Shown here: piece by piece, positions 1 through 64,000 of the stretch
How positions within the stretch are numbered: position 1 is the stretch's first letter
How the letters are laid out: each line of letters begins with the position of its first letter
NCBI GenBank assembly: GCA_018645325.1
Contig: JABGOU010000009.1
Coordinates: 32,801-96,800, forward strand
Direction of reading: 5' to 3'
Source: Desulfobacula sp.
Lineage (GTDB): Bacteria; Desulfobacterota; Desulfobacteria; Desulfobacterales; Desulfobacteraceae
Length of the DNA stretch: 64,000 nt
The notes under the pieces: generated by a model
Databases searched by the model: none
Seen by the model: the letters and a program-made list of their open reading frames with translations, nothing else
What the model was told of the DNA's origin: nothing
Program-made: the position numbers and the translations under genes

Positions 1-1
1 A

Positions 2-1657
2 GGGAAATCTTTAATCCGGATTTCAGATAATGGCTGCGGCCTTTATAGAGATGACGCACTTTTATCCATTGAAAGATATGCCACAAGTAAAATATTTACC
101 ACCCAGGATCTTTTTTCCATATCAACCATGGGATTTCGGGGAGAGGCGCTTCCTTCAATTGCATCCGTATCAAAATTCACACTTGTAACAAGAACAAGGG
201 AGTCTGATATTGGAACAAAGATTGAAATAGCTGGAGGGAAACTATTCAAGGTTTCCGATATAGGGGCTCCAGTGGGAACCATGGTGGAAGTGAAAAAACT
301 TTTTTTTAACACCCCTGCCCGAAAGAAATTTTTAAAATCCGATAACACGGAGATCAGCCATATTGCCGATGTGATATCCGGAATAGCTCTGGGAAACCCT
401 GGTATTGGGTTTAGATTATTTTTAAATAAAAGGCTTGTGAAAAACTTTCCTTCAGGTCAGGATTTTTTTCAAAGATCCCTGGCAGTGCTGGGAAAAGACG
501 TATCTGGTAACCTTTATTCATTTAAGGATGAAGGACAATTAGTATCCGTGTCCGGAACCTGTTCCAATCCAGCCGTGACAAGGAGCTATTCAAATCGAAT
601 TTATCTGTTTGTAAATCACAGACTGGTGTATGACCGGGGACTTGTAGCAGCAGTTATTCAAGGATACCGGGGCAGATTAATGAAAGGCCGCTTCCCCTTG
701 GGTGCAGTCAGTATCAACATACCGTTTGATCATGTGGATGTGAATGTCCACCCTTCAAAAAGGGAAATAAAATTTTCAAACCCCCAGTCTGTGTATCAAG
801 CTGTTTCAACTGCAGTCGCCAATGTACTTTTTTGGGCGCAAAAAAATGTGACGGCCTATACAGGGCAAGATTTGGTAGGCCCTTCAGCAGAATCTGGTGA
901 GATAAAAAAACAAGATTCTCAGAAAAATATATATACCCATGAAAAAGTTGACAGAGAAGTGGCCTTTCTGTCCTATGGCCATCTGCCCGGCATGGCCGAC
1001 ACAGAACGGATAGAGCAGGCAAGGTTTCAGTGGCCAAACTCAGGTTCCACGGATATTTCAAAGAATAAAAAAAGCCTGAGCAGTCTGACCATATTGGGCC
1101 AAGTCATGGGTACCTATATTGTCGCTCAAAAAAATAACAGCCTGATACTGGTGGATCAGCATGCAGCCCATGAAAGAGTGGTATACGAGACCTTGAAAAA
1201 ACGTAACCAGGCCCTGTCTGTTCAAAGTCAGACTCTGCTCGTACCCGAGACCCTGGATCTAACTCATAAAGAGGCTGACCTTTTAAATTCCATCCTGAAA
1301 GATTTATCCGGGCTTGGCATTAAAATAGAACCCTTTGGGGGTACTACATTTATCGTAAAATCTATTCCTCAACTTATAGAAAAAAAGCAGATTAAACCAC
1401 TTGTCATGGAAATTATTGAAAGTTTTCTGGAAACCCAAAATCCGTCTTCAAAAGTTAATTGGCTGGAGTCCTGCCTGATTTCCATGGCCTGTCATACAGC
1501 CATTCGGGCAAATAAGACCATGCTGCAAAGGGAGATGGTGCAATTGCTGGAAGACCTGGAAAGGTGTGAAAATCCTTTCCACTGCCCCCATGGCCGCCCT
1601 ACCATTATTTCTTTTGATGCCAAACAAATGGAAAAGCTGTTTAAAAGAGTTGTTTGA
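2..1657 (+). CDS. mutL: DNA mismatch repair protein MutL (5' end missing)
   Basis: The window opens inside the gene; the frame is open from base 2. MutL is the mismatch-repair ATPase that links MutS recognition to strand incision. Visible parts: the GHKL ATPase motif SDNGCG (about bases 23-40), YATSKI and GFRGEAL (about 131-151), a long variable linker, and a C-terminal dimerisation/endonuclease domain. That domain carries DQHAAHERVVYE (about 1155-1190), matching the metal-binding DQHA-X2-E-X4-E signature of MutL proteins that nick DNA themselves, plus CPHGRP near the end. This implies a MutH-independent repair pathway. Only the first part of the ATPase domain is lost to the window edge. Family assignment is certain. 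Confidence 0.97.
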   Translation, partial: GKSLIRISDNGCGLYRDDALLSIERYATSKIFTTQDLFSISTMGFRGEALPSIASVSKFTLVTRTRESDIGTKIEIAGGKLFKVSDIGAPVGTMVEVKKLFFNTPARKKFLKSDNTEISHIADVISGIALGNPGIGFRLFLNKRLVKNFPSGQDFFQRSLAVLGKDVSGNLYSFKDEGQLVSVSGTCSNPAVTRSYSNRIYLFVNHRLVYDRGLVAAVIQGYRGRLMKGRFPLGAVSINIPFDHVDVNVHPSKREIKFSNPQSVYQAVSTAVANVLFWAQKNVTAYTGQDLVGPSAESGEIKKQDSQKNIYTHEKVDREVAFLSYGHLPGMADTERIEQARFQWPNSGSTDISKNKKSLSSLTILGQVMGTYIVAQKNNSLILVDQHAAHERVVYETLKKRNQALSVQSQTLLVPETLDLTHKEADLLNSILKDLSGLGIKIEPFGGTTFIVKSIPQLIEKKQIKPLVMEIIESFLETQNPSSKVNWLESCLISMACHTAIRANKTMLQREMVQLLEDLERCENPFHCPHGRPTIISFDAKQMEKLFKRVV

Positions 1658-1729
1658 TGGCCGAGTATGATGTATATAATTGCGAAAATAAAAAAATATG
1701 ATGTTGTAATAATCCTATAAAGGAGTCCC

Positions 1730-3361
1730 ATGTTAAAACCCTATAAAATCATTAAGACAGGGTTGGTAGTTGTTGCCCTGTCACTTTTTACGATAGTCAC
1801 CATCACCCCGGGGTTGTGTTCACAGCCTAAAAAAGTTGCGGTGATTCCTTTTTCAATAAATTCTCCCCAGGATCTTGGTTTTTTACAGGATGGTTTGTTT
1901 AATATGCTTTTTTCCCGGTTGTCGGATCCAGGAAAAGTGGATGTGGTGGACCGTGAAACCATTGACAATGTTCTGATAAAATTAAGAGACTCCCTTGGGA
2001 AAAAAGTATCTCTTAATGAAGCCAATGCAAAAATTATTGGTGCCAATATGGGGGTTGACTATGTCCTTTTTGGAAGTCTGACACATTTTGGGGAAAGTGT
2101 AAGCCTGGATGCCGGCATGGTGGACATGACCGGGGAAAAACCGACTTTAACATTTTTTGAGCAAAGCAAAAGCATGGGGGATGTCATTCCCATGGTCAAT
2201 ACCTTTAGCGGTGATATTAATTTAAAGATATTTAACCGCAGTATTGCAAATGAGCTGTATGCAGGATCTAAGCAAAAAGGCGCACTGCAAGGTGGGCAGG
2301 CTGATGATAATAGTGCTAATGGCGGGTTTGTAAATCTTCAGAAGACTGTTCAAGACAGGTTTCATACGCATTTAAAGTTTAAGGGCCAGATAAATGCAAT
2401 GGCTGTTGGTGATCTGACAAACGATGGTATTGTCCAGGTTGTGGCAGCCACGGATGATGAGGTTCTAATCCATAAGTTTGCGGATAACAGGCTTTTGCTT
2501 GACAAAAAGCTTAAATTCAGCTCCAGCCATAGAATCATATCTCTTGATATTGCCGATATAAATAAAAACGGGTACCCGGAAATATTTGTTACCAGCCTGA
2601 ATATCCATAGGGAAGGATTAAAGTCCTTTGTACTGGAATATAACGGGAGCACTTATGCTACGCTGACAGATGATGAATCTTATTATTTCAGGAGCATTGA
2701 CGACCCTGAAAAAGGTAAAATCCTTCTTGGCCAGAAGCCTGCTGATCATCCTTTTAAAGGTCAAATTTATACCATGAAGGTTGCGGGCAGCCGATATGTG
2801 AAGGATGAAAAACTCAGAGTGCCCAGAAGTGCATCTGTCCTTTCTCTTGCACAGGGGCCCGTGATTTCTGAAAATGCAGCAGACTATGTATCAATCAATG
2901 AATATGGACGTTTGAATGTGTTCAGTGATACCGGAAAAATTGACTGGGAAGGAAATAAAAAATTTGGTGGTACAGCCCATTATTTTTTACTTAAAAGACA
3001 GGAGACCGATACTTCATTTCAGAAACGGGCCTATTTGAATCCACGCCTTCTTTTTTATGATATAGATAATGATGGTAAACCGGAAATTTTTGCTTTGAGA
3101 AATGAGGAGCTTGCCGGGGGTGCCTTTGGCAGTTACAAAAGGTTTACAAAGGGAAATATAGAAATTTTGTCCTGGAACGGTATTGCCCTTGCACCCGTGG
3201 GCAAAACCAGATCTGTTCAGGGCTGGATAAGTGATTTTGCCATAGCAGATATTGACGGGGATGGACAAGATGAACTTGTCGCTTCTGTGGTGGGTAAATC
3301 AAAATTTTTCCTTAAAACAAAAGCTCAGTCATCAAATATAATCTCTTATAAAATGAAATAG
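1730..3361 (+). CDS. Exported FG-GAP/VCBS-repeat protein with CsgG/FlgO-like N-terminal domain
   Basis: 543 residues. AGGAG precedes the ATG. Residues 1 to about 31 form a signal peptide (hydrophobic core, then CSQPKK). Residues of about 33-180 resemble the FlgO/CsgG-type domain of envelope proteins (KKVAVIPFSI start, then a DVVDRETI stretch). The C-terminal half has several FG-GAP-like repeats with DxDxDG-type calcium loops, for example DINKNGYPEIF, DIDNDGKPEIF (about residue 443) and DIDGDGQDEL (about 506), suggesting a beta-propeller in the periplasm or on the outer membrane. The minus-strand gene ending at 5745 repeats the N-terminal domain alone. The function is not known; an envelope structural or assembly role is an inference. 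Confidence 0.75.
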   Translation: MLKPYKIIKTGLVVVALSLFTIVTITPGLCSQPKKVAVIPFSINSPQDLGFLQDGLFNMLFSRLSDPGKVDVVDRETIDNVLIKLRDSLGKKVSLNEANAKIIGANMGVDYVLFGSLTHFGESVSLDAGMVDMTGEKPTLTFFEQSKSMGDVIPMVNTFSGDINLKIFNRSIANELYAGSKQKGALQGGQADDNSANGGFVNLQKTVQDRFHTHLKFKGQINAMAVGDLTNDGIVQVVAATDDEVLIHKFADNRLLLDKKLKFSSSHRIISLDIADINKNGYPEIFVTSLNIHREGLKSFVLEYNGSTYATLTDDESYYFRSIDDPEKGKILLGQKPADHPFKGQIYTMKVAGSRYVKDEKLRVPRSASVLSLAQGPVISENAADYVSINEYGRLNVFSDTGKIDWEGNKKFGGTAHYFLLKRQETDTSFQKRAYLNPRLLFYDIDNDGKPEIFALRNEELAGGAFGSYKRFTKGNIEILSWNGIALAPVGKTRSVQGWISDFAIADIDGDGQDELVASVVGKSKFFLKTKAQSSNIISYKMK

Positions 3362-3385
3362 CAGATTAAAAAATAAAAAAAGAAG

Positions 3386-3414
3386 TTGACAAAAGCTGGT
3401 AAACCCCATAAAAA
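3386..3414 (+). promoter_or_regulatory. Sigma70-type promoter of the outer-membrane protein gene
   Basis: TTGACA at 3386-3391, a 17-base spacer and TAAAAA at 3409-3414. The following leader of about 90 bases holds a perfect 6-bp hairpin (GGTTCA / TGAACC, 3464-3480) before the AAGGAG ribosome site of the gene at 3512. Position and spacing fit a strong promoter; the -10 is only a fair match. Confidence 0.55.
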
Positions 3415-3511
3415 GTGTATTTATCTGAATATTTGCGTTTAAAAGGAGCGTTTGTATTCAGGCGGTTCAGGTGGTGAACCTCATGGTTAAAAAACATTTA
3501 AGGAGAAAAAG

Positions 3512-4414
3512 ATGAAAAAATTAATGGTTCTTGCTGTTGCGATGGCAATGGTTGCAACTTTTGCAATGACAGCCTCAGCTGCAGAATGGAATTTTTATGG
3601 AAGCTCACGTGTTAATACTTGGATCACTGATACTGGTGCTCCTGATAAAGTATATACTGAGGCTCTTCAAGGCAACTCCCGTATTGGTGCTAACGTTAAA
3701 GTAAGTGATGAACTGTCCGGCCGTTTTGAATATGGTACAGGCGTTAATGTTCGTCTTCTTTACGGTGAATGGAATTTTGGCAGCGGATCATTTCTCGTTG
3801 GCCAGACTTATACTCCCCTGAATATGTTCTACTCCAACCAGGTTTATGGTTCTGATACAGACCTTCTCGATCATGGTGGAGTTTACAGTGGTCGTGCTCC
3901 AATGTTAAGATTGAAATTTGGTAGTTTCCAGATTGCTGCAGTAGCTCCTGCAGCCGGTAACATTGATGTACCGACAATTGAAGCCAAATATTCACTTAGC
4001 CTTGGTGCTGCCAGTCTCCAGATTGCTGGTGGTTACGACGTAGGTCCTGATTTAGGCGAAGCAGCTTATGTAGTTGCATTGGGCGCAAGCATGAATGTTG
4101 GACCGGTTTCCCTTGGTGGTAACATCTATTTTGGTGACAATGCTGAGCAATTGATTTGGACCAGAGGCGCAGGCGATAGCAACCTTGGTTATCTTATTGT
4201 TGCTGGTTTCAAAGCTAATGATATGATCAAACTTGAGGCTGGTTATGCAAGTGCTGAAGGTGACACACCTGCCGGCGTTACAATTGATGCATATTCTTAC
4301 TATGCACAGGCTGTTATAACTATAGCTCCTGGCGTATATGTAATTCCTGAAGTTGGTACAATCGATAGTGGAAATACTGACTATTTCGGTGCCAAATGGC
4401 AGATTAATTTCTAA
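3512..4414 (+). CDS. Outer-membrane beta-barrel (porin-like) protein
   Basis: 300 residues starting after AAGGAG. A classic Sec signal peptide (MKK, hydrophobic stretch, TASAAE cleavage site near residue 23) leads into a mature chain rich in Gly, Ala, Tyr and alternating polar/hydrophobic residues. The chain ends in Phe (KWQINF), the C-terminal aromatic used for BAM-dependent insertion. This fits an outer-membrane barrel of about 12-14 strands, although the exact porin family cannot be named from sequence reading. It has its own promoter and a strong terminator downstream, so it is monocistronic and probably well expressed. Whether it forms a pore and what passes it are unknown. Confidence 0.75.
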   Translation: MKKLMVLAVAMAMVATFAMTASAAEWNFYGSSRVNTWITDTGAPDKVYTEALQGNSRIGANVKVSDELSGRFEYGTGVNVRLLYGEWNFGSGSFLVGQTYTPLNMFYSNQVYGSDTDLLDHGGVYSGRAPMLRLKFGSFQIAAVAPAAGNIDVPTIEAKYSLSLGAASLQIAGGYDVGPDLGEAAYVVALGASMNVGPVSLGGNIYFGDNAEQLIWTRGAGDSNLGYLIVAGFKANDMIKLEAGYASAEGDTPAGVTIDAYSYYAQAVITIAPGVYVIPEVGTIDSGNTDYFGAKWQINF

Positions 4415-4461
4415 TTTGAATTAATTAGAAATTCTAAGATTTAATACCACCTGAATGTTTT

Positions 4462-4500
4462 GGCCTGGTGATGGGAATAACCCGTCCCCAGGCCTTTTTA
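4462..4500 (+). terminator. Rho-independent terminator of the outer-membrane protein gene
   Basis: Stem GGCCTGG (4462-4468) / CCAGGCC (4488-4494), GC-rich, followed by TTTTT. It lies 48 bases after the stop codon. Confidence 0.9.
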
Positions 4501-4547
4501 ATTTATCATGCATGGGACATATGAATATAAGGAGCAGATAATAAAAA

Positions 4548-5744
4548 ATGGACAGATATTATAAAGAGCGGTTTCATGCCCAGCAAAATTTGATCCGGAA
4601 AACTGCCCCTTTGATGGAAGTCAATGAGATCATTGAAAAAGTCAGGGAAGAACTAAGGAAAATTATTCCCAATGCCATGGAAGTGTGCATCCTGCTTTTG
4701 GATCCCGAAGCGGGTAATTACACATCTCCCTTGCAATGTGCCTTGTATGAACAGCCTGTGAACTGTCAGTCCTGTAAGCGGAATCGCCCGGCAGTACAAA
4801 AAGCCATTCAGAAAAAAAAAGCAGTGGTAGTGTCTCAAAGTGAACCTGTGCGGCGAATGGATAATTCTCTTGTGGCCGTGGGTTCGGAATATGCTATGCC
4901 TGTTTTTGTGGAAGACAGGGTTTTGGCAACCATCAGTGTAGTGATACAGCCCTTAACCAGGTATACCAGAAGGGATTTTTTTCTGATAAGGGATTTTGCA
5001 GATATTCTGGGGAATATTATACTAAATGCCAAACGTCAATGGGAGATCACACAGGATAAAATTCGTATCAGCCGAAAACTTAACCATCTGACTCCCTTTG
5101 TCCCAGGGTCGGTGAGGCATATGGTGGATAAGAATCCTGAATTATTGACTTTGGAAAAAGAAAGAAAAGAGGTGACCATCCTTTTTTTGGATTTGGAAGG
5201 TTATACAAGTTTAAGTTCCAGGTGGCCGGAAACTCAAGTCAATGCCATTATTGAAAAAATGTTTTCCAGTTTTGTGGATCCCATTCACAGGTCCCAGGGA
5301 GATATCAACGAAACAGCAGGTGATGCGCTTATGATTATATTTAAAGATCATGATGCAAAGACCAATGCGATCAATGCAGTAAAGGCAGCCTTTGAAATTG
5401 TTGATCAAAACAGGGCCTTTAATTTGTCCCTGGATCCGGAAATTGGGGCTATTGATGTGAATATCGGTATTAATTCCGGGTCCGCCCTTGTTGGAATGAG
5501 CCGGTTTAAAGGCCTTCTGCATACGCGCATGACTTTTACTGCAACAGGAAGGGTGACCAATATTGCTGCCCGATTGTCAGACCATGCCAAGCTCGGGGAT
5601 ATACTTATTGGTGAGGAAACCCAAAAAATGGTGGCAGGTTTATGGCCGGTTTATCCACTTGGACCTGTCTCCTTAAAAGGAGTCAAAGATCCTGTGCTGG
5701 TTTTTTCTCTTCTTCGTTCACCTGAGTCAAAGCCTGTCAAATAG
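4548..5744 (+). CDS. GAF-domain class III adenylate/guanylate cyclase
   Basis: 398 residues, cytosolic. An N-terminal GAF-like sensory domain (about 20-165) contains a Cys cluster (NCQSCK). A class III nucleotide cyclase domain follows (about 200-395): LFLDLEGYTSLS supplies the first metal Asp, ETAGDALMIIF the second, and VTNIAARLS the Asn and Arg of the active site. The residue that usually reads Lys before the second metal site (as in DKYIGDA) is Glu here (NETAGDA), so substrate preference or activity may differ from textbook enzymes. Likely product is cAMP (or cGMP); the ligand of the GAF domain is unknown. It is followed tail-to-tail by the minus-strand gene ending at 5745. Confidence 0.85.
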   Translation: MDRYYKERFHAQQNLIRKTAPLMEVNEIIEKVREELRKIIPNAMEVCILLLDPEAGNYTSPLQCALYEQPVNCQSCKRNRPAVQKAIQKKKAVVVSQSEPVRRMDNSLVAVGSEYAMPVFVEDRVLATISVVIQPLTRYTRRDFFLIRDFADILGNIILNAKRQWEITQDKIRISRKLNHLTPFVPGSVRHMVDKNPELLTLEKERKEVTILFLDLEGYTSLSSRWPETQVNAIIEKMFSSFVDPIHRSQGDINETAGDALMIIFKDHDAKTNAINAVKAAFEIVDQNRAFNLSLDPEIGAIDVNIGINSGSALVGMSRFKGLLHTRMTFTATGRVTNIAARLSDHAKLGDILIGEETQKMVAGLWPVYPLGPVSLKGVKDPVLVFSLLRSPESKPVK

Positions 5745-6383
5745 TTAAAAAAGGTATTTCCATATCTTCCACCCCGGTGATTTTTCTGTGTCCTGCCAAC
5801 CGGAATTTTTCATCATGTATTCTGGATTTTTGCGTTTTTGTTCCTGGATATCTGTTTTTTGTTCCTGATTCATTTTTTCCCATGTCAAAGTGGTCCGGTT
5901 AAAAATTTTTTTATTAATGGCTGCCGCAATCCGGTTTGTTTTGTTAATCAAATCACCACTTTTTTGGGATTGTTCGAAAAAAGCCATATATCTTTTGTTT
6001 TCAATATCATAAACCTGGACATCAATACTAAAGGAACCAGCCAGTTTGGTTATCGCTCCAGCCAGGACAAAATTGCTGTTGGTCACCCGGCTTATTTCAT
6101 TAATCTTTTTAGCATCATTTGTGTTATTAATGCGTGAAAGATGCACTGCAAGGTTTTCTTCCGGGACTACCACCACATTATTTTTCCAGGACAGCCGGGA
6201 ATAAAGCATATGGCCAATTCCTTTCTGAATATGAATCAATTTTTCCTGGGCATTGATTTTAAAAGGAAGTATTGCGATGGTCTTGATATTCTCTTTGGCA
6301 TTAATGGTCAGAGTGCTACCCATTATAACAGATAGAATAATAAGTATGCCGATTGTTTTGTAGACTGGATTATTTTTTTTCAA
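5745..6383 (-). CDS. Exported CsgG/FlgO-like domain protein
   Basis: 212 residues. The start is a TTG at 6383 with GGAG eight bases upstream; it overlaps the end of gatB by 14 bases, so translation is probably coupled. The TTG start is preferred because it gives a complete signal peptide (KKNN, hydrophobic core, NAKEN). The mature part ([13 protein letters not shown], then a MLYSRLSW segment and a VVVVPEEN segment) matches the N-terminal domain of the FG-GAP protein at 1730 but lacks its repeats. Presumably periplasmic or outer-membrane associated. Function unknown; the pairing with its larger relative 2.4 kb away suggests they act in one envelope process. Confidence 0.65.
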
Positions 6384-7824
6384 TGCTTGGCTCCGTTGAC
6401 AGATTTGATTTCAAAAGCTGGGTCACGATTTTGGGATCAGCTTTGCCCCGGGTTTTTTTCATGATCTGGCCCATGAAAAAAGAGAAAAGCCTGGTTTTAC
6501 CATTCCTGTATGCCAAAGCTTCTTCAGGGTTTTCATTTATGATGGTTTTAACCATTGTTTCAAGAGCTGATAAATCAGACACTTGTTCAAGATTTTTTTC
6601 TTTTACAATAATTTTTGGATCTTTTTTTGTATCAACCATTTCATCAAATATTGTTTTTGCAGCGCCGGCATTAATTTTTTCTTTTTCAAGCAGGGCTAAC
6701 AATTTTGAAAAAGCAATAGCTGTTACCGGGGACTCCAAAATAGTTATCCCCTTGCTGTTCAGCATGCCTAAAAGGGTGGTCATTACCCAGTTGGCAGCCT
6801 GTTTTTTGTCTTTTAAAGGTCCTGCAACTGCCTCAAAAAAATCAGCTAGCTCAATTGATGCTGTTAAAACTTTGGCATCATAATCTGACAGATTATAGTC
6901 TTTCATAAATCTTGAATGTTTTTCATCGGGCAGTTCCGGCAATTGTTTCTCAATGGATAGAATCCATTGATCATCAACTATGAGGGGCACAAGATCAGGA
7001 TCTGGGAAATATCTATAGTCATGGGCTTCTTCCTTGCCCCGCATGGAAAAGGTTTTATTTTTGACAGGGTCCCAGAGCCGGGTTTCCTGGATCACATTAT
7101 GGCCTTCCTCTAAAACATAGGTCTGTCGTTCAATTTCATAGGAAATCGCTTTTTCAACATGTTTGAACGAATTCAGGTTTTTGAGTTCCGCTCTTGTCCC
7201 AAACTCTTTTTGTCCCAAAGGCCTTAAGGAAATATTGGCATCACATCGAAAATTTCCCTTTTCCATATTGCAGTCACACACATCAATGTATTTAAGAATA
7301 GAATGCAGCTTTCTTAAATAGGCGCCGGCCTGATCAGACGTTCTAAGGTCAGGCTCACTCACGATTTCGATTAAGGGAACCCCTGTCCTGTTGAGGTCCA
7401 CCATGCTCCTTGCCCTTGCCGGATCATGGATCAGTTTTCCTGCATCCTCTTCCATGTGAATCCTTGTAATGCCTATTTTAATGGTATCTGAAGCTGCGCC
7501 ATCAATTTCAAGGAATCCGTGTTCGGCAATGGGAAGGGCGTACTGGGATATCTGATACCCCTTTGGCAGGTCTGGATAAAAATAGTTTTTCCGGTCAAAG
7601 CGGCTCTCCTTATTGATTTTACAATGAGTTGCAAGAGACGCTTTAATGGCAAAGGTAACGGCCTGTCTGTTTAAGACAGGCAGCACACCCGGCATTCCAG
7701 TACAGACAGGACAGGTATTGGTATTGGGAGGGTTTCCAAATTTGGTTGAGCAGCCACAGAAAATTTTGGTTTTGGTTTTCAGCTGTGCATGGACTTCTAG
7801 GCCGATAACAGGTTCAAACTGCAT
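6370..7824 (-). CDS. gatB: Asp-tRNA(Asn)/Glu-tRNA(Gln) amidotransferase subunit B
   Basis: 484 residues, the normal length. GatB is the kinase subunit of GatCAB, which converts mischarged Glu-tRNA(Gln) (and Asp-tRNA(Asn)) to the correct amide. The N-terminal signature [12 protein letters not shown], the zinc-site cysteines (CGCST, CPVC), the central catalytic core and the C-terminal YqeY-like tail ([10 protein letters not shown]) are all present. gatA and gatC are not next to it. The gltX at 12485 is presumably the non-discriminating GluRS that feeds it (inference). It is followed in the same transcript by the small secreted protein at 5745. Confidence 0.97.
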
Positions 7825-7995
7825 AAATAATTATTTCCCTTATAACTTTATTTTTTGTGTTTAATAATAACCTCCTTTTATAACCTTGATATTTTCATTA
7901 ATCAATATAATTTTTATTGCATAAAAATGACTAAAAATATAAAAGTATGTCAAATTGTTGTTATATCCATCAGGAATCTATAAAGGCAGGATTAG

Positions 7996-8187
7996 ATGAA
8001 GTTTTTCTTTTGTGTTATTGGTATGGTTATGATTATTGAGGGGTTGCCGTATTTTGCATTTCCCGGAAAAATGAAAGAAATGGTTCAAATGATGATCAGC
8101 CTTGAGAATGAAAAGCTTAGAAAATTTGGTCTTGTTCTGATGATTGCAGGACTCAGCATTGTTTATCTTGCCATGGACGGTCTATAA
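7996..8187 (+). CDS. DUF2065 small inner-membrane protein
   Basis: 63 residues with two predicted transmembrane helices (about 1-22 and 43-60) around a short charged segment containing the GLPYFAFPGKMK motif typical of DUF2065. Its stop codon overlaps the queA start by one base (TAATG), so the two are translationally coupled. No molecular role is established for the family. Confidence 0.8.
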   Translation: MKFFFCVIGMVMIIEGLPYFAFPGKMKEMVQMMISLENEKLRKFGLVLMIAGLSIVYLAMDGL

Positions 8188-9266
8188 TGTCTCAATTAGG
8201 TGTGACCTTCAGGTTATCCGACTATGATTATGATTTGCCAAAGGAAAAAATTGCCCAGACACCCTGCGAAAACAGGGGCGAATCAAGGCTTTTACATGTG
8301 GATAGAAGCTCTGAAACCATTTCCCATTATCAATTTAAAGATATTGCAAAACTGTTGAGATCTGATGATCTTTTAGTGATCAATAATACCAAGGTAGTTC
8401 CGGCAAGACTGTTTGGTACAAAAGAAACCGGAGGTAAAGTTGAAGTATTGATTATCGATTATGCTGCTGGAGTAAAAAATCTTGAAAAAACAGGTTTTTT
8501 TCAGTGCGATTGCTTGATTAAAGCATCCAGGAGCCCGAAAAAAGGGGCAAGGCTTTTATTGGAAAAAAAGGTTGAAGCAAGGGTTGAATCTGTAAAAGCT
8601 GGCGTATCACAAATAAAGTTTTTAAATGGGGGAGAATTTTTAGAATTTTTAAACACTTGTGGCAAAATTCCCCTGCCTCCTTATATAAAAAGAGAAGCAC
8701 CAGGCTGTAATCAAAATGATCAGGAAAATTACCAGACAGTTTATGCATCTAAAGAAGGTGCTGTTGCAGCGCCTACAGCCGGGCTTCATTTTACAAAAGA
8801 GCTGATGGCTGAACTTTTAAACAAAGGGATAGAAATTACACAAATTACCCTCCATGTTGGATATGGAACTTTTGTACCTGTAAAAGTGAACGATATCAGG
8901 GATCACAAGATCCATTCCGAAACTTTTTATGTGTCCCGGGAAAATGCAGACAAGATCAACCGGGCCAAAGATGAAAATCGCCGTGTTATTGCAGTTGGTA
9001 CCACAAGTGTTAGAACACTTGAATATCTTAGTGATGAAAGAGGCCGGGTCAAACCCAATACAGGATTGTGCGATCTTTTTATATATCCTGGATACAATTT
9101 TAAATGTGTGGATGCCATGATTACCAATTTCCATCTTCCAGAGTCCACACTTTTGATGCTGGTGTCTGCATTTTACACCAGGCAGAAAATATTGGATGCT
9201 TATATGGAAGCCAAAATTAAAGATTATCGATTTTTCAGCTATGGCGATGCCATGCTGATTGAATAA
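8187..9266 (+). CDS. queA: S-adenosylmethionine:tRNA ribosyltransferase-isomerase QueA
   Basis: 359 residues. QueA moves the ribosyl group of SAM onto preQ1 in tRNA, giving epoxyqueuosine at position 34. Diagnostic stretches are the start FRLSDYDYDLP, INNTKVVPARLFG, AAPTAGLHFT and VGTTSVRTLE, plus TNFHLPESTLLMLVSAF near the end. Coupled upstream to the DUF2065 gene and directly followed by tgt, the enzyme for the preceding step. Confidence 0.97.
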   Translation: MSQLGVTFRLSDYDYDLPKEKIAQTPCENRGESRLLHVDRSSETISHYQFKDIAKLLRSDDLLVINNTKVVPARLFGTKETGGKVEVLIIDYAAGVKNLEKTGFFQCDCLIKASRSPKKGARLLLEKKVEARVESVKAGVSQIKFLNGGEFLEFLNTCGKIPLPPYIKREAPGCNQNDQENYQTVYASKEGAVAAPTAGLHFTKELMAELLNKGIEITQITLHVGYGTFVPVKVNDIRDHKIHSETFYVSRENADKINRAKDENRRVIAVGTTSVRTLEYLSDERGRVKPNTGLCDLFIYPGYNFKCVDAMITNFHLPESTLLMLVSAFYTRQKILDAYMEAKIKDYRFFSYGDAMLIE

Positions 9267-9273
9267 GGAAGTT

Positions 9274-10428
9274 ATGTTAAAGTTTGAATTATTAAAACAA
9301 TTAAACAAAATAGAAGGCACCGACCCGTCAAGGGCCAGACTCGGAACCATTACAACGGACCATGGTATCATCCAGACGCCTATTTTTATGCCAGTGGGAA
9401 CTCTTGGGTCAGTAAAGTCCATCAGTGTAGAAGAACTTGATCATTGCAGGGCCCAGATTATTCTTGGCAATACCTATCATTTGTATCTACGTCCTGGGTG
9501 TGAGGTTATCAAGCATATGGAAGGCCTTCATGAATTTATACGCTGGGATAAACCCATGCTGACAGATTCCGGAGGGTTCCAGTTTTTTTCTCTGGCAAAG
9601 CTTGCCAAATTTTCAGATGAAGGGGTTTCTTTCCAGTCCCATATTGACGGGTCAAGGCATTTTTTTTCTCCGGAAAAAGCGGTTGAGATCCAAATGATCC
9701 TTGGTTCTGATATTATGATGTCTCTTGACTTTTGTATGGGGTATCCTGCCAGTGAAAAACAGACCATGGATGCTGTAAATAAAACTTTTTACTGGGCAAA
9801 AAGGGGGTTTGATTTCTGGCAGGAAAAAGGGACTTCAAATAATCTTTTCGGGATTATACAGGGAGGAATGTCAAAACAGTTTAGGTCTCTTTCTGCCGGA
9901 CAATTGACGGGCATCGATTTTCCAGGCTTTGCAATAGGCGGCTTAAGTGTAGGCGAACCCAAAGATTTAATGTATGAAATGGCAGATCATACCCTTCCTT
10001 TGATGCCTGTTCACAAGCCCAGATATATAATGGGGGTCGGCACACCTGAAGACCTGGTTGAACTGGTTGGTATGGGGTGTGATATGTTTGACTGTGTCAT
10101 GCCGTCCAGAAATGCCAGAAATGGCCAGTTGTTCACCTCAAAGGGAACCATCAACATCCCTAATGCCAGATTCAGGTTTGACAAAGATCCCATTGATGAA
10201 GACTGTAATTGCTATACTTGTCAAAATTATTCAAAAAGCTATCTGCGGCATTTGTATAAGTCCAGAGAACTTTTATCTTACAGGTTGAATACGATACATA
10301 ATATATATTATTATCTTGATTTGATGAGAAAAATGCGGGAAGCAATAGCAAAGGACAGGTTTTTAGAATTTAAAAGGAATTTTTATTCTCAAAGACAGAA
10401 TTGTACAATGGTAAATGGTGAATTGTGA
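9274..10428 (+). CDS. tgt: Queuine/preQ1 tRNA-guanine transglycosylase
   Basis: About 384 residues from the ATG at 9274, which has AAGGAA five bases upstream; an in-frame TTG at 9259 inside queA is less likely. The enzyme swaps guanine-34 for preQ1 in GUN-anticodon tRNAs. Visible are MLTDSGGFQ with the active-site Asp, the GIIQGG and GGLSVGEP loops, the nucleophile region FDCVMPSRNARNG, and the zinc site CNCYTC with a later His. It forms a queuosine pair with queA. Confidence 0.97.
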   Translation: MLKFELLKQLNKIEGTDPSRARLGTITTDHGIIQTPIFMPVGTLGSVKSISVEELDHCRAQIILGNTYHLYLRPGCEVIKHMEGLHEFIRWDKPMLTDSGGFQFFSLAKLAKFSDEGVSFQSHIDGSRHFFSPEKAVEIQMILGSDIMMSLDFCMGYPASEKQTMDAVNKTFYWAKRGFDFWQEKGTSNNLFGIIQGGMSKQFRSLSAGQLTGIDFPGFAIGGLSVGEPKDLMYEMADHTLPLMPVHKPRYIMGVGTPEDLVELVGMGCDMFDCVMPSRNARNGQLFTSKGTINIPNARFRFDKDPIDEDCNCYTCQNYSKSYLRHLYKSRELLSYRLNTIHNIYYYLDLMRKMREAIAKDRFLEFKRNFYSQRQNCTMVNGEL

Positions 10429-10483
10429 ATGGTGAAGGAGGCAGATTTTGCCGCCTTAATTTTAAATATGGGAAAGTAAATAT

Positions 10484-10831
10484 ATGCATGAAATGGGAAT
10501 TGCTCAGCAACTTGTACAAATTGCCCTGGAATCTATTCCCAAAGAGATAGAGAATCCAAAGGTGGAAAAAGTGAATTTGAGAATCGGAAAGCTAGCCGCA
10601 GTAGTTGAGCACAGTTTAACCTTTTGTTTTGAGATTATAACAAAAGAAACGCCTCTGGAGACGGCAAGATTGAATATTGATGTTGTTCCGGTAATGGTTC
10701 ATTGTAAATCATGTGATAAAACTTGGGAAGTGATAGGGCCGGTATTTAAATGTCCTTTTTGTGAGGATGGAGATGTTGAAATGCTTACTGGAAGAGAAAT
10801 TGAGATTATTTCTCTGGAACTTGCAGAATAG
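10484..10831 (+). CDS. hypA: Hydrogenase nickel-insertion protein HypA
   Basis: 115 residues. HypA delivers Ni to the [NiFe]-hydrogenase large subunit together with HypB. The N-terminal MHEMGI carries the essential nickel-binding His2, and the zinc ribbon is CKSC...CPFC (about residues 72-95). It is separated from hypB by about 130 bases without a convincing gene. No hydrogenase structural genes or hypCDEF lie in the window. Confidence 0.96.
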   Translation: MHEMGIAQQLVQIALESIPKEIENPKVEKVNLRIGKLAAVVEHSLTFCFEIITKETPLETARLNIDVVPVMVHCKSCDKTWEVIGPVFKCPFCEDGDVEMLTGREIEIISLELAE

Positions 10832-10959
10832 TGGCTGAACAAAACCCGGCAACGATTGCACGCCGCCATCCAAAAAACGGTGACACTTATGCGTAAAAAT
10901 TTTTCAGGTTTGCATTCAGGCACAAAAGATATAAACCATAAATAAAGTCAGGTAAAACA

Positions 10960-11628
10960 ATGGAAATAAATATTCAGAAAAGAGTCCTTGAAGCCAACGA
11001 GACAGAAGCAGATATTAACAGAAAGTTTTTTAAAGAGCAGAATGTATTTGTTCTAAACATGATGTCCTCTCCCGGCTCGGGAAAGACAGAGCTTTTATGC
11101 AAAAGTCTCAAAGCTTTGATGCCCAAGATCAGGGTGGGAGTGATAGTGGGAGATATCTGTACCAGAAATGATGCTGACAGGCTTGAAATAACCGGGGCCA
11201 AGGTCACCCAGATCAATACTGATCAGTTTGGCGGTGACTGCCATTTGTCAGCCAGCCTGATTCTTGCATCGGCAAAAGAGTTAGGGTGTTTTGACCTGGA
11301 TCTTCTCATAGTGGAAAATATTGGCAACCTTGTATGTCCGGCTGAGTTTGATATCGGGGAAGATGCAAAGGCGGTTTTGCTAAGCGTGACCGAAGGGGAA
11401 GATAAGCCTTTAAAATATCCCCTGATGTTCAGGGTGGCTGACGTGGCGATTCTAAATAAAATTGATCTGCTGCCATACCTTGATTTTGATGCAAAACTGG
11501 CAAAGGATAATATGAAACAGGTGCATCCTCATTTGCCTGTATTTGAAATTTCAGCTAAGACGGGGGAGGGATTTGAACCCTGGCTTGAGTGGCTGGCGAT
11601 GAAGGTGTTTGAAAAAACAGGAAAATAG
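10960..11628 (+). CDS. hypB: Hydrogenase nickel-incorporation GTPase HypB
   Basis: 222 residues, SIMIBI-class GTPase. P-loop SSPGSGKTE, metal-site GGDCHLSA and VCPAEFDIGE, and the G4 motif NKIDLL are all visible. There is no His-rich N-terminal nickel-storage tail, so it is the minimal form that relies on other nickel stores. It works with HypA upstream and is followed 17 bases later by the MEMO-family gene. Confidence 0.96.
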   Translation: MEINIQKRVLEANETEADINRKFFKEQNVFVLNMMSSPGSGKTELLCKSLKALMPKIRVGVIVGDICTRNDADRLEITGAKVTQINTDQFGGDCHLSASLILASAKELGCFDLDLLIVENIGNLVCPAEFDIGEDAKAVLLSVTEGEDKPLKYPLMFRVADVAILNKIDLLPYLDFDAKLAKDNMKQVHPHLPVFEISAKTGEGFEPWLEWLAMKVFEKTGK

Positions 11629-11645
11629 TTTTAAAGGGTGAAATT

Positions 11646-12500
11646 ATGGAAAAAAAGAAAATGGCTTTTGCCGGTTCCTGGTATCCGGCAGATGCTGATG
11701 AGTGTGAAGCATCCATTAAAGACTTTTTAAAAGAAAAACCTGCTTTTTTTAATACAGGTTTTGTCGGTGGGATTGTTCCCCATGCAGGATGGTATTATTC
11801 CGGGTCAATTGCCTGCCGGGTCATAGCCTCTCTTCGTTCTGATGAAAAAATAGACACCATTATCATGTTTGGCGGCCATATGCATAAACAGTCTGAGCCT
11901 TTTATCCTGACCCATGGTGCAGTTGAAACACCATTTGGCCCAATTGAAGTTGATAAGGAACTCACGGATAAAATTACCACGGGTATCAGTCTCAGGCTAA
12001 GATCTCCACACAAGTTTCCAGATGAAAACACCCTGGAACTTCAATATCCTTTTATAAAATATTTTTATCCTGATGCAAAAATAGTGGTCTGTGGCGTGGC
12101 CCCTTCTTTTTTTGCTGCTGTTATCGGCAGCATGGCAGTAGCAGAAGCAAAAGACCTGTCAAGAAATGTCAGGATTATCGGGTCTACGGATATGACACAT
12201 TATGGGCCGGATTTTGGGTTTACAAAAGCTGGCACCGGTGAAAAGGCTGTGGAATGGGTGAAAACTAAAAACGATAGAAACGCTATTAAGGCTATGATGG
12301 AAATGGATGAATCCCAGATTATTGCCCAGGGCCTGGAAAATAAAAATATGTGCTGTGCCGGTTCTGCAGCAGCAGCTTCTGCCGCCTGTAAAAAACTGGG
12401 CGCAGTCAAGGCTATTGAGCTTGACTACGCCACAAGTTTTGAGAAATCCGCTTCTGAAAGTTTTGTCGGATATGCCGGGATTCTTTATTCTTTATTCTGA
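11646..12500 (+). CDS. amrB: MEMO-family protein (AmmeMemoRadiSam system protein B)
   Basis: 284 residues. Starts with the family signature FAGSWYPAD and contains GIVPHAGWYYSG and the metal-ligand His/Cys positions of MEMO proteins (GSTDMTHYGP, NMCCAGSAA). MEMO relatives often cluster with AMMECR1 and a radical SAM gene; here only MEMO is present, attached to hypAB. The reaction is not known. Its last 16 bases overlap the 3' end of gltX on the other strand. Confidence 0.88.
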   Translation: MEKKKMAFAGSWYPADADECEASIKDFLKEKPAFFNTGFVGGIVPHAGWYYSGSIACRVIASLRSDEKIDTIIMFGGHMHKQSEPFILTHGAVETPFGPIEVDKELTDKITTGISLRLRSPHKFPDENTLELQYPFIKYFYPDAKIVVCGVAPSFFAAVIGSMAVAEAKDLSRNVRIIGSTDMTHYGPDFGFTKAGTGEKAVEWVKTKNDRNAIKAMMEMDESQIIAQGLENKNMCCAGSAAAASAACKKLGAVKAIELDYATSFEKSASESFVGYAGILYSLF

Positions 12501-13888
12501 ATCAGCTGGATAGCGCTTTTAATTCTTTGAACTGTTTTATCCTTTCCAAGGGCAATAAGCATTTCAAAGATTCCCGGGCTGATAGTTGTGCCGGTTATTG
12601 CAACTCTTAAAGGCTGGGCAATTTTTCCAAATTTGAGGTTAGTTTCTTCCATGATTTTTTTGAAAATAGTTTCAAGCGCCTCCTGGGTATACTTTTCAAG
12701 ACCTTCAATATAATCTGCAGATTTTTCTAATACTGCAGCTATATCTTTTTTGAGAAATTTTTTAACTGCCTTTTCATCAAATTTTAAATTATCTTGATAA
12801 TAAAAAACCGCTGCCTGTGCCATTTCAACAAGGGTTTTGCTTCTGGGTTGAAGGGTTTGGATAACCCCCTGGGTAAAGCCATCATTTTTCGCATCAATTC
12901 CAAGCGTATGCAAATGAAATAAGAGAGGACCGGCCAATTCTTCAGGGGTTTTTTTCTGGATGTGTTTTGAATTGAGAGCAAGAAGTTTGTCTGTGTCAAA
13001 CATGGATGCAGACCTGCCCAGATGTTCAAGATTAAATTTTTCAATGAGATCATCTCTTTCAAAAAATTCCTGATCGCCATGGGACCAGCCTAATCTGACC
13101 AGGTAATTGATCATAGCATCGGGTAAGAATCCCATTTTTTTATATTCACCCACTGACATGGCTCCATGGCGTTTGCTAAGGCGAGACTTATCAGACCCCA
13201 AAACCATTGGTACATGCCCGAAAACGGGCAGGCGGGCTCCAAGTGCTTTATATATCAGCATCTGCTTGGGCGTATTGATCAAATGGTCATCCCCCCGGAT
13301 GATGGTATTGATTCCCATGGTCAGGTCATCAACTACAACGGCAAGGTTGTACATGGGAGACCCGTCACTTCTCTGGATAATAAAATCATCCATTTCAGAG
13401 TTTTGAAATGCTGTGTCGCCTTTTACAATGTCTTTGACAATGGTAACACCCTGGTCAGGAGTTTTAATGCGAACGACCGTGTCTTCCCCTTTTTTAAGAT
13501 TTTTTTGCCTGCAGTTGCCGTTGTACATGGGCTTTAATCCCCTGGCTTTTGCAGTTTTTCTCATGATATTGACTTCGTCCTGGGTGCATGAGCAATAGTA
13601 AGCATGCCCTGATTCAACCAGTTTTTCTATGTACTCATTATAGATGGAATACCTTTGGGCCTGAAAATAGGGGCCGTCATCCCAGTCCATGCCAAGCCAT
13701 TCCAGGGATTCCAAAATGGCATCCACAGATTCTTTTGTGGATCTCGCAGCGTCTGTATCTTCTATCCTTAAAACAAATTTTCCCTTGTTTTTTCGGGCGT
13801 ACAGCCAGTTAAAAAGAGCAGTTCTTGCACCGCCGATGTGCAGGTAACCCGTGGGGGAAGGGGGGAACCTTGTAATGATTGTATCCAT
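12485..13888 (-). CDS. gltX: Glutamyl-tRNA synthetase
   Basis: 467 residues, class I synthetase. The HIGH-type motif is in RFPPSPTGYLHIGGART, the KMSKS-type motif is KSRLSKRHG, and the zinc-type Cys group YYCSCTQDE is present. It charges tRNA(Glu), and with GatCAB probably also tRNA(Gln) (inference from gatB nearby). Divergent from rpmF with a shared 180-base promoter region. Confidence 0.97.
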   Translation of the reverse strand: MDTIITRFPPSPTGYLHIGGARTALFNWLYARKNKGKFVLRIEDTDAARSTKESVDAILESLEWLGMDWDDGPYFQAQRYSIYNEYIEKLVESGHAYYCSCTQDEVNIMRKTAKARGLKPMYNGNCRQKNLKKGEDTVVRIKTPDQGVTIVKDIVKGDTAFQNSEMDDFIIQRSDGSPMYNLAVVVDDLTMGINTIIRGDDHLINTPKQMLIYKALGARLPVFGHVPMVLGSDKSRLSKRHGAMSVGEYKKMGFLPDAMINYLVRLGWSHGDQEFFERDDLIEKFNLEHLGRSASMFDTDKLLALNSKHIQKKTPEELAGPLLFHLHTLGIDAKNDGFTQGVIQTLQPRSKTLVEMAQAAVFYYQDNLKFDEKAVKKFLKKDIAAVLEKSADYIEGLEKYTQEALETIFKKIMEETNLKFGKIAQPLRVAITGTTISPGIFEMLIALGKDKTVQRIKSAIQLIQNKE

Positions 13889-13970
13889 TTGTTCTCCATA
13901 AAAGTAATATAGTGTAAAATCGAGCCCTTAACTACCACAAAACTTTGAATCGGGCAACAGGTTTAATTTC

Positions 13971-13999
13971 TTGACACTTTTTGGAAATTGGGGTAAATA
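13971..13999 (+). promoter_or_regulatory. Promoter of the rpmF-acpP-rpiB-glyA-rib run
   Basis: TTGACA at 13971-13976, a 17-base spacer and TAAATA at 13994-13999. The leader contains an AU-rich palindrome TTATATT-gg-AATATAA (14011-14026) before the ribosome site GGAGAG of rpmF. Position between two divergent genes supports it. Confidence 0.55.
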
Positions 14000-14068
14000 T
14001 GTTACCTTTATTATATTGGAATATAATAATTAAAAATTCAAATAAAATAATATATTTAGGAGAGATCA

Positions 14069-14254
14069 ATGGCAGTACCAAAGCAAAAGAGTTCCAAGGC
14101 AAGGGGTAGAAAAAGAAGGACACATTACAAAACAAGTGCTCCCACTGTGGGTGTGTGCCCTGAATGCCAGGAACCTAAACTTCCCCATACGGCCTGCCCT
14201 GAATGCGGCGCCTATAAAGACAGAAATGTATCCACAATTGACGACGAAGAATAA
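14069..14254 (+). CDS. rpmF: 50S ribosomal protein L32
   Basis: 61 residues: the basic N-terminus MAVPKQKSSKARGRKRR and a four-Cys zinc ribbon (CPEC, CPEC) identify bL32. The C-terminal acidic tail is short. The usual upstream partner yceD (DUF177) is absent; the gene instead heads the cluster and leads directly into acpP. Confidence 0.97.
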   Translation: MAVPKQKSSKARGRKRRTHYKTSAPTVGVCPECQEPKLPHTACPECGAYKDRNVSTIDDEE

Positions 14255-14278
14255 CAGCTAAAGGAGACATTTTAAGGC

Positions 14279-14512
14279 ATGACAATTGAAACAAAAGTAA
14301 AAAAAGTGATTGCTGAAAAAATTCCTGATATTGATATAGATGATATTATTCCGGAAGCATCACTGATTGACGATCTAGGTGCTGATTCTCTTACAATAGT
14401 AGAGTTGATCATGTCAATGGAAGAAATGTTTGAAATTGAAATTGATGATGATGAAGCTGAGAAATTGATCACAGTTCAGGATGCCATTGATTTTATAAAA
14501 TTAAAATTTTAA
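14279..14512 (+). CDS. acpP: Acyl carrier protein
   Basis: 77 residues, strongly acidic. The phosphopantetheine attachment serine lies in GADSLTIVEL (about residue 38). It carries growing acyl chains for fatty-acid synthesis. No fab genes adjoin it, so this may be the housekeeping ACP placed beside rpmF, or a second copy. Confidence 0.95.
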   Translation: MTIETKVKKVIAEKIPDIDIDDIIPEASLIDDLGADSLTIVELIMSMEEMFEIEIDDDEAEKLITVQDAIDFIKLKF

Positions 14513-14526
14513 AAATTGGGGAAAAA

Positions 14527-14967
14527 ATGAAAACAGGCAAACCAATTATTATTGGATGTGATCATGCTGCCTATGAACTCAAGGAAAAAATAAAAGTTTA
14601 TCTCACGGACAAGGGATATCGACTCGAAGATGCAGGTACCAAAAGCCAGGCATCGGTTAATTACGTGGATTTTGGGAAAAAAGTAGCCAGAGCTGTCTCT
14701 ATTGGTCAATATTCAAAAGGGATACTGCTTTGCGGCACAGGGCTTGGCATGTCCATGGTGGCGAATAGGTTTGTCAATGTAAGAGCCGCTCTTTGTTCTG
14801 ATGTTTTCGGGGCAAAAATGAGCCGGCTTCACAATGATGCCAATATCCTGGTCCTTGGCGGCCGTGTCCTGGGAGATATTCTTGCGTTTGAGATTATTCA
14901 AACCTGGCTGGACACTATGTTTGAAGGTGGCCGGCATTTGGAACGAATTCAGACTATAGATAATTAA
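14527..14967 (+). CDS. rpiB: Ribose-5-phosphate isomerase B
   Basis: 146 residues, RpiB/LacAB family. IIGCDHAAYELK at the start and the active-site loop LLCGTGLGMSMVAN with its Cys and Gly turn are diagnostic. It interconverts ribose-5-P and ribulose-5-P, the latter being the substrate of RibB encoded 4 kb downstream in the same run. Confidence 0.96.
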   Translation: MKTGKPIIIGCDHAAYELKEKIKVYLTDKGYRLEDAGTKSQASVNYVDFGKKVARAVSIGQYSKGILLCGTGLGMSMVANRFVNVRAALCSDVFGAKMSRLHNDANILVLGGRVLGDILAFEIIQTWLDTMFEGGRHLERIQTIDN

Positions 14968-14990
14968 AAATATTATAAAAGAGCTTTAAA

Positions 14991-16223
14991 ATGGAGTTAA
15001 TCGGTAAAACAGATCCACAAATTGAAAAGATTATCCTGCAGGAGGCAGACCGGCAGGAATCAGAATTGAACCTGATTGCTTCTGAAAATATAGTCAGTCA
15101 GGCAGTAATGGCAGCCCAGGGATCTATCCTGACAAATAAATACGCTGAAGGATATCCTGCCAGAAGATATTATGGTGGTTGTGAATATGTGGACCAGGCA
15201 GAAGACCTTGCCATTGAGCGTGTCAAAAAATTGTTCAAGGTCGAATATGCAAATGTCCAGCCCCACTCGGGTTCAGGGGCCAATATGGCGGCTTATTTTG
15301 CTGTGCTTAATCCTGGAGACCGGATTCTTGCAATGGACCTTTCCCATGGTGGTCATCTGACCCACGGTGCCGGAGTCAGTTTTTCCGGCAAGCTCTATGA
15401 TTTTGCCCATTATGGACTGTCGCCTGAAACCGAGAGAATTGACCTGAACCAGGTGGAATCGCTGGCAAAAAAGCACAAACCGAAATTGATTGTGGCAGGC
15501 GCCAGTGCTTATCCAAGAATTATTGATTTTAAAGGCTTTTCTCAAATTGCCAAATCTGTTAATGCCCTTTTTATGGTGGATATGGCTCACATTGCAGGAC
15601 TTGTTGCAACGGGTGTTCATCCAAGTCCGGTAGGATTTGCTGATCTGATTACTTCCACAACCCATAAAACTCTCAGGGGTCCTCGCGGTGGCCTCATCCT
15701 GTCTTCGGAAAAATATGCAAAAGTTATCAATAGTCAGATATTTCCCGGTATCCAGGGTGGTCCTTTAATGCATGTTATTGCGGCAAAAGCAATCGCCTTT
15801 AAAGAAGCCCTTGACCAATCCTTTGCAGACTATCAGAAACAGGTGGTAAAAAATGCTGCTGCCCTTGCCGATGTAATGATGGAAAGGGGATATAAACTGA
15901 TTTCAGGAGGAACTGATAATCACATGGTGCTGGTTGATTTCAGTTTAAAGGATATTTCGGGAAAAGCGGCTGAAGAAAGACTCGGCAGTGCCCGTATTAC
16001 CGTGAATAAAAATACTGTTCCAAACGAAAAACGCGGGCCTTTTGTCACTAGTGGTATAAGGATAGGGCTTCCCCTTGTGACTTCCAGGGGTATGGGCGTA
16101 AAGGCCAGTAAAAGAATTGCAGGTTTTATCTGTGATGTACTGGATGACCAGGAAAATATTAAAATTACAGCTGAAAAAGTAAAAGACCTTTGTATGCAAT
16201 ATCCCTTGTATAAAGGAAAATAG
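14991..16223 (+). CDS. glyA: Serine hydroxymethyltransferase
   Basis: 410 residues, PLP-dependent. The Schiff-base lysine is in [12 protein letters not shown]; other marks are [11 protein letters not shown] and the [13 protein letters not shown] substrate loop. It makes glycine and methylene-tetrahydrofolate from serine, which can feed the H4F pool used by MetF (47131). Confidence 0.98.
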
Positions 16224-16227
16224 ATCC

Positions 16228-16689
16228 ATGAATGAACATTTGTCAAACAGGCCCTCATGGCATGAATATTTCATGGGAATCTGTGATCTTGTTGCCACCC
16301 GCGCAACCTGCACCAGAAGAAAAGTAGGAGCAGTTCTGGTAAAGGGGAAAAGGATTCTTTGCACAGGTTATAATGGTGCCCCTGCAAAAGTTCCTCATTG
16401 CATTGAGGTCGGATGTCTGAGGGTACAATTGAATGTGCCTTCCGGTGAAAAACATGAATTGTGTCGGGGTGTACATGCTGAACAAAATGCTATTATTCAG
16501 GCAGCCTATCACGGAATTCAGGTTAATGGATCAGTTCTTTATTGTACTAACCAGCCTTGCTCTATTTGTTCAAAAATGATTATCAACGCCGGGATTAAAA
16601 CGGTATATTATAAAGATGGATATAATGATTCCTTGACTTTGGATATGTTTGAAAAGGCTAAAGTAGAACTCATTCGGCTTGAGACTTAA
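16228..16689 (+). CDS. Deoxycytidylate deaminase (ComEB-like)
   Basis: 153 residues. Zinc-dependent cytidine-deaminase fold: HAEQNAI provides the His and catalytic Glu, and PCSIC the two Cys ligands. An extra Cys/His-containing insertion between the strands (about residues 50-75) is typical of dCMP deaminases. It supplies dUMP for thymidylate synthesis. Starts four bases after glyA and precedes nrdR, so three nucleotide/one-carbon genes are linked. Confidence 0.92.
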
Positions 16690-16707
16690 AAAAGGAAAGG
16701 CACTCAC

Positions 16708-17214
16708 ATGGAATGCCCATTTTGCGGAAAACCAAACACAAGAGTTATTGATTCGCGTCCGGGCAAGATGGAGTTTGAAGTTCGTCGGCGCAGAGAATGC
16801 CAGGAATGTACCCAGAGGTTTACAACTTATGAACGGTTCGTAAAAGTACCTGTTATTATTGTAAAAAAAGACGGGAGAAGGGAAGATTTCAACCGGGAAA
16901 AAGTTATGACCGGTATTAAAAAAGCCTGTGAAAAAAGAGCCATCAGCATTAATCGGATTGAAGAAACAGTGGATGCCATTGAGCAGGATTTAAGGGAAAC
17001 CAATGAACGGGAACTGCCTTCAAAAATTGTTGGGGAAAAAATTATTACAGCCTTAAAACAAATCGATGATGTGGCCTATGTCCGATTTGCATCTGTTTAC
17101 AGGGAATTTAAGGATGTAGCTGATTTTATACAGGAGCTTAAGGCGCTGGCCCCCAAAGAATGCCTGCCCCTTGAATTTGATGGAATCTTGGATAAGGCCG
17201 ATGACAGATCATGA
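16708..17214 (+). CDS. nrdR: Transcriptional repressor NrdR
   Basis: 168 residues. N-terminal zinc ribbon (CPFC...CQEC) followed by an ATP-cone (VIIVKKDGRRE onward). NrdR represses ribonucleotide reductase genes in response to ATP/dATP. The 3' end overlaps the ribD start by 14 bases. Confidence 0.97.
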   Translation: MECPFCGKPNTRVIDSRPGKMEFEVRRRRECQECTQRFTTYERFVKVPVIIVKKDGRREDFNREKVMTGIKKACEKRAISINRIEETVDAIEQDLRETNERELPSKIVGEKIITALKQIDDVAYVRFASVYREFKDVADFIQELKALAPKECLPLEFDGILDKADDRS

Positions 17215-18298
17215 ATACATGCAACAGGCGTTATCCCTTGCAAGAATAGCACAGGGATTTACATCCCCTAACCCTTGTGTAGGTGCGGTTGTTGTAAAGA
17301 ATGGAAAGGTTGTCGGGAAAGGATTTCATCAAGCTGCCGGGTTACCGCATGCTGAAGTAGAGGCTCTGGATCATGCCGGTTCCAAGGCAGTGGATGCAAC
17401 CCTCTATGTAACCCTTGAGCCTTGTAACCATTTTGGAAAAACCCCGCCTTGTACCCATAAAATAATTAAATCCAAAATTAAAAAAGTTGTGGTGGGATGC
17501 CTTGACCCCAATCCTGATGTATGCGGCAGTGGTATAACCTATCTTAAAGAAAATGGCGTAAAGGTTGTTTCAGGCATTCTTGAAAAAGAGTCCAAACTCC
17601 TGATTGAAGCTTTTTTATGGTATACTCAACATAATAAAAAACCCTTTGTTATTTTGAAGTGTGCTTCCACTTTGGATGGGAGGATTGCAACATCCACAGG
17701 AGATTCAAAATGGATCACCAATGAAAAATCAAGGAATCATGTTCATGAGATCCGAAATGAAGTGGATGCCATTTTAGTAGGATCAGGAACCCTGCATGCC
17801 GACAATCCCTCCCTCACATCAAGAATTAAAGGAGTTAAGACAAAAGATCCCATAAGGATAGTTCTGGATACCCATTTAAGTATTAAAGAAGATGCAAACC
17901 TTGTTATCCAGGACTCTAAAGCTAAAACCATTATTGTTACAGGCCCCGACGTTTCCAAAGAAAAAAAAGCCCGGTTTGAAAAAAAGGGGGTTCAAATACT
18001 TGAAATTGCGTTAAAAGATCATAGACTTGATTTAAATGAACTGATGATTAAGTTAGGGCAGATGTCAATTTTAAGCCTTTTGGTAGAAGGCGGAAGCAGG
18101 GTGGCAGGATCGGCGCTAAAGGCAGGGATAGTAAACAAGGTCCTGCTTTTTTTTGCACCTAAATTGTTAGGCGGCAGTGATGGTACTCCGATATTTAAAG
18201 GCAAAGGACCTTTATTAATAAAAGATGCCTTTAGACTAAAACAGGTCAGTCTTACTCAGTTTGATGATGACATTCTTGTTAAGGGATATCTGAAATAA
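17201..18298 (+). CDS. ribD: Bifunctional riboflavin deaminase/reductase RibD
   Basis: About 365 residues from the ATG at 17201 (AAGG upstream), inside the end of nrdR. The N-terminal deaminase has PHAEVEAL and the zinc site EPCNHFGKTPPC; the C-terminal reductase begins near KCASTLDGRIAT and ends with VEGGSRVAG. Catalyses steps two and three of riboflavin synthesis from the product of GTP cyclohydrolase II (RibBA, downstream). Confidence 0.96.
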   Translation: MTDHEYMQQALSLARIAQGFTSPNPCVGAVVVKNGKVVGKGFHQAAGLPHAEVEALDHAGSKAVDATLYVTLEPCNHFGKTPPCTHKIIKSKIKKVVVGCLDPNPDVCGSGITYLKENGVKVVSGILEKESKLLIEAFLWYTQHNKKPFVILKCASTLDGRIATSTGDSKWITNEKSRNHVHEIRNEVDAILVGSGTLHADNPSLTSRIKGVKTKDPIRIVLDTHLSIKEDANLVIQDSKAKTIIVTGPDVSKEKKARFEKKGVQILEIALKDHRLDLNELMIKLGQMSILSLLVEGGSRVAGSALKAGIVNKVLLFFAPKLLGGSDGTPIFKGKGPLLIKDAFRLKQVSLTQFDDDILVKGYLK

Positions 18299-18322
18299 GA
18301 GACGATTAACCAGGGTTAATAA

Positions 18323-18988
18323 ATGTTTACAGGAATTATTGAAAGTTTCGGAACTATTAAACGGATTGAGTCCAAGGGTGAAGGTAAAGTGCTTCACATT
18401 GGGTGTGACCTGGATTTGTCTGAATCAAAAATTGGAGATTCCATTGCTGTAAACGGTGCATGCCTTACTGCTGTCAGCCTTGAGAAAAATATTTTTAAAG
18501 TGGACATGGCGCCTGAAACTGTTGAACGAACTACTTTTAAAAGGTTAAGGCCGGGTTCACGGGTCAATATTGAAAGGGCTCTAAAATTGTCAGATAGGGT
18601 CGATGGACATCTGGTTTCAGGACATATTGATGGGACTGGAATCATTGCTTCAATAAAAAGAAATAGCAATGCAGTTAATATTAAAGTTAATGTTCCTTTA
18701 AAACTTGGCGCAGAAATGATTGAGAAAGGTTCTGTTGCTATTGAAGGAGTCAGCCTGACCATCAACAAGTGTTCTGATAAGGATTTTGACGTAAGTATTA
18801 TTCCTCACACTGCAGATATTACTACCATTGGTTTAAAAAGAGTCGGTGATGAGGTCAATATAGAAACCGATATGATCGGGAAATATGTAAAAAAGATTTT
18901 AATGGGAAGTTTCTCAAAAAATGATGCTTTGCCAAAAGGGCAGAAAGGTATCAGTATTGGACTTCTCGCCAGGAATGGATTTTTATAA
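18323..18988 (+). CDS. ribE: Riboflavin synthase alpha chain
   Basis: 221 residues with the two tandem lumazine-binding repeats ([10 protein letters not shown] at 1; VSGHIDGTG near 95). Dismutates two 6,7-dimethyl-8-ribityllumazine molecules into riboflavin. Part of ribD-ribE-ribBA-ribH; no FMN riboswitch precedes the set. Confidence 0.97.
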
Positions 18989-19004
18989 ACCTAAGGATTT
19001 AAAT

Positions 19005-20207
19005 ATGCCGCATTTAACAATTGAACAGGCTTTAGAAGATATTAAAAATGGTAAAATGGTTATTCTTGTGGATGATGAAGATCGTGAAAATGAAGGCGAT
19101 CTGACCATGGCAGCACAGGCTGTAACCCCGGAAGCCATCAATTTCATGGCGAAATATGGAAGGGGACTGATTTGTCTCTCCCTTGATAACAGCATTGCCG
19201 ACCGTCTGGATTTACCCATGATGGTGGACAATAACACTTCACAATATGGAACAGGATTTACCGTGTCCATTGAAGCAAAAAAAGGAGTTACCACAGGTAT
19301 TTCCGCAGCTGACAGGGCAACAACCATCCTCACTGCGGTTGCAGATGATACTACCCCTGATGATATTGCCAGGCCCGGCCATATTTTTCCTTTGCGGGCC
19401 CGAGATGGCGGTGTCATGGTAAGGATAGGACAGACAGAAGGCTCTGTTGATCTGGCACGACTTTCAGGGATGAAACCTGCAGGTGTGATTTGTGAAATCA
19501 TGGATGATGACGGTACCATGGCAAGAATGCCCTCCCTTGAAATATTTGCAAAAAAACATGGTATCGGTATCTGTACCGTTGCTGAACTTGTAAAATACAG
19601 GCTTAAAACGGAAAGCTTTGTCACAAGAGCGGCCCAGACAATTATACCCACAAGAGTTGGTGGTGAGTTTTCTATCATTGCCTATGAAAATGATATGGAT
19701 AATTTGACCCATATTGCCCTTGTAAAAGGAGAAATTGATCCCGAAAAATCAATCCTGGTAAGGGTTCATTCAGAATGTATGACCGGTGATATTTTTTCTT
19801 CCCTTCGCTGCGACTGCCAGGATCAGCTCCATAGTGCCATGGCTATGATGGAACAAGAGGGCAGTGGGGTTCTTTTATACCTTCGCCAGGAAGGTCGCGG
19901 TATTGGCCTTGTAAATAAGCTAAAAGCCTATGAATATCAGCGCCAGGGAATGGATACTGTTGAAGCCAATGAGAAACTCGGGTTTAAGGCAGACATGAGA
20001 GATTATGGTGTGGGAGCTCAGATACTGGTTGACCTGGGTGTTAAAAAAATGCGGCTTTTGACCAACAATCCTAAAAAAATGATCGGCCTTGAGGGATATG
20101 GACTAAGTGTTGTTGAACAGGTCCCCATTGAAGTTGAAGCTAATTGTCATAACCAGGGATACCTTAAGTGCAAGCAGGCTAAGATGGGTCATTTGCTCAA
20201 CATATAA
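19005..20207 (+). CDS. ribBA: Bifunctional DHBP synthase / GTP cyclohydrolase II RibBA
   Basis: About 400 residues from the ATG at 19005, with TAAGGA seven bases upstream (an in-frame ATG at 18921 inside ribE is rejected). N-terminal RibB has [10 protein letters not shown] and the HIFPLRAR segment; C-terminal RibA has the zinc site SECMTGDIF...LRCDCQD and RQEGRGIGL. It supplies both precursors of riboflavin from ribulose-5-P and GTP. Confidence 0.97.
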
Positions 20208-20255
20208 ATAAAAGGAATTAATTTTAATCATTATTATAATCATGAGGATGTAAAA

Positions 20256-20729
20256 ATGCCAAAAATTATAGAAGCAGGGTTACAGGCCCAGGGGAAGAAA
20301 TTTGGAATCATTGTCTCCCGTTTTAATGATTTTATAACTGCTAAACTGGTAGATGGAGCTCTTGATGGACTGATAAGGAGTGGAGCGGAAGATAAGGACA
20401 TAACTATTTTAAAAGTTCCAGGCGCTTTTGAAATTCCCTTGGCCGCAAAGAAAATGCTGAACCATGGAACCTATGATGCCATTATATGTATAGGGGCTGT
20501 TATTCGTGGAGCCACAAGTCATTATGATTATGTGTGTGCAGAAGTATCCAAGGGTATTGCATCTGTCAGTCTTGAGGCCGACATTCCTGTGATGTTTGGA
20601 ATTCTTACAACGGAAACCATAGAGCAGGCCATTGAAAGGGCAGGAACCAAGGCCGGGAATAAAGGTTTTGATGTGGCCCTGGGCGCTGTTGAAATGGCAA
20701 ATCTTTCCGAAAGTCTTAAAAAAGGTTAA
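20256..20729 (+). CDS. ribH: 6,7-dimethyl-8-ribityllumazine synthase
   Basis: 157 residues. Signatures [23 protein letters not shown] and the [14 protein letters not shown] phosphate/His loop. Condenses the RibD and RibB products to lumazine, forming the icosahedral or pentameric shell of the family. Confidence 0.97.
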
Positions 20730-20737
20730 ATAATATT

Positions 20738-21154
20738 ATGGGTGACCGCAGGCAGGCGAGAGAACTTGCACTTCAGGCTCTTTTTTTCTTTGATATTGAG
20801 AAATCTGATCCAGAACAAAGTTTGGAATTATTTTGTGAGGAAAATGAAGAAAAGCTTATTGAGGCTGTAAAACCATTTTTTCTGGATCTGGTTAAAGGGG
20901 TTTTGGAAAATAGTTCTCAGATAGATGCATTGTTAAATAAATATTCAAAAAACTGGAAAATTTCCAGAATGCCTGTGGTGGACAGAAATATCATGCGGGT
21001 GGCAATATTTGAATTTTTAAAATGCCCTGATATACCTACCAGTGTCACCATAAATGAAGCGGTTGAAATTGGTAAAAATTATGGAACAAGGGATTCCGGG
21101 GCGTTTATCAACGGTGTGTTGGATCGTATTAGATCCCTTGAAGGTTTTAAATAG
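20738..21154 (+). CDS. nusB: Transcription antitermination factor NusB
   Basis: 138 residues, all-helical. RRQARELALQALF at the start and the C-terminal INEAVEIGKNYG...FINGVLDRI stretch are diagnostic. Binds boxA RNA with S10 in rRNA antitermination. The ribH-nusB pairing is widely conserved. Confidence 0.97.
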   Translation: MGDRRQARELALQALFFFDIEKSDPEQSLELFCEENEEKLIEAVKPFFLDLVKGVLENSSQIDALLNKYSKNWKISRMPVVDRNIMRVAIFEFLKCPDIPTSVTINEAVEIGKNYGTRDSGAFINGVLDRIRSLEGFK

Positions 21155-21163
21155 GAGATTATT

Positions 21164-21784
21164 TTGATTATAAAGAAACTTGAGGTTGGTCCGATTATGG
21201 CCAATTGTTTTATTTTAGGTTGTGAATCAACAAAAGAAGCTGTTGTTATTGATCCGGGAGATGATTCAGACCGAATCCTGATGGAGCTGGCTAAATCTGA
21301 ATTAAATGTAAAATACCTGATTAACACCCACGGTCATTTTGACCATGTGGGTGCCAATAAAAGAATGAAAGAAGTAACAGGGGCAAAGCTTGCTATTCAT
21401 CCCGAGGATGAACCCATGTTCAAAGAACTTTCACATTCTGCATCAATGTTTGGACTAACGGCCCAGAATTCACCTCCGGCAGATATTTTATTAAAACATG
21501 GGGATGAAATAAGTTTTGGTGAGATTAATTTAAAGGTGATCCACACGCCCGGTCATTCAAAAGGAGGCATTTGCCTTTATACCAAAGGCCACCTTTTTTC
21601 CGGAGATACATTGTTTGCAGGATCCATCGGAAGGACGGATCTTCCAGGGGGTGATTATGATACTTTGATTTCAAGTATAAAGAATAACTTGTTATCCCTG
21701 GATGATAAAACAATTGTATATACGGGTCATGGCCCGGAAACAACATTAGGTGATGAAAGGAGAAGCAATCCTTTCTTGAGATGA
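21164..21784 (+). CDS. Metallo-beta-lactamase hydrolase (glyoxalase II-like)
   Basis: 206 residues. TTG start at 21164 with AGGAG six bases upstream. Metal motif THGHFDHVG, then HTPGHSKGG and FSGDTLFAGSIGRTDLPGG, and a final GHGPETTLGDE. These match the short glyoxalase II/YcbL-type group that hydrolyses thioesters such as S-lactoylglutathione; glutathione use in this lineage is uncertain. Its stop codon overlaps an in-frame ATG (ATGA at 21781) of the DUF1573 reading frame. Confidence 0.88.
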   Translation: MIIKKLEVGPIMANCFILGCESTKEAVVIDPGDDSDRILMELAKSELNVKYLINTHGHFDHVGANKRMKEVTGAKLAIHPEDEPMFKELSHSASMFGLTAQNSPPADILLKHGDEISFGEINLKVIHTPGHSKGGICLYTKGHLFSGDTLFAGSIGRTDLPGGDYDTLISSIKNNLLSLDDKTIVYTGHGPETTLGDERRSNPFLR

Positions 21785-21933
21785 ATGACCTTTTGATGGA
21801 TGGATTGTTAAAACAGCTGCCCTTTGTAAAAGTGGTTCATCAGGAAACTATTGAACTTGATCGATCATTTGAGCAGGTGGCTGCATCATTTGCCAATGAG
21901 TTACTATTAAATGTTATGGGGAAAAAAAGAATT

Positions 21934-22635
21934 ATGAAAAAGAACATCACCCTTATTGCCATCTTAATTGCATTGTTTTTTATGCCCCAGAATGGTCTGG
22001 CCCAACCCAAAATTTTGATTGATATGCCTGTATTTAACTTTGAATTAATTCCAGAGGGAGTTTCCATTGCCCATGAATTTAAAATTAAAAATATTGGGGA
22101 TACACTTTTGCATATTAATGATGTCCTGCCTCCCTGAGGGTGCGACAAGCACTCCTTTGACAGGCAAATTCCTCCGGGTGGGGAAGGTAAAATCAAGCTT
22201 AGTTTTAAAACTGATGGGTATGGCGGAAAGACCATGAAAAAAGTGATTCAGGTCAAGACCGATGATCCCGGGAAAAAAAAATTCCATCTGGTTGTCACAG
22301 GGCCTGTTGAAAAAATTGTGGATATTCTCCCTGGATCTGTTTTTCTTAAAGGTGTTCCAGGTGATACTTTAGAGACGGTAGTCAATATAATTCCTGTTGA
22401 AAAGTATTCGTTTTCAATACTGGGAATGGAGCAAAAGGGTAATACGGGAATTCATCTTAAGCTTATTGAATCAAAAGCGGGTAAGAAATCCTGGCAGGTC
22501 AAGATCAAATGCACATCAGACAAGGCGCAGAATCTGTATGATATAGTGACCCTTAAAACAGACAGCCTGTACAAACCAAAATTGATCATAAGAGTACATG
22601 CCATTTTTATTGAAAAAAAGGCACTGAAATCCTAA
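21934..22635 (+). CDS. DUF1573 exported protein with in-frame TGA read as selenocysteine
   Basis: Two open stretches in one frame are separated only by TGA at 22135-22137. Read through as Sec (codon 68 from the ATG at 21934) they give a 233-residue protein: signal peptide (MKKNITLIAILIALFF), then an Ig-like DUF1573 domain. The family motif PSCGC reads PPUGC here, followed by the expected PPGGEGKIKLSF stretch, so the TGA replaces the first conserved Cys of the CGC motif. A second Ig-like region fills the C-terminus. A weak hairpin with GG in its loop lies at 22156-22168. The frame is also open back to ATG 21781, coupled to the previous gene, but the signal peptide favours 21934. Likely periplasmic; function unknown. 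A nonsense mutation is the alternative. Confidence 0.75.
22135..22168 (+). promoter_or_regulatory. Candidate selenocysteine codon and SECIS-like hairpin (DUF1573 gene)
   Basis: TGA at 22135-22137. Short stem TTTG (22156-22159) / CAAA (22165-22168) around loop ACAGG. The loop GG lies 28-29 bases after the T of TGA, within the range of bacterial SECIS loops. A second, stronger hairpin right after the TGA (GTGC / GCAC, loop GACAA) competes. Weaker than the hdrA and mvhD elements. Confidence 0.45.
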
Positions 22636-22664
22636 TTTGAACATTTTTTTAAGAAAATTTATAT

Positions 22665-23297
22665 ATGGATATTTTAAAAATAAAAGCAGTTGTGTTTGAC
22701 TGTGACGGTGTAATGTTTGACACAGCCCTGGCCAACAGGAAATATTATGATGAAGTACTCCAGATATTTGGAAAGCCACGGCTTAATGAAGAACAGTTTA
22801 TTAATATTCATATGATGACTATAAGAGGTGCCATTGAGTATCTTTTCCCGGAAATGGATGACCTTTCAAGTGTATATGACAATCTTAAAAATATTGGATA
22901 TAAAAAATTCATTAAATTCATGAGCATGGAAAAAGGGCTCAAAGAGCTTCTTATAAAGCTCAAAGACAAGGGATATATCAGAGGGATCGCTACCAACCGG
23001 ACTAATACCATGGAAAAGGTATTGGAAGACTATGGTCTGGAAGACTATTTCGAAGTAGTAGTTACGGCTGCAAAAGTTAAAAAACCAAAACCTGATCCTG
23101 AACAATTGCTGTTAATAATGGAAAAATTTGAATTGAAACCGGATGAGATTTTTTTTATCGGGGATTCTGATTATGACCAGCAGGCAGCAGTTCGTGCTAA
23201 GGTAAGATTTGCTGCATTTAAAAACCCAGATCTTAAAGCAGAGTTTTACCTAGAATCAATGGATGATATTGCTGAAATTTTCCAGATAAATCAATAA
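22665..23297 (+). CDS. HAD-superfamily phosphatase (phosphoglycolate phosphatase-like)
   Basis: 210 residues. Motif I FDCDGVMFDT, motif II TNRTNT, the Lys of motif III in AKVKKPKPDP, and motif IV GDSDYDQ; an alpha-helical cap sits between I and II. This is the beta-phosphoglucomutase/phosphoglycolate phosphatase subgroup. The substrate cannot be assigned. It lies between the DUF1573 gene and the sat promoter. Confidence 0.88.
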   Translation: MDILKIKAVVFDCDGVMFDTALANRKYYDEVLQIFGKPRLNEEQFINIHMMTIRGAIEYLFPEMDDLSSVYDNLKNIGYKKFIKFMSMEKGLKELLIKLKDKGYIRGIATNRTNTMEKVLEDYGLEDYFEVVVTAAKVKKPKPDPEQLLLIMEKFELKPDEIFFIGDSDYDQQAAVRAKVRFAAFKNPDLKAEFYLESMDDIAEIFQINQ

Positions 23298-23302
23298 AAT
23301 TC

Positions 23303-23318
23303 TTGACAAATTTGTCAA
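23303..23318. promoter_or_regulatory. Perfect 16-bp palindrome over the presumed -35 of sat
   Basis: TTGACAAATTTGTCAA is its own reverse complement. Its left part provides a TTGACA -35; the -10 about 17 bases downstream is weak (TACATC). The TTGAC-N6-GTCAA layout matches the form of CRP/FNR-family sites, including that proposed for HcpR, a regulator tied to sulfate-reduction genes. Overlap with the promoter would suit a repressor, or an activator at an unusual position. Confidence 0.6.
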
Positions 23319-23420
23319 TCATCAATACATCTTACAAGATTTTTTAAGTTGGAATTTTAGATAAATGTTTTGGTAAACATTTATTAAGGCGGTTAAACAT
23401 AAATAAGGAGAATGAAGTAT

Positions 23421-24698
23421 ATGTCTAAATTAGTAGCACCTCATGGTGGAAAAGGACTTGTAATTTGCAAGCTTGAAGGCGCAGAACTTGAAGCAGAACA
23501 GAAAAAAGCCGCAGGGCTTGCCAAGATTGAAATTTCTTCCCAGGTTAAAGGCGACTTGATCATGCTCGGTATCGGCGGTTTCAGTCCGCTTAATGGTTTC
23601 ATGACCAAAGCTGACTGGAAAGGGGTTTGCGCGGATTTCCTTCTTGCTGACGGTACGTTCTGGCCAGTGCCTGTTATGCTGGATGCTGCCAAAGAAGTAG
23701 CAGCAGAGATTAACATCGGTGACGAAGTTGCCCTTGAAAGAAATGGTGAAATTTATGCCACCATGAAAATCGAAGATAAATTTGAAGTGACCGAAGACGA
23801 GAAAAAATGGGAATGCGAAAAAGTTTATAAAGGTCATGGCGAAGAATCAGCAGATGATGTGTTCTGGAAAATTGCCATGGAAGATCACCCAGGTGTTCAG
23901 ATGGTTATGGCCAGAAAAGAAATTTGTCTTGCAGGCCCTGTAAAAGTTCTTTCAGAAGGTGAATTTCCTGAAAAATTCAAAGGTGTTTATCTTACACCCA
24001 CTGAAACCCGTGCCATCTTTGATGAAAGAGGCTGGGCCAATGTTGCTTCCATGCAGCTTAGAAACCCCATGCACCGATCCCATGAACATTTAGCAAAAAT
24101 TGCGGCAGATGTTTGTGATGGTGTATTTATCCATTCACTGGTCGGTTCCTTGAAACCAGGCGATATCCCGGCAGATGTTCGTATTGAATGTATTGACACT
24201 CTGATTAAGGGTTTCTTTGTTCCTGAACATGTTGTCAATGGCGGATATCCCCTTGACATGAGATATGCAGGTCCAAGAGAAGGTCTTCTCCATGCCACTT
24301 TCCGTCAGAACTACGGGGTTAACAGAATGATCATTGGTCGTGACCATGCCGGTGTTGGTGATTTCTATACTCTTTTTGAAGCACAGGAAATTTTTGATAT
24401 CATCCCTGCACCTGAAGGCGAAGGCAAAGCGCTTCTCTGCGAAGCTTTGAAAATCGACTGGACTTTTTACTGCCACAAATGTGACGGCATGGCTTCCATG
24501 AGAACCTGTCCACATGGCAAAGATGACAGGGTTATTCTTTCCGGAACCAAACTGCGCCACGCACTTTCCAACAACGAAGAAGTTGTGGATCATTTTGGCC
24601 GAGAAGAAGTTCTGGTTATCTTAAGAAAATACTATGCATCCCTGACTGAAAAAGTTGAAGTAAAACTCCAGAGTCATGCAGAAGGAAGCAAAATGTAA
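23421..24698 (+). CDS. sat: Dissimilatory ATP sulfurylase
   Basis: About 425 residues from the ATG at 23421 (AAGGAG ten bases upstream; the ATG at 23412 is too close to it). Activates sulfate to APS, the first cytoplasmic step of sulfate respiration. Active-site [12 protein letters not shown] and GRDHAGVG are intact. A CHKCDG...CPHG cysteine cluster near residue 355 fits the metal-binding site of SRB enzymes. It stands alone between a palindromic promoter and a strong terminator, without aprAB or pyrophosphatase next to it. Confidence 0.98.
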
Positions 24699-24742
24699 TT
24701 TAAGTCTTTTTAAAGACCATTATATTTTTCGAGTATAAAATT

Positions 24743-24782
24743 AAGCGGGCTGTGTTTTGATGCAAAGACAGCCCGCTTTTTT
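24743..24782 (+). terminator. Rho-independent terminator of sat
   Basis: Eleven-base stem AAGCGGGCTGT (24743-24753) / ACAGCCCGCTT (24768-24778) followed by a T-run. Confidence 0.93.
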
Positions 24783-25007
24783 ATGGTCAATTCAGCATTG
24801 ATTAATTTCTTTTATAAAAACCTATAGCAGTACCTACAATAGAGTTTCTAAAAATATGATAGATTAAGATCGCCTTTGAGCAACATCGATGATGTTGGTA
24901 TCAAGAACTTTTAATCACGCATGATAGAAAGTGGTACGCTAGTATCGGAACATATTTATGAGATTTGCTATAATCCAGGGAATAACCAGGTTTTTTTCAG
25001 GACAAAA
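24783..25007. other. Non-coding spacer between two terminators
   Basis: About 225 bases of AT-rich sequence between the sat terminator and the terminator of the PEP-CTERM gene. I see no gene of useful length or recognisable RNA here. Confidence 0.5.
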
Positions 25008-25039
25008 AAAAGGCAGGATGAATTTTCATCCTGCCTTTT
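25008..25039. terminator. Near-perfect bidirectional terminator hairpin
   Basis: Fifteen-base arms AAAAGGCAGGATGAA / TTCATCCTGCCTTTT with a 2-base loop, ending in T on both strands. Serves the minus-strand PEP-CTERM gene. A short tandem repeat of GTTAAA units follows (25041-25060). Confidence 0.88.
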
Positions 25040-25071
25040 AAAGTTAAAGTTAAAGTTAAATTAAGATTAGA

Positions 25072-25647
25072 TTATTTCTTTTTTGTTTTCCTTCCAATTC
25101 CTGCAATTCCCAAAAGACCGATTCCAAAAAGGATCATGGTGGCGGGTTCTGGAACAGGTGAACTCACATTGAATGCTGTGATATGGCTGACTTTACCGAT
25201 ATTGATGTCTTTCTCGTCCGCACCAAAATTTTCTAAATCGATTACAGCCCATGACAGATCATCCAGGTTGCTGAACAGGAAATTTGTATAGTTGATTTTT
25301 ACATTTCCCGTCTTGATCATATAGTATTCTGGAGAATTCTTCAATTGACTCGCATATTCGGTCCCAGTCGCAGGATCAGTATCAGTCAGGGTCCAGTCAA
25401 AGTCAATGTCAATTTTATAACTAAAGGTCACATCAAAACCAAGTACTTTTTTTACCCAGGCTGTTTCTGTGTCAGGCTTGCTGTCTGAAAGGTCTGCCTT
25501 GTAAAGCAGCTTATCAACACTTCCCACATCAGTTGTACCGTTTATGGTTAACGAAAAAGCCTGCAGGGTAAAACAAAGGCTGATGACAAGACAGGTGACA
25601 AGACAGGTGATGGCAAGGCAGGTTCTTTTATATAATTGATTTTTCAT
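25072..25647 (-). CDS. PEP-CTERM sorting-domain protein
   Basis: 191 residues. Signal peptide (about 1-32), a mature beta-rich domain with no recognised family, and a C-terminal PEP-CTERM tag: VPEPATMILFGIG, a hydrophobic helix and the basic tail GRKTKKK. Such proteins are processed by an exosortase and usually end up at the cell surface or in extracellular polymer. No exosortase or polysaccharide locus is in the window, so the gene is an orphan target with its own terminator. Confidence 0.85.
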   Translation of the reverse strand: MKNQLYKRTCLAITCLVTCLVISLCFTLQAFSLTINGTTDVGSVDKLLYKADLSDSKPDTETAWVKKVLGFDVTFSYKIDIDFDWTLTDTDPATGTEYASQLKNSPEYYMIKTGNVKINYTNFLFSNLDDLSWAVIDLENFGADEKDINIGKVSHITAFNVSSPVPEPATMILFGIGLLGIAGIGRKTKKK

Positions 25648-25915
25648 TTAAGTTTACTCCATTTTAAATAAAGCGTGATTGCTGTTGTATAAAGTTTAAA
25701 TTATTATAGAGCAATATTGATGCCATGCTTTAATATCTGGCCCTTAATAAAAGGAAAAACCTTGTTTAAGCCGCTATTCCTGACTAAAACAGGTTACAGC
25801 CTTGGTGTAAATTATAAATTTTATTATTGTTGTGAAAAGATCCGGTAAAGAATTACACAGATTATGGGTAAAAATTTACATAAATTATAGGTAAATTATT
25901 TTTGTCACGGTTTTT

Positions 25916-26779
25916 TTATTCCCGGTTCAATTTAAGAATCAAGTCATACACTTTTTTTTTTGACAATTTGAATTCGCCTGAAATCTGTCTGGCTAAATCT
26001 GAAGTTCCAAGATCCGTGGTTGCAAGCCTTTTGCAGACGATATTTTCAAGTTGCCCTTTATCAATGGGTTTTTCTTCCAATTGACCTTGAACAAATAGAG
26101 AACATTCTCCTTTAATGACTTCTTTTTCTTCAAGCGCTTTAAGGATCTCAGACAGGCTGCCCCGGATATACTCTTCGTGGAGTTTGGTGATCTCCCTTGC
26201 AAGGCAGGCGTTTCGATCTCCAAGAATTTTAAGTATATTTTCAATAAGGAGTTTAATCCGCCTTGGAGATTCATAAATGATGAGGGTTGCACTTTGATTT
26301 ACTATCGCTTCAAGTGCCTGGTTTTGCTTTTGCTGTTTTTTAGGTAAAAACCCCAGGAATAGAAAAGAATCGGTTGGAAGCCCTGATACGCTTAATCCTG
26401 CAATGGCAGCACTGCATCCTGGAATGGGAATGATGGACAGGTTTTCTTTGGCAACTGCTGCGACAAGTTTATATCCTGGATCTGAAATAGATGGTGTGCC
26501 GGCATCAGAGATCAGGGCAATATCAAGGCCTTTTTTTAACTGGGCAATGAACTGGGGTGTTCTATTTATTTCATTGTGCTCATGGCAGGATACAAGTTTT
26601 GTATCGATCCCATAATGGGAAAGCAGTTTTCTAGAGTGCCGGGTATCTTCTGCTGCTATAAGATCTACCTGTTTTAAGCGCTTTACGGCCCTGAATGTGA
26701 TGTCTTCGAGGTTCCCCACAGGTGTTGCAACAATATACAGGGTGCCAACGGAATTTGGGGTATCTATTTCAACGACCAT
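25916..26779 (-). CDS. rsmI: 16S rRNA (cytidine-1402-2'-O)-methyltransferase
   Basis: 287 residues, tetrapyrrole-methylase fold. GTLYIVATPVGNLEDIT and the AEDTRHSRKLL and SDAGTPSISDPG motifs are diagnostic. Methylates C1402 of 16S rRNA. Last gene of the minus-strand ribosome run beginning with ffh. Confidence 0.97.
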   Translation of the reverse strand: MVVEIDTPNSVGTLYIVATPVGNLEDITFRAVKRLKQVDLIAAEDTRHSRKLLSHYGIDTKLVSCHEHNEINRTPQFIAQLKKGLDIALISDAGTPSISDPGYKLVAAVAKENLSIIPIPGCSAAIAGLSVSGLPTDSFLFLGFLPKKQQKQNQALEAIVNQSATLIIYESPRRIKLLIENILKILGDRNACLAREITKLHEEYIRGSLSEILKALEEKEVIKGECSLFVQGQLEEKPIDKGQLENIVCKRLATTDLGTSDLARQISGEFKLSKKKVYDLILKLNRE

Positions 26780-26793
26780 TGTTAATAACCCGT

Positions 26794-27159
26794 TTAATAT
26801 TTTTGGAAAGCATTCTTAATTAAATGAATGTCAAAGCTGCCATTTTTTTCTATAACTTCAATCACATCAAATCTCATCCTGGAATTGAATAGCTTTTTTT
26901 CTTTTAGATAAAAAGAGGCACCCAGGATAATTTTTTTTTGTTTTGAATAAGTGATTGATTCTTTTGGCAGCCCTTTTTTAAGGCTGCGTCTTGTTTTAAC
27001 TTCAATAAAACACAGGCAGTCTCTGTCTTTGGCAATAATGTCTATTTCAGCTATTTTCGTTCTATAATTGGTCTCAAGAATGGTAAACCCGCGAGTTTGT
27101 ATAAAGGATAGGGCTGCTTTTTCACCGCGATGTCCCAGGTTTTTTCGATCATCTGTCAT
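26794..27159 (-). CDS. YraN/UPF0102 nuclease-fold protein
   Basis: 121 residues. GEKAALSFIQTRGF, the IAEIDIIAKD segment and FIEVKTRRS give the restriction-endonuclease-like core (D, E-x-K). Often next to rnhB, as here, with an 11-base overlap. The function is not settled. Confidence 0.93.
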   Translation of the reverse strand: MTDDRKNLGHRGEKAALSFIQTRGFTILETNYRTKIAEIDIIAKDRDCLCFIEVKTRRSLKKGLPKESITYSKQKKIILGASFYLKEKKLFNSRMRFDVIEVIEKNGSFDIHLIKNAFQKY

Positions 27160-27799
27160 TTATCATCTCTCTTACCCCTTTAAAAGTACTCCTGTGAACA
27201 GGGCAGGGACCGTGTTTTAATATGGCTTCCCTGTGGGCTTTGGTGGGATAACCTTTGTGCTGGATAAAATTGTAGTGGGGATATTTTTCATGAAGTTTCG
27301 TCATTATGGCATCTCTTGTGACCTTTGCAATAATAGAGGCGGCAGCAATGGAAATGCTTCTGGAATCTCCTTTGATTAAAGCTGCCTGGTCAATGTCCAT
27401 GTCTATGGGAAATTTGCCGTCAATAAGAAGAAAATCCGGCACAGGGAAATCAGGTGGGATTGAAAGATTTTCAACGGCCCGTTTCATGGAGAGCAGGGAT
27501 GCCTGAAGAATGTTAATTTGATCTATCTCATTGTGTGAGGCAATACCTGTAGCAACCGCAATTGCCTTTTCCCTGATAACAGGAAAGAGATCATTTCTTT
27601 TCTTTTCCGACAGCTTCTTGGAGTCATTAACCCCGGTACAGACAAAATCCCGGGGCAGGATCACGGCAGCAGAGACGACAGGACCGGCAAGGGGTCCCCT
27701 GCCGGCCTCATCAACACCTGCTATTATTTTATACCCGCGGGTTCTTGCCTTGTGTTCAAACTGCCACATCAGCAAACCCGATAAGGGATTTTTATGCAA
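27149..27799 (-). CDS. rnhB: Ribonuclease HII
   Basis: 216 residues. [13 protein letters not shown] holds the first two acidic metal ligands; further catalytic residues lie in LIDG and SIIAKVTRD. Removes RNA from RNA-DNA hybrids and single ribonucleotides. Overlaps the end of rplS by 8 bases. Confidence 0.97.
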
Positions 27800-28142
27800 A
27801 CCGTTTTTCTTTAATCCTTGCAGCTTTTCCTCTAAGATTTCTAAGATAATAGAGTTTGGATCTTCTAACTCTTCCTTTTGTTACCACTTCAATTCTATCA
27901 AGGGCAGGGGAAAAAAGCGGAAATATTCTTTCAACGCCAATACCGCCGGAAATTTTTCTTACCGTAAAACGGGCACTTGCATATCCTTTGGTTTTTTTAA
28001 TTACCACACCCTGGAATATCTGAATACGCTCTTTTTCACCCTCTTTGATTTTTACATGTACTTTTACAGTATCACCTGAATCAAATGCAGGGATATCAAG
28101 ACGTAATTGTTCTCTTTCCAGTTTTTCAATTATATTACTCAT
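27792..28142 (-). CDS. rplS: 50S ribosomal protein L19
   Basis: 116 residues from the ATG at 28142, which has a perfect AGGAGG just upstream. An earlier in-frame ATG at 28190 would add 16 residues and is rejected. The motifs [21 protein letters not shown] and RRSKLYYLR identify bL19. Confidence 0.97.
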
Positions 28143-28179
28143 GTTTCCTCCTAATAGTCTTTCCTTTTGGCAAAGGGCC

Positions 28180-28743
28180 TTATCTGCCATTTATAATTCT
28201 GTCTAAATAAATTGATGCAGCAGACCTGACAGAAAGGTGATTGTAATCAGTATTCCCAAAAATCGGGTCTAAAGTAAAATCACAAATATCAATCAATTCA
28301 TCTGCCAGTCCCCATGCCGTTCCAAAAATAATGACATGGGAAGCTTTATTATCAAGTTTTTGCTTTAACACTTCTATTGTTATTGAACCGGTTGTCTTTT
28401 TTGCACTCGTGGCAATGGTCACCACCGGTTCTTTTCTTTCCTGTTCAATTGAGGAGACTGCATCCTCAAATGTCTTGCTTACCTGAATGAGTTCCAGGGC
28501 TTTTTTTCTGAACGGATTCAGTTTTCCGCCAACTCCTTTTGTCCAGTGCTCAATAACCTTACTGGCCAGTATCGCCTGGTCTTCATAAGGGGTTATAACA
28601 TAAAACCCTCTTACACCAAAGGTGATGGATGCCCTTGCAATATCATGCAGATCTATGGTTGTCAGGGCTGATCCAATGGGTTGATTTTTCTTGTTTATCA
28701 CAGGAAAATGGATTAATGCCACGTAAAGATTATTCTCTAGCAA
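28180..28743 (-). CDS. SPOUT-type RNA methyltransferase (PF09936-like)
   Basis: 187 residues. [13 protein letters not shown] at the start and the C-terminal [13 protein letters not shown] / [14 protein letters not shown] knot region match the SAM-dependent RNA methyltransferase family often encoded between trmD and rplS in Deltaproteobacteria and Thermotogae. The RNA target is unknown. Start overlaps the end of trmD by 14 bases. Confidence 0.88.
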
Positions 28744-29482
28744 GGCTTTCCAACTCCTGACTCCATTGCCTTAATATTGCTTTTTCTTCAGCATTTGGTT
28801 TGTTTTTTTTAAAAAGATCCGGTCGTTTCAAAAATGTCCGTTGAAGAGATGATTTTTTCCTCCATAAGCTTATCTTTTCATGATCCCCGGATAATAGTAC
28901 CTCGGGAACGTTCAGGCCTTCAAATTCTTCCGGTCTTGTATATTGTGCATACTCAAGTCGATCATCTGTAAATGAATCTGACCGGCAGGATTCACAACTT
29001 CCCAATACCCCCGGAATTAACCTGGCAACTGAATCGATGATGACCATGGATGCAAGCTCTCCACCCGTCATAACATAATCCCCGATTGAGATCTCTTCAT
29101 CAACAAGCGAGGTATATATTCGTTCATCAATCCCTTCATATCTTCCACACACAAAAATAAGCCCCTCATTTTTACAGGATAGTTCAAATGCCTTTTCCTG
29201 GTTGAACCTTGTCCCCTGTGGGCTCATCAGTACAACCTTAGATCCGGGATCATTTTTTTTTGCCTGTAAAATAGCAGCCATTAAGGATTCAGGCTTCATT
29301 ATCATTCCGCTTCCACCACCATAGGGCCTGTCATCAACCGTGTTATGGCGATCTGTTGAGAAATCTCTGATATTAATACAATGCCCTCTTATCAGACCTT
29401 TCTCAATACCCCTTGAAATCATACCATGCTCAAAAAAAGAGCTGATGAATTCCGGAAAAAGGGTCAGTACACTAAAGTCCAT
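28730..29482 (-). CDS. trmD: tRNA (guanine-37-N1)-methyltransferase
   Basis: 250 residues. SPOUT fold with LTLFPEFI, DDRPYGGGSGMIMKPE and the knot segment VCGRYEGIDERI...ISIGDYVMTGGE. Makes m1G37, which prevents frameshifting. Overlaps rimM by one base. Confidence 0.98.
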   Translation of the reverse strand: MDFSVLTLFPEFISSFFEHGMISRGIEKGLIRGHCINIRDFSTDRHNTVDDRPYGGGSGMIMKPESLMAAILQAKKNDPGSKVVLMSPQGTRFNQEKAFELSCKNEGLIFVCGRYEGIDERIYTSLVDEEISIGDYVMTGGELASMVIIDSVARLIPGVLGSCESCRSDSFTDDRLEYAQYTRPEEFEGLNVPEVLLSGDHEKISLWRKKSSLQRTFLKRPDLFKKNKPNAEEKAILRQWSQELESLARE

Positions 29483-29994
29483 TAGTAATCCTCTGGCAGC
29501 TTTGTCTGAAGAATATTTTTCTCAAGATCAACGGATTCAACAAAGTGTTTATGCATTGGAACCAGAGTTTCCTGGTCTTTATCAGTTACAACCAGAACGT
29601 CATTTGCTCCGGTTGGGAAGATATCGGTTATCCTGCCGATAAACCCTTTTTTATGATCAATCACACCAAGGCCCAGAAGGTCTTGCCAATACCAGGTGTC
29701 CTCTTCCGGTTCAGGTAATTGATTTCGATTAATGAAAATCTCTTTGCCTATGAGATCTTCGGCAAGGTTTCGAGTGTCAATCCCTTTAAGGGAGAGTATG
29801 ATCCCTTTTTTATAGGATAAGGCCTTAATGATAGTAAACCTTTCTCCATCTTCCTCTTCTGATTTTAAAAGAACTATTATGCCCGGACAAAAGGTATTAA
29901 CCGACTCTGCAAAGGACCAGACCTTAAGATTACCATTAAGTCCATGAACTCCGGTTACCTTGCCTATAGTAAACGAAGTGGTTTTGTTCATCAT
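29482..29994 (-). CDS. rimM: Ribosome maturation factor RimM
   Basis: 170 residues: N-terminal beta-barrel (GKVTGVHGLNGNLKV) and C-terminal PRC-barrel (WYWQDLLGLGVID, then DVLVV). Assists 30S head assembly with S19. Directly abuts the KH-domain gene. Confidence 0.96.
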   Translation of the reverse strand: MMNKTTSFTIGKVTGVHGLNGNLKVWSFAESVNTFCPGIIVLLKSEEEDGERFTIIKALSYKKGIILSLKGIDTRNLAEDLIGKEIFINRNQLPEPEEDTWYWQDLLGLGVIDHKKGFIGRITDIFPTGANDVLVVTDKDQETLVPMHKHFVESVDLEKNILQTKLPEDY

Positions 29995-30225
29995 CTATTC
30001 AATAATTTCTAGAACAGTACGTTTTTTAAATTTGGTTGATGCCGCACTTAAAATTGTTCGCATGGCCCTTGCCGATCTTCCCTGCTTACCGATTACTTTG
30101 CCCAGATCCTCTTTTGCCACCTTAAGTTCTAAAACAGAAGTCTGATCTCCGCTAACCTCTGATACTTGAACTTGATCAGGGCTGTCTACCAGTGCTTTTG
30201 CAATGTATTCTATCAGCTCTTTCAT
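29995..30225 (-). CDS. khpA: KH-domain RNA-binding protein KhpA
   Basis: 76 residues with one KH domain: the [15 protein letters not shown] loop is the RNA-binding GXXG element. Located between rpsP and rimM as in most bacteria. Confidence 0.94.
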
Positions 30226-30288
30226 AAACAGATCTCCTAAAATTTAGGTCTTGCAAATACTTAAGGCTGCCTTTAAAGCATATAATGC

Positions 30289-30537
30289 TTAAGCGTTGCT
30301 GACACCCTGCTGTTTTAATATACTCTGTACAGTAGGTGACGGCTTGGCACCTTCGCCTAACCAATATTTTACTCTGTCTTCTTTCAGTGTAATCGCAACG
30401 GGCTCAACCATTGGGTTGTAGGTACCTAAGAGCTCTAAAAATCTGCCATCTCTTGGTTTCTCAATGTCAGCAGCTACTATTCGGTAAAAAGGTTTCTTTT
30501 TTGTTCCTTTTCTGGTCAATCTGATTCTTACGGCCAT
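30289..30537 (-). CDS. rpsP: 30S ribosomal protein S16
   Basis: 82 residues. [19 protein letters not shown] and the [11 protein letters not shown] segment are diagnostic for bS16. Seventeen bases after ffh. Confidence 0.98.
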
Positions 30538-30553
30538 ATTCTTTTTTTTCTCC

Positions 30554-31879
30554 TTAAAATGGCAGCATATTTTTTAATGATTTCATGCCGCCTTTATTAA
30601 ACTTCTTTATCATTTTCATAGACTGGGAATAGCTTTTTAAAAGTTTATTAACATCTTGAACCCTGGTTCCGCTTCCATTAGCGATTCTTTTTTTTCTTGA
30701 CCCCTTGATAATGGCATGAACACGCCTTTCCTCAGGTGTCATTGAATTTATAATTGCTTCAATTCTGGCAAATTCCCTGTCATCTATACTTAAGCCTTTA
30801 AGCTGCTTCTTGTTTATCCCCGGCAACATTCCTATGAGATCTTTTATTGACCCCATTTTCCTGACTGATTTCATCTGGTTCTTGAAATCTTCCAGGGTAA
30901 AGGCATTTTTTCTTAGTTTTTTTTCAAGCGCTTTGGCCTCTTTCTGGTCGACCGCTTCCTGTGCCTTTTCAATAAATGAAAGTGCATCTCCCATCCCCAG
31001 GATTCTGGAGGCCATCCTGTCGGGATGAAAAGCTTCAAGCGCCGTTGATTTTTCACCCACACCGATGAATTTTAACGGCTTGCCTGTAACTGCTTTTATG
31101 GACAGGGCTGCACCACCGCGAGCATCACCATCCATTTTGGTCAGTACAACACCTGTAAGATCAAGAGCTTTGTCAAATGATCCTGCAATATTCACGGCAT
31201 CCTGGCCCGTCATGGCATCTGCCACAAGAAGGATTTCGGATGGATTTATTCCTTTCTTGATCCCTTTTAATTCAGCCATTAATTCTTCATCAAGATGCAG
31301 CCTTCCTGCGGTATCGATTAACAGGGTATCGCACCCTAGTCCCCGTGCCGCCAATTGTGCATCCTGACAAATTTTTAAAGGTTTCATATCAGTTGTGGAT
31401 TGGAATACCGGAATATCCAGCTGTTTCCCAATTTTTTTCAACTGATCAATTGCCGCAGGCCTGTAAACATCCACTGGTACCAGAAACGGTTTTTTACCCT
31501 CGTTCCTGAGGTAGAGGGCAAGTTTTCCTGCTGTCGTGGTTTTACCGGAACCCTGCAGGCCAATAAGCATAACAGAACCCAGAGACTTTCCATCAAGATT
31601 CAACCCCTGATGCTCAGACCCCATCATTCTGGTAAATTCATCGTTGACAATTTTTATGACCTGCTGACCAGGTGTAAGACTTTGCATTACTTCCTGGCCT
31701 AAAGCCCTGCCCTTTATATCTGAAATAACAGATTTTGCAACCTTATAATTGACATCGGCCTCAAGCAGTGCCATCCTTACCTGCTTAAGACCATCATCGA
31801 TGTTCTTTTCATTCAGGGTGCCATGACCTTTTAGCTTTTTAAAGACCGAATCAAGCCTGTCGCTCAAATTTTCAAACAT
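30554..31879 (-). CDS. ffh: Signal recognition particle protein Ffh
   Basis: 441 residues: N domain, G domain with P-loop [21 protein letters not shown] and [10 protein letters not shown], and a Met-rich M domain near the C-terminus ([10 protein letters not shown], then [12 protein letters not shown]). Binds signal peptides and 4.5S RNA for co-translational targeting. First gene of the minus-strand run; divergent from rlmN. Confidence 0.98.
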
Positions 31880-31976
31880 AAAGAGACCAACCTCAAAATA
31901 TCAAATCAAATCATTGAAATTAGTATATATTCCGTGATATGTCAAGAAAATATTAACTTTAGGGTGATAAAAATAT

Positions 31977-33014
31977 ATGGAAAATATACTGAATTTTACA
32001 AGGAAAGATCTTGCGAACTGGCTTGACAACAACGGTATCCGCCCGTTCAGGGCAGGACAGATATTCAAATGGCTTTACATCCGGCAGGCAGATGAGTTTG
32101 AACAGATGACGGATCTTTCAAAGGAGCTGCGCCTCAAGTTGGAAGACAATTTTCATATCAAACGTTTAATTGTTGAAGAAAAATTGGTGTCTGTTGATAA
32201 AACTGAAAAATTTTTATTAAGACTTTCAGATGGGAACCATATTGAATCGGTTTTGATTCCACAAAAAGATCATTTCACCCTTTGTGTTTCCTCACAGGTT
32301 GGATGCGTTCAAAATTGTCAATTTTGTTTAACTGCTAAAGGGGGACTTATAAGAAATTTAGAGATTTCTGAAATAATTGCCCAGATCAGGGATGCAAGGT
32401 ATTATCTTATTCAAAAAGATCTTGATCCCAAAAAACTTTCCAATATTGTGTTCATGGGTATGGGAGAGCCCCTTGCCAATTATAAAAACCTTATAAAAGC
32501 ATTAGAGATTATCATGGATAGTGATTATGGACTCAAATTTTCATCTAAAAGGGTAACTGTATCTACCTGTGGTCTGGTCCCGAAAATAACACAATTGGGG
32601 CTTGATACTGATGTGAATCTGGCAATTTCTTTAAATGCAACTTCAGATGAGATGAGATCGAGCTTGATGCCTATCAATAAAAAATATCCTATAAAAAAAC
32701 TGCTGGAAGCCTGTCGAACTTTTACCATGAAACCAAGGAAGAAAATTACCTTTGAATATATTTTAATGAAAGGGATTAATGATACAAAAGAAGATGCACA
32801 CAAACTTGCAAAACTTTTGGCTCCCATTAAAGCAAAGATTAATTTAATACCCTTTAATGAATATGACAAAAGTGAGTTTAAACGCCCGTCTCAAAAACAG
32901 GTTAGTGAGTTCTTACAAGTTTTACTTGACCAAAATTTCACGGCAATTACAAGAAAAAGCAAAGGGGAAGATATTTTAGCTGCATGCGGGCAGTTAAAAG
33001 CAAAATTGCATTAA
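31977..33014 (+). CDS. rlmN: Dual-specificity RNA methyltransferase RlmN
   Basis: 345 residues, radical SAM. CVQNCQFC is the CX3CX2C cluster motif and ACGQL near the C-terminus holds the methyl-carrier Cys. Adds C2-methyl to A2503 of 23S rRNA and A37 of tRNA. GRPGEPLAN-type and GINDT family blocks are present. Confidence 0.97.
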   Translation: MENILNFTRKDLANWLDNNGIRPFRAGQIFKWLYIRQADEFEQMTDLSKELRLKLEDNFHIKRLIVEEKLVSVDKTEKFLLRLSDGNHIESVLIPQKDHFTLCVSSQVGCVQNCQFCLTAKGGLIRNLEISEIIAQIRDARYYLIQKDLDPKKLSNIVFMGMGEPLANYKNLIKALEIIMDSDYGLKFSSKRVTVSTCGLVPKITQLGLDTDVNLAISLNATSDEMRSSLMPINKKYPIKKLLEACRTFTMKPRKKITFEYILMKGINDTKEDAHKLAKLLAPIKAKINLIPFNEYDKSEFKRPSQKQVSEFLQVLLDQNFTAITRKSKGEDILAACGQLKAKLH

Positions 33015-33086
33015 ATTTTTGCGAACTATACTTATACTGGGGAAAAACAATATTCAATCTCCATTAAGCCATGTTTAATTGAGATA

Positions 33087-34112
33087 TTATATCATTAATT
33101 TTTTAAACTCTATAGATTTGACGGTTTTGACGCAAAGAATTGATTCAGTTTCCTTTGTCCTGGTTTTTATTTCTGTGTTTTCTCCCAGAGTGGATTTGGT
33201 ATAACTTGCACATATCATGGCTGCGGTTTGAATATTTTTTTTTGTAGCACTTCCTATAAGAATAACATCAGGCCCAGGCATCCCGGCATGGTTAAATAAC
33301 ATATCCCTGTCTTTTTCAAAATAATTAAGCAGATGCCGGTTATCATTTTTTGAGCGGCCGGCAATAACTTTTGTTTTTGAGTCCAGCCTGAAATGTCTTC
33401 CGTGTTTTAAAAGATACAATTCCCTTTTGTTAAAATCAGTTTGGATATTCATAAGGTCTTTAAGTCTGTTAGAAAAAATTTTATCTGTTAAAAGACAACC
33501 ACCCGCAGGAGAAGGGTATTCTTTTATTCCAAAATCATGCGCCATCTGCATCTGAATCTTTCTTGAGCGTCCTGAGATGTCCATAAGTTGTTCTCTATCC
33601 ACCAAACCTGATTGCTCCACAAGAGTTTGGGGTAACAGCTTTGCGCACAAAGGCCTTAAAATCTGCCCGTCAAAACCGGAATTTTTTTCCACATACCGCA
33701 ATGAATTTTTATTCTGGGATTTGGGTCTCTGGCCTAGTACTTCCCCTGAGAACAGAAAATGAAAGCTTTTTTCCTTGAGAATCTTGCCGGCATTTGAGAA
33801 CATCAATGCATGGCAGTCCATACAGGGGTTCATGTTTTTCCCAAACCCGGCCTTGGGTTTTTTCATCATTTCCATATAATCATCTGTGATATCAAGTGTA
33901 ATCAGCGGGATACCCGTCATCTGAGAAGCTTTTCTGGCTGATTCAGATGAAAAAAAAGGAGTTTCAAAGCAAATCCAGGTTACGCAAATTCCCTGGTTTT
34001 TAAGCAACAGGGCTGACAAAATACTGTCCAGACCCCCGGAACATAGGCCCAGACCTTTAATCCGGTTTTTAGCCTGGTTTTTAGTCTGGCTTGAGGTTTC
34101 ATCAATCTTCAT
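33087..34112 (-). CDS. ThiI/MnmA-like PP-loop protein with NFACT-R (DUF814) tail
   Basis: About 341 residues from the ATG at 34112; a longer frame to 34259 runs back into nth and is rejected. The N-terminal PP-loop ATPase has GLCSGGLDSILSALLL, and NPCMDCHALMF carries a CxxC as in thiolation enzymes. The C-terminal 100 residues (HGRHFRLD, VIAGRSKNDN, NHAGMPGPDVILIG) match DUF814/NFACT-R. The combination suggests sulfur transfer to an RNA, but the target is unknown. It starts 13 bases from the start of nth on the other strand. Confidence 0.8.
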   Translation of the reverse strand: MKIDETSSQTKNQAKNRIKGLGLCSGGLDSILSALLLKNQGICVTWICFETPFFSSESARKASQMTGIPLITLDITDDYMEMMKKPKAGFGKNMNPCMDCHALMFSNAGKILKEKSFHFLFSGEVLGQRPKSQNKNSLRYVEKNSGFDGQILRPLCAKLLPQTLVEQSGLVDREQLMDISGRSRKIQMQMAHDFGIKEYPSPAGGCLLTDKIFSNRLKDLMNIQTDFNKRELYLLKHGRHFRLDSKTKVIAGRSKNDNRHLLNYFEKDRDMLFNHAGMPGPDVILIGSATKKNIQTAAMICASYTKSTLGENTEIKTRTKETESILCVKTVKSIEFKKLMI

Positions 34113-34125
34113 ATATAACCGTCTA

Positions 34126-34761
34126 ATGAAATTAAGTGCGTTAAAAATAAAAACAATTCTTGAAGTATTAAGAGATAGGTATCCTGTTGTCAAGACCCAG
34201 CTTGAACATGAAACGCCTTTCCAACTGCTCATTGCAACTATTATGTCGGCCCAGTGCACAGATAATCAGGTGAATAAAGTATGCAAAATTTTATTTGAAA
34301 AATATCCTGATCCTGAAGGTTTGAGCCAGGCCCCATTAACCCAGATCAAACAAATCATATATTCCACGGGCTTTTATAATAATAAAGCTAAGAATATTAA
34401 AGCCTGTGCCCATGCAATTCTTAACAAACATCAGGCAAAAGTGCCTGAAGATATGGGCAGACTCATTAAATTACCCGGCGTGGGCAGAAAAACAGCCAAC
34501 GTTGTTTTATCTGCTGCTTTTGGTCACAAGACAATTGTTGTGGATACTCACGTATTGAGAATTTCCAGAAGGCTTGGCCTGACAAAAAGTCATGATCCTG
34601 TAAAAATTGAATATGAGTTAATGGAGATCATCCCCAAAAGATCCTGGAATGATTTATCCTTGCAATTTATTTATTTCGGCAGGGAAATCTGTGATGCAAA
34701 AAAACCGCTCTGTGAAAATTGCCCATTGCTTAAGATCTGCCCAACAAAAGGGAAGGGGTAG
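34126..34761 (+). CDS. nth: Endonuclease III
   Basis: 211 residues. Helix-hairpin-helix LPGVGRKTANVVLS with the catalytic Lys, VDTHVLRISRRLG with the catalytic Asp, and a C-terminal [4Fe-4S] site C-X6-C-X2-C-X5-C. Repairs oxidised pyrimidines. Ends seven bases before the convergent ubiB. Confidence 0.97.
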   Translation: MKLSALKIKTILEVLRDRYPVVKTQLEHETPFQLLIATIMSAQCTDNQVNKVCKILFEKYPDPEGLSQAPLTQIKQIIYSTGFYNNKAKNIKACAHAILNKHQAKVPEDMGRLIKLPGVGRKTANVVLSAAFGHKTIVVDTHVLRISRRLGLTKSHDPVKIEYELMEIIPKRSWNDLSLQFIYFGREICDAKKPLCENCPLLKICPTKGKG

Positions 34762-34768
34762 AATTTTT

Positions 34769-36469
34769 TTAGAGCCTTCCTTTTTGGATGATGGCGACTA
34801 AAAGCCATATCCCCATGACTGCAGCGGCAATAAATCCTGCAATTCCGATTACAGACACGCCGAAAAGAATTGGTGGGACATTGGAATTGATGAGCATTGC
34901 CGACCCAAGTATTAATGCTGCGATAATAATTGAAAAAGCAATCCTGTTGCTTGTCTGATCCTGGGTGTTCAACATTTTATCAAATCCTTCAATTTTCATA
35001 TTGAAAGATAGTTTTCCAGATTTAGTAAGCCGCATGATTTCAACGGCATCTGTCGGGAATATTTGAAATAATTTATAAGATTCCCTTGCAATCCCCATAA
35101 AGTCATTAACTATTTTTGAAGGACTGAATTTTCTGTATTTTGCAGCTGCCACATAGGGGATGGCATGGGAAAGGATATCAAAATCAGGATCAAGTTTTTT
35201 ACCAAGCCCCTCTATGGATATAAAAGCTTTTATCATCAAAAAAAAATCCGGTGGAATTTTTAAATTATGGATTGCGCACAATTCAAGAAACTGGTTAACC
35301 ATTCTGGCGGTTTTAATATCTTTTAATGATTTTAAAAGGTGAGTGGATACAAATAAGGACAGATCTTTTTCAAGCAGTTTTAAGTCCGGCTGATTTTCGT
35401 ATTCAGAAAGCTCGCATAAAAGCCTTGCAGTAAGCTTGAAGTTGTCTGTGGTAATACTATGGATCAGATCTACGAATACTTCACGGGTTTGTTGATCAAC
35501 AAAGCCTACCATACCGAAGTCAACGGGGCCGATACGGTTTTTCTCCAGTATAAAGATATTTCCCGGATGGGGATCAGCATGAAAAAAACCATGCTCAAAT
35601 ACCTGTTTCATATAGAAATCAGCTCCCCTCCTTGTGATCAGTTTCGTGTCAAGCCCGGCCAGTTTAATGGCATCCACATCATCTGCTTTGATTCCCCGGA
35701 TATATTCCATGGATAGAACCCGAACGCTGGATTCGTCAAAATATACTTTTGGGATATGAATGGTTTTGTCGTCTTTAAATTGTTCGGCCATCCTCTCCAT
35801 GTTTGATGCTTCAATTGAAAAGTCCAGTTCTTTAGCAAGGGTTTTGGCAAATTCTTCTACAATTTTAACGGGTTTGAAAAAAGCTACCTCCTCAATATTA
35901 TTTTCCATGATGGAAGCTATATGAAGCATAATTTCAAGATCTGTTTCAATGATCTTTCGAATGCCTGGTCTTTGGATTTTTACAGCAATTTGAATATTGC
36001 TGTTTGTCCAGGCTTTGTGAACCTGTCCAATGGAAGCACTGGCAAAAGGGATTTTTTCTATTGATTTAAAAATTTCGTCATAGGGTCTGCCAAATTCAGA
36101 TGCAATAATGGCTTTTACATTGTCAAATCCAAACGGCGGGACATGATCCTGCAGTTGTGCAAGTTCATTTAAAAGGGCGACCGGGATAAGATCGGGTCTG
36201 GAAGATAGAACCTGGCCCATCTTAATAAAGGTCGGCCCGAGTTCTTCAAATACCATTCTGATACGCTGGTTTTTGGAAAGTTTTTCAACTTTTTCGTGGC
36301 TTTTAACAAAAGGGATGAGCTCACGGCCTGATTCAATGTATCGATCAATATGCATTGCATCAATAATATTGCCAAAACCATACTTTAGAATAATGCCGAT
36401 GATTTGCTGATATCGCCTCAGATTCCGATACCGTTTGCCTACCCTGCCAATATTTTTAATACTCAGCAT
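34769..36469 (-). CDS. UbiB/ABC1-family atypical kinase
   Basis: 566 residues. KMGQVLSSRPDLIP is the family KxGQ motif, ASASIGQVHKA the Ala-rich nucleotide loop, and HADPHPGNIF and GPVDFGMVG the catalytic and metal segments. Two C-terminal transmembrane helices (about 500-560) anchor it to the membrane. UbiB relatives support quinone synthesis and lipid homeostasis; here the quinone would be menaquinone (inference). Followed on its 5' side by the phasin-like gene, 18 bases apart. Confidence 0.92.
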   Translation of the reverse strand: MLSIKNIGRVGKRYRNLRRYQQIIGIILKYGFGNIIDAMHIDRYIESGRELIPFVKSHEKVEKLSKNQRIRMVFEELGPTFIKMGQVLSSRPDLIPVALLNELAQLQDHVPPFGFDNVKAIIASEFGRPYDEIFKSIEKIPFASASIGQVHKAWTNSNIQIAVKIQRPGIRKIIETDLEIMLHIASIMENNIEEVAFFKPVKIVEEFAKTLAKELDFSIEASNMERMAEQFKDDKTIHIPKVYFDESSVRVLSMEYIRGIKADDVDAIKLAGLDTKLITRRGADFYMKQVFEHGFFHADPHPGNIFILEKNRIGPVDFGMVGFVDQQTREVFVDLIHSITTDNFKLTARLLCELSEYENQPDLKLLEKDLSLFVSTHLLKSLKDIKTARMVNQFLELCAIHNLKIPPDFFLMIKAFISIEGLGKKLDPDFDILSHAIPYVAAAKYRKFSPSKIVNDFMGIARESYKLFQIFPTDAVEIMRLTKSGKLSFNMKIEGFDKMLNTQDQTSNRIAFSIIIAALILGSAMLINSNVPPILFGVSVIGIAGFIAAAVMGIWLLVAIIQKGRL

Positions 36470-36486
36470 AAAGGATTCCAGACTAT

Positions 36487-36789
36487 TTAAGATAGCTCAG
36501 AAATTTTTTTTGTCAGATCATCGATCCTTTTGTTAAGGGATTTAATGTCTGATCTTGACGGCAGATCAAGTTTTAAAAGTGTTTTTTCTATTGTGGATTC
36601 AATTTTTTTATCAAAGCCCGTCTTTGCATCTTCATATTTTTGCTGGCATTCCCTTAGAAAATCTTTAGCTTCATCCTGGTTCATTTTGGATTTTTCAGCA
36701 AATTCTTTTGCCAGATCTTCAATTTCACTTTTTGATCTTAACGCCAGCCCAACACCTGTTAACAGGCCTTTTTTCAGATAATCAAACAT
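36487..36789 (-). CDS. Phasin-like/coiled-coil protein
   Basis: 100 residues from the ATG at 36789, which has GGAGG upstream; a longer frame to 36960 has no support. Amphipathic helices with many Lys/Glu (KSEIEDLAKEFAEKS...DDLTKKISEL) and a final heptad-like coiled coil resemble PHA granule-associated (PhaF/PhaI-type) proteins. It sits between an acyl-CoA dehydrogenase and UbiB, fitting a lipid or granule surface role. No PHA synthase is in the window. Confidence 0.7.
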   Translation of the reverse strand: MFDYLKKGLLTGVGLALRSKSEIEDLAKEFAEKSKMNQDEAKDFLRECQQKYEDAKTGFDKKIESTIEKTLLKLDLPSRSDIKSLNKRIDDLTKKISELS

Positions 36790-36814
36790 GTTTCCTCCAT
36801 CCAAAAAAAATAAT

Positions 36815-38662
36815 TTATTTTGATCCAAAAGACAGGTCCAGAATATCCTCCACACTGGAGTCGCCTTCCATGATTGCGTCCATCTTACCATAGCTTGATG
36901 GAAGAAGGGTATTAATAAAAAATCTAGCAGATTCGATTTGACCTGCATAAAAGGCCGCATCTTTATTTTTTAAAGCCTTTGCCGCAACTGCTTCTCTATC
37001 CAGGCTCCCTGCTTTTTTGGCAAGCTTGGGCGCAGCAACAGATGCCCTCCACAGATGCATCCATGCAAAGGTGACATCCCCGGTGACATCCAGGAAGGGA
37101 TGGGCAAAGGCATATGCGTTCAGCGCTTTTTCAGACCTGGCCCTCTGTCCGATTTCCCGGGCAAGGACTTCAAGTCTTGTTACAGCATGGCTGACCTTAT
37201 CAACCAGTCCTTCAATACCTTTGACTTCTTTGGCCACTTCAATCGTCTCTCTCATTTTTCCGATAAAGTAGTTAAAGCTTTCGCCATTATTCATGGAAAG
37301 TTTTCTGCCGATAAGATCCATGGCCTGAATCCCATTGGTGCCTTCATAGATCATGGAAATCCTTGAATCTCTCATGAGCTGTTCAACAGGGAATTCACTG
37401 ATATAGCCGTAACCGCCATAGACCTGTACACCATGGGAACAGACTTCCAGTGACCTGTCCGTGATATAGCCTTTAACCAGGGGCGTTAAAACTTCAATCA
37501 ATGCACTGGTATCGGTTTTGAGTTGTTCGTCCTGGGTTGTGTGGACAATATCAGAGCATTTGCCATAATAATAGATCAAGGACCGCATCCCTTCTGTATA
37601 GACTTTCATATTCAAAAGCTGGCGTTTTACATCGGGATGCTGGATAATGGGAACACTTTTTGCCGACGGATCCTTTCCTGCCAGAAGATGTCTTCCCTGA
37701 ATCCTGTTCCTGGCATAATCAAGGGCATACATATAAGAGGCAGATGCCACTGCAAACCCCTGCATTCCAATAAAGGCACGAGCTTCGTTCATCATTTGAA
37801 ACATCTCGGGCATGCCTTTGTTTTCTTCACCCAGAAGAGTGCCGATACATTCCCCTTTTTCTCCAAGGGAAAGAGAGGCAGTAGCATTGCCGTGAATCCC
37901 CATTTTACGCTCTATACCTGTACATACGATATTATTAAAATCCCCTGTATCCCCGTTCTCGTTGACATGGTATTTAGGAACCAGGAACAGGGAAATCCCT
38001 TTAGTTCCCGCAGGCGCACCTTCAATTCTTGCCAGTACGGGGTGAATGATATTTTCGCACAGATCATGTTCTCCCCCGGAGATAAAAATTTTTGATCCCT
38101 GAATGGAATAGGTTCCATCTTTTTTTTTCTTTGCTAAGGTGGTAAGCGCTCCCACATCTGAACCTGCCTCAGATTCGGTCAAGAGCATGGTTCCTCCCCA
38201 AATGCCTGCAAACATCTTTTTCATATAAAGATTTTTCTGTTCATCATCACCAAAGGCTTCCACCAATTTTGCCGCACCGTGTGTCATGCCATAGTAGAGC
38301 ATAAATGCGGAATTTGCTCCCACCATGTATTCAAGTGCGGCATATCCGATGAGCTTTGGCATTCCCTGACCACCTACTGCGGGATCATCACACATGGCCA
38401 GCCATTCACCTTCACAATATAATTTCCAGGCCCTTTTAAAAGATTCCGGAACCGTGACTTTCCCATCTGCAAGTTTGCATCCTATTTCATCTCCATCCTT
38501 AAAAGTGGGAAGGATCTCTTTGATAGCCAGGTTTCTTGCTTCAGAAATAATCAGGTCTATTGTTTTTTTATTGAATTCGTCAAACAGTCTATTTTCAACC
38601 ATTCCAATTTGTTCATGCAGGACAAAATCGACATCCCGTCTGTCAGCTATAAGTTGCGTCAT
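36815..38662 (-). CDS. Acyl-CoA dehydrogenase (long, DmdC-like type)
   Basis: About 615 residues from the ATG at 38662, preceded by GAGGAAT. Standard ACAD core: LTESEAGSDVGALTT (FAD/substrate binding), the Y-x-x-YGGYGYISEFP region and MRDSRISMIYEGTNGIQ, where Glu is the likely catalytic base. An extra C-terminal helical domain of about 130 residues marks the 600-residue class that includes 3-methylmercaptopropionyl-CoA dehydrogenase. Substrate unknown; beta-oxidation is likely. No electron-transfer flavoprotein genes adjoin it. Confidence 0.92.
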   Translation of the reverse strand: MTQLIADRRDVDFVLHEQIGMVENRLFDEFNKKTIDLIISEARNLAIKEILPTFKDGDEIGCKLADGKVTVPESFKRAWKLYCEGEWLAMCDDPAVGGQGMPKLIGYAALEYMVGANSAFMLYYGMTHGAAKLVEAFGDDEQKNLYMKKMFAGIWGGTMLLTESEAGSDVGALTTLAKKKKDGTYSIQGSKIFISGGEHDLCENIIHPVLARIEGAPAGTKGISLFLVPKYHVNENGDTGDFNNIVCTGIERKMGIHGNATASLSLGEKGECIGTLLGEENKGMPEMFQMMNEARAFIGMQGFAVASASYMYALDYARNRIQGRHLLAGKDPSAKSVPIIQHPDVKRQLLNMKVYTEGMRSLIYYYGKCSDIVHTTQDEQLKTDTSALIEVLTPLVKGYITDRSLEVCSHGVQVYGGYGYISEFPVEQLMRDSRISMIYEGTNGIQAMDLIGRKLSMNNGESFNYFIGKMRETIEVAKEVKGIEGLVDKVSHAVTRLEVLAREIGQRARSEKALNAYAFAHPFLDVTGDVTFAWMHLWRASVAAPKLAKKAGSLDREAVAAKALKNKDAAFYAGQIESARFFINTLLPSSYGKMDAIMEGDSSVEDILDLSFGSK

Positions 38663-38843
38663 ATAATTATTCCTCTTTTTATTATCATTTTCATCAGTTT
38701 TAAAAAAATTACAGTATTTTCCTAAGCAAAACAAACAGGGATGTCAACCTGTGAGTATAAAAAAAGTGATGAAAATGTATTTTGAAGCTTAAAAAGTGAA
38801 TTATTGGGTTTACGAAGAATATTTGTTGTGATACAGGAGTAAT

Positions 38844-39683
38844 ATGTATATTAAATGCTGGGGCTCAAGAGGCTCGATACCTGTGTCCGGTGATCAATAC
38901 TCCAGATATGGAGGAGATACTACCTGCATTGAAGTTATAGCTAAATCAGGCGAGACGATAATTATTGATGCAGGGACGGGTATACGTTGCCTGGGTAATT
39001 CCCTTATTGAAAGAAAGATAAGCCGATATTATCTCTTGTTTACCCATGCCCACTGGGATCATATCCAGGGGTTTGCTTTTTTCCGGCCGCTGCTTTCCAA
39101 TAAAGCTAAGCTAATGATTCAGGATCGGGAATTTTTAGGTGTCTATACCAAGGCCCTCTTAAATAAAGTTATGGAAATGCCTTTTTTCCCCATCGGTTTA
39201 AAAGACTTGAAAGCAGATATAAAATTTGATCAAGCATTGACTGGTAAATTTAATATAGGGTCCCTGTCCATAGAAACCATTCCAACCAGTCATCCTGGTG
39301 GAGGCCTTGGGTATAAATTCATTGAAGACGGGAAATCTTTTGTGTTTCTAACGGATAATGAACTGGGCTTTGATCATCCTGGAGGAGTGGGTTTTGATGC
39401 CTATATGAAATTTTCACAAAATGTGGATCTTTTATTTCATGATGCAGAATATACCGATGATGAATACCAACAAAAGGGGAGTTGGGGGCATTCTTCAATT
39501 CAGACCGTATTGGACCTTGCATTAAAAGCCAATGTTAAAAAATTTGGGATGTTTCATTTGAATCAGGATAGAACCGATGACCAGATGGACTCGATTGTCA
39601 GTAAGTGCCGAAAAGACCTGAAAAAGATGAACTCTACTCTTGATTGCTTTGCAGTTCCCTGCAATATGGAAATTCACCTTTAA
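38844..39683 (+). CDS. PhnP/RNase Z-like metallo-beta-lactamase hydrolase
   Basis: 279 residues. CWGSRGSIPVSG at the start and FTHAHWDHIQG give the HxHxDH zinc site; later His residues are in SHPGGG and HDAEYTDDE...WGHSS. This is the cyclic-phosphodiesterase-like branch of the family. Divergent from the acyl-CoA dehydrogenase and followed 28 bases later by the AmpG-like permease. Substrate unknown. Confidence 0.85.
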   Translation: MYIKCWGSRGSIPVSGDQYSRYGGDTTCIEVIAKSGETIIIDAGTGIRCLGNSLIERKISRYYLLFTHAHWDHIQGFAFFRPLLSNKAKLMIQDREFLGVYTKALLNKVMEMPFFPIGLKDLKADIKFDQALTGKFNIGSLSIETIPTSHPGGGLGYKFIEDGKSFVFLTDNELGFDHPGGVGFDAYMKFSQNVDLLFHDAEYTDDEYQQKGSWGHSSIQTVLDLALKANVKKFGMFHLNQDRTDDQMDSIVSKCRKDLKKMNSTLDCFAVPCNMEIHL

Positions 39684-39711
39684 TTTTATAACCTGCCTTT
39701 AAACCAAATTC

Positions 39712-41004
39712 ATGAAACACTCAACTACCAACCCTTCATTTCTGCAAATTATAAGGATCATTTGGTCCTGGAAAATGCTGGTCATGTTTTTTTTCGGATT
39801 TTCATCCGGGTTCCCCTATTACATAATCAAGGACGTATTAAAATTCTGGATGATGGATGCCGGTGTGGATATTGCCAAAATCGGTCTGTTTGCACTGGTG
39901 GGAATGCCCTATACTTTAAAATTCGTATGGTCACCGATGATGGATGGCTTTGTTCCGCCATTTCTGGGTCGCAGGAGGGGGTGGATACTAATGGCCCAGA
40001 TTGGTCTAATGATCACCATTGCCTTGCTGGGTCAATTTGATCCGACACAATCCCTTGTGTGGATTGCAGTGTTTGCTCTTTGCCTGAATTTTTTCGGGGC
40101 CAGCCAGGATATTGCCCTGGACGCATTCAGACGGGAATATCTGACCAGCAATGAACTGGGATTTGGGACGGGTGTGTGGATGAATGCATGGCGTCTTGGC
40201 ACTTTTGTATCTGTCGGTCTTTCTGTCCTTGCAGATTTTAATTTTACATGGCAGACAATTTTTTTGATGCTCACGGCAGTCATGGGAGTGGGAGTAATAA
40301 CTACCCTTTTGGTTCCGGAACCTGTGGTTGAGGAACGATTGCCTTTAAATATGAAAGAAGTGATTATAGAACCCTTTGTGGAATTTTTTCAAAGACGGAG
40401 TGCTATCCTTATTATATTTTTTATCCTGCTGTATAAAATGGGGGACAATATGGCAAGCGCCATGGCTATCCCCTATATTGTGCAAATGGAATTTACCAAA
40501 GCCCAGTATTTTGTGATCGTTAAAGGTGTCGGCATGTTAGGGCTTTTTGGCGGTGTTCTTATTGGTGGTTCTATTATGATTCGCCTTGGTATAGCAAAGT
40601 CACTTTATATTTTTGGCATTCTCCAGGCTGTTTCAACTGCATTTTTTCCTGTTTTGAATATGATCGATCATGGGTCGAATTTTTGGATTGAGCACAGCCA
40701 GAAATTATTGGGTGGTATAGTAGCATTTGAATTTTTTGCTACAGGTCTTGGACAGGCAGCATATGCAACCTATATGGCTATCCAGACCAATAAACGGTTT
40801 ACTGCAACCCAATATGCCCTGTTAACGAGTCTTATGGGGGTTCCTGGTGTCTTTGCAGCAGCATCTACAGGCTATATGTCAAAATATTTGGGCTGGAATG
40901 GTTTTTACTATTTTTGTGCTCTTATCGCAATCCCCGGACTAGTTTTATTGTTTAAAATTGCACCCTGGAATGCAAGTAATGAGGAGTTGGAACAGGGACG
41001 ATAG
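39712..41004 (+). CDS. AmpG-like major-facilitator permease
   Basis: 430 residues, about 12 transmembrane segments. The start (FGFSSGFPYYI), YTLKFVWSPMMDG and the GASQDIALDAFRREYL stretch are characteristic of AmpG muropeptide transporters, which import GlcNAc-anhydroMurNAc peptides for wall recycling. No amidase or NagZ gene is beside it, so the substrate is presumed from family only. Confidence 0.85.
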   Translation: MKHSTTNPSFLQIIRIIWSWKMLVMFFFGFSSGFPYYIIKDVLKFWMMDAGVDIAKIGLFALVGMPYTLKFVWSPMMDGFVPPFLGRRRGWILMAQIGLMITIALLGQFDPTQSLVWIAVFALCLNFFGASQDIALDAFRREYLTSNELGFGTGVWMNAWRLGTFVSVGLSVLADFNFTWQTIFLMLTAVMGVGVITTLLVPEPVVEERLPLNMKEVIIEPFVEFFQRRSAILIIFFILLYKMGDNMASAMAIPYIVQMEFTKAQYFVIVKGVGMLGLFGGVLIGGSIMIRLGIAKSLYIFGILQAVSTAFFPVLNMIDHGSNFWIEHSQKLLGGIVAFEFFATGLGQAAYATYMAIQTNKRFTATQYALLTSLMGVPGVFAAASTGYMSKYLGWNGFYYFCALIAIPGLVLLFKIAPWNASNEELEQGR

Positions 41005-41523
41005 AATGACATGGGCTGGCAGGCATTACAACAAGATTTAAATGCAGTTTCATGGGTGTTTCCACTTTAAATACACAGATTTTTTGTTGGGGCCGAAAGA
41101 AATGGCTATGTATAGGATTCTATAATAACAGGATATTTTATCCAAACCTATAATTCCTGAAGGTATATTTTCTTGAATAATACTCAAACCTATAATTCCT
41201 GTACTTGTATCTTGCTGATCTATTCGAAATTGGAAATAGTGCTTGACAAAAAAGGCCCTTTTCTTTACTTAAGGGTTTGAAAATGACAGAAGTATAGATT
41301 TATACAATTAACCATACCGCTTTATTCGAGATGCAAATCATTGATCCATCGCCCTCTTATCAAAGTGGAAAATTATATAAAGGCCTGAAAATTGAAAATA
41401 AATCAATGATCAGGTCTTTTTTGCCCAGACAATAGTCTGTTTTTTGGAAAGCTTCAATGAATAGACCGTGTTCATAGCTTTCATATGTAAAGCTATTATA
41501 AAAAGGTTAGGAGGTTAAAAATA
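41005..41523. other. Long leader/intergenic region before hdrA
   Basis: 519 bases without a gene. It holds a 17-base direct repeat CAAACCTATAATTCCTG (41143-41159 and 41185-41201), a TTGACA (41243-41248) with weak -10 TACTTA 17 bases later, and a terminator-like hairpin at 41379-41422. An AGGAGG ribosome site precedes the ATG at 41524. The layout suggests a regulated leader. Confidence 0.5.
41379..41422 (+). terminator. Terminator-like hairpin in the hdrA leader (possible attenuator)
   Basis: Arms AAAGGCCTGA (41379-41388) and TCAGGTCTTT (41410-41419) pair with one G-U; an inner ATTG/CAAT pair extends the stem, and a T-run ends it. It lies between the candidate promoter and hdrA, about 100 bases before the start codon, so it could either end upstream transcription or attenuate the operon. 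Confidence 0.6.
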
Positions 41524-44500
41524 ATGACCCAAAATTCAACACCAAAGAAAGATATAGCAGGCTCTGTAATGGTGCTTGGCGGCGGAATTGCAGGAATGCA
41601 GTCTGCCATAGATTTAGCCAACTCCGGCTACTATGTATATCTGGTTGAAAAGTCTTATGCCATTGGTGGTATGATGGCTCGACTGGACAAGACGTTTCCG
41701 ACCAATGACTGTACCATGTGAGTTATCTCACCTAAACTGGTCGAGGTCGGCCGGCATCTGAATATCGAATTGTTAACAAACACGGAATTTCTTGAGCTTG
41801 AAGGGGAAGAAGGGAATTTTACCGCAAAGGTGAAAGAAAATCCAAGATATGTTGATCTTTTAAAATGTACATCTTGCGGAGAATGTACCAAGGTTTGTCC
41901 AGTGGAGACACCCAGTGAACACAATGAGGGTCTTGCACCGCGAAAAGCTATTTTTAAACAATATGAACAGGCCATACCGGGTGGATACGGGATCTCAAAA
42001 CGTTCCACAGCTCCATGCAAGGCCACCTGCCCGGCTCATGTCAGTATTCAGGGTTTTATTGCCTTGATGAACCAGGGAAAGCATGCAGAAGCATTGAAGC
42101 TGTTTAAAGAAGAGCATCCCTTTCCCGGCTCATGTGGCCGTGTCTGCCACCATCCTTGTGAAGCGGTTTGTACAAGGGGTGATGCTGATGAACCTGTAGC
42201 AATCCAATATCTTCACAGGTATCTGGCTGAAATGGATTTTGATGGAGACAATCCATATGTGCCTGAAAAGGCTGAGAAGCGAGATGAGAAAGTGGCCATT
42301 GTCGGGTCAGGCCCTGCAGGTTTGACTGCTGCCTATTATATGGCCCAGAAAGGGTATGGGGTTACCATCTTTGAAAAACTAGGGGTGAAGGGTGGTATGA
42401 TGGCAGTGGGTATTCCTGAGTATAGACTGCCCAAGGCTGAGCTTGGTAAAGAGATTGAAGTGATTGAAAACCTAGGCGTTGAAATTCAAACCGGCGTTGA
42501 ATTTGGTAAAGATGTCACTTTGAAAAGCCTGGAAAAAGACGGCTTTAGCACGCTTTTTATGGCGACGGGCCTTCATGGTTCCCGGGGATTGGGTGTCAAG
42601 GGTGAAGATATGGATGGTGTCTTGAAATGTACTGATTTCCTCAGAGATGCCGCCCTTGGTAAAGCAGAAAAACTGTCTGGAAAAGTAATGGTTATCGGTG
42701 GTGGCAATGTCGCCGTCGATGTGGCCCTTACTGCTAAAAGACTGGGTTCTGACGATGTGACCATGGTCTGTCTTGAAAAACGAGATGAAATGCCGGCCTG
42801 GGATTATGAGATTGAAGAGGCATTGGAAGAGGGTGTAAAGATTGTCAACAGCCTGGGCCCATTGAGATTCCTTGGTGAGAATGGCAAAGCAAATGAGGTT
42901 GAGTTTCAGGAATGTACCTCTGTCTTTGATGAAAATGGCCGCTTTAGTCCTAAGTATGATGATTGCAAACTGACATCCTATGAAACAGATACCATCATTG
43001 TGGCCATAGGTCAGATGGGCGAGCTTGGATATGCAGACAAGGAAGGGATTGCATTAACCCCGCCTGGTGGATTCAAAGCAGATCCTGTCACATTGCAGAC
43101 TCCCATTGAATGGGTTTTTGCCGGTGGCGATGCTTTTTATGGTCCTAAATCCGTTGTTGATGCAATTGCCAGTGGCAAGGATGCTGCTGAAAGTATGCAC
43201 CGATTCATCAATGGTGAGGATCTGGCTGAAGGTCGTGAAAAATCCTGGGATTTTGAAAAACCGGAAATTGAGAATGTACCAAAGCTTGAGCGGGCAAAAC
43301 CTGCCACGATAAGTCTGGATGACAGAGAGGGTAATTTTAAAGAAATAACCATGACTCTTGCACAGGAAGCCATAGATCGAGAAGCTGCCCGTTGTCTTTC
43401 CTGTGGAATCTGTTCTGAATGTTATCAATGTGTGGATGCTTGTCTTGCAGGCGCAATTAATCATGAAGAACAACCCAGAGTCAGAGATTTGAATGTGGGA
43501 TCCGTCATAATGACAACCGGTGCCACAACCTTTGATCCTTCCGGTCTTGATGACACATATATGTACAAGAGATCTCAGAATGTAATGACATCTCTTGAAT
43601 TTGAACGACTTTTGAGCGCAGGAGGCCCGACCATGGGGCACCTTGTAAGGCCTTCCGATGAAAAGGAGCCCCAGAAAATTGCCTGGCTCCAATGCATTGG
43701 CTCTAGAGATACGAATCGATGCGGGAATGGATATTGTTCATCTGTCTGCTGTATGTATGCCATCAAAGACGCCATGATCGCCAAAGAGCATTCAGAACTT
43801 GATCTGGATGCAGCCATATTTAACATGGATATAAGAACCTTTGGCAAAGACTATGAAAAATATTATGACAGGGCAAAAAATGATGAAGGCGTAAGATTTG
43901 TAAAATCCAGGATTCATTCTGTGGTTGAAGAGCCGGGGACTGACAACCTGATCCTTAATTATGCAGATGAAGAAGGCACAATGCACAAGGAAGTTTTTGA
44001 CATGGTCATCCTTTCTGTCGGTCTTGTTGTACCGGAGGAGAGCGTGGCTCTTGCCGGGAGAATCGGCGTTGAACTGGATAAGTATAACTTTGTAAAAACA
44101 TCTACGTTCAATCCTTTATTGAGTTCCCGCCCGGGTGTATATGTTTCAGGATCTTTCCAGGGGCCCAAGGATATTGCTTCTTCTGTAACAGAGGCAAGCG
44201 GTTCTGCGTGTGCTGCCGGCGTGAAACTTGCCGGGGCCCGTCATACAGTGACCAAGACCGTCGTCATGCCGGATGAAAGAGATGTGTTAGGTGAAGAGCC
44301 GAGAATAGGGGTGTTTATCTGCAAATGCGGTATTAATATAGCCGGTGTTATCGATGTTGAGGCTGTTGAAAATTATACCAAAACACTCCCCAATGTGGTT
44401 TATACCGGAGAAAATCTGTTTACCTGTTCCCAGGATACCCAGGTATCCATCAAGGAACTGATTGATGAGCACAATTTGAATCGTGTTGTTGTGGCATCCT

Positions 44501-45969
44501 GTACGCCGAAAACCCATGAAGGAATTTTTATGGATACTCTGGAAGAAGCCGGATTAAATAAGTATCTGTTTGAAATGGCCAATATCAGAAATCAGGGTTC
44601 CTGGATGCATTTTCACGAACCTGAAAAAGCCACTAAAAAGGCCAAGGATCTGGTTAGAATGGCTGTGGCCAGGGTGGCAACCTTAGGACCATTGCATGAC
44701 AAACGTATCTCAGTGATTGATAAGGCATTGGTGATCGGAGGCGGTGTAGCGGGTATGACGGCTGCAAAAGGCCTGGCAGATCAAGGCTATGAGGTCACCA
44801 TAGTTGAAAAGGAAGAACATCTTGGCGGACTGGGAAAAAGGCTTTATCATACCATTGAAGGCGATGATATTCAGGCTTATTTGAAAGATCTCATCACGGC
44901 GGTTGAAAATCATGAGAAGATAGAAATTCTTAAGCAGGCTCTGGTAGTAGAATTTGGAGGATATAAAGGTAATTTTGAGACAACTATCCTTGCCGGCACA
45001 TCAATGGAAGAAAGAAAGATTGACCATGGTGTCCTGATTGTGGCAACGGGTGCAACAGAATACCAGCCCACAGAATTCCTTAATAATGAAAGCGAATCAG
45101 TGGTTACTCAACTGGAACTTGCCGACATGATTGAGGAAAAGAAGACTCATGAACTGGGTCGTGTCATAATGATTCAATGCGTTGGATCAAGAAATGAGGA
45201 TAATCCGAATTGCTCACGAATCTGTTGCCAGAATGCAGTCAAGAATGCCATTGCGCTCAAAGAGCAGAATGCTGATACAGATGTATTCATTCTTTACAGA
45301 GATATGAGAATGTACGCCATGCTTGAAGAGTTTTATACAAAAGCAAGAAATATGGGTGTGATTTTTTCTCGGTTTGACCCTGAAAATCAACCTGAAGTAG
45401 CACTGGGTGAAAACGGCAAAATGGCGGTGACTTTTACCGATCATGTTCTGGGACGTAAAATTGAAGCAAGTGCAGATCTGGTCGTATTGAGTGCAGGTGT
45501 CAAGGCGGCGGATACAGAAGAGCTTGCAACCATTATAAAAACCGGCAGAAATGCTGAAGGTTTTTTTATGGAAGCCCATGTGAAGCTGAGACCGGTTGAG
45601 GCGCCCACTGAAGGTATATTTATCTGTGGTACTGCCCACGGTCCAAAATTGATTACTGAAACCATAACACAGGCCATGGCTGCAGCATCCAGGGCAACCA
45701 CATTCCTTTCCCAGGAATCGTTGACCCTTTCGTCCGTAACGGCAGAGGTAAACCAGGATCATTGTGCATCCTGTCTTGTCTGTGTCAGATCCTGTCCATA
45801 TCATGTGCCGGTAATAAACGACATGGGTGTCAGTTATATAGACCCTGCGCTGTGCCAGGGATGTGGTATCTGTGCATCTGAGTGTCCTGCTAAAACAATA
45901 AAACTAAACTGGTATGAAGATAATCAGTTGCTCAGCAAGGTCGAAGCTTTGCTGGAGGGGGTAATATGA
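41524..45969 (+). CDS. hdrA: HdrA-type multi-domain flavoprotein, selenocysteine-containing
   Basis: 1481 residues when TGA at 41719-41721 (codon 66) is read as Sec. Order: HdrA FAD domain (VMVLGGGIAGMQSA; TFPTNDCTMU where the family has NDCSxC, then ISPKLVEVGRH); ferredoxin-type CTSCGECTKVC (about 116); a GltD/NfnB-like insertion (Cys-rich N-part, FAD VAIVGSGPAGLTAA about 258, NAD(P) VMVIGGGNVAVDVA about 388); CLSCGICSECYQC (about 623) and the rest of HdrA; a second HdrA (FICKCGINIAG about 929, FAD ALVIGGGVAGMTAA about 1068) without the NDCxxC motif; two C-terminal [4Fe-4S] motifs (about 1411, 1444). Three FAD sites and many clusters fit flavin-based electron bifurcation/confurcation. Overlaps mvhD by 4 bases. 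Confidence 0.93.
41719..41754 (+). promoter_or_regulatory. Selenocysteine codon and SECIS-like hairpin in hdrA
   Basis: TGA at 41719-41721. Fifteen bases later a 6-bp stem CTGGTC (41737-41742) / GGCCGG (41749-41754, with G-U pairs) presents a 6-base loop GAGGTC. The GG lies 26-27 bases after the T of TGA, and the loop resembles the AGGTCT loop of the E. coli fdhF SECIS. Confidence 0.8.
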
Positions 45970-46406
45970 CAAAAGAGTTTGAGCCGGTGATTCTGGCATT
46001 TTGCTGTAATTTCTGAGGGTATTCAGCTGCGGACCTGGCAGGTTCCATGAGATTGAAAATCCCGGCAAATTTTAGAATTGTTCGTGTCCCCTGTACGGGA
46101 AAGGTAGATATTATTCATGTTTTGAGAGCCTTTGAAAAAGGAGCTGACGGGGTATATGTTGTCGGTTGTATGGAAGGGGATTGTCATTACAATGAGGGGA
46201 ATTTTAGAGCCAGAAAGCGAATCGAGCAGGCAGCTATGATTCTGGACAAGGTGGGAGTGGGAGGCGAGCGTGTGAAAATGTTTAATCTTTCATCCGGCGA
46301 AGGCCCTTTATTCGCACAGTATTCCATTGAAATGAATAATAAAATAATAGAACTTGGGCCCAGTCCCATCAGGGTGGCAAAACAGAACAAAAAAAATGCA
46401 GCTTAG
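45966..46406 (+). CDS. mvhD: MvhD-type electron-transfer subunit, selenocysteine-containing
   Basis: 146 residues with TGA at 46014-46016 read as Sec (codon 17). The start ATG overlaps the hdrA stop (ATGA). The family motif FCCNWC reads FCCNFU, followed by SAADLAG, VPCTGKVD and VVGCMEGDCHY, which supply the other [2Fe-2S] ligands and complete the MvhD signature. In known complexes MvhD passes electrons between a hydrogenase or dehydrogenase and HdrA. Without read-through only a truncated protein from an internal ATG (46047) would be made, losing the cluster ligands. Confidence 0.93.
46014..46046 (+). promoter_or_regulatory. Selenocysteine codon and SECIS-like hairpin in mvhD
   Basis: TGA at 46014-46016. 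Stem GGACCT (46031-46036) / AGGTTCC (46040-46046) with one bulged T, closing a short GGC loop; GG is 23-24 bases after the T of TGA. A bulged U near the loop is also a feature of the E. coli fdhF element. Confidence 0.75.
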
Positions 46407-46465
46407 GGTTTACTCAAAAATTAATTAACAAAACCATAAATAACAGCTTAATATGAGGTTGGCTT

Positions 46466-47134
46466 ATGATAATAGCAGAAAAAAAACCCATTGAAGAGAT
46501 CATTGATGAAGTAAAAGACTTTAATCGGATTCTGATACTCGGGTGCAATGAGTGTGTGACTGTTTGTGAAGCGGGCGGTAAAAAGGAAGTAGAAGTTCTG
46601 TCGTCTGCTCTAAGAATGTATTTCATCACTAAAGGCGATGAAAAAGTGATTGATGAAAAAACCCTGGAGCGTCAGTGTGATCATGAGTACCTTGAAGAAC
46701 TTAGAGGTAATATTGATGATTACGATGCCATTGTTTCTCTTGCCTGTGGAGTGGGAGTCCAGTTTGCTGCGGAAAAGTATCTAACCACACCCTTGTTCCC
46801 CGGGGTTAATACCGTATGTTTAGGAGCTAATGAAGATAGAGGTCTCTGGACGGAAAGATGCCAGGCCTGCGGGTCCTGTATTCTTGCCCGAACAGGTGGT
46901 ATCTGCCCGGTTTCAAGATGCGCTAAAAGAGTTATGAACGGCCCATGCGGCGGGTCTACAAACGGTAAGTGTGAAATCAGCAAAGATGTTGACTGTGCAT
47001 GGCAGCTAATTGTGGATCGACTCAATGCATTGAATAAGATGGGTGATTATGAGAAAGTCGCACCAATTAAAGATTGGTCCACTGACAGGGCAGGTGGTCC
47101 AAGGACGGTTACCAGGGAGGATGTGAAAATATGA
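46466..47134 (+). CDS. metV: MetV, partner subunit of methylene-H4F reductase
   Basis: 222 residues. Cys-rich: ILGCNECVTVCEAGG near the start, CQACGSCILARTGGICP, and the C-terminal block RVMNGPCGGSTNGKCEI that is the hallmark of the MetF-partner (MetF C-terminal, Zn/Fe-S) domain. In acetogens MetV binds MetF and a [4Fe-4S] cluster. Its stop overlaps the metF start by four bases. Confidence 0.93.
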   Translation: MIIAEKKPIEEIIDEVKDFNRILILGCNECVTVCEAGGKKEVEVLSSALRMYFITKGDEKVIDEKTLERQCDHEYLEELRGNIDDYDAIVSLACGVGVQFAAEKYLTTPLFPGVNTVCLGANEDRGLWTERCQACGSCILARTGGICPVSRCAKRVMNGPCGGSTNGKCEISKDVDCAWQLIVDRLNALNKMGDYEKVAPIKDWSTDRAGGPRTVTREDVKI

Positions 47135-48063
47135 GTAATTTAAATACACAAAGTAATCTGGAAAAAGTGCTGAAAGCAGGTCATATTGGCGTTACTTCAG
47201 AATGCGGTCCACCAAGGGGAAGTGATCCTGAAGAAGTCAGGAAAAAAGGTCTTTTGATTAAAGATCATGTGGATGCGGTAAACGTAACAGACAACCAGAC
47301 TGCCATGACCAGAATGTCTTCTCTTGCAGCCTGTATACACCTCAAACTTATAGGTATTGAACCGGTTCTCCAGATGGTGACAAGGGATAGAAACAGGGTA
47401 GCCCTTCAAAGTGATATTCTGGGAGCAGCCTCATTTGATATCCCGAATATGCTGTGCCTTTCCGGTGATCATCAAAGTTTTGGTGATTGTGCACAAGGCC
47501 AGAATGTTCATGATCTGGATTCAATGCAATTGGTTCAAACAGTTCGATATATGAGGGATGAAGGCAAATTTCTGGGCGGAGACGATATTAAACGTCCGCC
47601 AAAAATATTTGTGGGTGCAGCTGCCAACCCCTTTGCCGATCCCTTTGAAATAAGGGTGCCGCGTCTTGCAAAAAAAATTGCCTGCGGCGCTGAATTTATT
47701 CAGACCCAGTGTATTTATAATCTGGATAAGTTTAAAGAGTGGATCAAAAGAGCAAATGAAAGGGGATTGACTGATAAAACTTTTATCATGGCAGGTATGA
47801 CCCCTATGAAATCCGTGGGTATGGCCAAGTACATGAAAAACAGGGTGCCGGGGATGGATGTGCCTGATGAGATTATAAGCCGCCTGGCAGGTGTGCCCAA
47901 AGAAAAGCAGGCCCAGGAAGGTATTGATATCTGTGTTGAACATATCCAGGAACTCAAGGAAATAAAAGGGGTTTCAGGATTTCATATCATGGCGATTGAG
48001 TGGGAAGAGAAAGTTCCTGAAATAGTTGAAAGAGCGGGGCTTTATCCAAGACCGGCAATTTAG
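47131..48063 (+). CDS. metF: 5,10-methylenetetrahydrofolate reductase
   Basis: 310 residues, FAD TIM-barrel. VTSECGPPRGSDPE, VNVTDNQTAMTRMSS and NMLCLSGDHQ are diagnostic, and AAANPFADPF and QTQCIYN complete the FAD/folate site. Interconverts methylene- and methyl-H4F in the methyl branch of the Wood-Ljungdahl pathway, run oxidatively in complete oxidisers or reductively for CO2 fixation. With MetV, MvhD and HdrA it should form a soluble multi-subunit enzyme. Confidence 0.96.
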   Translation: MSNLNTQSNLEKVLKAGHIGVTSECGPPRGSDPEEVRKKGLLIKDHVDAVNVTDNQTAMTRMSSLAACIHLKLIGIEPVLQMVTRDRNRVALQSDILGAASFDIPNMLCLSGDHQSFGDCAQGQNVHDLDSMQLVQTVRYMRDEGKFLGGDDIKRPPKIFVGAAANPFADPFEIRVPRLAKKIACGAEFIQTQCIYNLDKFKEWIKRANERGLTDKTFIMAGMTPMKSVGMAKYMKNRVPGMDVPDEIISRLAGVPKEKQAQEGIDICVEHIQELKEIKGVSGFHIMAIEWEEKVPEIVERAGLYPRPAI

Positions 48064-48080
48064 TCTCCTTCAGGCAAAGG

Positions 48081-48137
48081 ATATAAAAAAGGATACAAGT
48101 TTAAAGGAAAACCCTTTACCTGTATCCTTTTTTATAT
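48081..48137 (+). terminator. Terminator of the hdrA-mvhD-metV-metF operon
   Basis: Outer stem AAAAAAGGATACA / TGTATCCTTTTTT with an inner TTAAAGG / CCTTTA part and an asymmetric bulge, ending in a T-run; 18 bases after the metF stop. Confidence 0.85.
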
Positions 48138-48175
48138 TAAGACTGTATAAAAAAATATGATTCCGAGGAGATGAA

Positions 48176-48481
48176 ATGGCCGTAATTGTAAAATATATTG
48201 TTGTCAGGAATGGAGAGGAAAAAATGACATTTGCGACAAAAAAAGAAGCAGACGCCTATGATAAAATGCTCGATATTGCCGACAATTTGTTTGAATTCCT
48301 GGAAACTTCAAAAATTAAATTCACGGAAAATCAATTGGAAGATATATCCTTGTTACTGGCAGAAAACAAGGATAAACTGGTTCCCATCTTAAGGGGAATC
48401 AAACCAAAGAAAAAAACTGTAAAAAAGCCTGAACAAAAAGAAAGCGCATCCAAAAAAACCATTAAACAAAAAAATATTTAA
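48176..48481 (+). CDS. yebG: YebG-family protein
   Basis: 101 residues. Starts VKYIVVRNGEEKMTFATKK and continues EADAYDKMLDIADNL, matching YebG, a DNA-damage-inducible protein under LexA in E. coli. A basic Lys-rich tail follows. GAGGAG precedes the start. A CTGTATA half-site lies about 30 bases upstream, but I cannot show a complete LexA box. Confidence 0.88.
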   Translation: MAVIVKYIVVRNGEEKMTFATKKEADAYDKMLDIADNLFEFLETSKIKFTENQLEDISLLLAENKDKLVPILRGIKPKKKTVKKPEQKESASKKTIKQKNI

Positions 48482-48496
48482 ATTAAAATAAACCTA

Positions 48497-48538
48497 AGGG
48501 TCCACTCAAAAATATAAAGTTATTTTTGAGTGGACCCT
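48497..48538. terminator. Perfect 18-bp hairpin between yebG and the kinase gene
   Basis: Arms AGGGTCCACTCAAAAATA (48497-48514) and its exact complement (48521-48538) with loop TAAAGT. It overlaps the last bases of the minus-strand kinase gene. Probably a bidirectional terminator; a related half-site follows mvhD (46403-46424). Confidence 0.75.
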
Positions 48539-51161
48539 AAGCCAATTCTTTTAATCTGTCTTTGCTGAAGTATTTTAAATACAATTTGTCATTTTCATCC
48601 ATGAACAGGTCCAGGAGTCTGGGATCAAATGATTTCCCCCTTTCTTCATTCATAACCTGTATGGCTTTTTCAAGGGGCATGGCATCTCGATAAGGCCTTT
48701 CTGAAGTAATGGCATCCCAGAAATCCGCAATGGTGGAAATCCTGGCCTCAATGGGGATATCTGTTTTGCTGATACCGCAGGGATACCCTTTCCCATTCCA
48801 TTTTTCCTGGTGATAATACGCTATATTTACTGCTATCGGCGCAATCTTAAGCTTTGACAAAAGATTCTTCCCAATTACAGGGTGGGTCTTGATATGATCA
48901 AACTCTTCCTTCGTGAGCTTGTCGGGTTTATTGAGCACCTCGTCCTTTATACCAATTTTTCCCACGTCATGAACAATAGTGCCCATAAATATATCATTTG
49001 TCAGGGTATCGGGTAGATCGGCCTTTATGGCAAGATCCCTTGCAAAATTTGCAACCCGCTCAACATGACCTCCAGTATATTTGTCTTTTGACTCTATAAC
49101 AGAGGCAAGAACCATTAGAAAAATTTCAAGTTGCTCCGACCTTGTTGTCTCTCGTTCCAGTCTATGAAGACTGAGTACATTTTTCACTCTTGCCTGAAGT
49201 TCAAGATGGTGGAAAGGCTTTGTCAGATAATCATCAGCACCTAATTGAAGAGACTTTATCCTGTCATCCTGTTCAATTAGTGAGGTGATAATAATGACGG
49301 GAAGAGTTGCTGTCTTTTTATGGGTCCTGATGGTTTCAAGCAGGGTATATCCATCCATAATCGGCATCATGATATCTGAAATAACCAGATCCGGAAGGGT
49401 TCCCTCCTGGATGACTTCCCAGGCTGCCTGGCCATTGGATGCAATAAACAGTGTATATCCTTTTAATGCAATGCTTAAAAATTCCTGTATACCTGTGTTA
49501 TCTTCAGCAATAAGAATAACACCCATGGAATTTTTGGGCAGTATTTTTTTTATGTTTTTTTGAGAGGAAAGGGGTTTATCCGATGCAGAAATCCGGATGA
49601 TATCTTTATTGTTAATTTTAGCAAGGTCGGTCACCCTTCGATCTTTTTGTCGTCTTTCATTTGACCCATAGTCCATCTGCTTTGTACGGCGCTCTTTTTC
49701 ACGGTTTTCTAAAACAGATTCTGCCTCTTGTTTCTCAAGATCCATGGGCAGTTTTATTGTAAAAATGGTTCCCTTGCTCTCAACACTTTCAACCAAAATA
49801 CTGCCGTGCATTATCTCAACACAATCTTTGACAATGGCAAGTCCTAGACCTGTGCCTTCATATTTTCTTGTACTGGAGCTGTCTCCCTGATGAAATCTCT
49901 GGAAGATATTTTTAAGGACTTTAGGGGACATTCCAATTCCTGTATCTTCAACTTTAATGACCATCCACTCATTTGTTTTTTGCAGAGCGACACGGATTTT
50001 GCCTTTTTCTGTAAATTTATAGGCATTCCTGATCAGGTTGTTTAAAATATCCTTTAGTTTGTCCTTATCTATGAAAATATTTCCAATTTCTGATTCACAG
50101 GCATAATCAAGGTCAATTTTACTTTGGTCTGTTAGCCCCTTGAAACTGGATACAATTTGAGAAATGTCATTATCAATATCCGTTTCAATTAAAACAAGTT
50201 TTTGCATTCCTGCATCAAACTTTGAAATTTTGAGCAGCTCATTTATTTTTTCGGTTAGATTCAGAGTTTGAAGACCGACTTTGTCGATTATTTTCATCAA
50301 GTTGTCAGGGACCTTCCCTGATTCCCCTTCAATTATAAAATCTGTCCATCCGCGAATTAATGTCAACGGTGTTCTCAGTTCATGGGTAACATTGGCTATA
50401 AAATCTTTTTTGACCCGGGCAGATTCCTCCAGGGCGGTAATGGAATCTTTTAACTGGACTGTTTTTAATGCTACTCGTTTTTCAAGTGTCAGGTTCAATG
50501 TCATGAAATGGGATATAACAAATACCAGCATACTGAAAGACAGAAAGAAAACGCCAATAGGGTACAATTGGATATTCAGTTTATTTACAACAAAAGGATA
50601 ATTTAAAACATAATCAAGAGCTGAGAAACAAAATAAAATAGTTGAGATAAAAAAGAATTTTAATTGTGCCCGTTTTATGGGATTTTTTTCTTCTTTCAAT
50701 ACCCGGTATAATATAAAAAAAATTATAGCCATTAAAATGCAGACCATCATCATGTATACGACATGGAGGATTCCTGCTTCAGGGTAATAGCCAAAGGCCT
50801 GGAGATAGGCTCCCTTTATGAAAAGATCACTTGCCCACAAACTGATCAAAAAACCAATACTGGCAGCATAAAACCAGGTCAGTGGTTTTTTGGAAAGATC
50901 TAGATAATGGACCACTGTTTCATAGAAGACTACTGGAAGAAAAATGATCCCGGAGTATCCAATTTTACAGATTAAATCTGAATAATTGCTGCTATTGAGT
51001 GAAAAAAGGACAAACCAGGAAAACTGCCAGTGAAAAGTGAAATAACAGAATCTTAAAAATACGCCCCGCAGTTTTCCTTTGGAAATAAAATATACAGTAA
51101 TACCCAGGCCCAAAAAAAGAATAGAAGAAAATAAGGGGAGGATGGCGCTAAGGTATTGCAT
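48537..51161 (-). CDS. Hybrid histidine kinase-response regulator with HD-GYP output
   Basis: 874 residues. N-terminal membrane sensor with about seven helices (1-225); HisKA with NVTHELRTPLTL (about 250-315); HATPase with the N-box LNNLIRNAYKF, DTGIGMS and GTGLGLA; receiver with SDIMMPIMDGY (about 545-660); and an HD-GYP domain (about 675-865) with IVHDVGKIGI and the GYP-type loop GKGYPCGI. The last should hydrolyse cyclic di-GMP. The architecture joins sensing, phosphorelay and c-di-GMP breakdown in one chain. Seven bases downstream of the PilZ-hotdog gene on the same strand. Confidence 0.93.
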   Translation of the reverse strand: MQYLSAILPLFSSILFLGLGITVYFISKGKLRGVFLRFCYFTFHWQFSWFVLFSLNSSNYSDLICKIGYSGIIFLPVVFYETVVHYLDLSKKPLTWFYAASIGFLISLWASDLFIKGAYLQAFGYYPEAGILHVVYMMMVCILMAIIFFILYRVLKEEKNPIKRAQLKFFFISTILFCFSALDYVLNYPFVVNKLNIQLYPIGVFFLSFSMLVFVISHFMTLNLTLEKRVALKTVQLKDSITALEESARVKKDFIANVTHELRTPLTLIRGWTDFIIEGESGKVPDNLMKIIDKVGLQTLNLTEKINELLKISKFDAGMQKLVLIETDIDNDISQIVSSFKGLTDQSKIDLDYACESEIGNIFIDKDKLKDILNNLIRNAYKFTEKGKIRVALQKTNEWMVIKVEDTGIGMSPKVLKNIFQRFHQGDSSSTRKYEGTGLGLAIVKDCVEIMHGSILVESVESKGTIFTIKLPMDLEKQEAESVLENREKERRTKQMDYGSNERRQKDRRVTDLAKINNKDIIRISASDKPLSSQKNIKKILPKNSMGVILIAEDNTGIQEFLSIALKGYTLFIASNGQAAWEVIQEGTLPDLVISDIMMPIMDGYTLLETIRTHKKTATLPVIIITSLIEQDDRIKSLQLGADDYLTKPFHHLELQARVKNVLSLHRLERETTRSEQLEIFLMVLASVIESKDKYTGGHVERVANFARDLAIKADLPDTLTNDIFMGTIVHDVGKIGIKDEVLNKPDKLTKEEFDHIKTHPVIGKNLLSKLKIAPIAVNIAYYHQEKWNGKGYPCGISKTDIPIEARISTIADFWDAITSERPYRDAMPLEKAIQVMNEERGKSFDPRLLDLFMDENDKLYLKYFSKDRLKELA

Positions 51162-51167
51162 TAGCGA

Positions 51168-51896
51168 TTAATTCTCAAAAGTCTGGTAAAAATCCAGGGG
51201 TCCTAATAATTCTTGTGGAAGCCTCATTACTTTACCCTTGGAACTTACGACACAAAATCGTTGATAGCCTTTGCCTACAATTTTTCCTGTGGCTTTATTT
51301 TTAAAGGTAATATTTAATTTACAGGTTGCCGCATTTATATCTGATGTCGTGAGCTCAAGCAATAATACATCACCGAAATAGGCATTGCTGACAAATTTAT
51401 TGTAAGTATCTATAGTAACCAGTCTAACCTGGGTTTTGGCAAGCATTTCATGAAGATCCGGAACGGAAGCCAATAAAAATTTTTCCCGGATAGTGCCCTG
51501 GTATTCAATATAATTGCTGAAGTATACGTTTCCAAATACATTGGTATCTTTGAGAGTCACCATGATTTCCGAAGTGAAAATTCGATTTTCACCATATATT
51601 TTAAATGCCTGGAATTGATTTTTAATATAGTCATTGAAAAAATTTTCTTTTGAATTTTCAATGTCTAAAATTTTGAATCCCACACCGGCCTCATTTTCCC
51701 ATTGAGGTTCACAGTTTATCCCAATGGTTTTGCGGCCCATTAATCTTAATTTAATAGTAAATTTTTTTTTGGGGATTTTTTGGTCTGTTTTTAAAAAACC
51801 TCCAGATGTGGAAATATTTTCGATTACACAGGTGTCGTCATCTAAAACCGCTTCAATAGGTTTTTGTACACGCGGAGCTCTCAGTGTCATTAACAT
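51168..51896 (-). CDS. PilZ-hotdog thioesterase fusion protein
   Basis: 242 residues. N-terminal PilZ (about 1-95): LRAPRVQKPIEA followed by ENISTSGGFL, the NxSxxG motif that binds c-di-GMP. C-terminal half is a 4HBT/hotdog domain with DTNVFGNVYFSNYIEY, whose Asp sits where YbgC-type acyl-CoA thioesterases have their catalytic acid. Paired upstream of the HD-GYP kinase, it may be a c-di-GMP-controlled thioesterase; this is inference. No transmembrane segment. Confidence 0.75.
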   Translation of the reverse strand: MLMTLRAPRVQKPIEAVLDDDTCVIENISTSGGFLKTDQKIPKKKFTIKLRLMGRKTIGINCEPQWENEAGVGFKILDIENSKENFFNDYIKNQFQAFKIYGENRIFTSEIMVTLKDTNVFGNVYFSNYIEYQGTIREKFLLASVPDLHEMLAKTQVRLVTIDTYNKFVSNAYFGDVLLLELTTSDINAATCKLNITFKNKATGKIVGKGYQRFCVVSSKGKVMRLPQELLGPLDFYQTFEN

Positions 51897-52226
51897 TTTT
51901 AGCCCACTCCTCTGTTATCTTTAGTTAAACTAAATAATTGCTTTATCATTTAAAACAGCCAAGCCAATTACAGCCAACAGAAAAAGATTTTAAATATAGT
52001 TGAACTCCCATCAATAATAATACTTGTATATTCAACTATCATTATGAAGTCAACAGTTTGAGTAAAATATTTTATAATTTTATAGGAAGGTTTAATGGCT
52101 TATATTAGATACCTTTGAAATTTCTTTTCAAAAGTTCAATCTTAGTATATAGAAATGGGTCAAAAGCAATTTTAACTTTGTTTGTTGGAACCCTATATAA
52201 GCTGGTGTCAAAAAAAGGTATTGATT
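51897..52226. other. Divergent intergenic region with an inverted repeat
   Basis: 330 AT-rich bases between the PilZ gene (minus) and the efflux adaptor (plus). Arms ATAGTTGAA (51996-52004) and TTCAACTAT (52031-52039) form a perfect 9-bp inverted repeat 26 bases apart, possibly an operator. No gene is seen. Confidence 0.5.
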
Positions 52227-53528
52227 ATGAAAAAAGGGTCAGGGATTAAGAAATCAACTTCATTTTTTTTAAGATTTTTAAGGGTTATTCTTATTTTGGC
52301 AATTGCCATTGCGCTGGCGAAATTGTTGATTTCCTTAAAAAAGGAACCTGAGAAGAATGAAATCAAAAAAACTCCTCCCAGTGTGAAGATAATGATTGCG
52401 GAACCTGTCTCAAAAGTCATGACGGTGGAGGCTTTTGGTACTGTGAAACCCAGAAAACTTGTAAGGATTGCCGTGGAAGTACCAGGGAGAATCGATTATA
52501 TTCATCCCTCCTTTATTGAGGGTGGAGAAATTTTTAAGGGCGACCTTCTGGTAAGGATAGATCAAAGATCCTATAAACTGAACAGGCAGGCCGGGCAGGT
52601 TCGAATCAGGCAGGCAAAAGCAGATATTGGAAGCTTAAACCAGGATATTGAAAATTTGAAAAATGATATCAAGCTTTCCAAAGCAAATAGGGATCTTGCC
52701 AAAAAAGAGCTTGAGAGAGTCAAGGCATTGAGCAAAAATCAATTTGCTTCCAAAAACAGTCTTGATAGATCTGAACAGCAATATCTTCAGGCAAAGATAG
52801 TCTTGCAGAATATCAATAACAGGCTCTCATTAACCAACTCATTAATGGAGCAGAAAAAAGCCGCTCTGACCATGGCCCGGGTTGATTTCCAAAAAGCAGA
52901 CCTTGCACTTGAGAAAACCCAAATTAAATCAGATTTTAACGGTTTGATTCTTGATAAATTTGTTGAACAGGGGGAATATGTCAACACGGGCCAGACCCTG
53001 GGATCGATATATGAAAAAGACAGCCTGGATGTGGATGTGAGCATTCCTTTGGAACAAATGGAATGGATTGAATCCTTTTTTGAAAACGGTAAAACACCGG
53101 ATGCAAAAGTGATGGTGCAAGGCTTTGGAAATATGAAATCATATGCCTGGAATGCTAAAGTCGCACGGATAAAAGCAAAAATTGATGAAAAGACTAGAAC
53201 ATTGCCCATGACAATAGAAATAAAAAATACGGACCTGCAAATAAAAAATATTTTCAATTTAAAGCCTGGTACATTTGTTAAATGCAGTATTACAGGAAAA
53301 ACATATGAGAATATTTACGTGCTGAAAAGGTATCTGTTAAAAAGCGGTAATATCCTTTTTACAGTGAATGACAATCATTTGAAAATGAAAAAAGTGAATG
53401 TTTTAAGAAATTTTGAAGAAGAAATGTATATTGACAGCGGCCTTGCCCCCGGCGATAAAATTATTTTTTCTCCCCTTCCCGGTGCCCTTGAGGGAATGGC
53501 ACTTACGATCAAACAAAATGGGAAATAA
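52227..53528 (+). CDS. RND efflux periplasmic adaptor (HlyD/MFP family)
   Basis: About 433 residues from the ATG at 52227 (AAAGGT upstream). One N-terminal membrane anchor (about 15-35); lipoyl-like halves around VPGRIDYIHPSFIEGG and LDKFVEQGEYVNTGQ; a long coiled-coil hairpin (about 130-235) and a beta-barrel C-terminus. Links the inner-membrane pump encoded next to an outer-membrane channel; no tolC is in the window. Four bases before the pump gene. Confidence 0.92.
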   Translation: MKKGSGIKKSTSFFLRFLRVILILAIAIALAKLLISLKKEPEKNEIKKTPPSVKIMIAEPVSKVMTVEAFGTVKPRKLVRIAVEVPGRIDYIHPSFIEGGEIFKGDLLVRIDQRSYKLNRQAGQVRIRQAKADIGSLNQDIENLKNDIKLSKANRDLAKKELERVKALSKNQFASKNSLDRSEQQYLQAKIVLQNINNRLSLTNSLMEQKKAALTMARVDFQKADLALEKTQIKSDFNGLILDKFVEQGEYVNTGQTLGSIYEKDSLDVDVSIPLEQMEWIESFFENGKTPDAKVMVQGFGNMKSYAWNAKVARIKAKIDEKTRTLPMTIEIKNTDLQIKNIFNLKPGTFVKCSITGKTYENIYVLKRYLLKSGNILFTVNDNHLKMKKVNVLRNFEEEMYIDSGLAPGDKIIFSPLPGALEGMALTIKQNGK

Positions 53529-53531
53529 AAT

Positions 53532-56500
53532 ATGAAAGCCTTTGGTCAATGGTCTGTGGAACACAGGGTTTCTGTAAACCTTATCATGATCTTTCTGATC
53601 GTGGCAGGGCTGTACACTGTATTAAATATGAAACGCGAACTGTTCCCCGTATTTTCTCTTGATATGATCGATATCGGTGTAACCTACCCCGGGGCATCCC
53701 CGGAGGAAACCGAAGAAGGGATCTGTATCAAGATCGAAGAAAAGCTTAAAAGCCTTGAAGATGTAAAAACAATGTACTCAACTGCTCTTGAAGGACATGG
53801 ATCTGTAACACTGGAACTTTCCGCAGGAACAGATATTAATGAAAAGCTCGATGAAATAAGAACCCTGATAGACCAAATTGACTCATTTCCAGAAGAAGCC
53901 AAAGATCCTGTTATTACAGAGATAAAAAACAATGATCCGGCCATCTACCTGGCCATCTATGGCGATGTTGATGAAAAGGTATTGCGGGATACTGCCGAGA
54001 AAATAAGGGATGACCTTGTTGAAACAGATAATATTTCCCTTGCAAGCCTCATAGGTGTCAGAGGCTATGAAATATCCGTTGAAGTGTCAGAAGAAAATTT
54101 GAGGCAATTTAACCTGTCCTTTGATCAGGTGTCAATGGCAGTGAAAACAGGAAGCCTTGATCTGCCGGGCGGCAAAATTAAGACAAAAGGCGGAGAGTTC
54201 CTTGTCCGGGCAAAGGGAAAACTCTATACGGGAGAAGAGTTTGAAAGGGTTCCCGTGCTTACAAGAGAAGATGGGACAACCATTAAACTTGGGGACGTTG
54301 CAAGAATAATTGACGGATTTGAAGATACAGACATTAAAGCAAGGTTTAATGGAAAACCTGCTGCACTTGTTGTTGTTCGGAGAACGGACAGCCAGGATAC
54401 CATTGCCATTTCAAAAACTGTTAAAGCTTATATTGAAACACATAAGGATTCTCTTCCAAAGGGCATCACCCTGGGTTTTTGGTTTGATATGGCGGAAATG
54501 GTCCAGGGCAGGATTGATCTTTTATTGAAAAATGGTCTCCAGGGAATATTGCTGGTATTTATTGTATTGGCACTCTTCCTTGATCTTGGGCTTGCTTTCT
54601 GGGTATCATCGGGGATTCCTATTTCATTTATGGGGGCTTTCCTTGTTTTGAGTTATTTTGGTGCTTCAATAAACATGCTGTCACTGTTCGGGTTTATCAT
54701 GACATTGGGAATTTTGGTGGATGATGCCATTATTGTCGGAGAAAATGTCTACACCCATTATAAAACGGGTAAATCCGCGAAAGCTGCAGTGATTGACAGC
54801 ATTACCCAGATAGGGGCGCCTGTTGTGATGGCGGTTACCACAACCATTGTTGCATTCACACCTTTGATGCATATTGCGGGAATTATGGGAAAGTTCATCT
54901 TTATCATGCCCCAGGCCGTGATCTGTATTCTTGCCTTTTCTCTTGTGGAGGCTTTTATTATTCTCCCGGCTCATCTTTACCATGCATTAACACCACCGAA
55001 AAAAAATAAAGCTTTGATATACAGGGTCTGTTTTTTCTGGTTGGAATGGCTGAAAAAAGATATTTTTGATGCCCACAACTGGATGCGGGACAAAGTTGAA
55101 AAAATTTTAAATGTTTTTATCTATTCAATCTATACTCCTGTTTTGAAATATTGCGTAAAAAACAGATATTTTACTCTGGCCATTGGGTTTGGTATACTGA
55201 TAGTCAGCATTGGGCTTTTGGCAGGAGGGCACGTGCCCTTTGTGTTTTTCCCGAAAACCGACAGTAACTGGATTGTTTCAGAGATTATATATCCTCTGGG
55301 AACTCCCTTTGAAGCCACTGAAAAAACAATAAAACAGATTGAAAAAGGGGCTTTTGAACTTAATGATTTTTTCAGGAAAAGGGTGGTGGATGGTGAAGAT
55401 CTGATCGTTAATAATTTTTCACAGGTGGGTATCATCCCCAGGAGAGACTGGAAACCCGGCGTATTAGGTGGCCATTGCGGGGAGGCCTGGATAGAGATCC
55501 AGTCAGCATCAAAGCGACCTGATATTTCCGCACCTGAAGTAACTGCAAAATGGCGGGAGCTTACCGGGGATATCCTGGGTTCAGAACAGCTCACCTTCTC
55601 CATTATCGGCGGTGGACCCGGTGGAAATCCAATAGAAATTCAATTAAAGGGCAAAGACCTTGAACAGCTTGAACTTGCAGCAGATGAGCTGAAGGAGGAA
55701 GTTGCAAAATATCCGGGAACCTTTGATATCACGGATAACTTCAGGCCGGGCAAAATGGAGAAACGGATTCACATTAAAAAAGGTGCTGAATCCTTAGGCA
55801 TTACAATGGCGGATATTGCCACACAGATCCGGCAGGCCTATTATGGGGATGAAGCTTTAAAGATCCAGAGAGGCAAGGATGATATAAAGGTTATGGTACG
55901 GTACTCTCAAAAAGAGAGGGAATCTGAAGCCAGTATTGATACCTTAAGGATCAGAACCCGGGATGGAAGAGAAATACCATTAAATCAGGTGGCTGATATT
56001 GAAATGAAAAGAGGGTATTCGACCATTCAGCGGGTAGACAGGAAAAGAATTATTACGGTTATTTCCGATATTAATGAAGATGTTGCCAATGCCAGGGAAA
56101 TTGTTGAAGATCTGAAAAAGAATTATCTTGATAGCCTTGTTAATCGATTTCCAGGGGTGATCTATGATCTGGAAGGCCAGGCCAAAAGGACTGAAGAATC
56201 TATTGACAGCCTTAAGTTAGGATTTTCTCTTGCGGCAATGCTTATATTTTTACTTCTGGCCAGCCAGTTCAGATCTTATATTCAGCCGTTAATTATCATG
56301 ACGGCCATTCCCTTTGGACTCATCGGTGCAATTATCGGACACTATTTCATGAACCTTGATATAACCATGATCAGTATATTCGGGATTGTCGCTCTCTCGG
56401 GAATCGTGGTGAATGATTCTTTGATTTTAATAGATTTTATAAATTCAAAGGTCAGGAAAGGTTCAAGAGTTTTTGATTCAGTTATTGATGCAGGGCAAAA

Positions 56501-56747
56501 CAGGTTCAGGCCTGTTCTGCTGACATCGGTGACAACTGTTGCAGGCCTTTTTCCTCTTCTTTTAGAAACCAGTTTCCAGGCACAGTTTTTAATTCCAATG
56601 GCTGTCAGTATCAGCTTTGGCCTTATGGCAGCCACCATTTTAACCCTTGTTTTTGTTCCATCTTTGTACGTGGTCATCAATGATATGGTGGGGATTTTTA
56701 TTTCTCAGGATGATGAAAGCGGATTAAGTGAGATTGAATCCTCATAA
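53532..56747 (+). CDS. RND-family multidrug/solute efflux pump
   Basis: 1071 residues with the usual two sets of six transmembrane helices and two large periplasmic loops. The proton-relay Asp pair is present in GILVDDAIIVGENV, and the second half has the matching GIVALSGIVVNDSLI segment. Belongs to the AcrB/MexF-like hydrophobe group; the substrate cannot be told. Forms an operon with the adaptor. Confidence 0.94.
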   Translation: MKAFGQWSVEHRVSVNLIMIFLIVAGLYTVLNMKRELFPVFSLDMIDIGVTYPGASPEETEEGICIKIEEKLKSLEDVKTMYSTALEGHGSVTLELSAGTDINEKLDEIRTLIDQIDSFPEEAKDPVITEIKNNDPAIYLAIYGDVDEKVLRDTAEKIRDDLVETDNISLASLIGVRGYEISVEVSEENLRQFNLSFDQVSMAVKTGSLDLPGGKIKTKGGEFLVRAKGKLYTGEEFERVPVLTREDGTTIKLGDVARIIDGFEDTDIKARFNGKPAALVVVRRTDSQDTIAISKTVKAYIETHKDSLPKGITLGFWFDMAEMVQGRIDLLLKNGLQGILLVFIVLALFLDLGLAFWVSSGIPISFMGAFLVLSYFGASINMLSLFGFIMTLGILVDDAIIVGENVYTHYKTGKSAKAAVIDSITQIGAPVVMAVTTTIVAFTPLMHIAGIMGKFIFIMPQAVICILAFSLVEAFIILPAHLYHALTPPKKNKALIYRVCFFWLEWLKKDIFDAHNWMRDKVEKILNVFIYSIYTPVLKYCVKNRYFTLAIGFGILIVSIGLLAGGHVPFVFFPKTDSNWIVSEIIYPLGTPFEATEKTIKQIEKGAFELNDFFRKRVVDGEDLIVNNFSQVGIIPRRDWKPGVLGGHCGEAWIEIQSASKRPDISAPEVTAKWRELTGDILGSEQLTFSIIGGGPGGNPIEIQLKGKDLEQLELAADELKEEVAKYPGTFDITDNFRPGKMEKRIHIKKGAESLGITMADIATQIRQAYYGDEALKIQRGKDDIKVMVRYSQKERESEASIDTLRIRTRDGREIPLNQVADIEMKRGYSTIQRVDRKRIITVISDINEDVANAREIVEDLKKNYLDSLVNRFPGVIYDLEGQAKRTEESIDSLKLGFSLAAMLIFLLLASQFRSYIQPLIIMTAIPFGLIGAIIGHYFMNLDITMISIFGIVALSGIVVNDSLILIDFINSKVRKGSRVFDSVIDAGQNRFRPVLLTSVTTVAGLFPLLLETSFQAQFLIPMAVSISFGLMAATILTLVFVPSLYVVINDMVGIFISQDDESGLSEIESS

Positions 56748-56748
56748 T

Positions 56749-56798
56749 GCGAACTAAGGGCCATGGGCCGCCTTGGTCTTTGACCCTGGGTTGTTCGC
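56749..56798 (+). other. Hairpin between the efflux pump and methyltransferase genes
   Basis: Outer arms GCGAAC (56749-56754) and GTTCGC (56793-56798) pair perfectly; inside, AGGG/CCCT and a GGGCCATGGGCC near-palindrome add structure. No T-run follows, so it may act on mRNA stability or partial termination. Confidence 0.45.
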
Positions 56799-56827
56799 CC
56801 ATAACAAAACATCAAATAGAGGGTAAA

Positions 56828-57715
56828 ATGAGTAATATGGATACTATATTTAATAAAAATTTTTGGATCAGCCAATGGGAAAATGATAAAAAGAACGATA
56901 CTTTTAACGTTCATAAAGGATTTTCCACCCCGGAATACTGGGATAAGGCAGCCCCCACCTACAATCAAAATAAAGATGAGGTAAAAAATCGTCGATTAGA
57001 AAAGACAGTATTATTTTTAAAACAAAGCAATCTTTTGTTTAAGGGTATGAAAGTCCTTGACATAGGGTGCGGGACCGGAATGCTTGCCATTGAACTGGCA
57101 AAACATGGCGCAAAGGTAACTGCCCTTGATTTTTCAAAAGGGATGCTGGAAAAATTCAGACAGGATATTACGCCTGATATCAAAAATAATATTTCAGTTT
57201 TTTATGAAGATTGGCACAAAATAGATATAGAATCAAAAGGATGGGAAAAAAACTTTGATCTTGTTATTGCATTCATGTCTCCGGGAGTTGCAAGCCCAGA
57301 AGCCTTTTTTAAAATGATGCAATGTTCGAAAAATGGATGTGCCATAAGAGGATGGGCTGCAAAAAGAACCCATCCCATACTTTCAGATCTCTGGAAAAAA
57401 ATAATGAAAACCCCTCTCGAAGATAAACCCCAGAGCATTTTGTACAAGATAAATCTCTTGTTTTCGCTGGGAATTTTTCCTGAAATTACTTTTGATGAGA
57501 TTGAATGGGATAAAACAAGCCGTGTGAAAGAAGAGTTTGAGCAGCAGATGGCCTTTTTCAATAAAGTAAGTAAAAAATCTTATTTGGAACTTGAAGAAAT
57601 TATTTATCCCTATATAGAAAGCCTGTCAGAAAACAATTATATTAAAAGGCATCATAAGGGATTGACTGCAACGGCTGTTTGGAAAGTTGATGCTGCAATG
57701 GTTTTAAATCAATAG
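56828..57715 (+). CDS. Class I SAM-dependent methyltransferase
   Basis: About 295 residues from the ATG at 56828, with GAGGG upstream; a longer frame from 56747 is read through the hairpin and is rejected. Rossmann motif [13 protein letters not shown] and motif [13 protein letters not shown] are clear. The C-terminal half is not recognised. Substrate unknown; transcribed after the efflux genes. Confidence 0.85.
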
Positions 57716-58806
57716 ATAACCTTCGTGGTTTTGGCATCAAACAAATGCATTTCATCTAAGTTCATGCCAAGATTAATCTCTTCGTTTGCCCTGACAATCT
57801 TTCTTCCTTCACTCCTTGATAAAACCTTGATTCCCTTAATATCCACATGCAGTTGAGTTTCATTTCCCAGGGGCTCAACAACCATGACTTTTGCTTTGAA
57901 TCTCCATTCTTCGGGAACCTGTGTATGGGTATTTATCGGTGCGATCTCTTCAGCTCTAAGCCCGAATATAACTTTTTGATCTTGAACAAGCCCGGTTCCT
58001 TCCTTATCCGGAACAGGAATCAGAAGACCGTCCTCAAACCGGACAAAGGTATTATTTGATTCTTTATTAATAATACATTCAACAAGGTTCATTGGAGGGG
58101 TGCCGATAAATCCTGCAACAAATGTGTTTTGCGGCTTTGAAAAAAGGTCAATAGGGGTGCCGACCTGTTCTATATATCCATCCCTTAGAACAACAATCCG
58201 ATCAGCCAGGGTCATGGCTTCTACCTGGTCATGGGTAACATAAATCATGGTGGAATTTACCCTTTGGTGCAGCATTTTTATTTCTGCCCTCATCTGGATA
58301 CGAAGCTTGGCATCAAGATTTGACAAAGGTTCATCAAAAAGGAAAATAGAAGGTTTCCTTACCATGGCACGACCCATGGCAACACGTTGGCGCTGTCCAC
58401 CGGAGAGCTCATGAGGCTTTCTTAACAAAAGGTCTTCAAGGCCCAGAATAAGCCCGACTTCTTCAACCCTTTGCTTAATTTCGTCCTTGGGTGTTTTCAT
58501 CAGTTTTAACCCAAAGGACATATTCTCAAACACATTCATATGGGGATAAAGGGCATAATTCTGAAATACCATGGCAAGGCCCCGGTCCTTTGGAGCAATA
58601 TCATTAACTATTTTATCATCAATGGAAATCGTGCCATGGGTTATCTCCTCCAACCCTGCAACCATTCTGAGCAAAGTTGATTTGCCGCACCCTGAAGGCC
58701 CTACAAGAACAATGAATTCCTTGTCCTTTATATCAAGGTTTAATTCATGAATCACCTCTGTTTTACCATACTTTTTGATAATATTCTTAAAGTTAAGCTC
58801 AGCCAT
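57709..58806 (-). CDS. ugpC: ABC transporter ATPase, UgpC/MalK type
   Basis: 365 residues. Walker [10 protein letters not shown], signature [14 protein letters not shown], Walker [13 protein letters not shown] and the switch His in THDQ. The C-terminal OB-like domain (about 240-360) is that of MalK/UgpC ATPases. Divergent from ugpB, so the importer is encoded from two promoters in one spacer. Confidence 0.95.
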
Positions 58807-58904
58807 TTAAAATCCTGATTCCTATATTTTTTTATATTTTTAATGATAATAAAACTATAAAAATTACTATTATGCAAATCTTTTTTAGAAAAAAAAATTT
58901 AATC

Positions 58905-58933
58905 TTGACTCTTTAGCAATATCTTATTAAATC
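58905..58933 (+). promoter_or_regulatory. Possible ugpB promoter
   Basis: TTGACT (58905-58910), 17 bases, TAAATC (58928-58933), in the 217-base spacer between ugpC and ugpB; AAGGAGG precedes the ugpB ATG. Weak match, supported by position. Confidence 0.35.
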
Positions 58934-59023
58934 TCAGTGTATGCAGGAAAAATAAAATCTATTTTTATTTTACTATGATCAATTAATAAGTTTCCCAACA
59001 ATTCAGGTAAGGAGGAAGATTAA

Positions 59024-60352
59024 ATGAAATTGACAAGATTGTTTATGATTTTAATTATTGCAGCATGCATTGCATTTCCAGTCTCAGTTTTTGCCGAACC
59101 AATAACCATTAACTGGTGGCATGCCATGAGAAGCGCCAGAGGTAAAGTAGTTGAAAAAATGATTGGTGACTTTAACGCGTCTCAATCAGAGTACAAGGTT
59201 GTCGGAACTAACAAGGGCAACTATGATGAAACAATGAACGCAGGTGTTGCTGCTTTCAGAGCTAAAAAACAACCCCATATCCTCCAGGTTTTTGAAGTGG
59301 GAACCCAGACTATGATGCTTTCAGGAGCTGTCTATCCTGTATTTGAATTGATGGAAGAGGCCGGAATTAAAGTGGACTGGTCAAGATATCTTCAGGCTGT
59401 TCTTTCCTATTATATGAATTCCGACGGAAACCTCATGTCCATGCCCTTTAATTCTTCCACCCCAATTATGTATTATAATGCCGATATGTTAAAAAAAGCA
59501 GGTATTGCACCTTTATCAAAATCTGATCCTATTACCTGGGATGAACTGGGCGAAATCACCAAAAAATTAGTTGAGGCCAAGATTGCTCCGGCCGGCATGG
59601 TAACAGCATGGCAGTCCTGGACCCAGATAGAAAATTACTCTGCCATTCATAATATTGCCTTTGCCAGCAAAGCCAATGGATATGAAGGACTTGACTGTGA
59701 GCTTGAAATTAATAATCCCCTGGTTGTAAACCATATTACAAGATTAAAATCATGGGCAGACGACAATCGTTTCATGTATGGCGGCCAGAAATACCAGGGT
59801 CCGAAATCAGAATTTATGGCTCAGAACGCAGCCTTTTATATTGATTCCATCAGCGGTATTGCAAAACTAAAAAAAGGAGTCAAGGATTTTAAATGGGATG
59901 CAGCACCACTTCCCGTGGAGGCAGGTACAAAAAAACTCCAGAACTCTATTATTGGCGGAGCCTCTTTATGGGTACTCAACGGTCATTCAAAAGAAGAATA
60001 TAAAGGCGTTGCCGCGTTCTTGAAATTTTTGTCCAATAATGACATGCAGGAATACTGGCACAAGGAAACAGGATACTTCCCCATTACAATTGATGCCTAT
60101 GACTCTTTGAAATCAAAGGGATATTATAAAACTGACCCGCTCCAGGAAGTAGGAATCAGTCAGCTTAACCGAGCCATCCCTACTAAAATTTCAAGGGGTT
60201 TGCGGCTTGGATACTTTGTTCAGATCAGAAATATTATCAATGAAGAACTGGAACAGGTCTGGAATGGAAAAAAATCTCCCCAGGAAGCTTTGGATAATGC
60301 AGCTGCAAGAAGTAATATCCAATTGAGAACCTTTGAAAAAACCTATAAATAA
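59024..60352 (+). CDS. ugpB: Glycerol-3-phosphate-binding periplasmic protein
   Basis: 442 residues with a signal peptide (about 1-25, VFAEP). The mature chain follows E. coli UgpB closely: ITINWWHAMRSARGK, KGNYDETMNAGVAAFRAK, NSSTPIMYYNADM and IIGGASLWVLNG. It captures sn-glycerol-3-phosphate or glycerophosphodiesters. A terminator and a repeat element separate it from ugpA. Confidence 0.93.
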   Translation: MKLTRLFMILIIAACIAFPVSVFAEPITINWWHAMRSARGKVVEKMIGDFNASQSEYKVVGTNKGNYDETMNAGVAAFRAKKQPHILQVFEVGTQTMMLSGAVYPVFELMEEAGIKVDWSRYLQAVLSYYMNSDGNLMSMPFNSSTPIMYYNADMLKKAGIAPLSKSDPITWDELGEITKKLVEAKIAPAGMVTAWQSWTQIENYSAIHNIAFASKANGYEGLDCELEINNPLVVNHITRLKSWADDNRFMYGGQKYQGPKSEFMAQNAAFYIDSISGIAKLKKGVKDFKWDAAPLPVEAGTKKLQNSIIGGASLWVLNGHSKEEYKGVAAFLKFLSNNDMQEYWHKETGYFPITIDAYDSLKSKGYYKTDPLQEVGISQLNRAIPTKISRGLRLGYFVQIRNIINEELEQVWNGKKSPQEALDNAAARSNIQLRTFEKTYK

Positions 60353-60355
60353 GTG

Positions 60356-60494
60356 GTGTTTGAACGAAAATTCACCCATCTACTGCGTTGCTGCAAAAGT
60401 TTGCCAAATTATAAATCGGGCTTCATGTACAGGAGTACACTCCGGTTTCAAACTTTCTTGCTCCTTGTATATGGGCAATTTTTCGCCCAAACAC
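60356..60494. repeat. 139-bp imperfect palindromic repeat (REP/MITE-like)
   Basis: Ends GTGTTTGAACGAAAATTCACC and its near-complement at 60470-60494 match at about 20 of 25 positions; inside, AAAGTTTG / CAAACTTT and GGAGTACACTCC add nested palindromes. The CTACTGCGTTGC...TACAGGAGTACACTCCGG pattern is of a type I associate with dispersed palindromes in Deltaproteobacteria. No transposase is encoded. Confidence 0.7.
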
Positions 60495-60525
60495 GGGTTT
60501 CCGGTCAGGCACTAAGTAGATATTT

Positions 60526-60570
60526 AAAGGAGTCAGTTAAATAGGCTGAATATTTATCTGACTCCTTTTT
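60526..60570 (+). terminator. Terminator inside the ugp operon, between ugpB and ugpA
   Basis: Stem AAAGGAGTCAG (60526-60536) / CTGACTCCTTT (60558-60568) followed by T residues. It should lower transcription of the permeases relative to the binding protein. Confidence 0.85.
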
Positions 60571-60609
60571 CACCCATGATAATACCATCTTAAAACCCAG
60601 ATAAAGAAA

Positions 60610-61500
60610 ATGATAAAACGTTCATTCTTCAAATCAAAATATCTACCCTATCTTTTGATTCTACCACAGATGGTAGTCACCCTGACTTTTTTCTATTGGC
60701 CTGCTGTCCAGGGGCTTTTCCAGTCTTTTCTTTTAAGTGATCCTTTTGGACAAAAATCCACCTTTGTATGGTTTTATAATTATATTGAACTTTTTACAGA
60801 TCCTCTTTATCTGAAATCAATTTTCACTACTTTTGTCTTCAGTCTTGCTGTTGCCTTTGTGTCTTTATCCATGGGACTTTTTATTGCCTCCATGGCCAAT
60901 AGGGCGCTTCAAGCAAAGGCATTGATCAGAACCATGCTGATTTGGCCCTATGCTGTGGCACCTGCAATCTCGGGTATTTTGTGGCTTTTTTTGCTTCATC
61001 CTTCCTATGGCATTGTTGCCTTAGGTATTAAAAAATGGATTGGGATTGACTGGAACCCGGTTCTGTATGGAAGCGATGCCATGGTAATGATCGTCATGGC
61101 CAGTGCATGGAAGCAAATCAGCTACAATTTTGTATTTTTCATGGCAGGTATGCAGGCCATACCCAAATCCTTGATTGAAGCTGCAGCTATTGATGGTGCA
61201 AGCCCCTTTAAAAGATTCTGGTTCATTTCATTTCCTTTGTTATCTCCGACATTTTTCTTTTTAACAGTGATGAATATCATTTATTCTTTTTTTGAAACAT
61301 TTGGTATTATTCACACCATAACTCAGGGAGGGCCTGGCGGTTCAACAAATATCCTGGTTTACAAAGTTTACCAGGATGGATTTGTGGGCTTAAATTTAGG
61401 GTCTTCTGCTGCCCAGTCAGTTGTGCTCATGTCCCTGATTATAGTTATAACCTTTCTTCAGTTCAGGTTTGTTGAAAAAAAGGTACAATATGGTGGATAA
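60610..61500 (+). CDS. ugpA: ABC transporter permease UgpA
   Basis: 296 residues, six transmembrane helices. The cytoplasmic EAA loop is IEAAAIDGASPFKRFWFI, which contacts the UgpC ATPase; TQGGPGGSTNIL near the end is typical of UgpA. Six bases before ugpE. Confidence 0.94.
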   Translation: MIKRSFFKSKYLPYLLILPQMVVTLTFFYWPAVQGLFQSFLLSDPFGQKSTFVWFYNYIELFTDPLYLKSIFTTFVFSLAVAFVSLSMGLFIASMANRALQAKALIRTMLIWPYAVAPAISGILWLFLLHPSYGIVALGIKKWIGIDWNPVLYGSDAMVMIVMASAWKQISYNFVFFMAGMQAIPKSLIEAAAIDGASPFKRFWFISFPLLSPTFFFLTVMNIIYSFFETFGIIHTITQGGPGGSTNILVYKVYQDGFVGLNLGSSAAQSVVLMSLIIVITFLQFRFVEKKVQYGG

Positions 61501-61505
61501 ATATT

Positions 61506-62426
61506 ATGGTTGAAAAAACCCCAATACTTGATTTTTTTACCTATGTATTTTTACTGCTGGGGATATTTATTGTTGGATTTCCAATACTTTACAGCCTTAT
61601 TGCTGCAACCCTGCCTTTGGAAGAAGTCGTTAAAGTCCCAATGCCGCTTATTCCAGGGGACCAGTTTTGGGTAAATATGAAAGAAGCCTGGTCAAGGGGA
61701 GATCTTGGAACCCAGATTTTAAATTCAGTTATTATGGCCTCGGGTATTACTGTGGGTAAAATTGCAGTATCCATGATCGGCGCATTTTCCATTGTTTATT
61801 TTGATTACAAGTTCAGGGTTGTGGCGTTTGCCTCGGTTTTCTGTACCTTAATGCTGCCCGTGGAAGTCAGGATTCTTCCCACCTATGAAATGGCTGCCAA
61901 TGTCCTCACTCCAATCCAGGCTTTGTGCAATCTTTTGCATTTGGAAGGCCTTTTATCGTGGTTTACCGGTAACGACATTACGATTGATCTTAATTGGAGT
62001 CTGCTTGACAGTCATACAGGACTTATTCTACCCCTGGTGGCATCTGCAACCTGTACTTTTTTATTCAGACAGTTTTTTCTGACAGTGCCCGAAGAACTCT
62101 GTGAGGCAGCAAAAATGGACGGGGCTTCTCCAATGACCTTTTTCAGGAAAATCCTTTTTCCTTTGTCCAAGACTAATATCGCAGCCCTTGTGGTCATTGA
62201 ATTTGTTTATGGATATAATCAATATCTCTGGCCCCTGCTTGTTACAACCAATCCCAAAATGACAACCGCTGTCATAGGTCTTCAAAATCTGATACCCCAG
62301 GCAGATGATCTGCCTGAGTGGAATATTGCCCTTTGTGCAACACTCCTTGTAATGCTGCCCCCTGTTTTGGTCGTACTTTTTATGCAAAGATGGTTTGTAA
62401 AAGGCCTGATTGAAAAAGAGAAATAA
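61506..62426 (+). CDS. ugpE: ABC transporter permease UgpE
   Basis: 306 residues, six helices. EAA loop EAAKMDGASPMTFFRKI; FVYGYNQYLWPLLVT before the last helix matches UgpE. Completes the B-A-E-C importer. Confidence 0.94.
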   Translation: MVEKTPILDFFTYVFLLLGIFIVGFPILYSLIAATLPLEEVVKVPMPLIPGDQFWVNMKEAWSRGDLGTQILNSVIMASGITVGKIAVSMIGAFSIVYFDYKFRVVAFASVFCTLMLPVEVRILPTYEMAANVLTPIQALCNLLHLEGLLSWFTGNDITIDLNWSLLDSHTGLILPLVASATCTFLFRQFFLTVPEELCEAAKMDGASPMTFFRKILFPLSKTNIAALVVIEFVYGYNQYLWPLLVTTNPKMTTAVIGLQNLIPQADDLPEWNIALCATLLVMLPPVLVVLFMQRWFVKGLIEKEK

Positions 62427-62497
62427 ACCTTGATTGAGAAAAAAAAATATACCCTGCCAAACCAAAGTATTTATCCTGTTTTTACAAAAAAATATTA

Positions 62498-63286
62498 ATG
62501 AAACCAATAAACGATTTCCCTTTGGAACAAAGATCCTGTATCACTTATCTTTTAACAGATATTGATGATACCATAACCTGTGAAGGCAGGATACCGGCCT
62601 GTGCTTTTCAGGCCATGGAAAATCTTGATAAAGCCGGTATAAAAGTGATCCCCATTACGGGCAGACCTTCAGGGTGGTGTGACCATATTGCAAGGATGTG
62701 GCCTGTCAAAGGGGTGGTAGGTGAAAACGGAGCCTTTTATTTTGTTTATGATGATCATACAAAAAAAATGATCCGCAGGTATTTCAAACCTGCCCTGGAG
62801 CGTGAGCAGGATCAAAAAAAAATGGCTGTTATAAAAAAAAAAATACTTGAGTCTATACCAGGGTGCGTGGTCTCAGCAGATCAAGCATACAGAGAAGCCG
62901 ATCTTGCCATTGATTTTGCCGAAGATGTTCCTCTTCTTTCCCAGACGGATATTGAAAGAATTGTTGATATATTTGAACAAAATGGTGCAACAGCAAAGGT
63001 AAGTTCAATCCATGTAAATGGCTGGTTTGGAAATTATGACAAACTCTCCATGACCAGAATATTATTCAAAGAAGTATTTGAAACAGATCTGGATACAATA
63101 AAAGAAAATATTATTTTTGCAGGAGATTCCCCCAATGATGAACCCATGTTTGAATATTTTCCCAATGCTGTAGGCGTTGCCAATGTTCTTGAATTTAAAG
63201 ACAGGCTTTGTTTCAAACCTGAATGGGTAACAAAGGGAAAAGGCGGGATCGGATTTGCACAGCTGGCCAAGATTCTTGTTCCATAA
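62498..63286 (+). CDS. HAD-IIB family phosphatase
   Basis: 262 residues. Motif I TDIDDTITCEG, motif II ITGRPSGW, motif IV GDSPNDEPMF, and a C2b cap between them, as in sucrose-, trehalose- and mannosyl-3-phosphoglycerate phosphatases. Placed 71 bases after ugpE, so it may act on a phosphorylated product of the imported compound; the substrate is not known. Confidence 0.87.
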   Translation: MKPINDFPLEQRSCITYLLTDIDDTITCEGRIPACAFQAMENLDKAGIKVIPITGRPSGWCDHIARMWPVKGVVGENGAFYFVYDDHTKKMIRRYFKPALEREQDQKKMAVIKKKILESIPGCVVSADQAYREADLAIDFAEDVPLLSQTDIERIVDIFEQNGATAKVSSIHVNGWFGNYDKLSMTRILFKEVFETDLDTIKENIIFAGDSPNDEPMFEYFPNAVGVANVLEFKDRLCFKPEWVTKGKGGIGFAQLAKILVP

Positions 63287-63683
63287 TCAGCTGTTCAAAC
63301 CTTGCAAGAGCTTTTGTCCAGATATGATTTTTATATCTTTGCCCATTTCCAAATCAATGATTTCAATGGTCGTTTCAAAAAAACCTATTTTTCTTGGACA
63401 TCTCATATCTAAAAACAACCTATATATTCAAGAATAATGTTCACTTTTATTTTCTTAACAGCTCTCCTTCGAATGTGATTCTTACAAATTGAATTTTATA
63501 GAGCTGAATTACTATTGAGAATTTTTGTAAATTAATTTCTGGAGATCTAAACAAGAGTTACTCTATCTCCAATAAAGAACATTCCGGCAGGTTCTTCCTG
63601 AATCAATTATATTTTCATAAAAGTTGATTTTCTTAAATATCCTTACAGATATTCTATATGTCGATCCAGTGTTGGAATTAGTT
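63287..63683. other. Non-coding AT-rich stretch
   Basis: About 400 bases with no convincing gene. A 39-codon minus-strand frame (63406 to 63287) encodes MRCPRKIGFFETTIEII and beyond, without a ribosome site; it may be a gene remnant. Confidence 0.45.
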
Positions 63684-63726
63684 TTTTAGTATTTTACTTG
63701 ACAATACTAAAATAGTTTACTAAATT
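63684..63726 (+). promoter_or_regulatory. Promoter overlapped by an inverted-repeat operator
   Basis: Arms TTTTAGTATT (63684-63693) and AATACTAAAA (63703-63712) are a perfect inverted repeat. The -35 TTGACA (63698-63703) lies in the spacer, and -10 TAAATT (63721-63726) follows after 17 bases. TACTAAA recurs just before the -10. This suits a dimeric repressor, perhaps the gene's own product. Confidence 0.65.
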
Positions 63727-63768
63727 TATAGCTGAAATATGGATAATTTTTTTATGAGGGGGGAGGGG

Positions 63769-64000
63769 ATGATGAAACGGCATACAATAGAAGTGGATGA
63801 AATAATTATGAATTACTTAAAGAAAAAGGCTGATCCATTCGTGGATACCCCGAATACAGTCCTTCACAAACTGCTATTTAGGGATAGTAAAATTCTCAAG
63901 GAGTCATCACCTTTGATTTACAATTCTTTCAAAAGTATTCCCAAGGCACTCTCCCAGATATTAGAAGTAATCGAAGAGGTGGTTAAAAATGGATTTTCGA
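63769..64000 (+). CDS. Small DNA-binding-like protein, 3' end outside window
   Basis: Open from tandem ATGs at 63769/63772, after GGGAGGGG, to the window edge (77 codons, no stop). It begins MMKRHTIEVDEIIMNYLKK, then PFVDTPNTVLHKLL, a pattern seen in ribbon-helix-helix N-termini such as SeqA-like and restriction-associated regulators. The operator over its promoter supports an autoregulated DNA-binding protein. The C-terminal part is not visible, so the family is tentative. Confidence 0.55.
   Translation, partial: MMKRHTIEVDEIIMNYLKKKADPFVDTPNTVLHKLLFRDSKILKESSPLIYNSFKSIPKALSQILEVIEEVVKNGFS

Follow-up and report, generated by a model that had tools for sequence, protein, structure and literature searches.

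The window analysed here is a stretch of 64,000 nucleotides from a Desulfobacula sp. genome (contig JABGOU010000009.1). On its forward strand, the frame 21781-22635 is interrupted only once, by a TGA at 22135-22137, as the first-pass annotation had stated, and the read-through translation contains NDVLPPUGCDKHSFDRQIPPGGEGKIKLSF. Based on the frame, the TGA and the profile matches, we assign a selenocysteine-containing DUF1573 (OS_HP2) gene to 21934..22635 (+ strand, 233 codons plus stop, MKKNITLIAILIALFFMPQNGLA). Its start at ATG 21934 carries an N-terminal signal peptide, read by eye, and in relatives the DUF1573 gene has its start at nearly the same position. The TGA at 22135..22137 (+) would encode the U of a U-G-C motif, the Cys partner of which is the TGC codon at 22141..22143 (+). 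The three codons from 22135 to 22143 (TGA-GGG-TGC) fit the [UC]-G-C pattern demanded by the family model NF041425. Gene callers that lack selenocysteine rules cut this gene in two, as the plain list of open reading frames shows.

The start proposed earlier, at 21781, did not hold up. By blastn against L075, L032, L074 and L034, the bases from 21781 to about 21894 align with the 5' end of pabBC (aminodeoxychorismate synthase/lyase), and those 3' of them align with the stretch directly before the DUF1573 gene in relatives, which rules out 21781 and moves the start to about 21934. This pabBC remnant (21781..21894, +, about 114 bases) shares the reading frame of the DUF1573 gene. Relatives have a complete pabBC of about 760 codons, with Chorismate_bind and Aminotran_4 domains in the one copy scanned, between the DUF1573 gene and an MBL-fold hydrolase gene, and the latter is found in the window at 21164..21784 (+; Pfam Lactamase_B, 127.8 bits), its assignment as the upstream neighbor following from gene order. 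A search of the window's genome for Chorismate_bind found a single gene, a 497-codon frame elsewhere. The genome is 90% complete, so that the loss of pabBC could reflect either a real deletion or an assembly misjoin.

Family identity continues without a break across the TGA, as first proposed. With the TGA read as Cys, the Pfam DUF1573 profile (PF07610) spans it, matching residues 81-174 at 56.7 bits against a cut-off of 26.1, and the TGA falls exactly on the first Cys of the conserved CGC, also as proposed. Read in the same way, the protein scores 117.2 bits against NCBIfam NF041425, the OS_HP2 family (seleno)protein model, for which the curated cut-off is 100. The first-pass annotation was aware of no earlier account of a DUF1573 protein with selenocysteine, and this claim has to be withdrawn because, besides passing that cut-off, the family is already tabulated: as OS_HP2, pfam07610, with motif UxC in a table of 2008 (PMC2398784), and as a DUF1573 domain-containing protein with motif UGC in tables of 2022 (PMC9312934) and 2026 (PMC13188914). 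Both later tables cite Zhang and Gladyshev 2007, on an Olavius algarvensis symbiont, for the DUF1573 UGC entry. A selenoprotein family new to science is thereby ruled out, and the locus carries little weight as a discovery, since the family stood in a selenoprotein table by 2008 under a name from 2007. The sequence was read correctly at first pass; the family was already known. We hold with high confidence that the window protein belongs to OS_HP2, the Sec form of DUF1573, as an ordinary member: it shares the domain, over the curated cut-off, the U-G-C motif and, going by the title of the 2007 paper, a deltaproteobacterial source, and nothing distinguishes it from the family. The entries in PMC2398784, PMC9312934 and PMC13188914 give no function.

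The identity of the TGA is best judged from the same codon in relatives. A protein search covered 58 genomes, the window's own and 57 relatives, and matched in 54, the match in one of these (G018) being confined to the pabBC-like portion of the query. At the 67 loci of the order, window included, the column holds 59 TGA and 8 Cys codons; leaving out the window, 58/66 are TGA and 8/66 TGC or TGT, more than chance would produce. These 66 loci include second copies from some genomes and a few weak matches (e.g. L069, L070, L072, L073), and stand apart from one further match (L071) with an unreadable column. Within the genus, every orthologue found has the TGA (22/22); among the 25 other genus genomes, G006, G018 and G020 yielded no orthologue of the window copy. 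A phylum-wide search, with matches in 119 of 297 genomes and 35 over the cut-off, contributed 24 more loci, 21 of them with TGA; these are no fair sample of the phylum because they are among the best-scoring matches, many lower-scoring ones having no internal stop. Pairs of Cys and TGA codons at this column are thus common in homologues: of the 91 loci read, window included, 80 have TGA, 8 TGC and 3 TGT (excluding the duplicates L001, L032-L035, L074, L075, L088-L092 and L107, and L071). The pattern that would have counted against selenocysteine, close relatives all with Cys and the window alone with TGA under relaxed constraint, is not what the genus orthologues display.

A quick tree built from 81 sequences requires at least 6 changes between Sec and Cys, of which at least 3 fall on starred branches, in an undirected count. 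Alignment A3 comprises 81 of 87 rows, without L006, L016, L059, L066, L095 and L113, and the 87 had already excluded L002 (the window again), L020, L022, L073 and L103. Apart from the two positions of U-G-C, no Cys/Sec column in it reaches 90% conservation. By the residue that follows U-G-C, the TGA loci form two classes: D in 26/80, the class of the window, and a residue other than D, mostly T, S or A, in 53/80, which we call the sister class.

Selection on the coding sequence continues past the TGA. When the window gene is paired with close relatives, for which 8 of the 22 orthologues from the genus served, dN/dS 3' of the TGA is 0.125-0.234 in 8/8 pairs; 5' of it the range is 0.082-0.293 in 7 pairs, and the eighth pair is saturated. 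The genome also encodes components of the decoding machinery, which the first-pass annotation had argued must exist: tRNA-Sec (75.5 bits, cut-off 47), SelB (337.8, cut-off 242.25) and SelA (582.9, cut-off 267.9) all score above their cut-offs.

A hairpin 3' of the TGA is supported by covariation in the sister class. In alignment A1, which holds 51 of the 53 sister-class TGA loci (L103, identical there to L097, and L060, with an extra codon, being omitted), a hairpin with its loop starting 17 nt beyond the UGA has 78.4% of 255 cells paired vs 63.7% in shuffles, 46 cells changed on both sides vs 18.1, and a covariation score of 0.460 vs 0.238; each of these values was matched by 0/500 shuffles and by no slid register. 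Two of the five measures were unexceptional, namely how many pairs show a double change (5; 97/500 shuffles as high) and how many further pair types occur (12; 62/500 as high), both tied by a +3 slide. RNAalifold on the sister class predicted 3 pairs and did not recover the covarying hairpin. In the 11 Cys forms, 16/55 cells of this hairpin are paired.

In the window's class, the candidate bacterial SECIS is another hairpin, which in the window lies at 22169..22185 (+; TTCCTC-CGGGT-GGGGAA), with its loop 37 nt from the UGA and G second in the loop. In alignment A2, made up of 23 of the 26 window-class loci (without L020, identical there to L019, and L025 and L067, off register or divergent), all 6 pairs are kept in 23/23 rows with zero compensatory changes, and the loop is CGGGN at the same 37 nt past the UGA. 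The hairpin employs the codons CCG and GGG in all 23 sequences, while across 15 window genes CCG makes up 15% of 135 Pro codons and GGG 16% of 289 Gly codons. The 23 sequences are related, so this combination of conservation and uncommon codons is only suggestive. A weak second hairpin, around CCTTTGACAGG (22152..22166, +), sits near the position of the sister-class covarying hairpin, has about 0 kcal/mol alone, and in the window's class (columns 18-32) has a count nearly equalled by a +1 slide. Which of the hairpins serves as SECIS in the window copy we can only infer.

We also scanned downstream of the TGA with the bacterial SECIS rules of PMC13188914 (stem 4-16 bp, loop 3-9 nt, G in the first two loop positions, spacing 16-37 nt, energy at or below -7.5 kcal/mol), as given in that source, coded anew and for perfect stems only. 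The rules are passed by 20/26 loci of the window's class, 13/54 of the other class, 0/11 Cys forms and 22/3335 background codons. The window copy fails this check on energy (-4.8 vs the limit of -7.5 kcal/mol), and shuffled sequences are just as stable as the 62 nt that start at 22129 (z -0.07). According to PMC13188914, a subset of selenoprotein genes falls outside the bSECIS model. Given how strong the other evidence for selenocysteine is, we take the window element to be a SECIS that is weaker or non-standard.

The weakness of this hairpin relative to most of its class, together with the loss of the adjoining pabBC except its 5' end, could be read as signs that the TGA really ends translation or is a sequencing error, and that the gene is broken or yields a product of 67 residues. 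This reading is very improbable, and we regard it as ruled out by the TGA column, with TGA at 80 of 91 loci and a Cys codon at the remainder, and by selection after the TGA in 8 of 8 pairs. The proposal that selenocysteine replaces the first Cys of CGC is instead well supported, because the TGA/Cys pairs, the selection past the TGA, the presence of SelA, SelB and tRNA-Sec and the covarying sister-class hairpin all agree, and decoding of TGA 22135 as selenocysteine is near certain. The Cys form of DUF1573 (PF07610) has the same domain and, as a rule, C-G-C at the same position; it differs in having a Cys codon instead of TGA and in not keeping the sister-class hairpin.

A conserved neighbor lies downstream. 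A HAD-superfamily hydrolase gene (22665..23297, +; Pfam HAD_2, 120.1 bits) follows the DUF1573 gene, and by tblastn a HAD gene is found 3' of DUF1573, on the same strand and within 320 bases, in 46/52 copies examined from the order. The sample consists of 45 of the 67 order loci, the other 22 being available with 300-base flanks only, and 7 further order loci; the queries were the window HAD protein and HAD frames chosen by motif from the same neighborhoods. The gene is present in 29/30 of the loci L002-L031, window included (the sequence of L006 ends 5 bases past the match), in 13/15 further order copies (absent in L133 and L137), and in 4/7 order copies from the phylum search, where L091 ends 192 bases after, L100 has none and L102 has a weak match 1037 bases off. 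Two of the 6 misses are at contig ends. Clustering of open reading frames had found the gene in 18/23 neighborhoods; we prefer the tblastn count, since the frame caller had masked some HAD genes that tblastn recovered. Outside the order, 0/19 copies have the gene downstream, two of these with less than 1000 bases of downstream sequence. Among the Cys forms of the order, the neighborhood was examined in two, and the HAD gene is present in L124 and not in L137. Upstream neighbors vary, with pabBC in 7 neighborhoods and, in 8, a gene identified by eye as PriA-like, and because they differ, the DUF1573-HAD pair has been kept across rearrangement. The HAD protein could be assigned to no named equivalog, the best being PpaX at 78.6 bits against a cut-off of 218. 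A functional tie between the selenoprotein and the HAD hydrolase may be suspected from this pairing, which, together with the high share of Sec forms in the order (58 of the 66 other loci), offers a handle on function.

The protein is most likely an exported selenol-thiol redox protein, a reading to which we give somewhat better than even chances. Redox or metal chemistry in the periplasm, as suggested at first pass, is a putative role. In the proposed mechanism, SelB with Sec-tRNA would decode the UGA at 22135, aided by the hairpin just 3' of it, and the signal peptide would direct export of the product, which would have an Ig-like domain with a loop formed by Sec-Gly-Cys. Its selenol and the thiol close by could then cycle via a selenenylsulfide, reducing an oxidised thiol, a peroxide or something similar outside the cytoplasm.

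In UxxC thioredoxin-like selenoproteins, Sec is likewise paired with a near Cys. Several of these are included in the table of PMC2398784. The window protein shares with them a Sec with a Cys close by; it differs in having one residue between the two (U-G-C) and in matching an Ig-like domain and not the thioredoxin fold that defines that group. Pfam finds nothing in it beyond DUF1573 and a HYDIN/CFA65-like Ig domain. A profile search against solved structures gave 2qsv_A (E 0.0011), the aligned part of which does not contain a CGC motif. Troponin and the other weak matches of that search were taken as chance.

The main alternative is a selenoprotein whose U-G-C pair serves to bind a metal or metalloid ion, with no redox catalysis. 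The single short Cys/Sec pair, with no further conserved Cys, and the lack of a thioredoxin-like match in Pfam would suit such a protein. On the other side stand the recurring neighbors that could be named (the HAD hydrolase, the MBL hydrolase and pabBC) and those named by eye only (PriA and ATP sulfurylase), and we consider it possible, at a probability well short of that of the redox function. Doubtful, in our view, is a bolder form of the redox proposal, in which an exported beta-sandwich of Ig-like type, unrelated to thioredoxins, would carry a catalytic Sec-Gly-Cys center and act in one pathway with the HAD hydrolase encoded next to it throughout the order; if true, the listed family would contain a selenoenzyme of a new kind. 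Ranked last, and unlikely, is a mainly structural role, in which the Sec/Cys pair would staple an Ig-like loop and the protein would act by binding partners. The domain matches, DUF1573 and HYDIN/CFA65-like Ig, are in keeping with it, and to our knowledge Ig-like folds are as a rule not enzymes, but selenocysteine is costly where a plain disulfide would suffice, and the TGA has been kept at most other loci of the order (58/66).

A few observations concern related copies and the rest of the window. The search found one DUF1573 gene only in the window's genome (90% complete), and a scan of viral contigs gave no confirmed relative. Divergent extra Sec-DUF1573 copies of a U-G-C-T type (L057, L058, L059, L063, L064 and L066) are spread over five genomes of the genus, with two of the copies in G020. 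The first-pass annotation had noted two other selenoproteins in the window, and both are present. The FlpD/MvhD gene at 45966-46403 (Pfam FlpD, 157.7 bits) has a TGA at 46014 (CCNFU), for which the strict bSECIS scan gave no match; FlpD/MvhD is a listed selenoprotein family (PMC13188914). The frame at 41524-45966 encodes a protein of 1481 aa with a TGA at 41719 in C-T-M-U that passes the bSECIS scan, and Pfam finds FAD/NAD and 4Fe-4S domains in it, with an oxidoreductase stretch at 256-551. From its motif, we take this protein to be HdrA-like.
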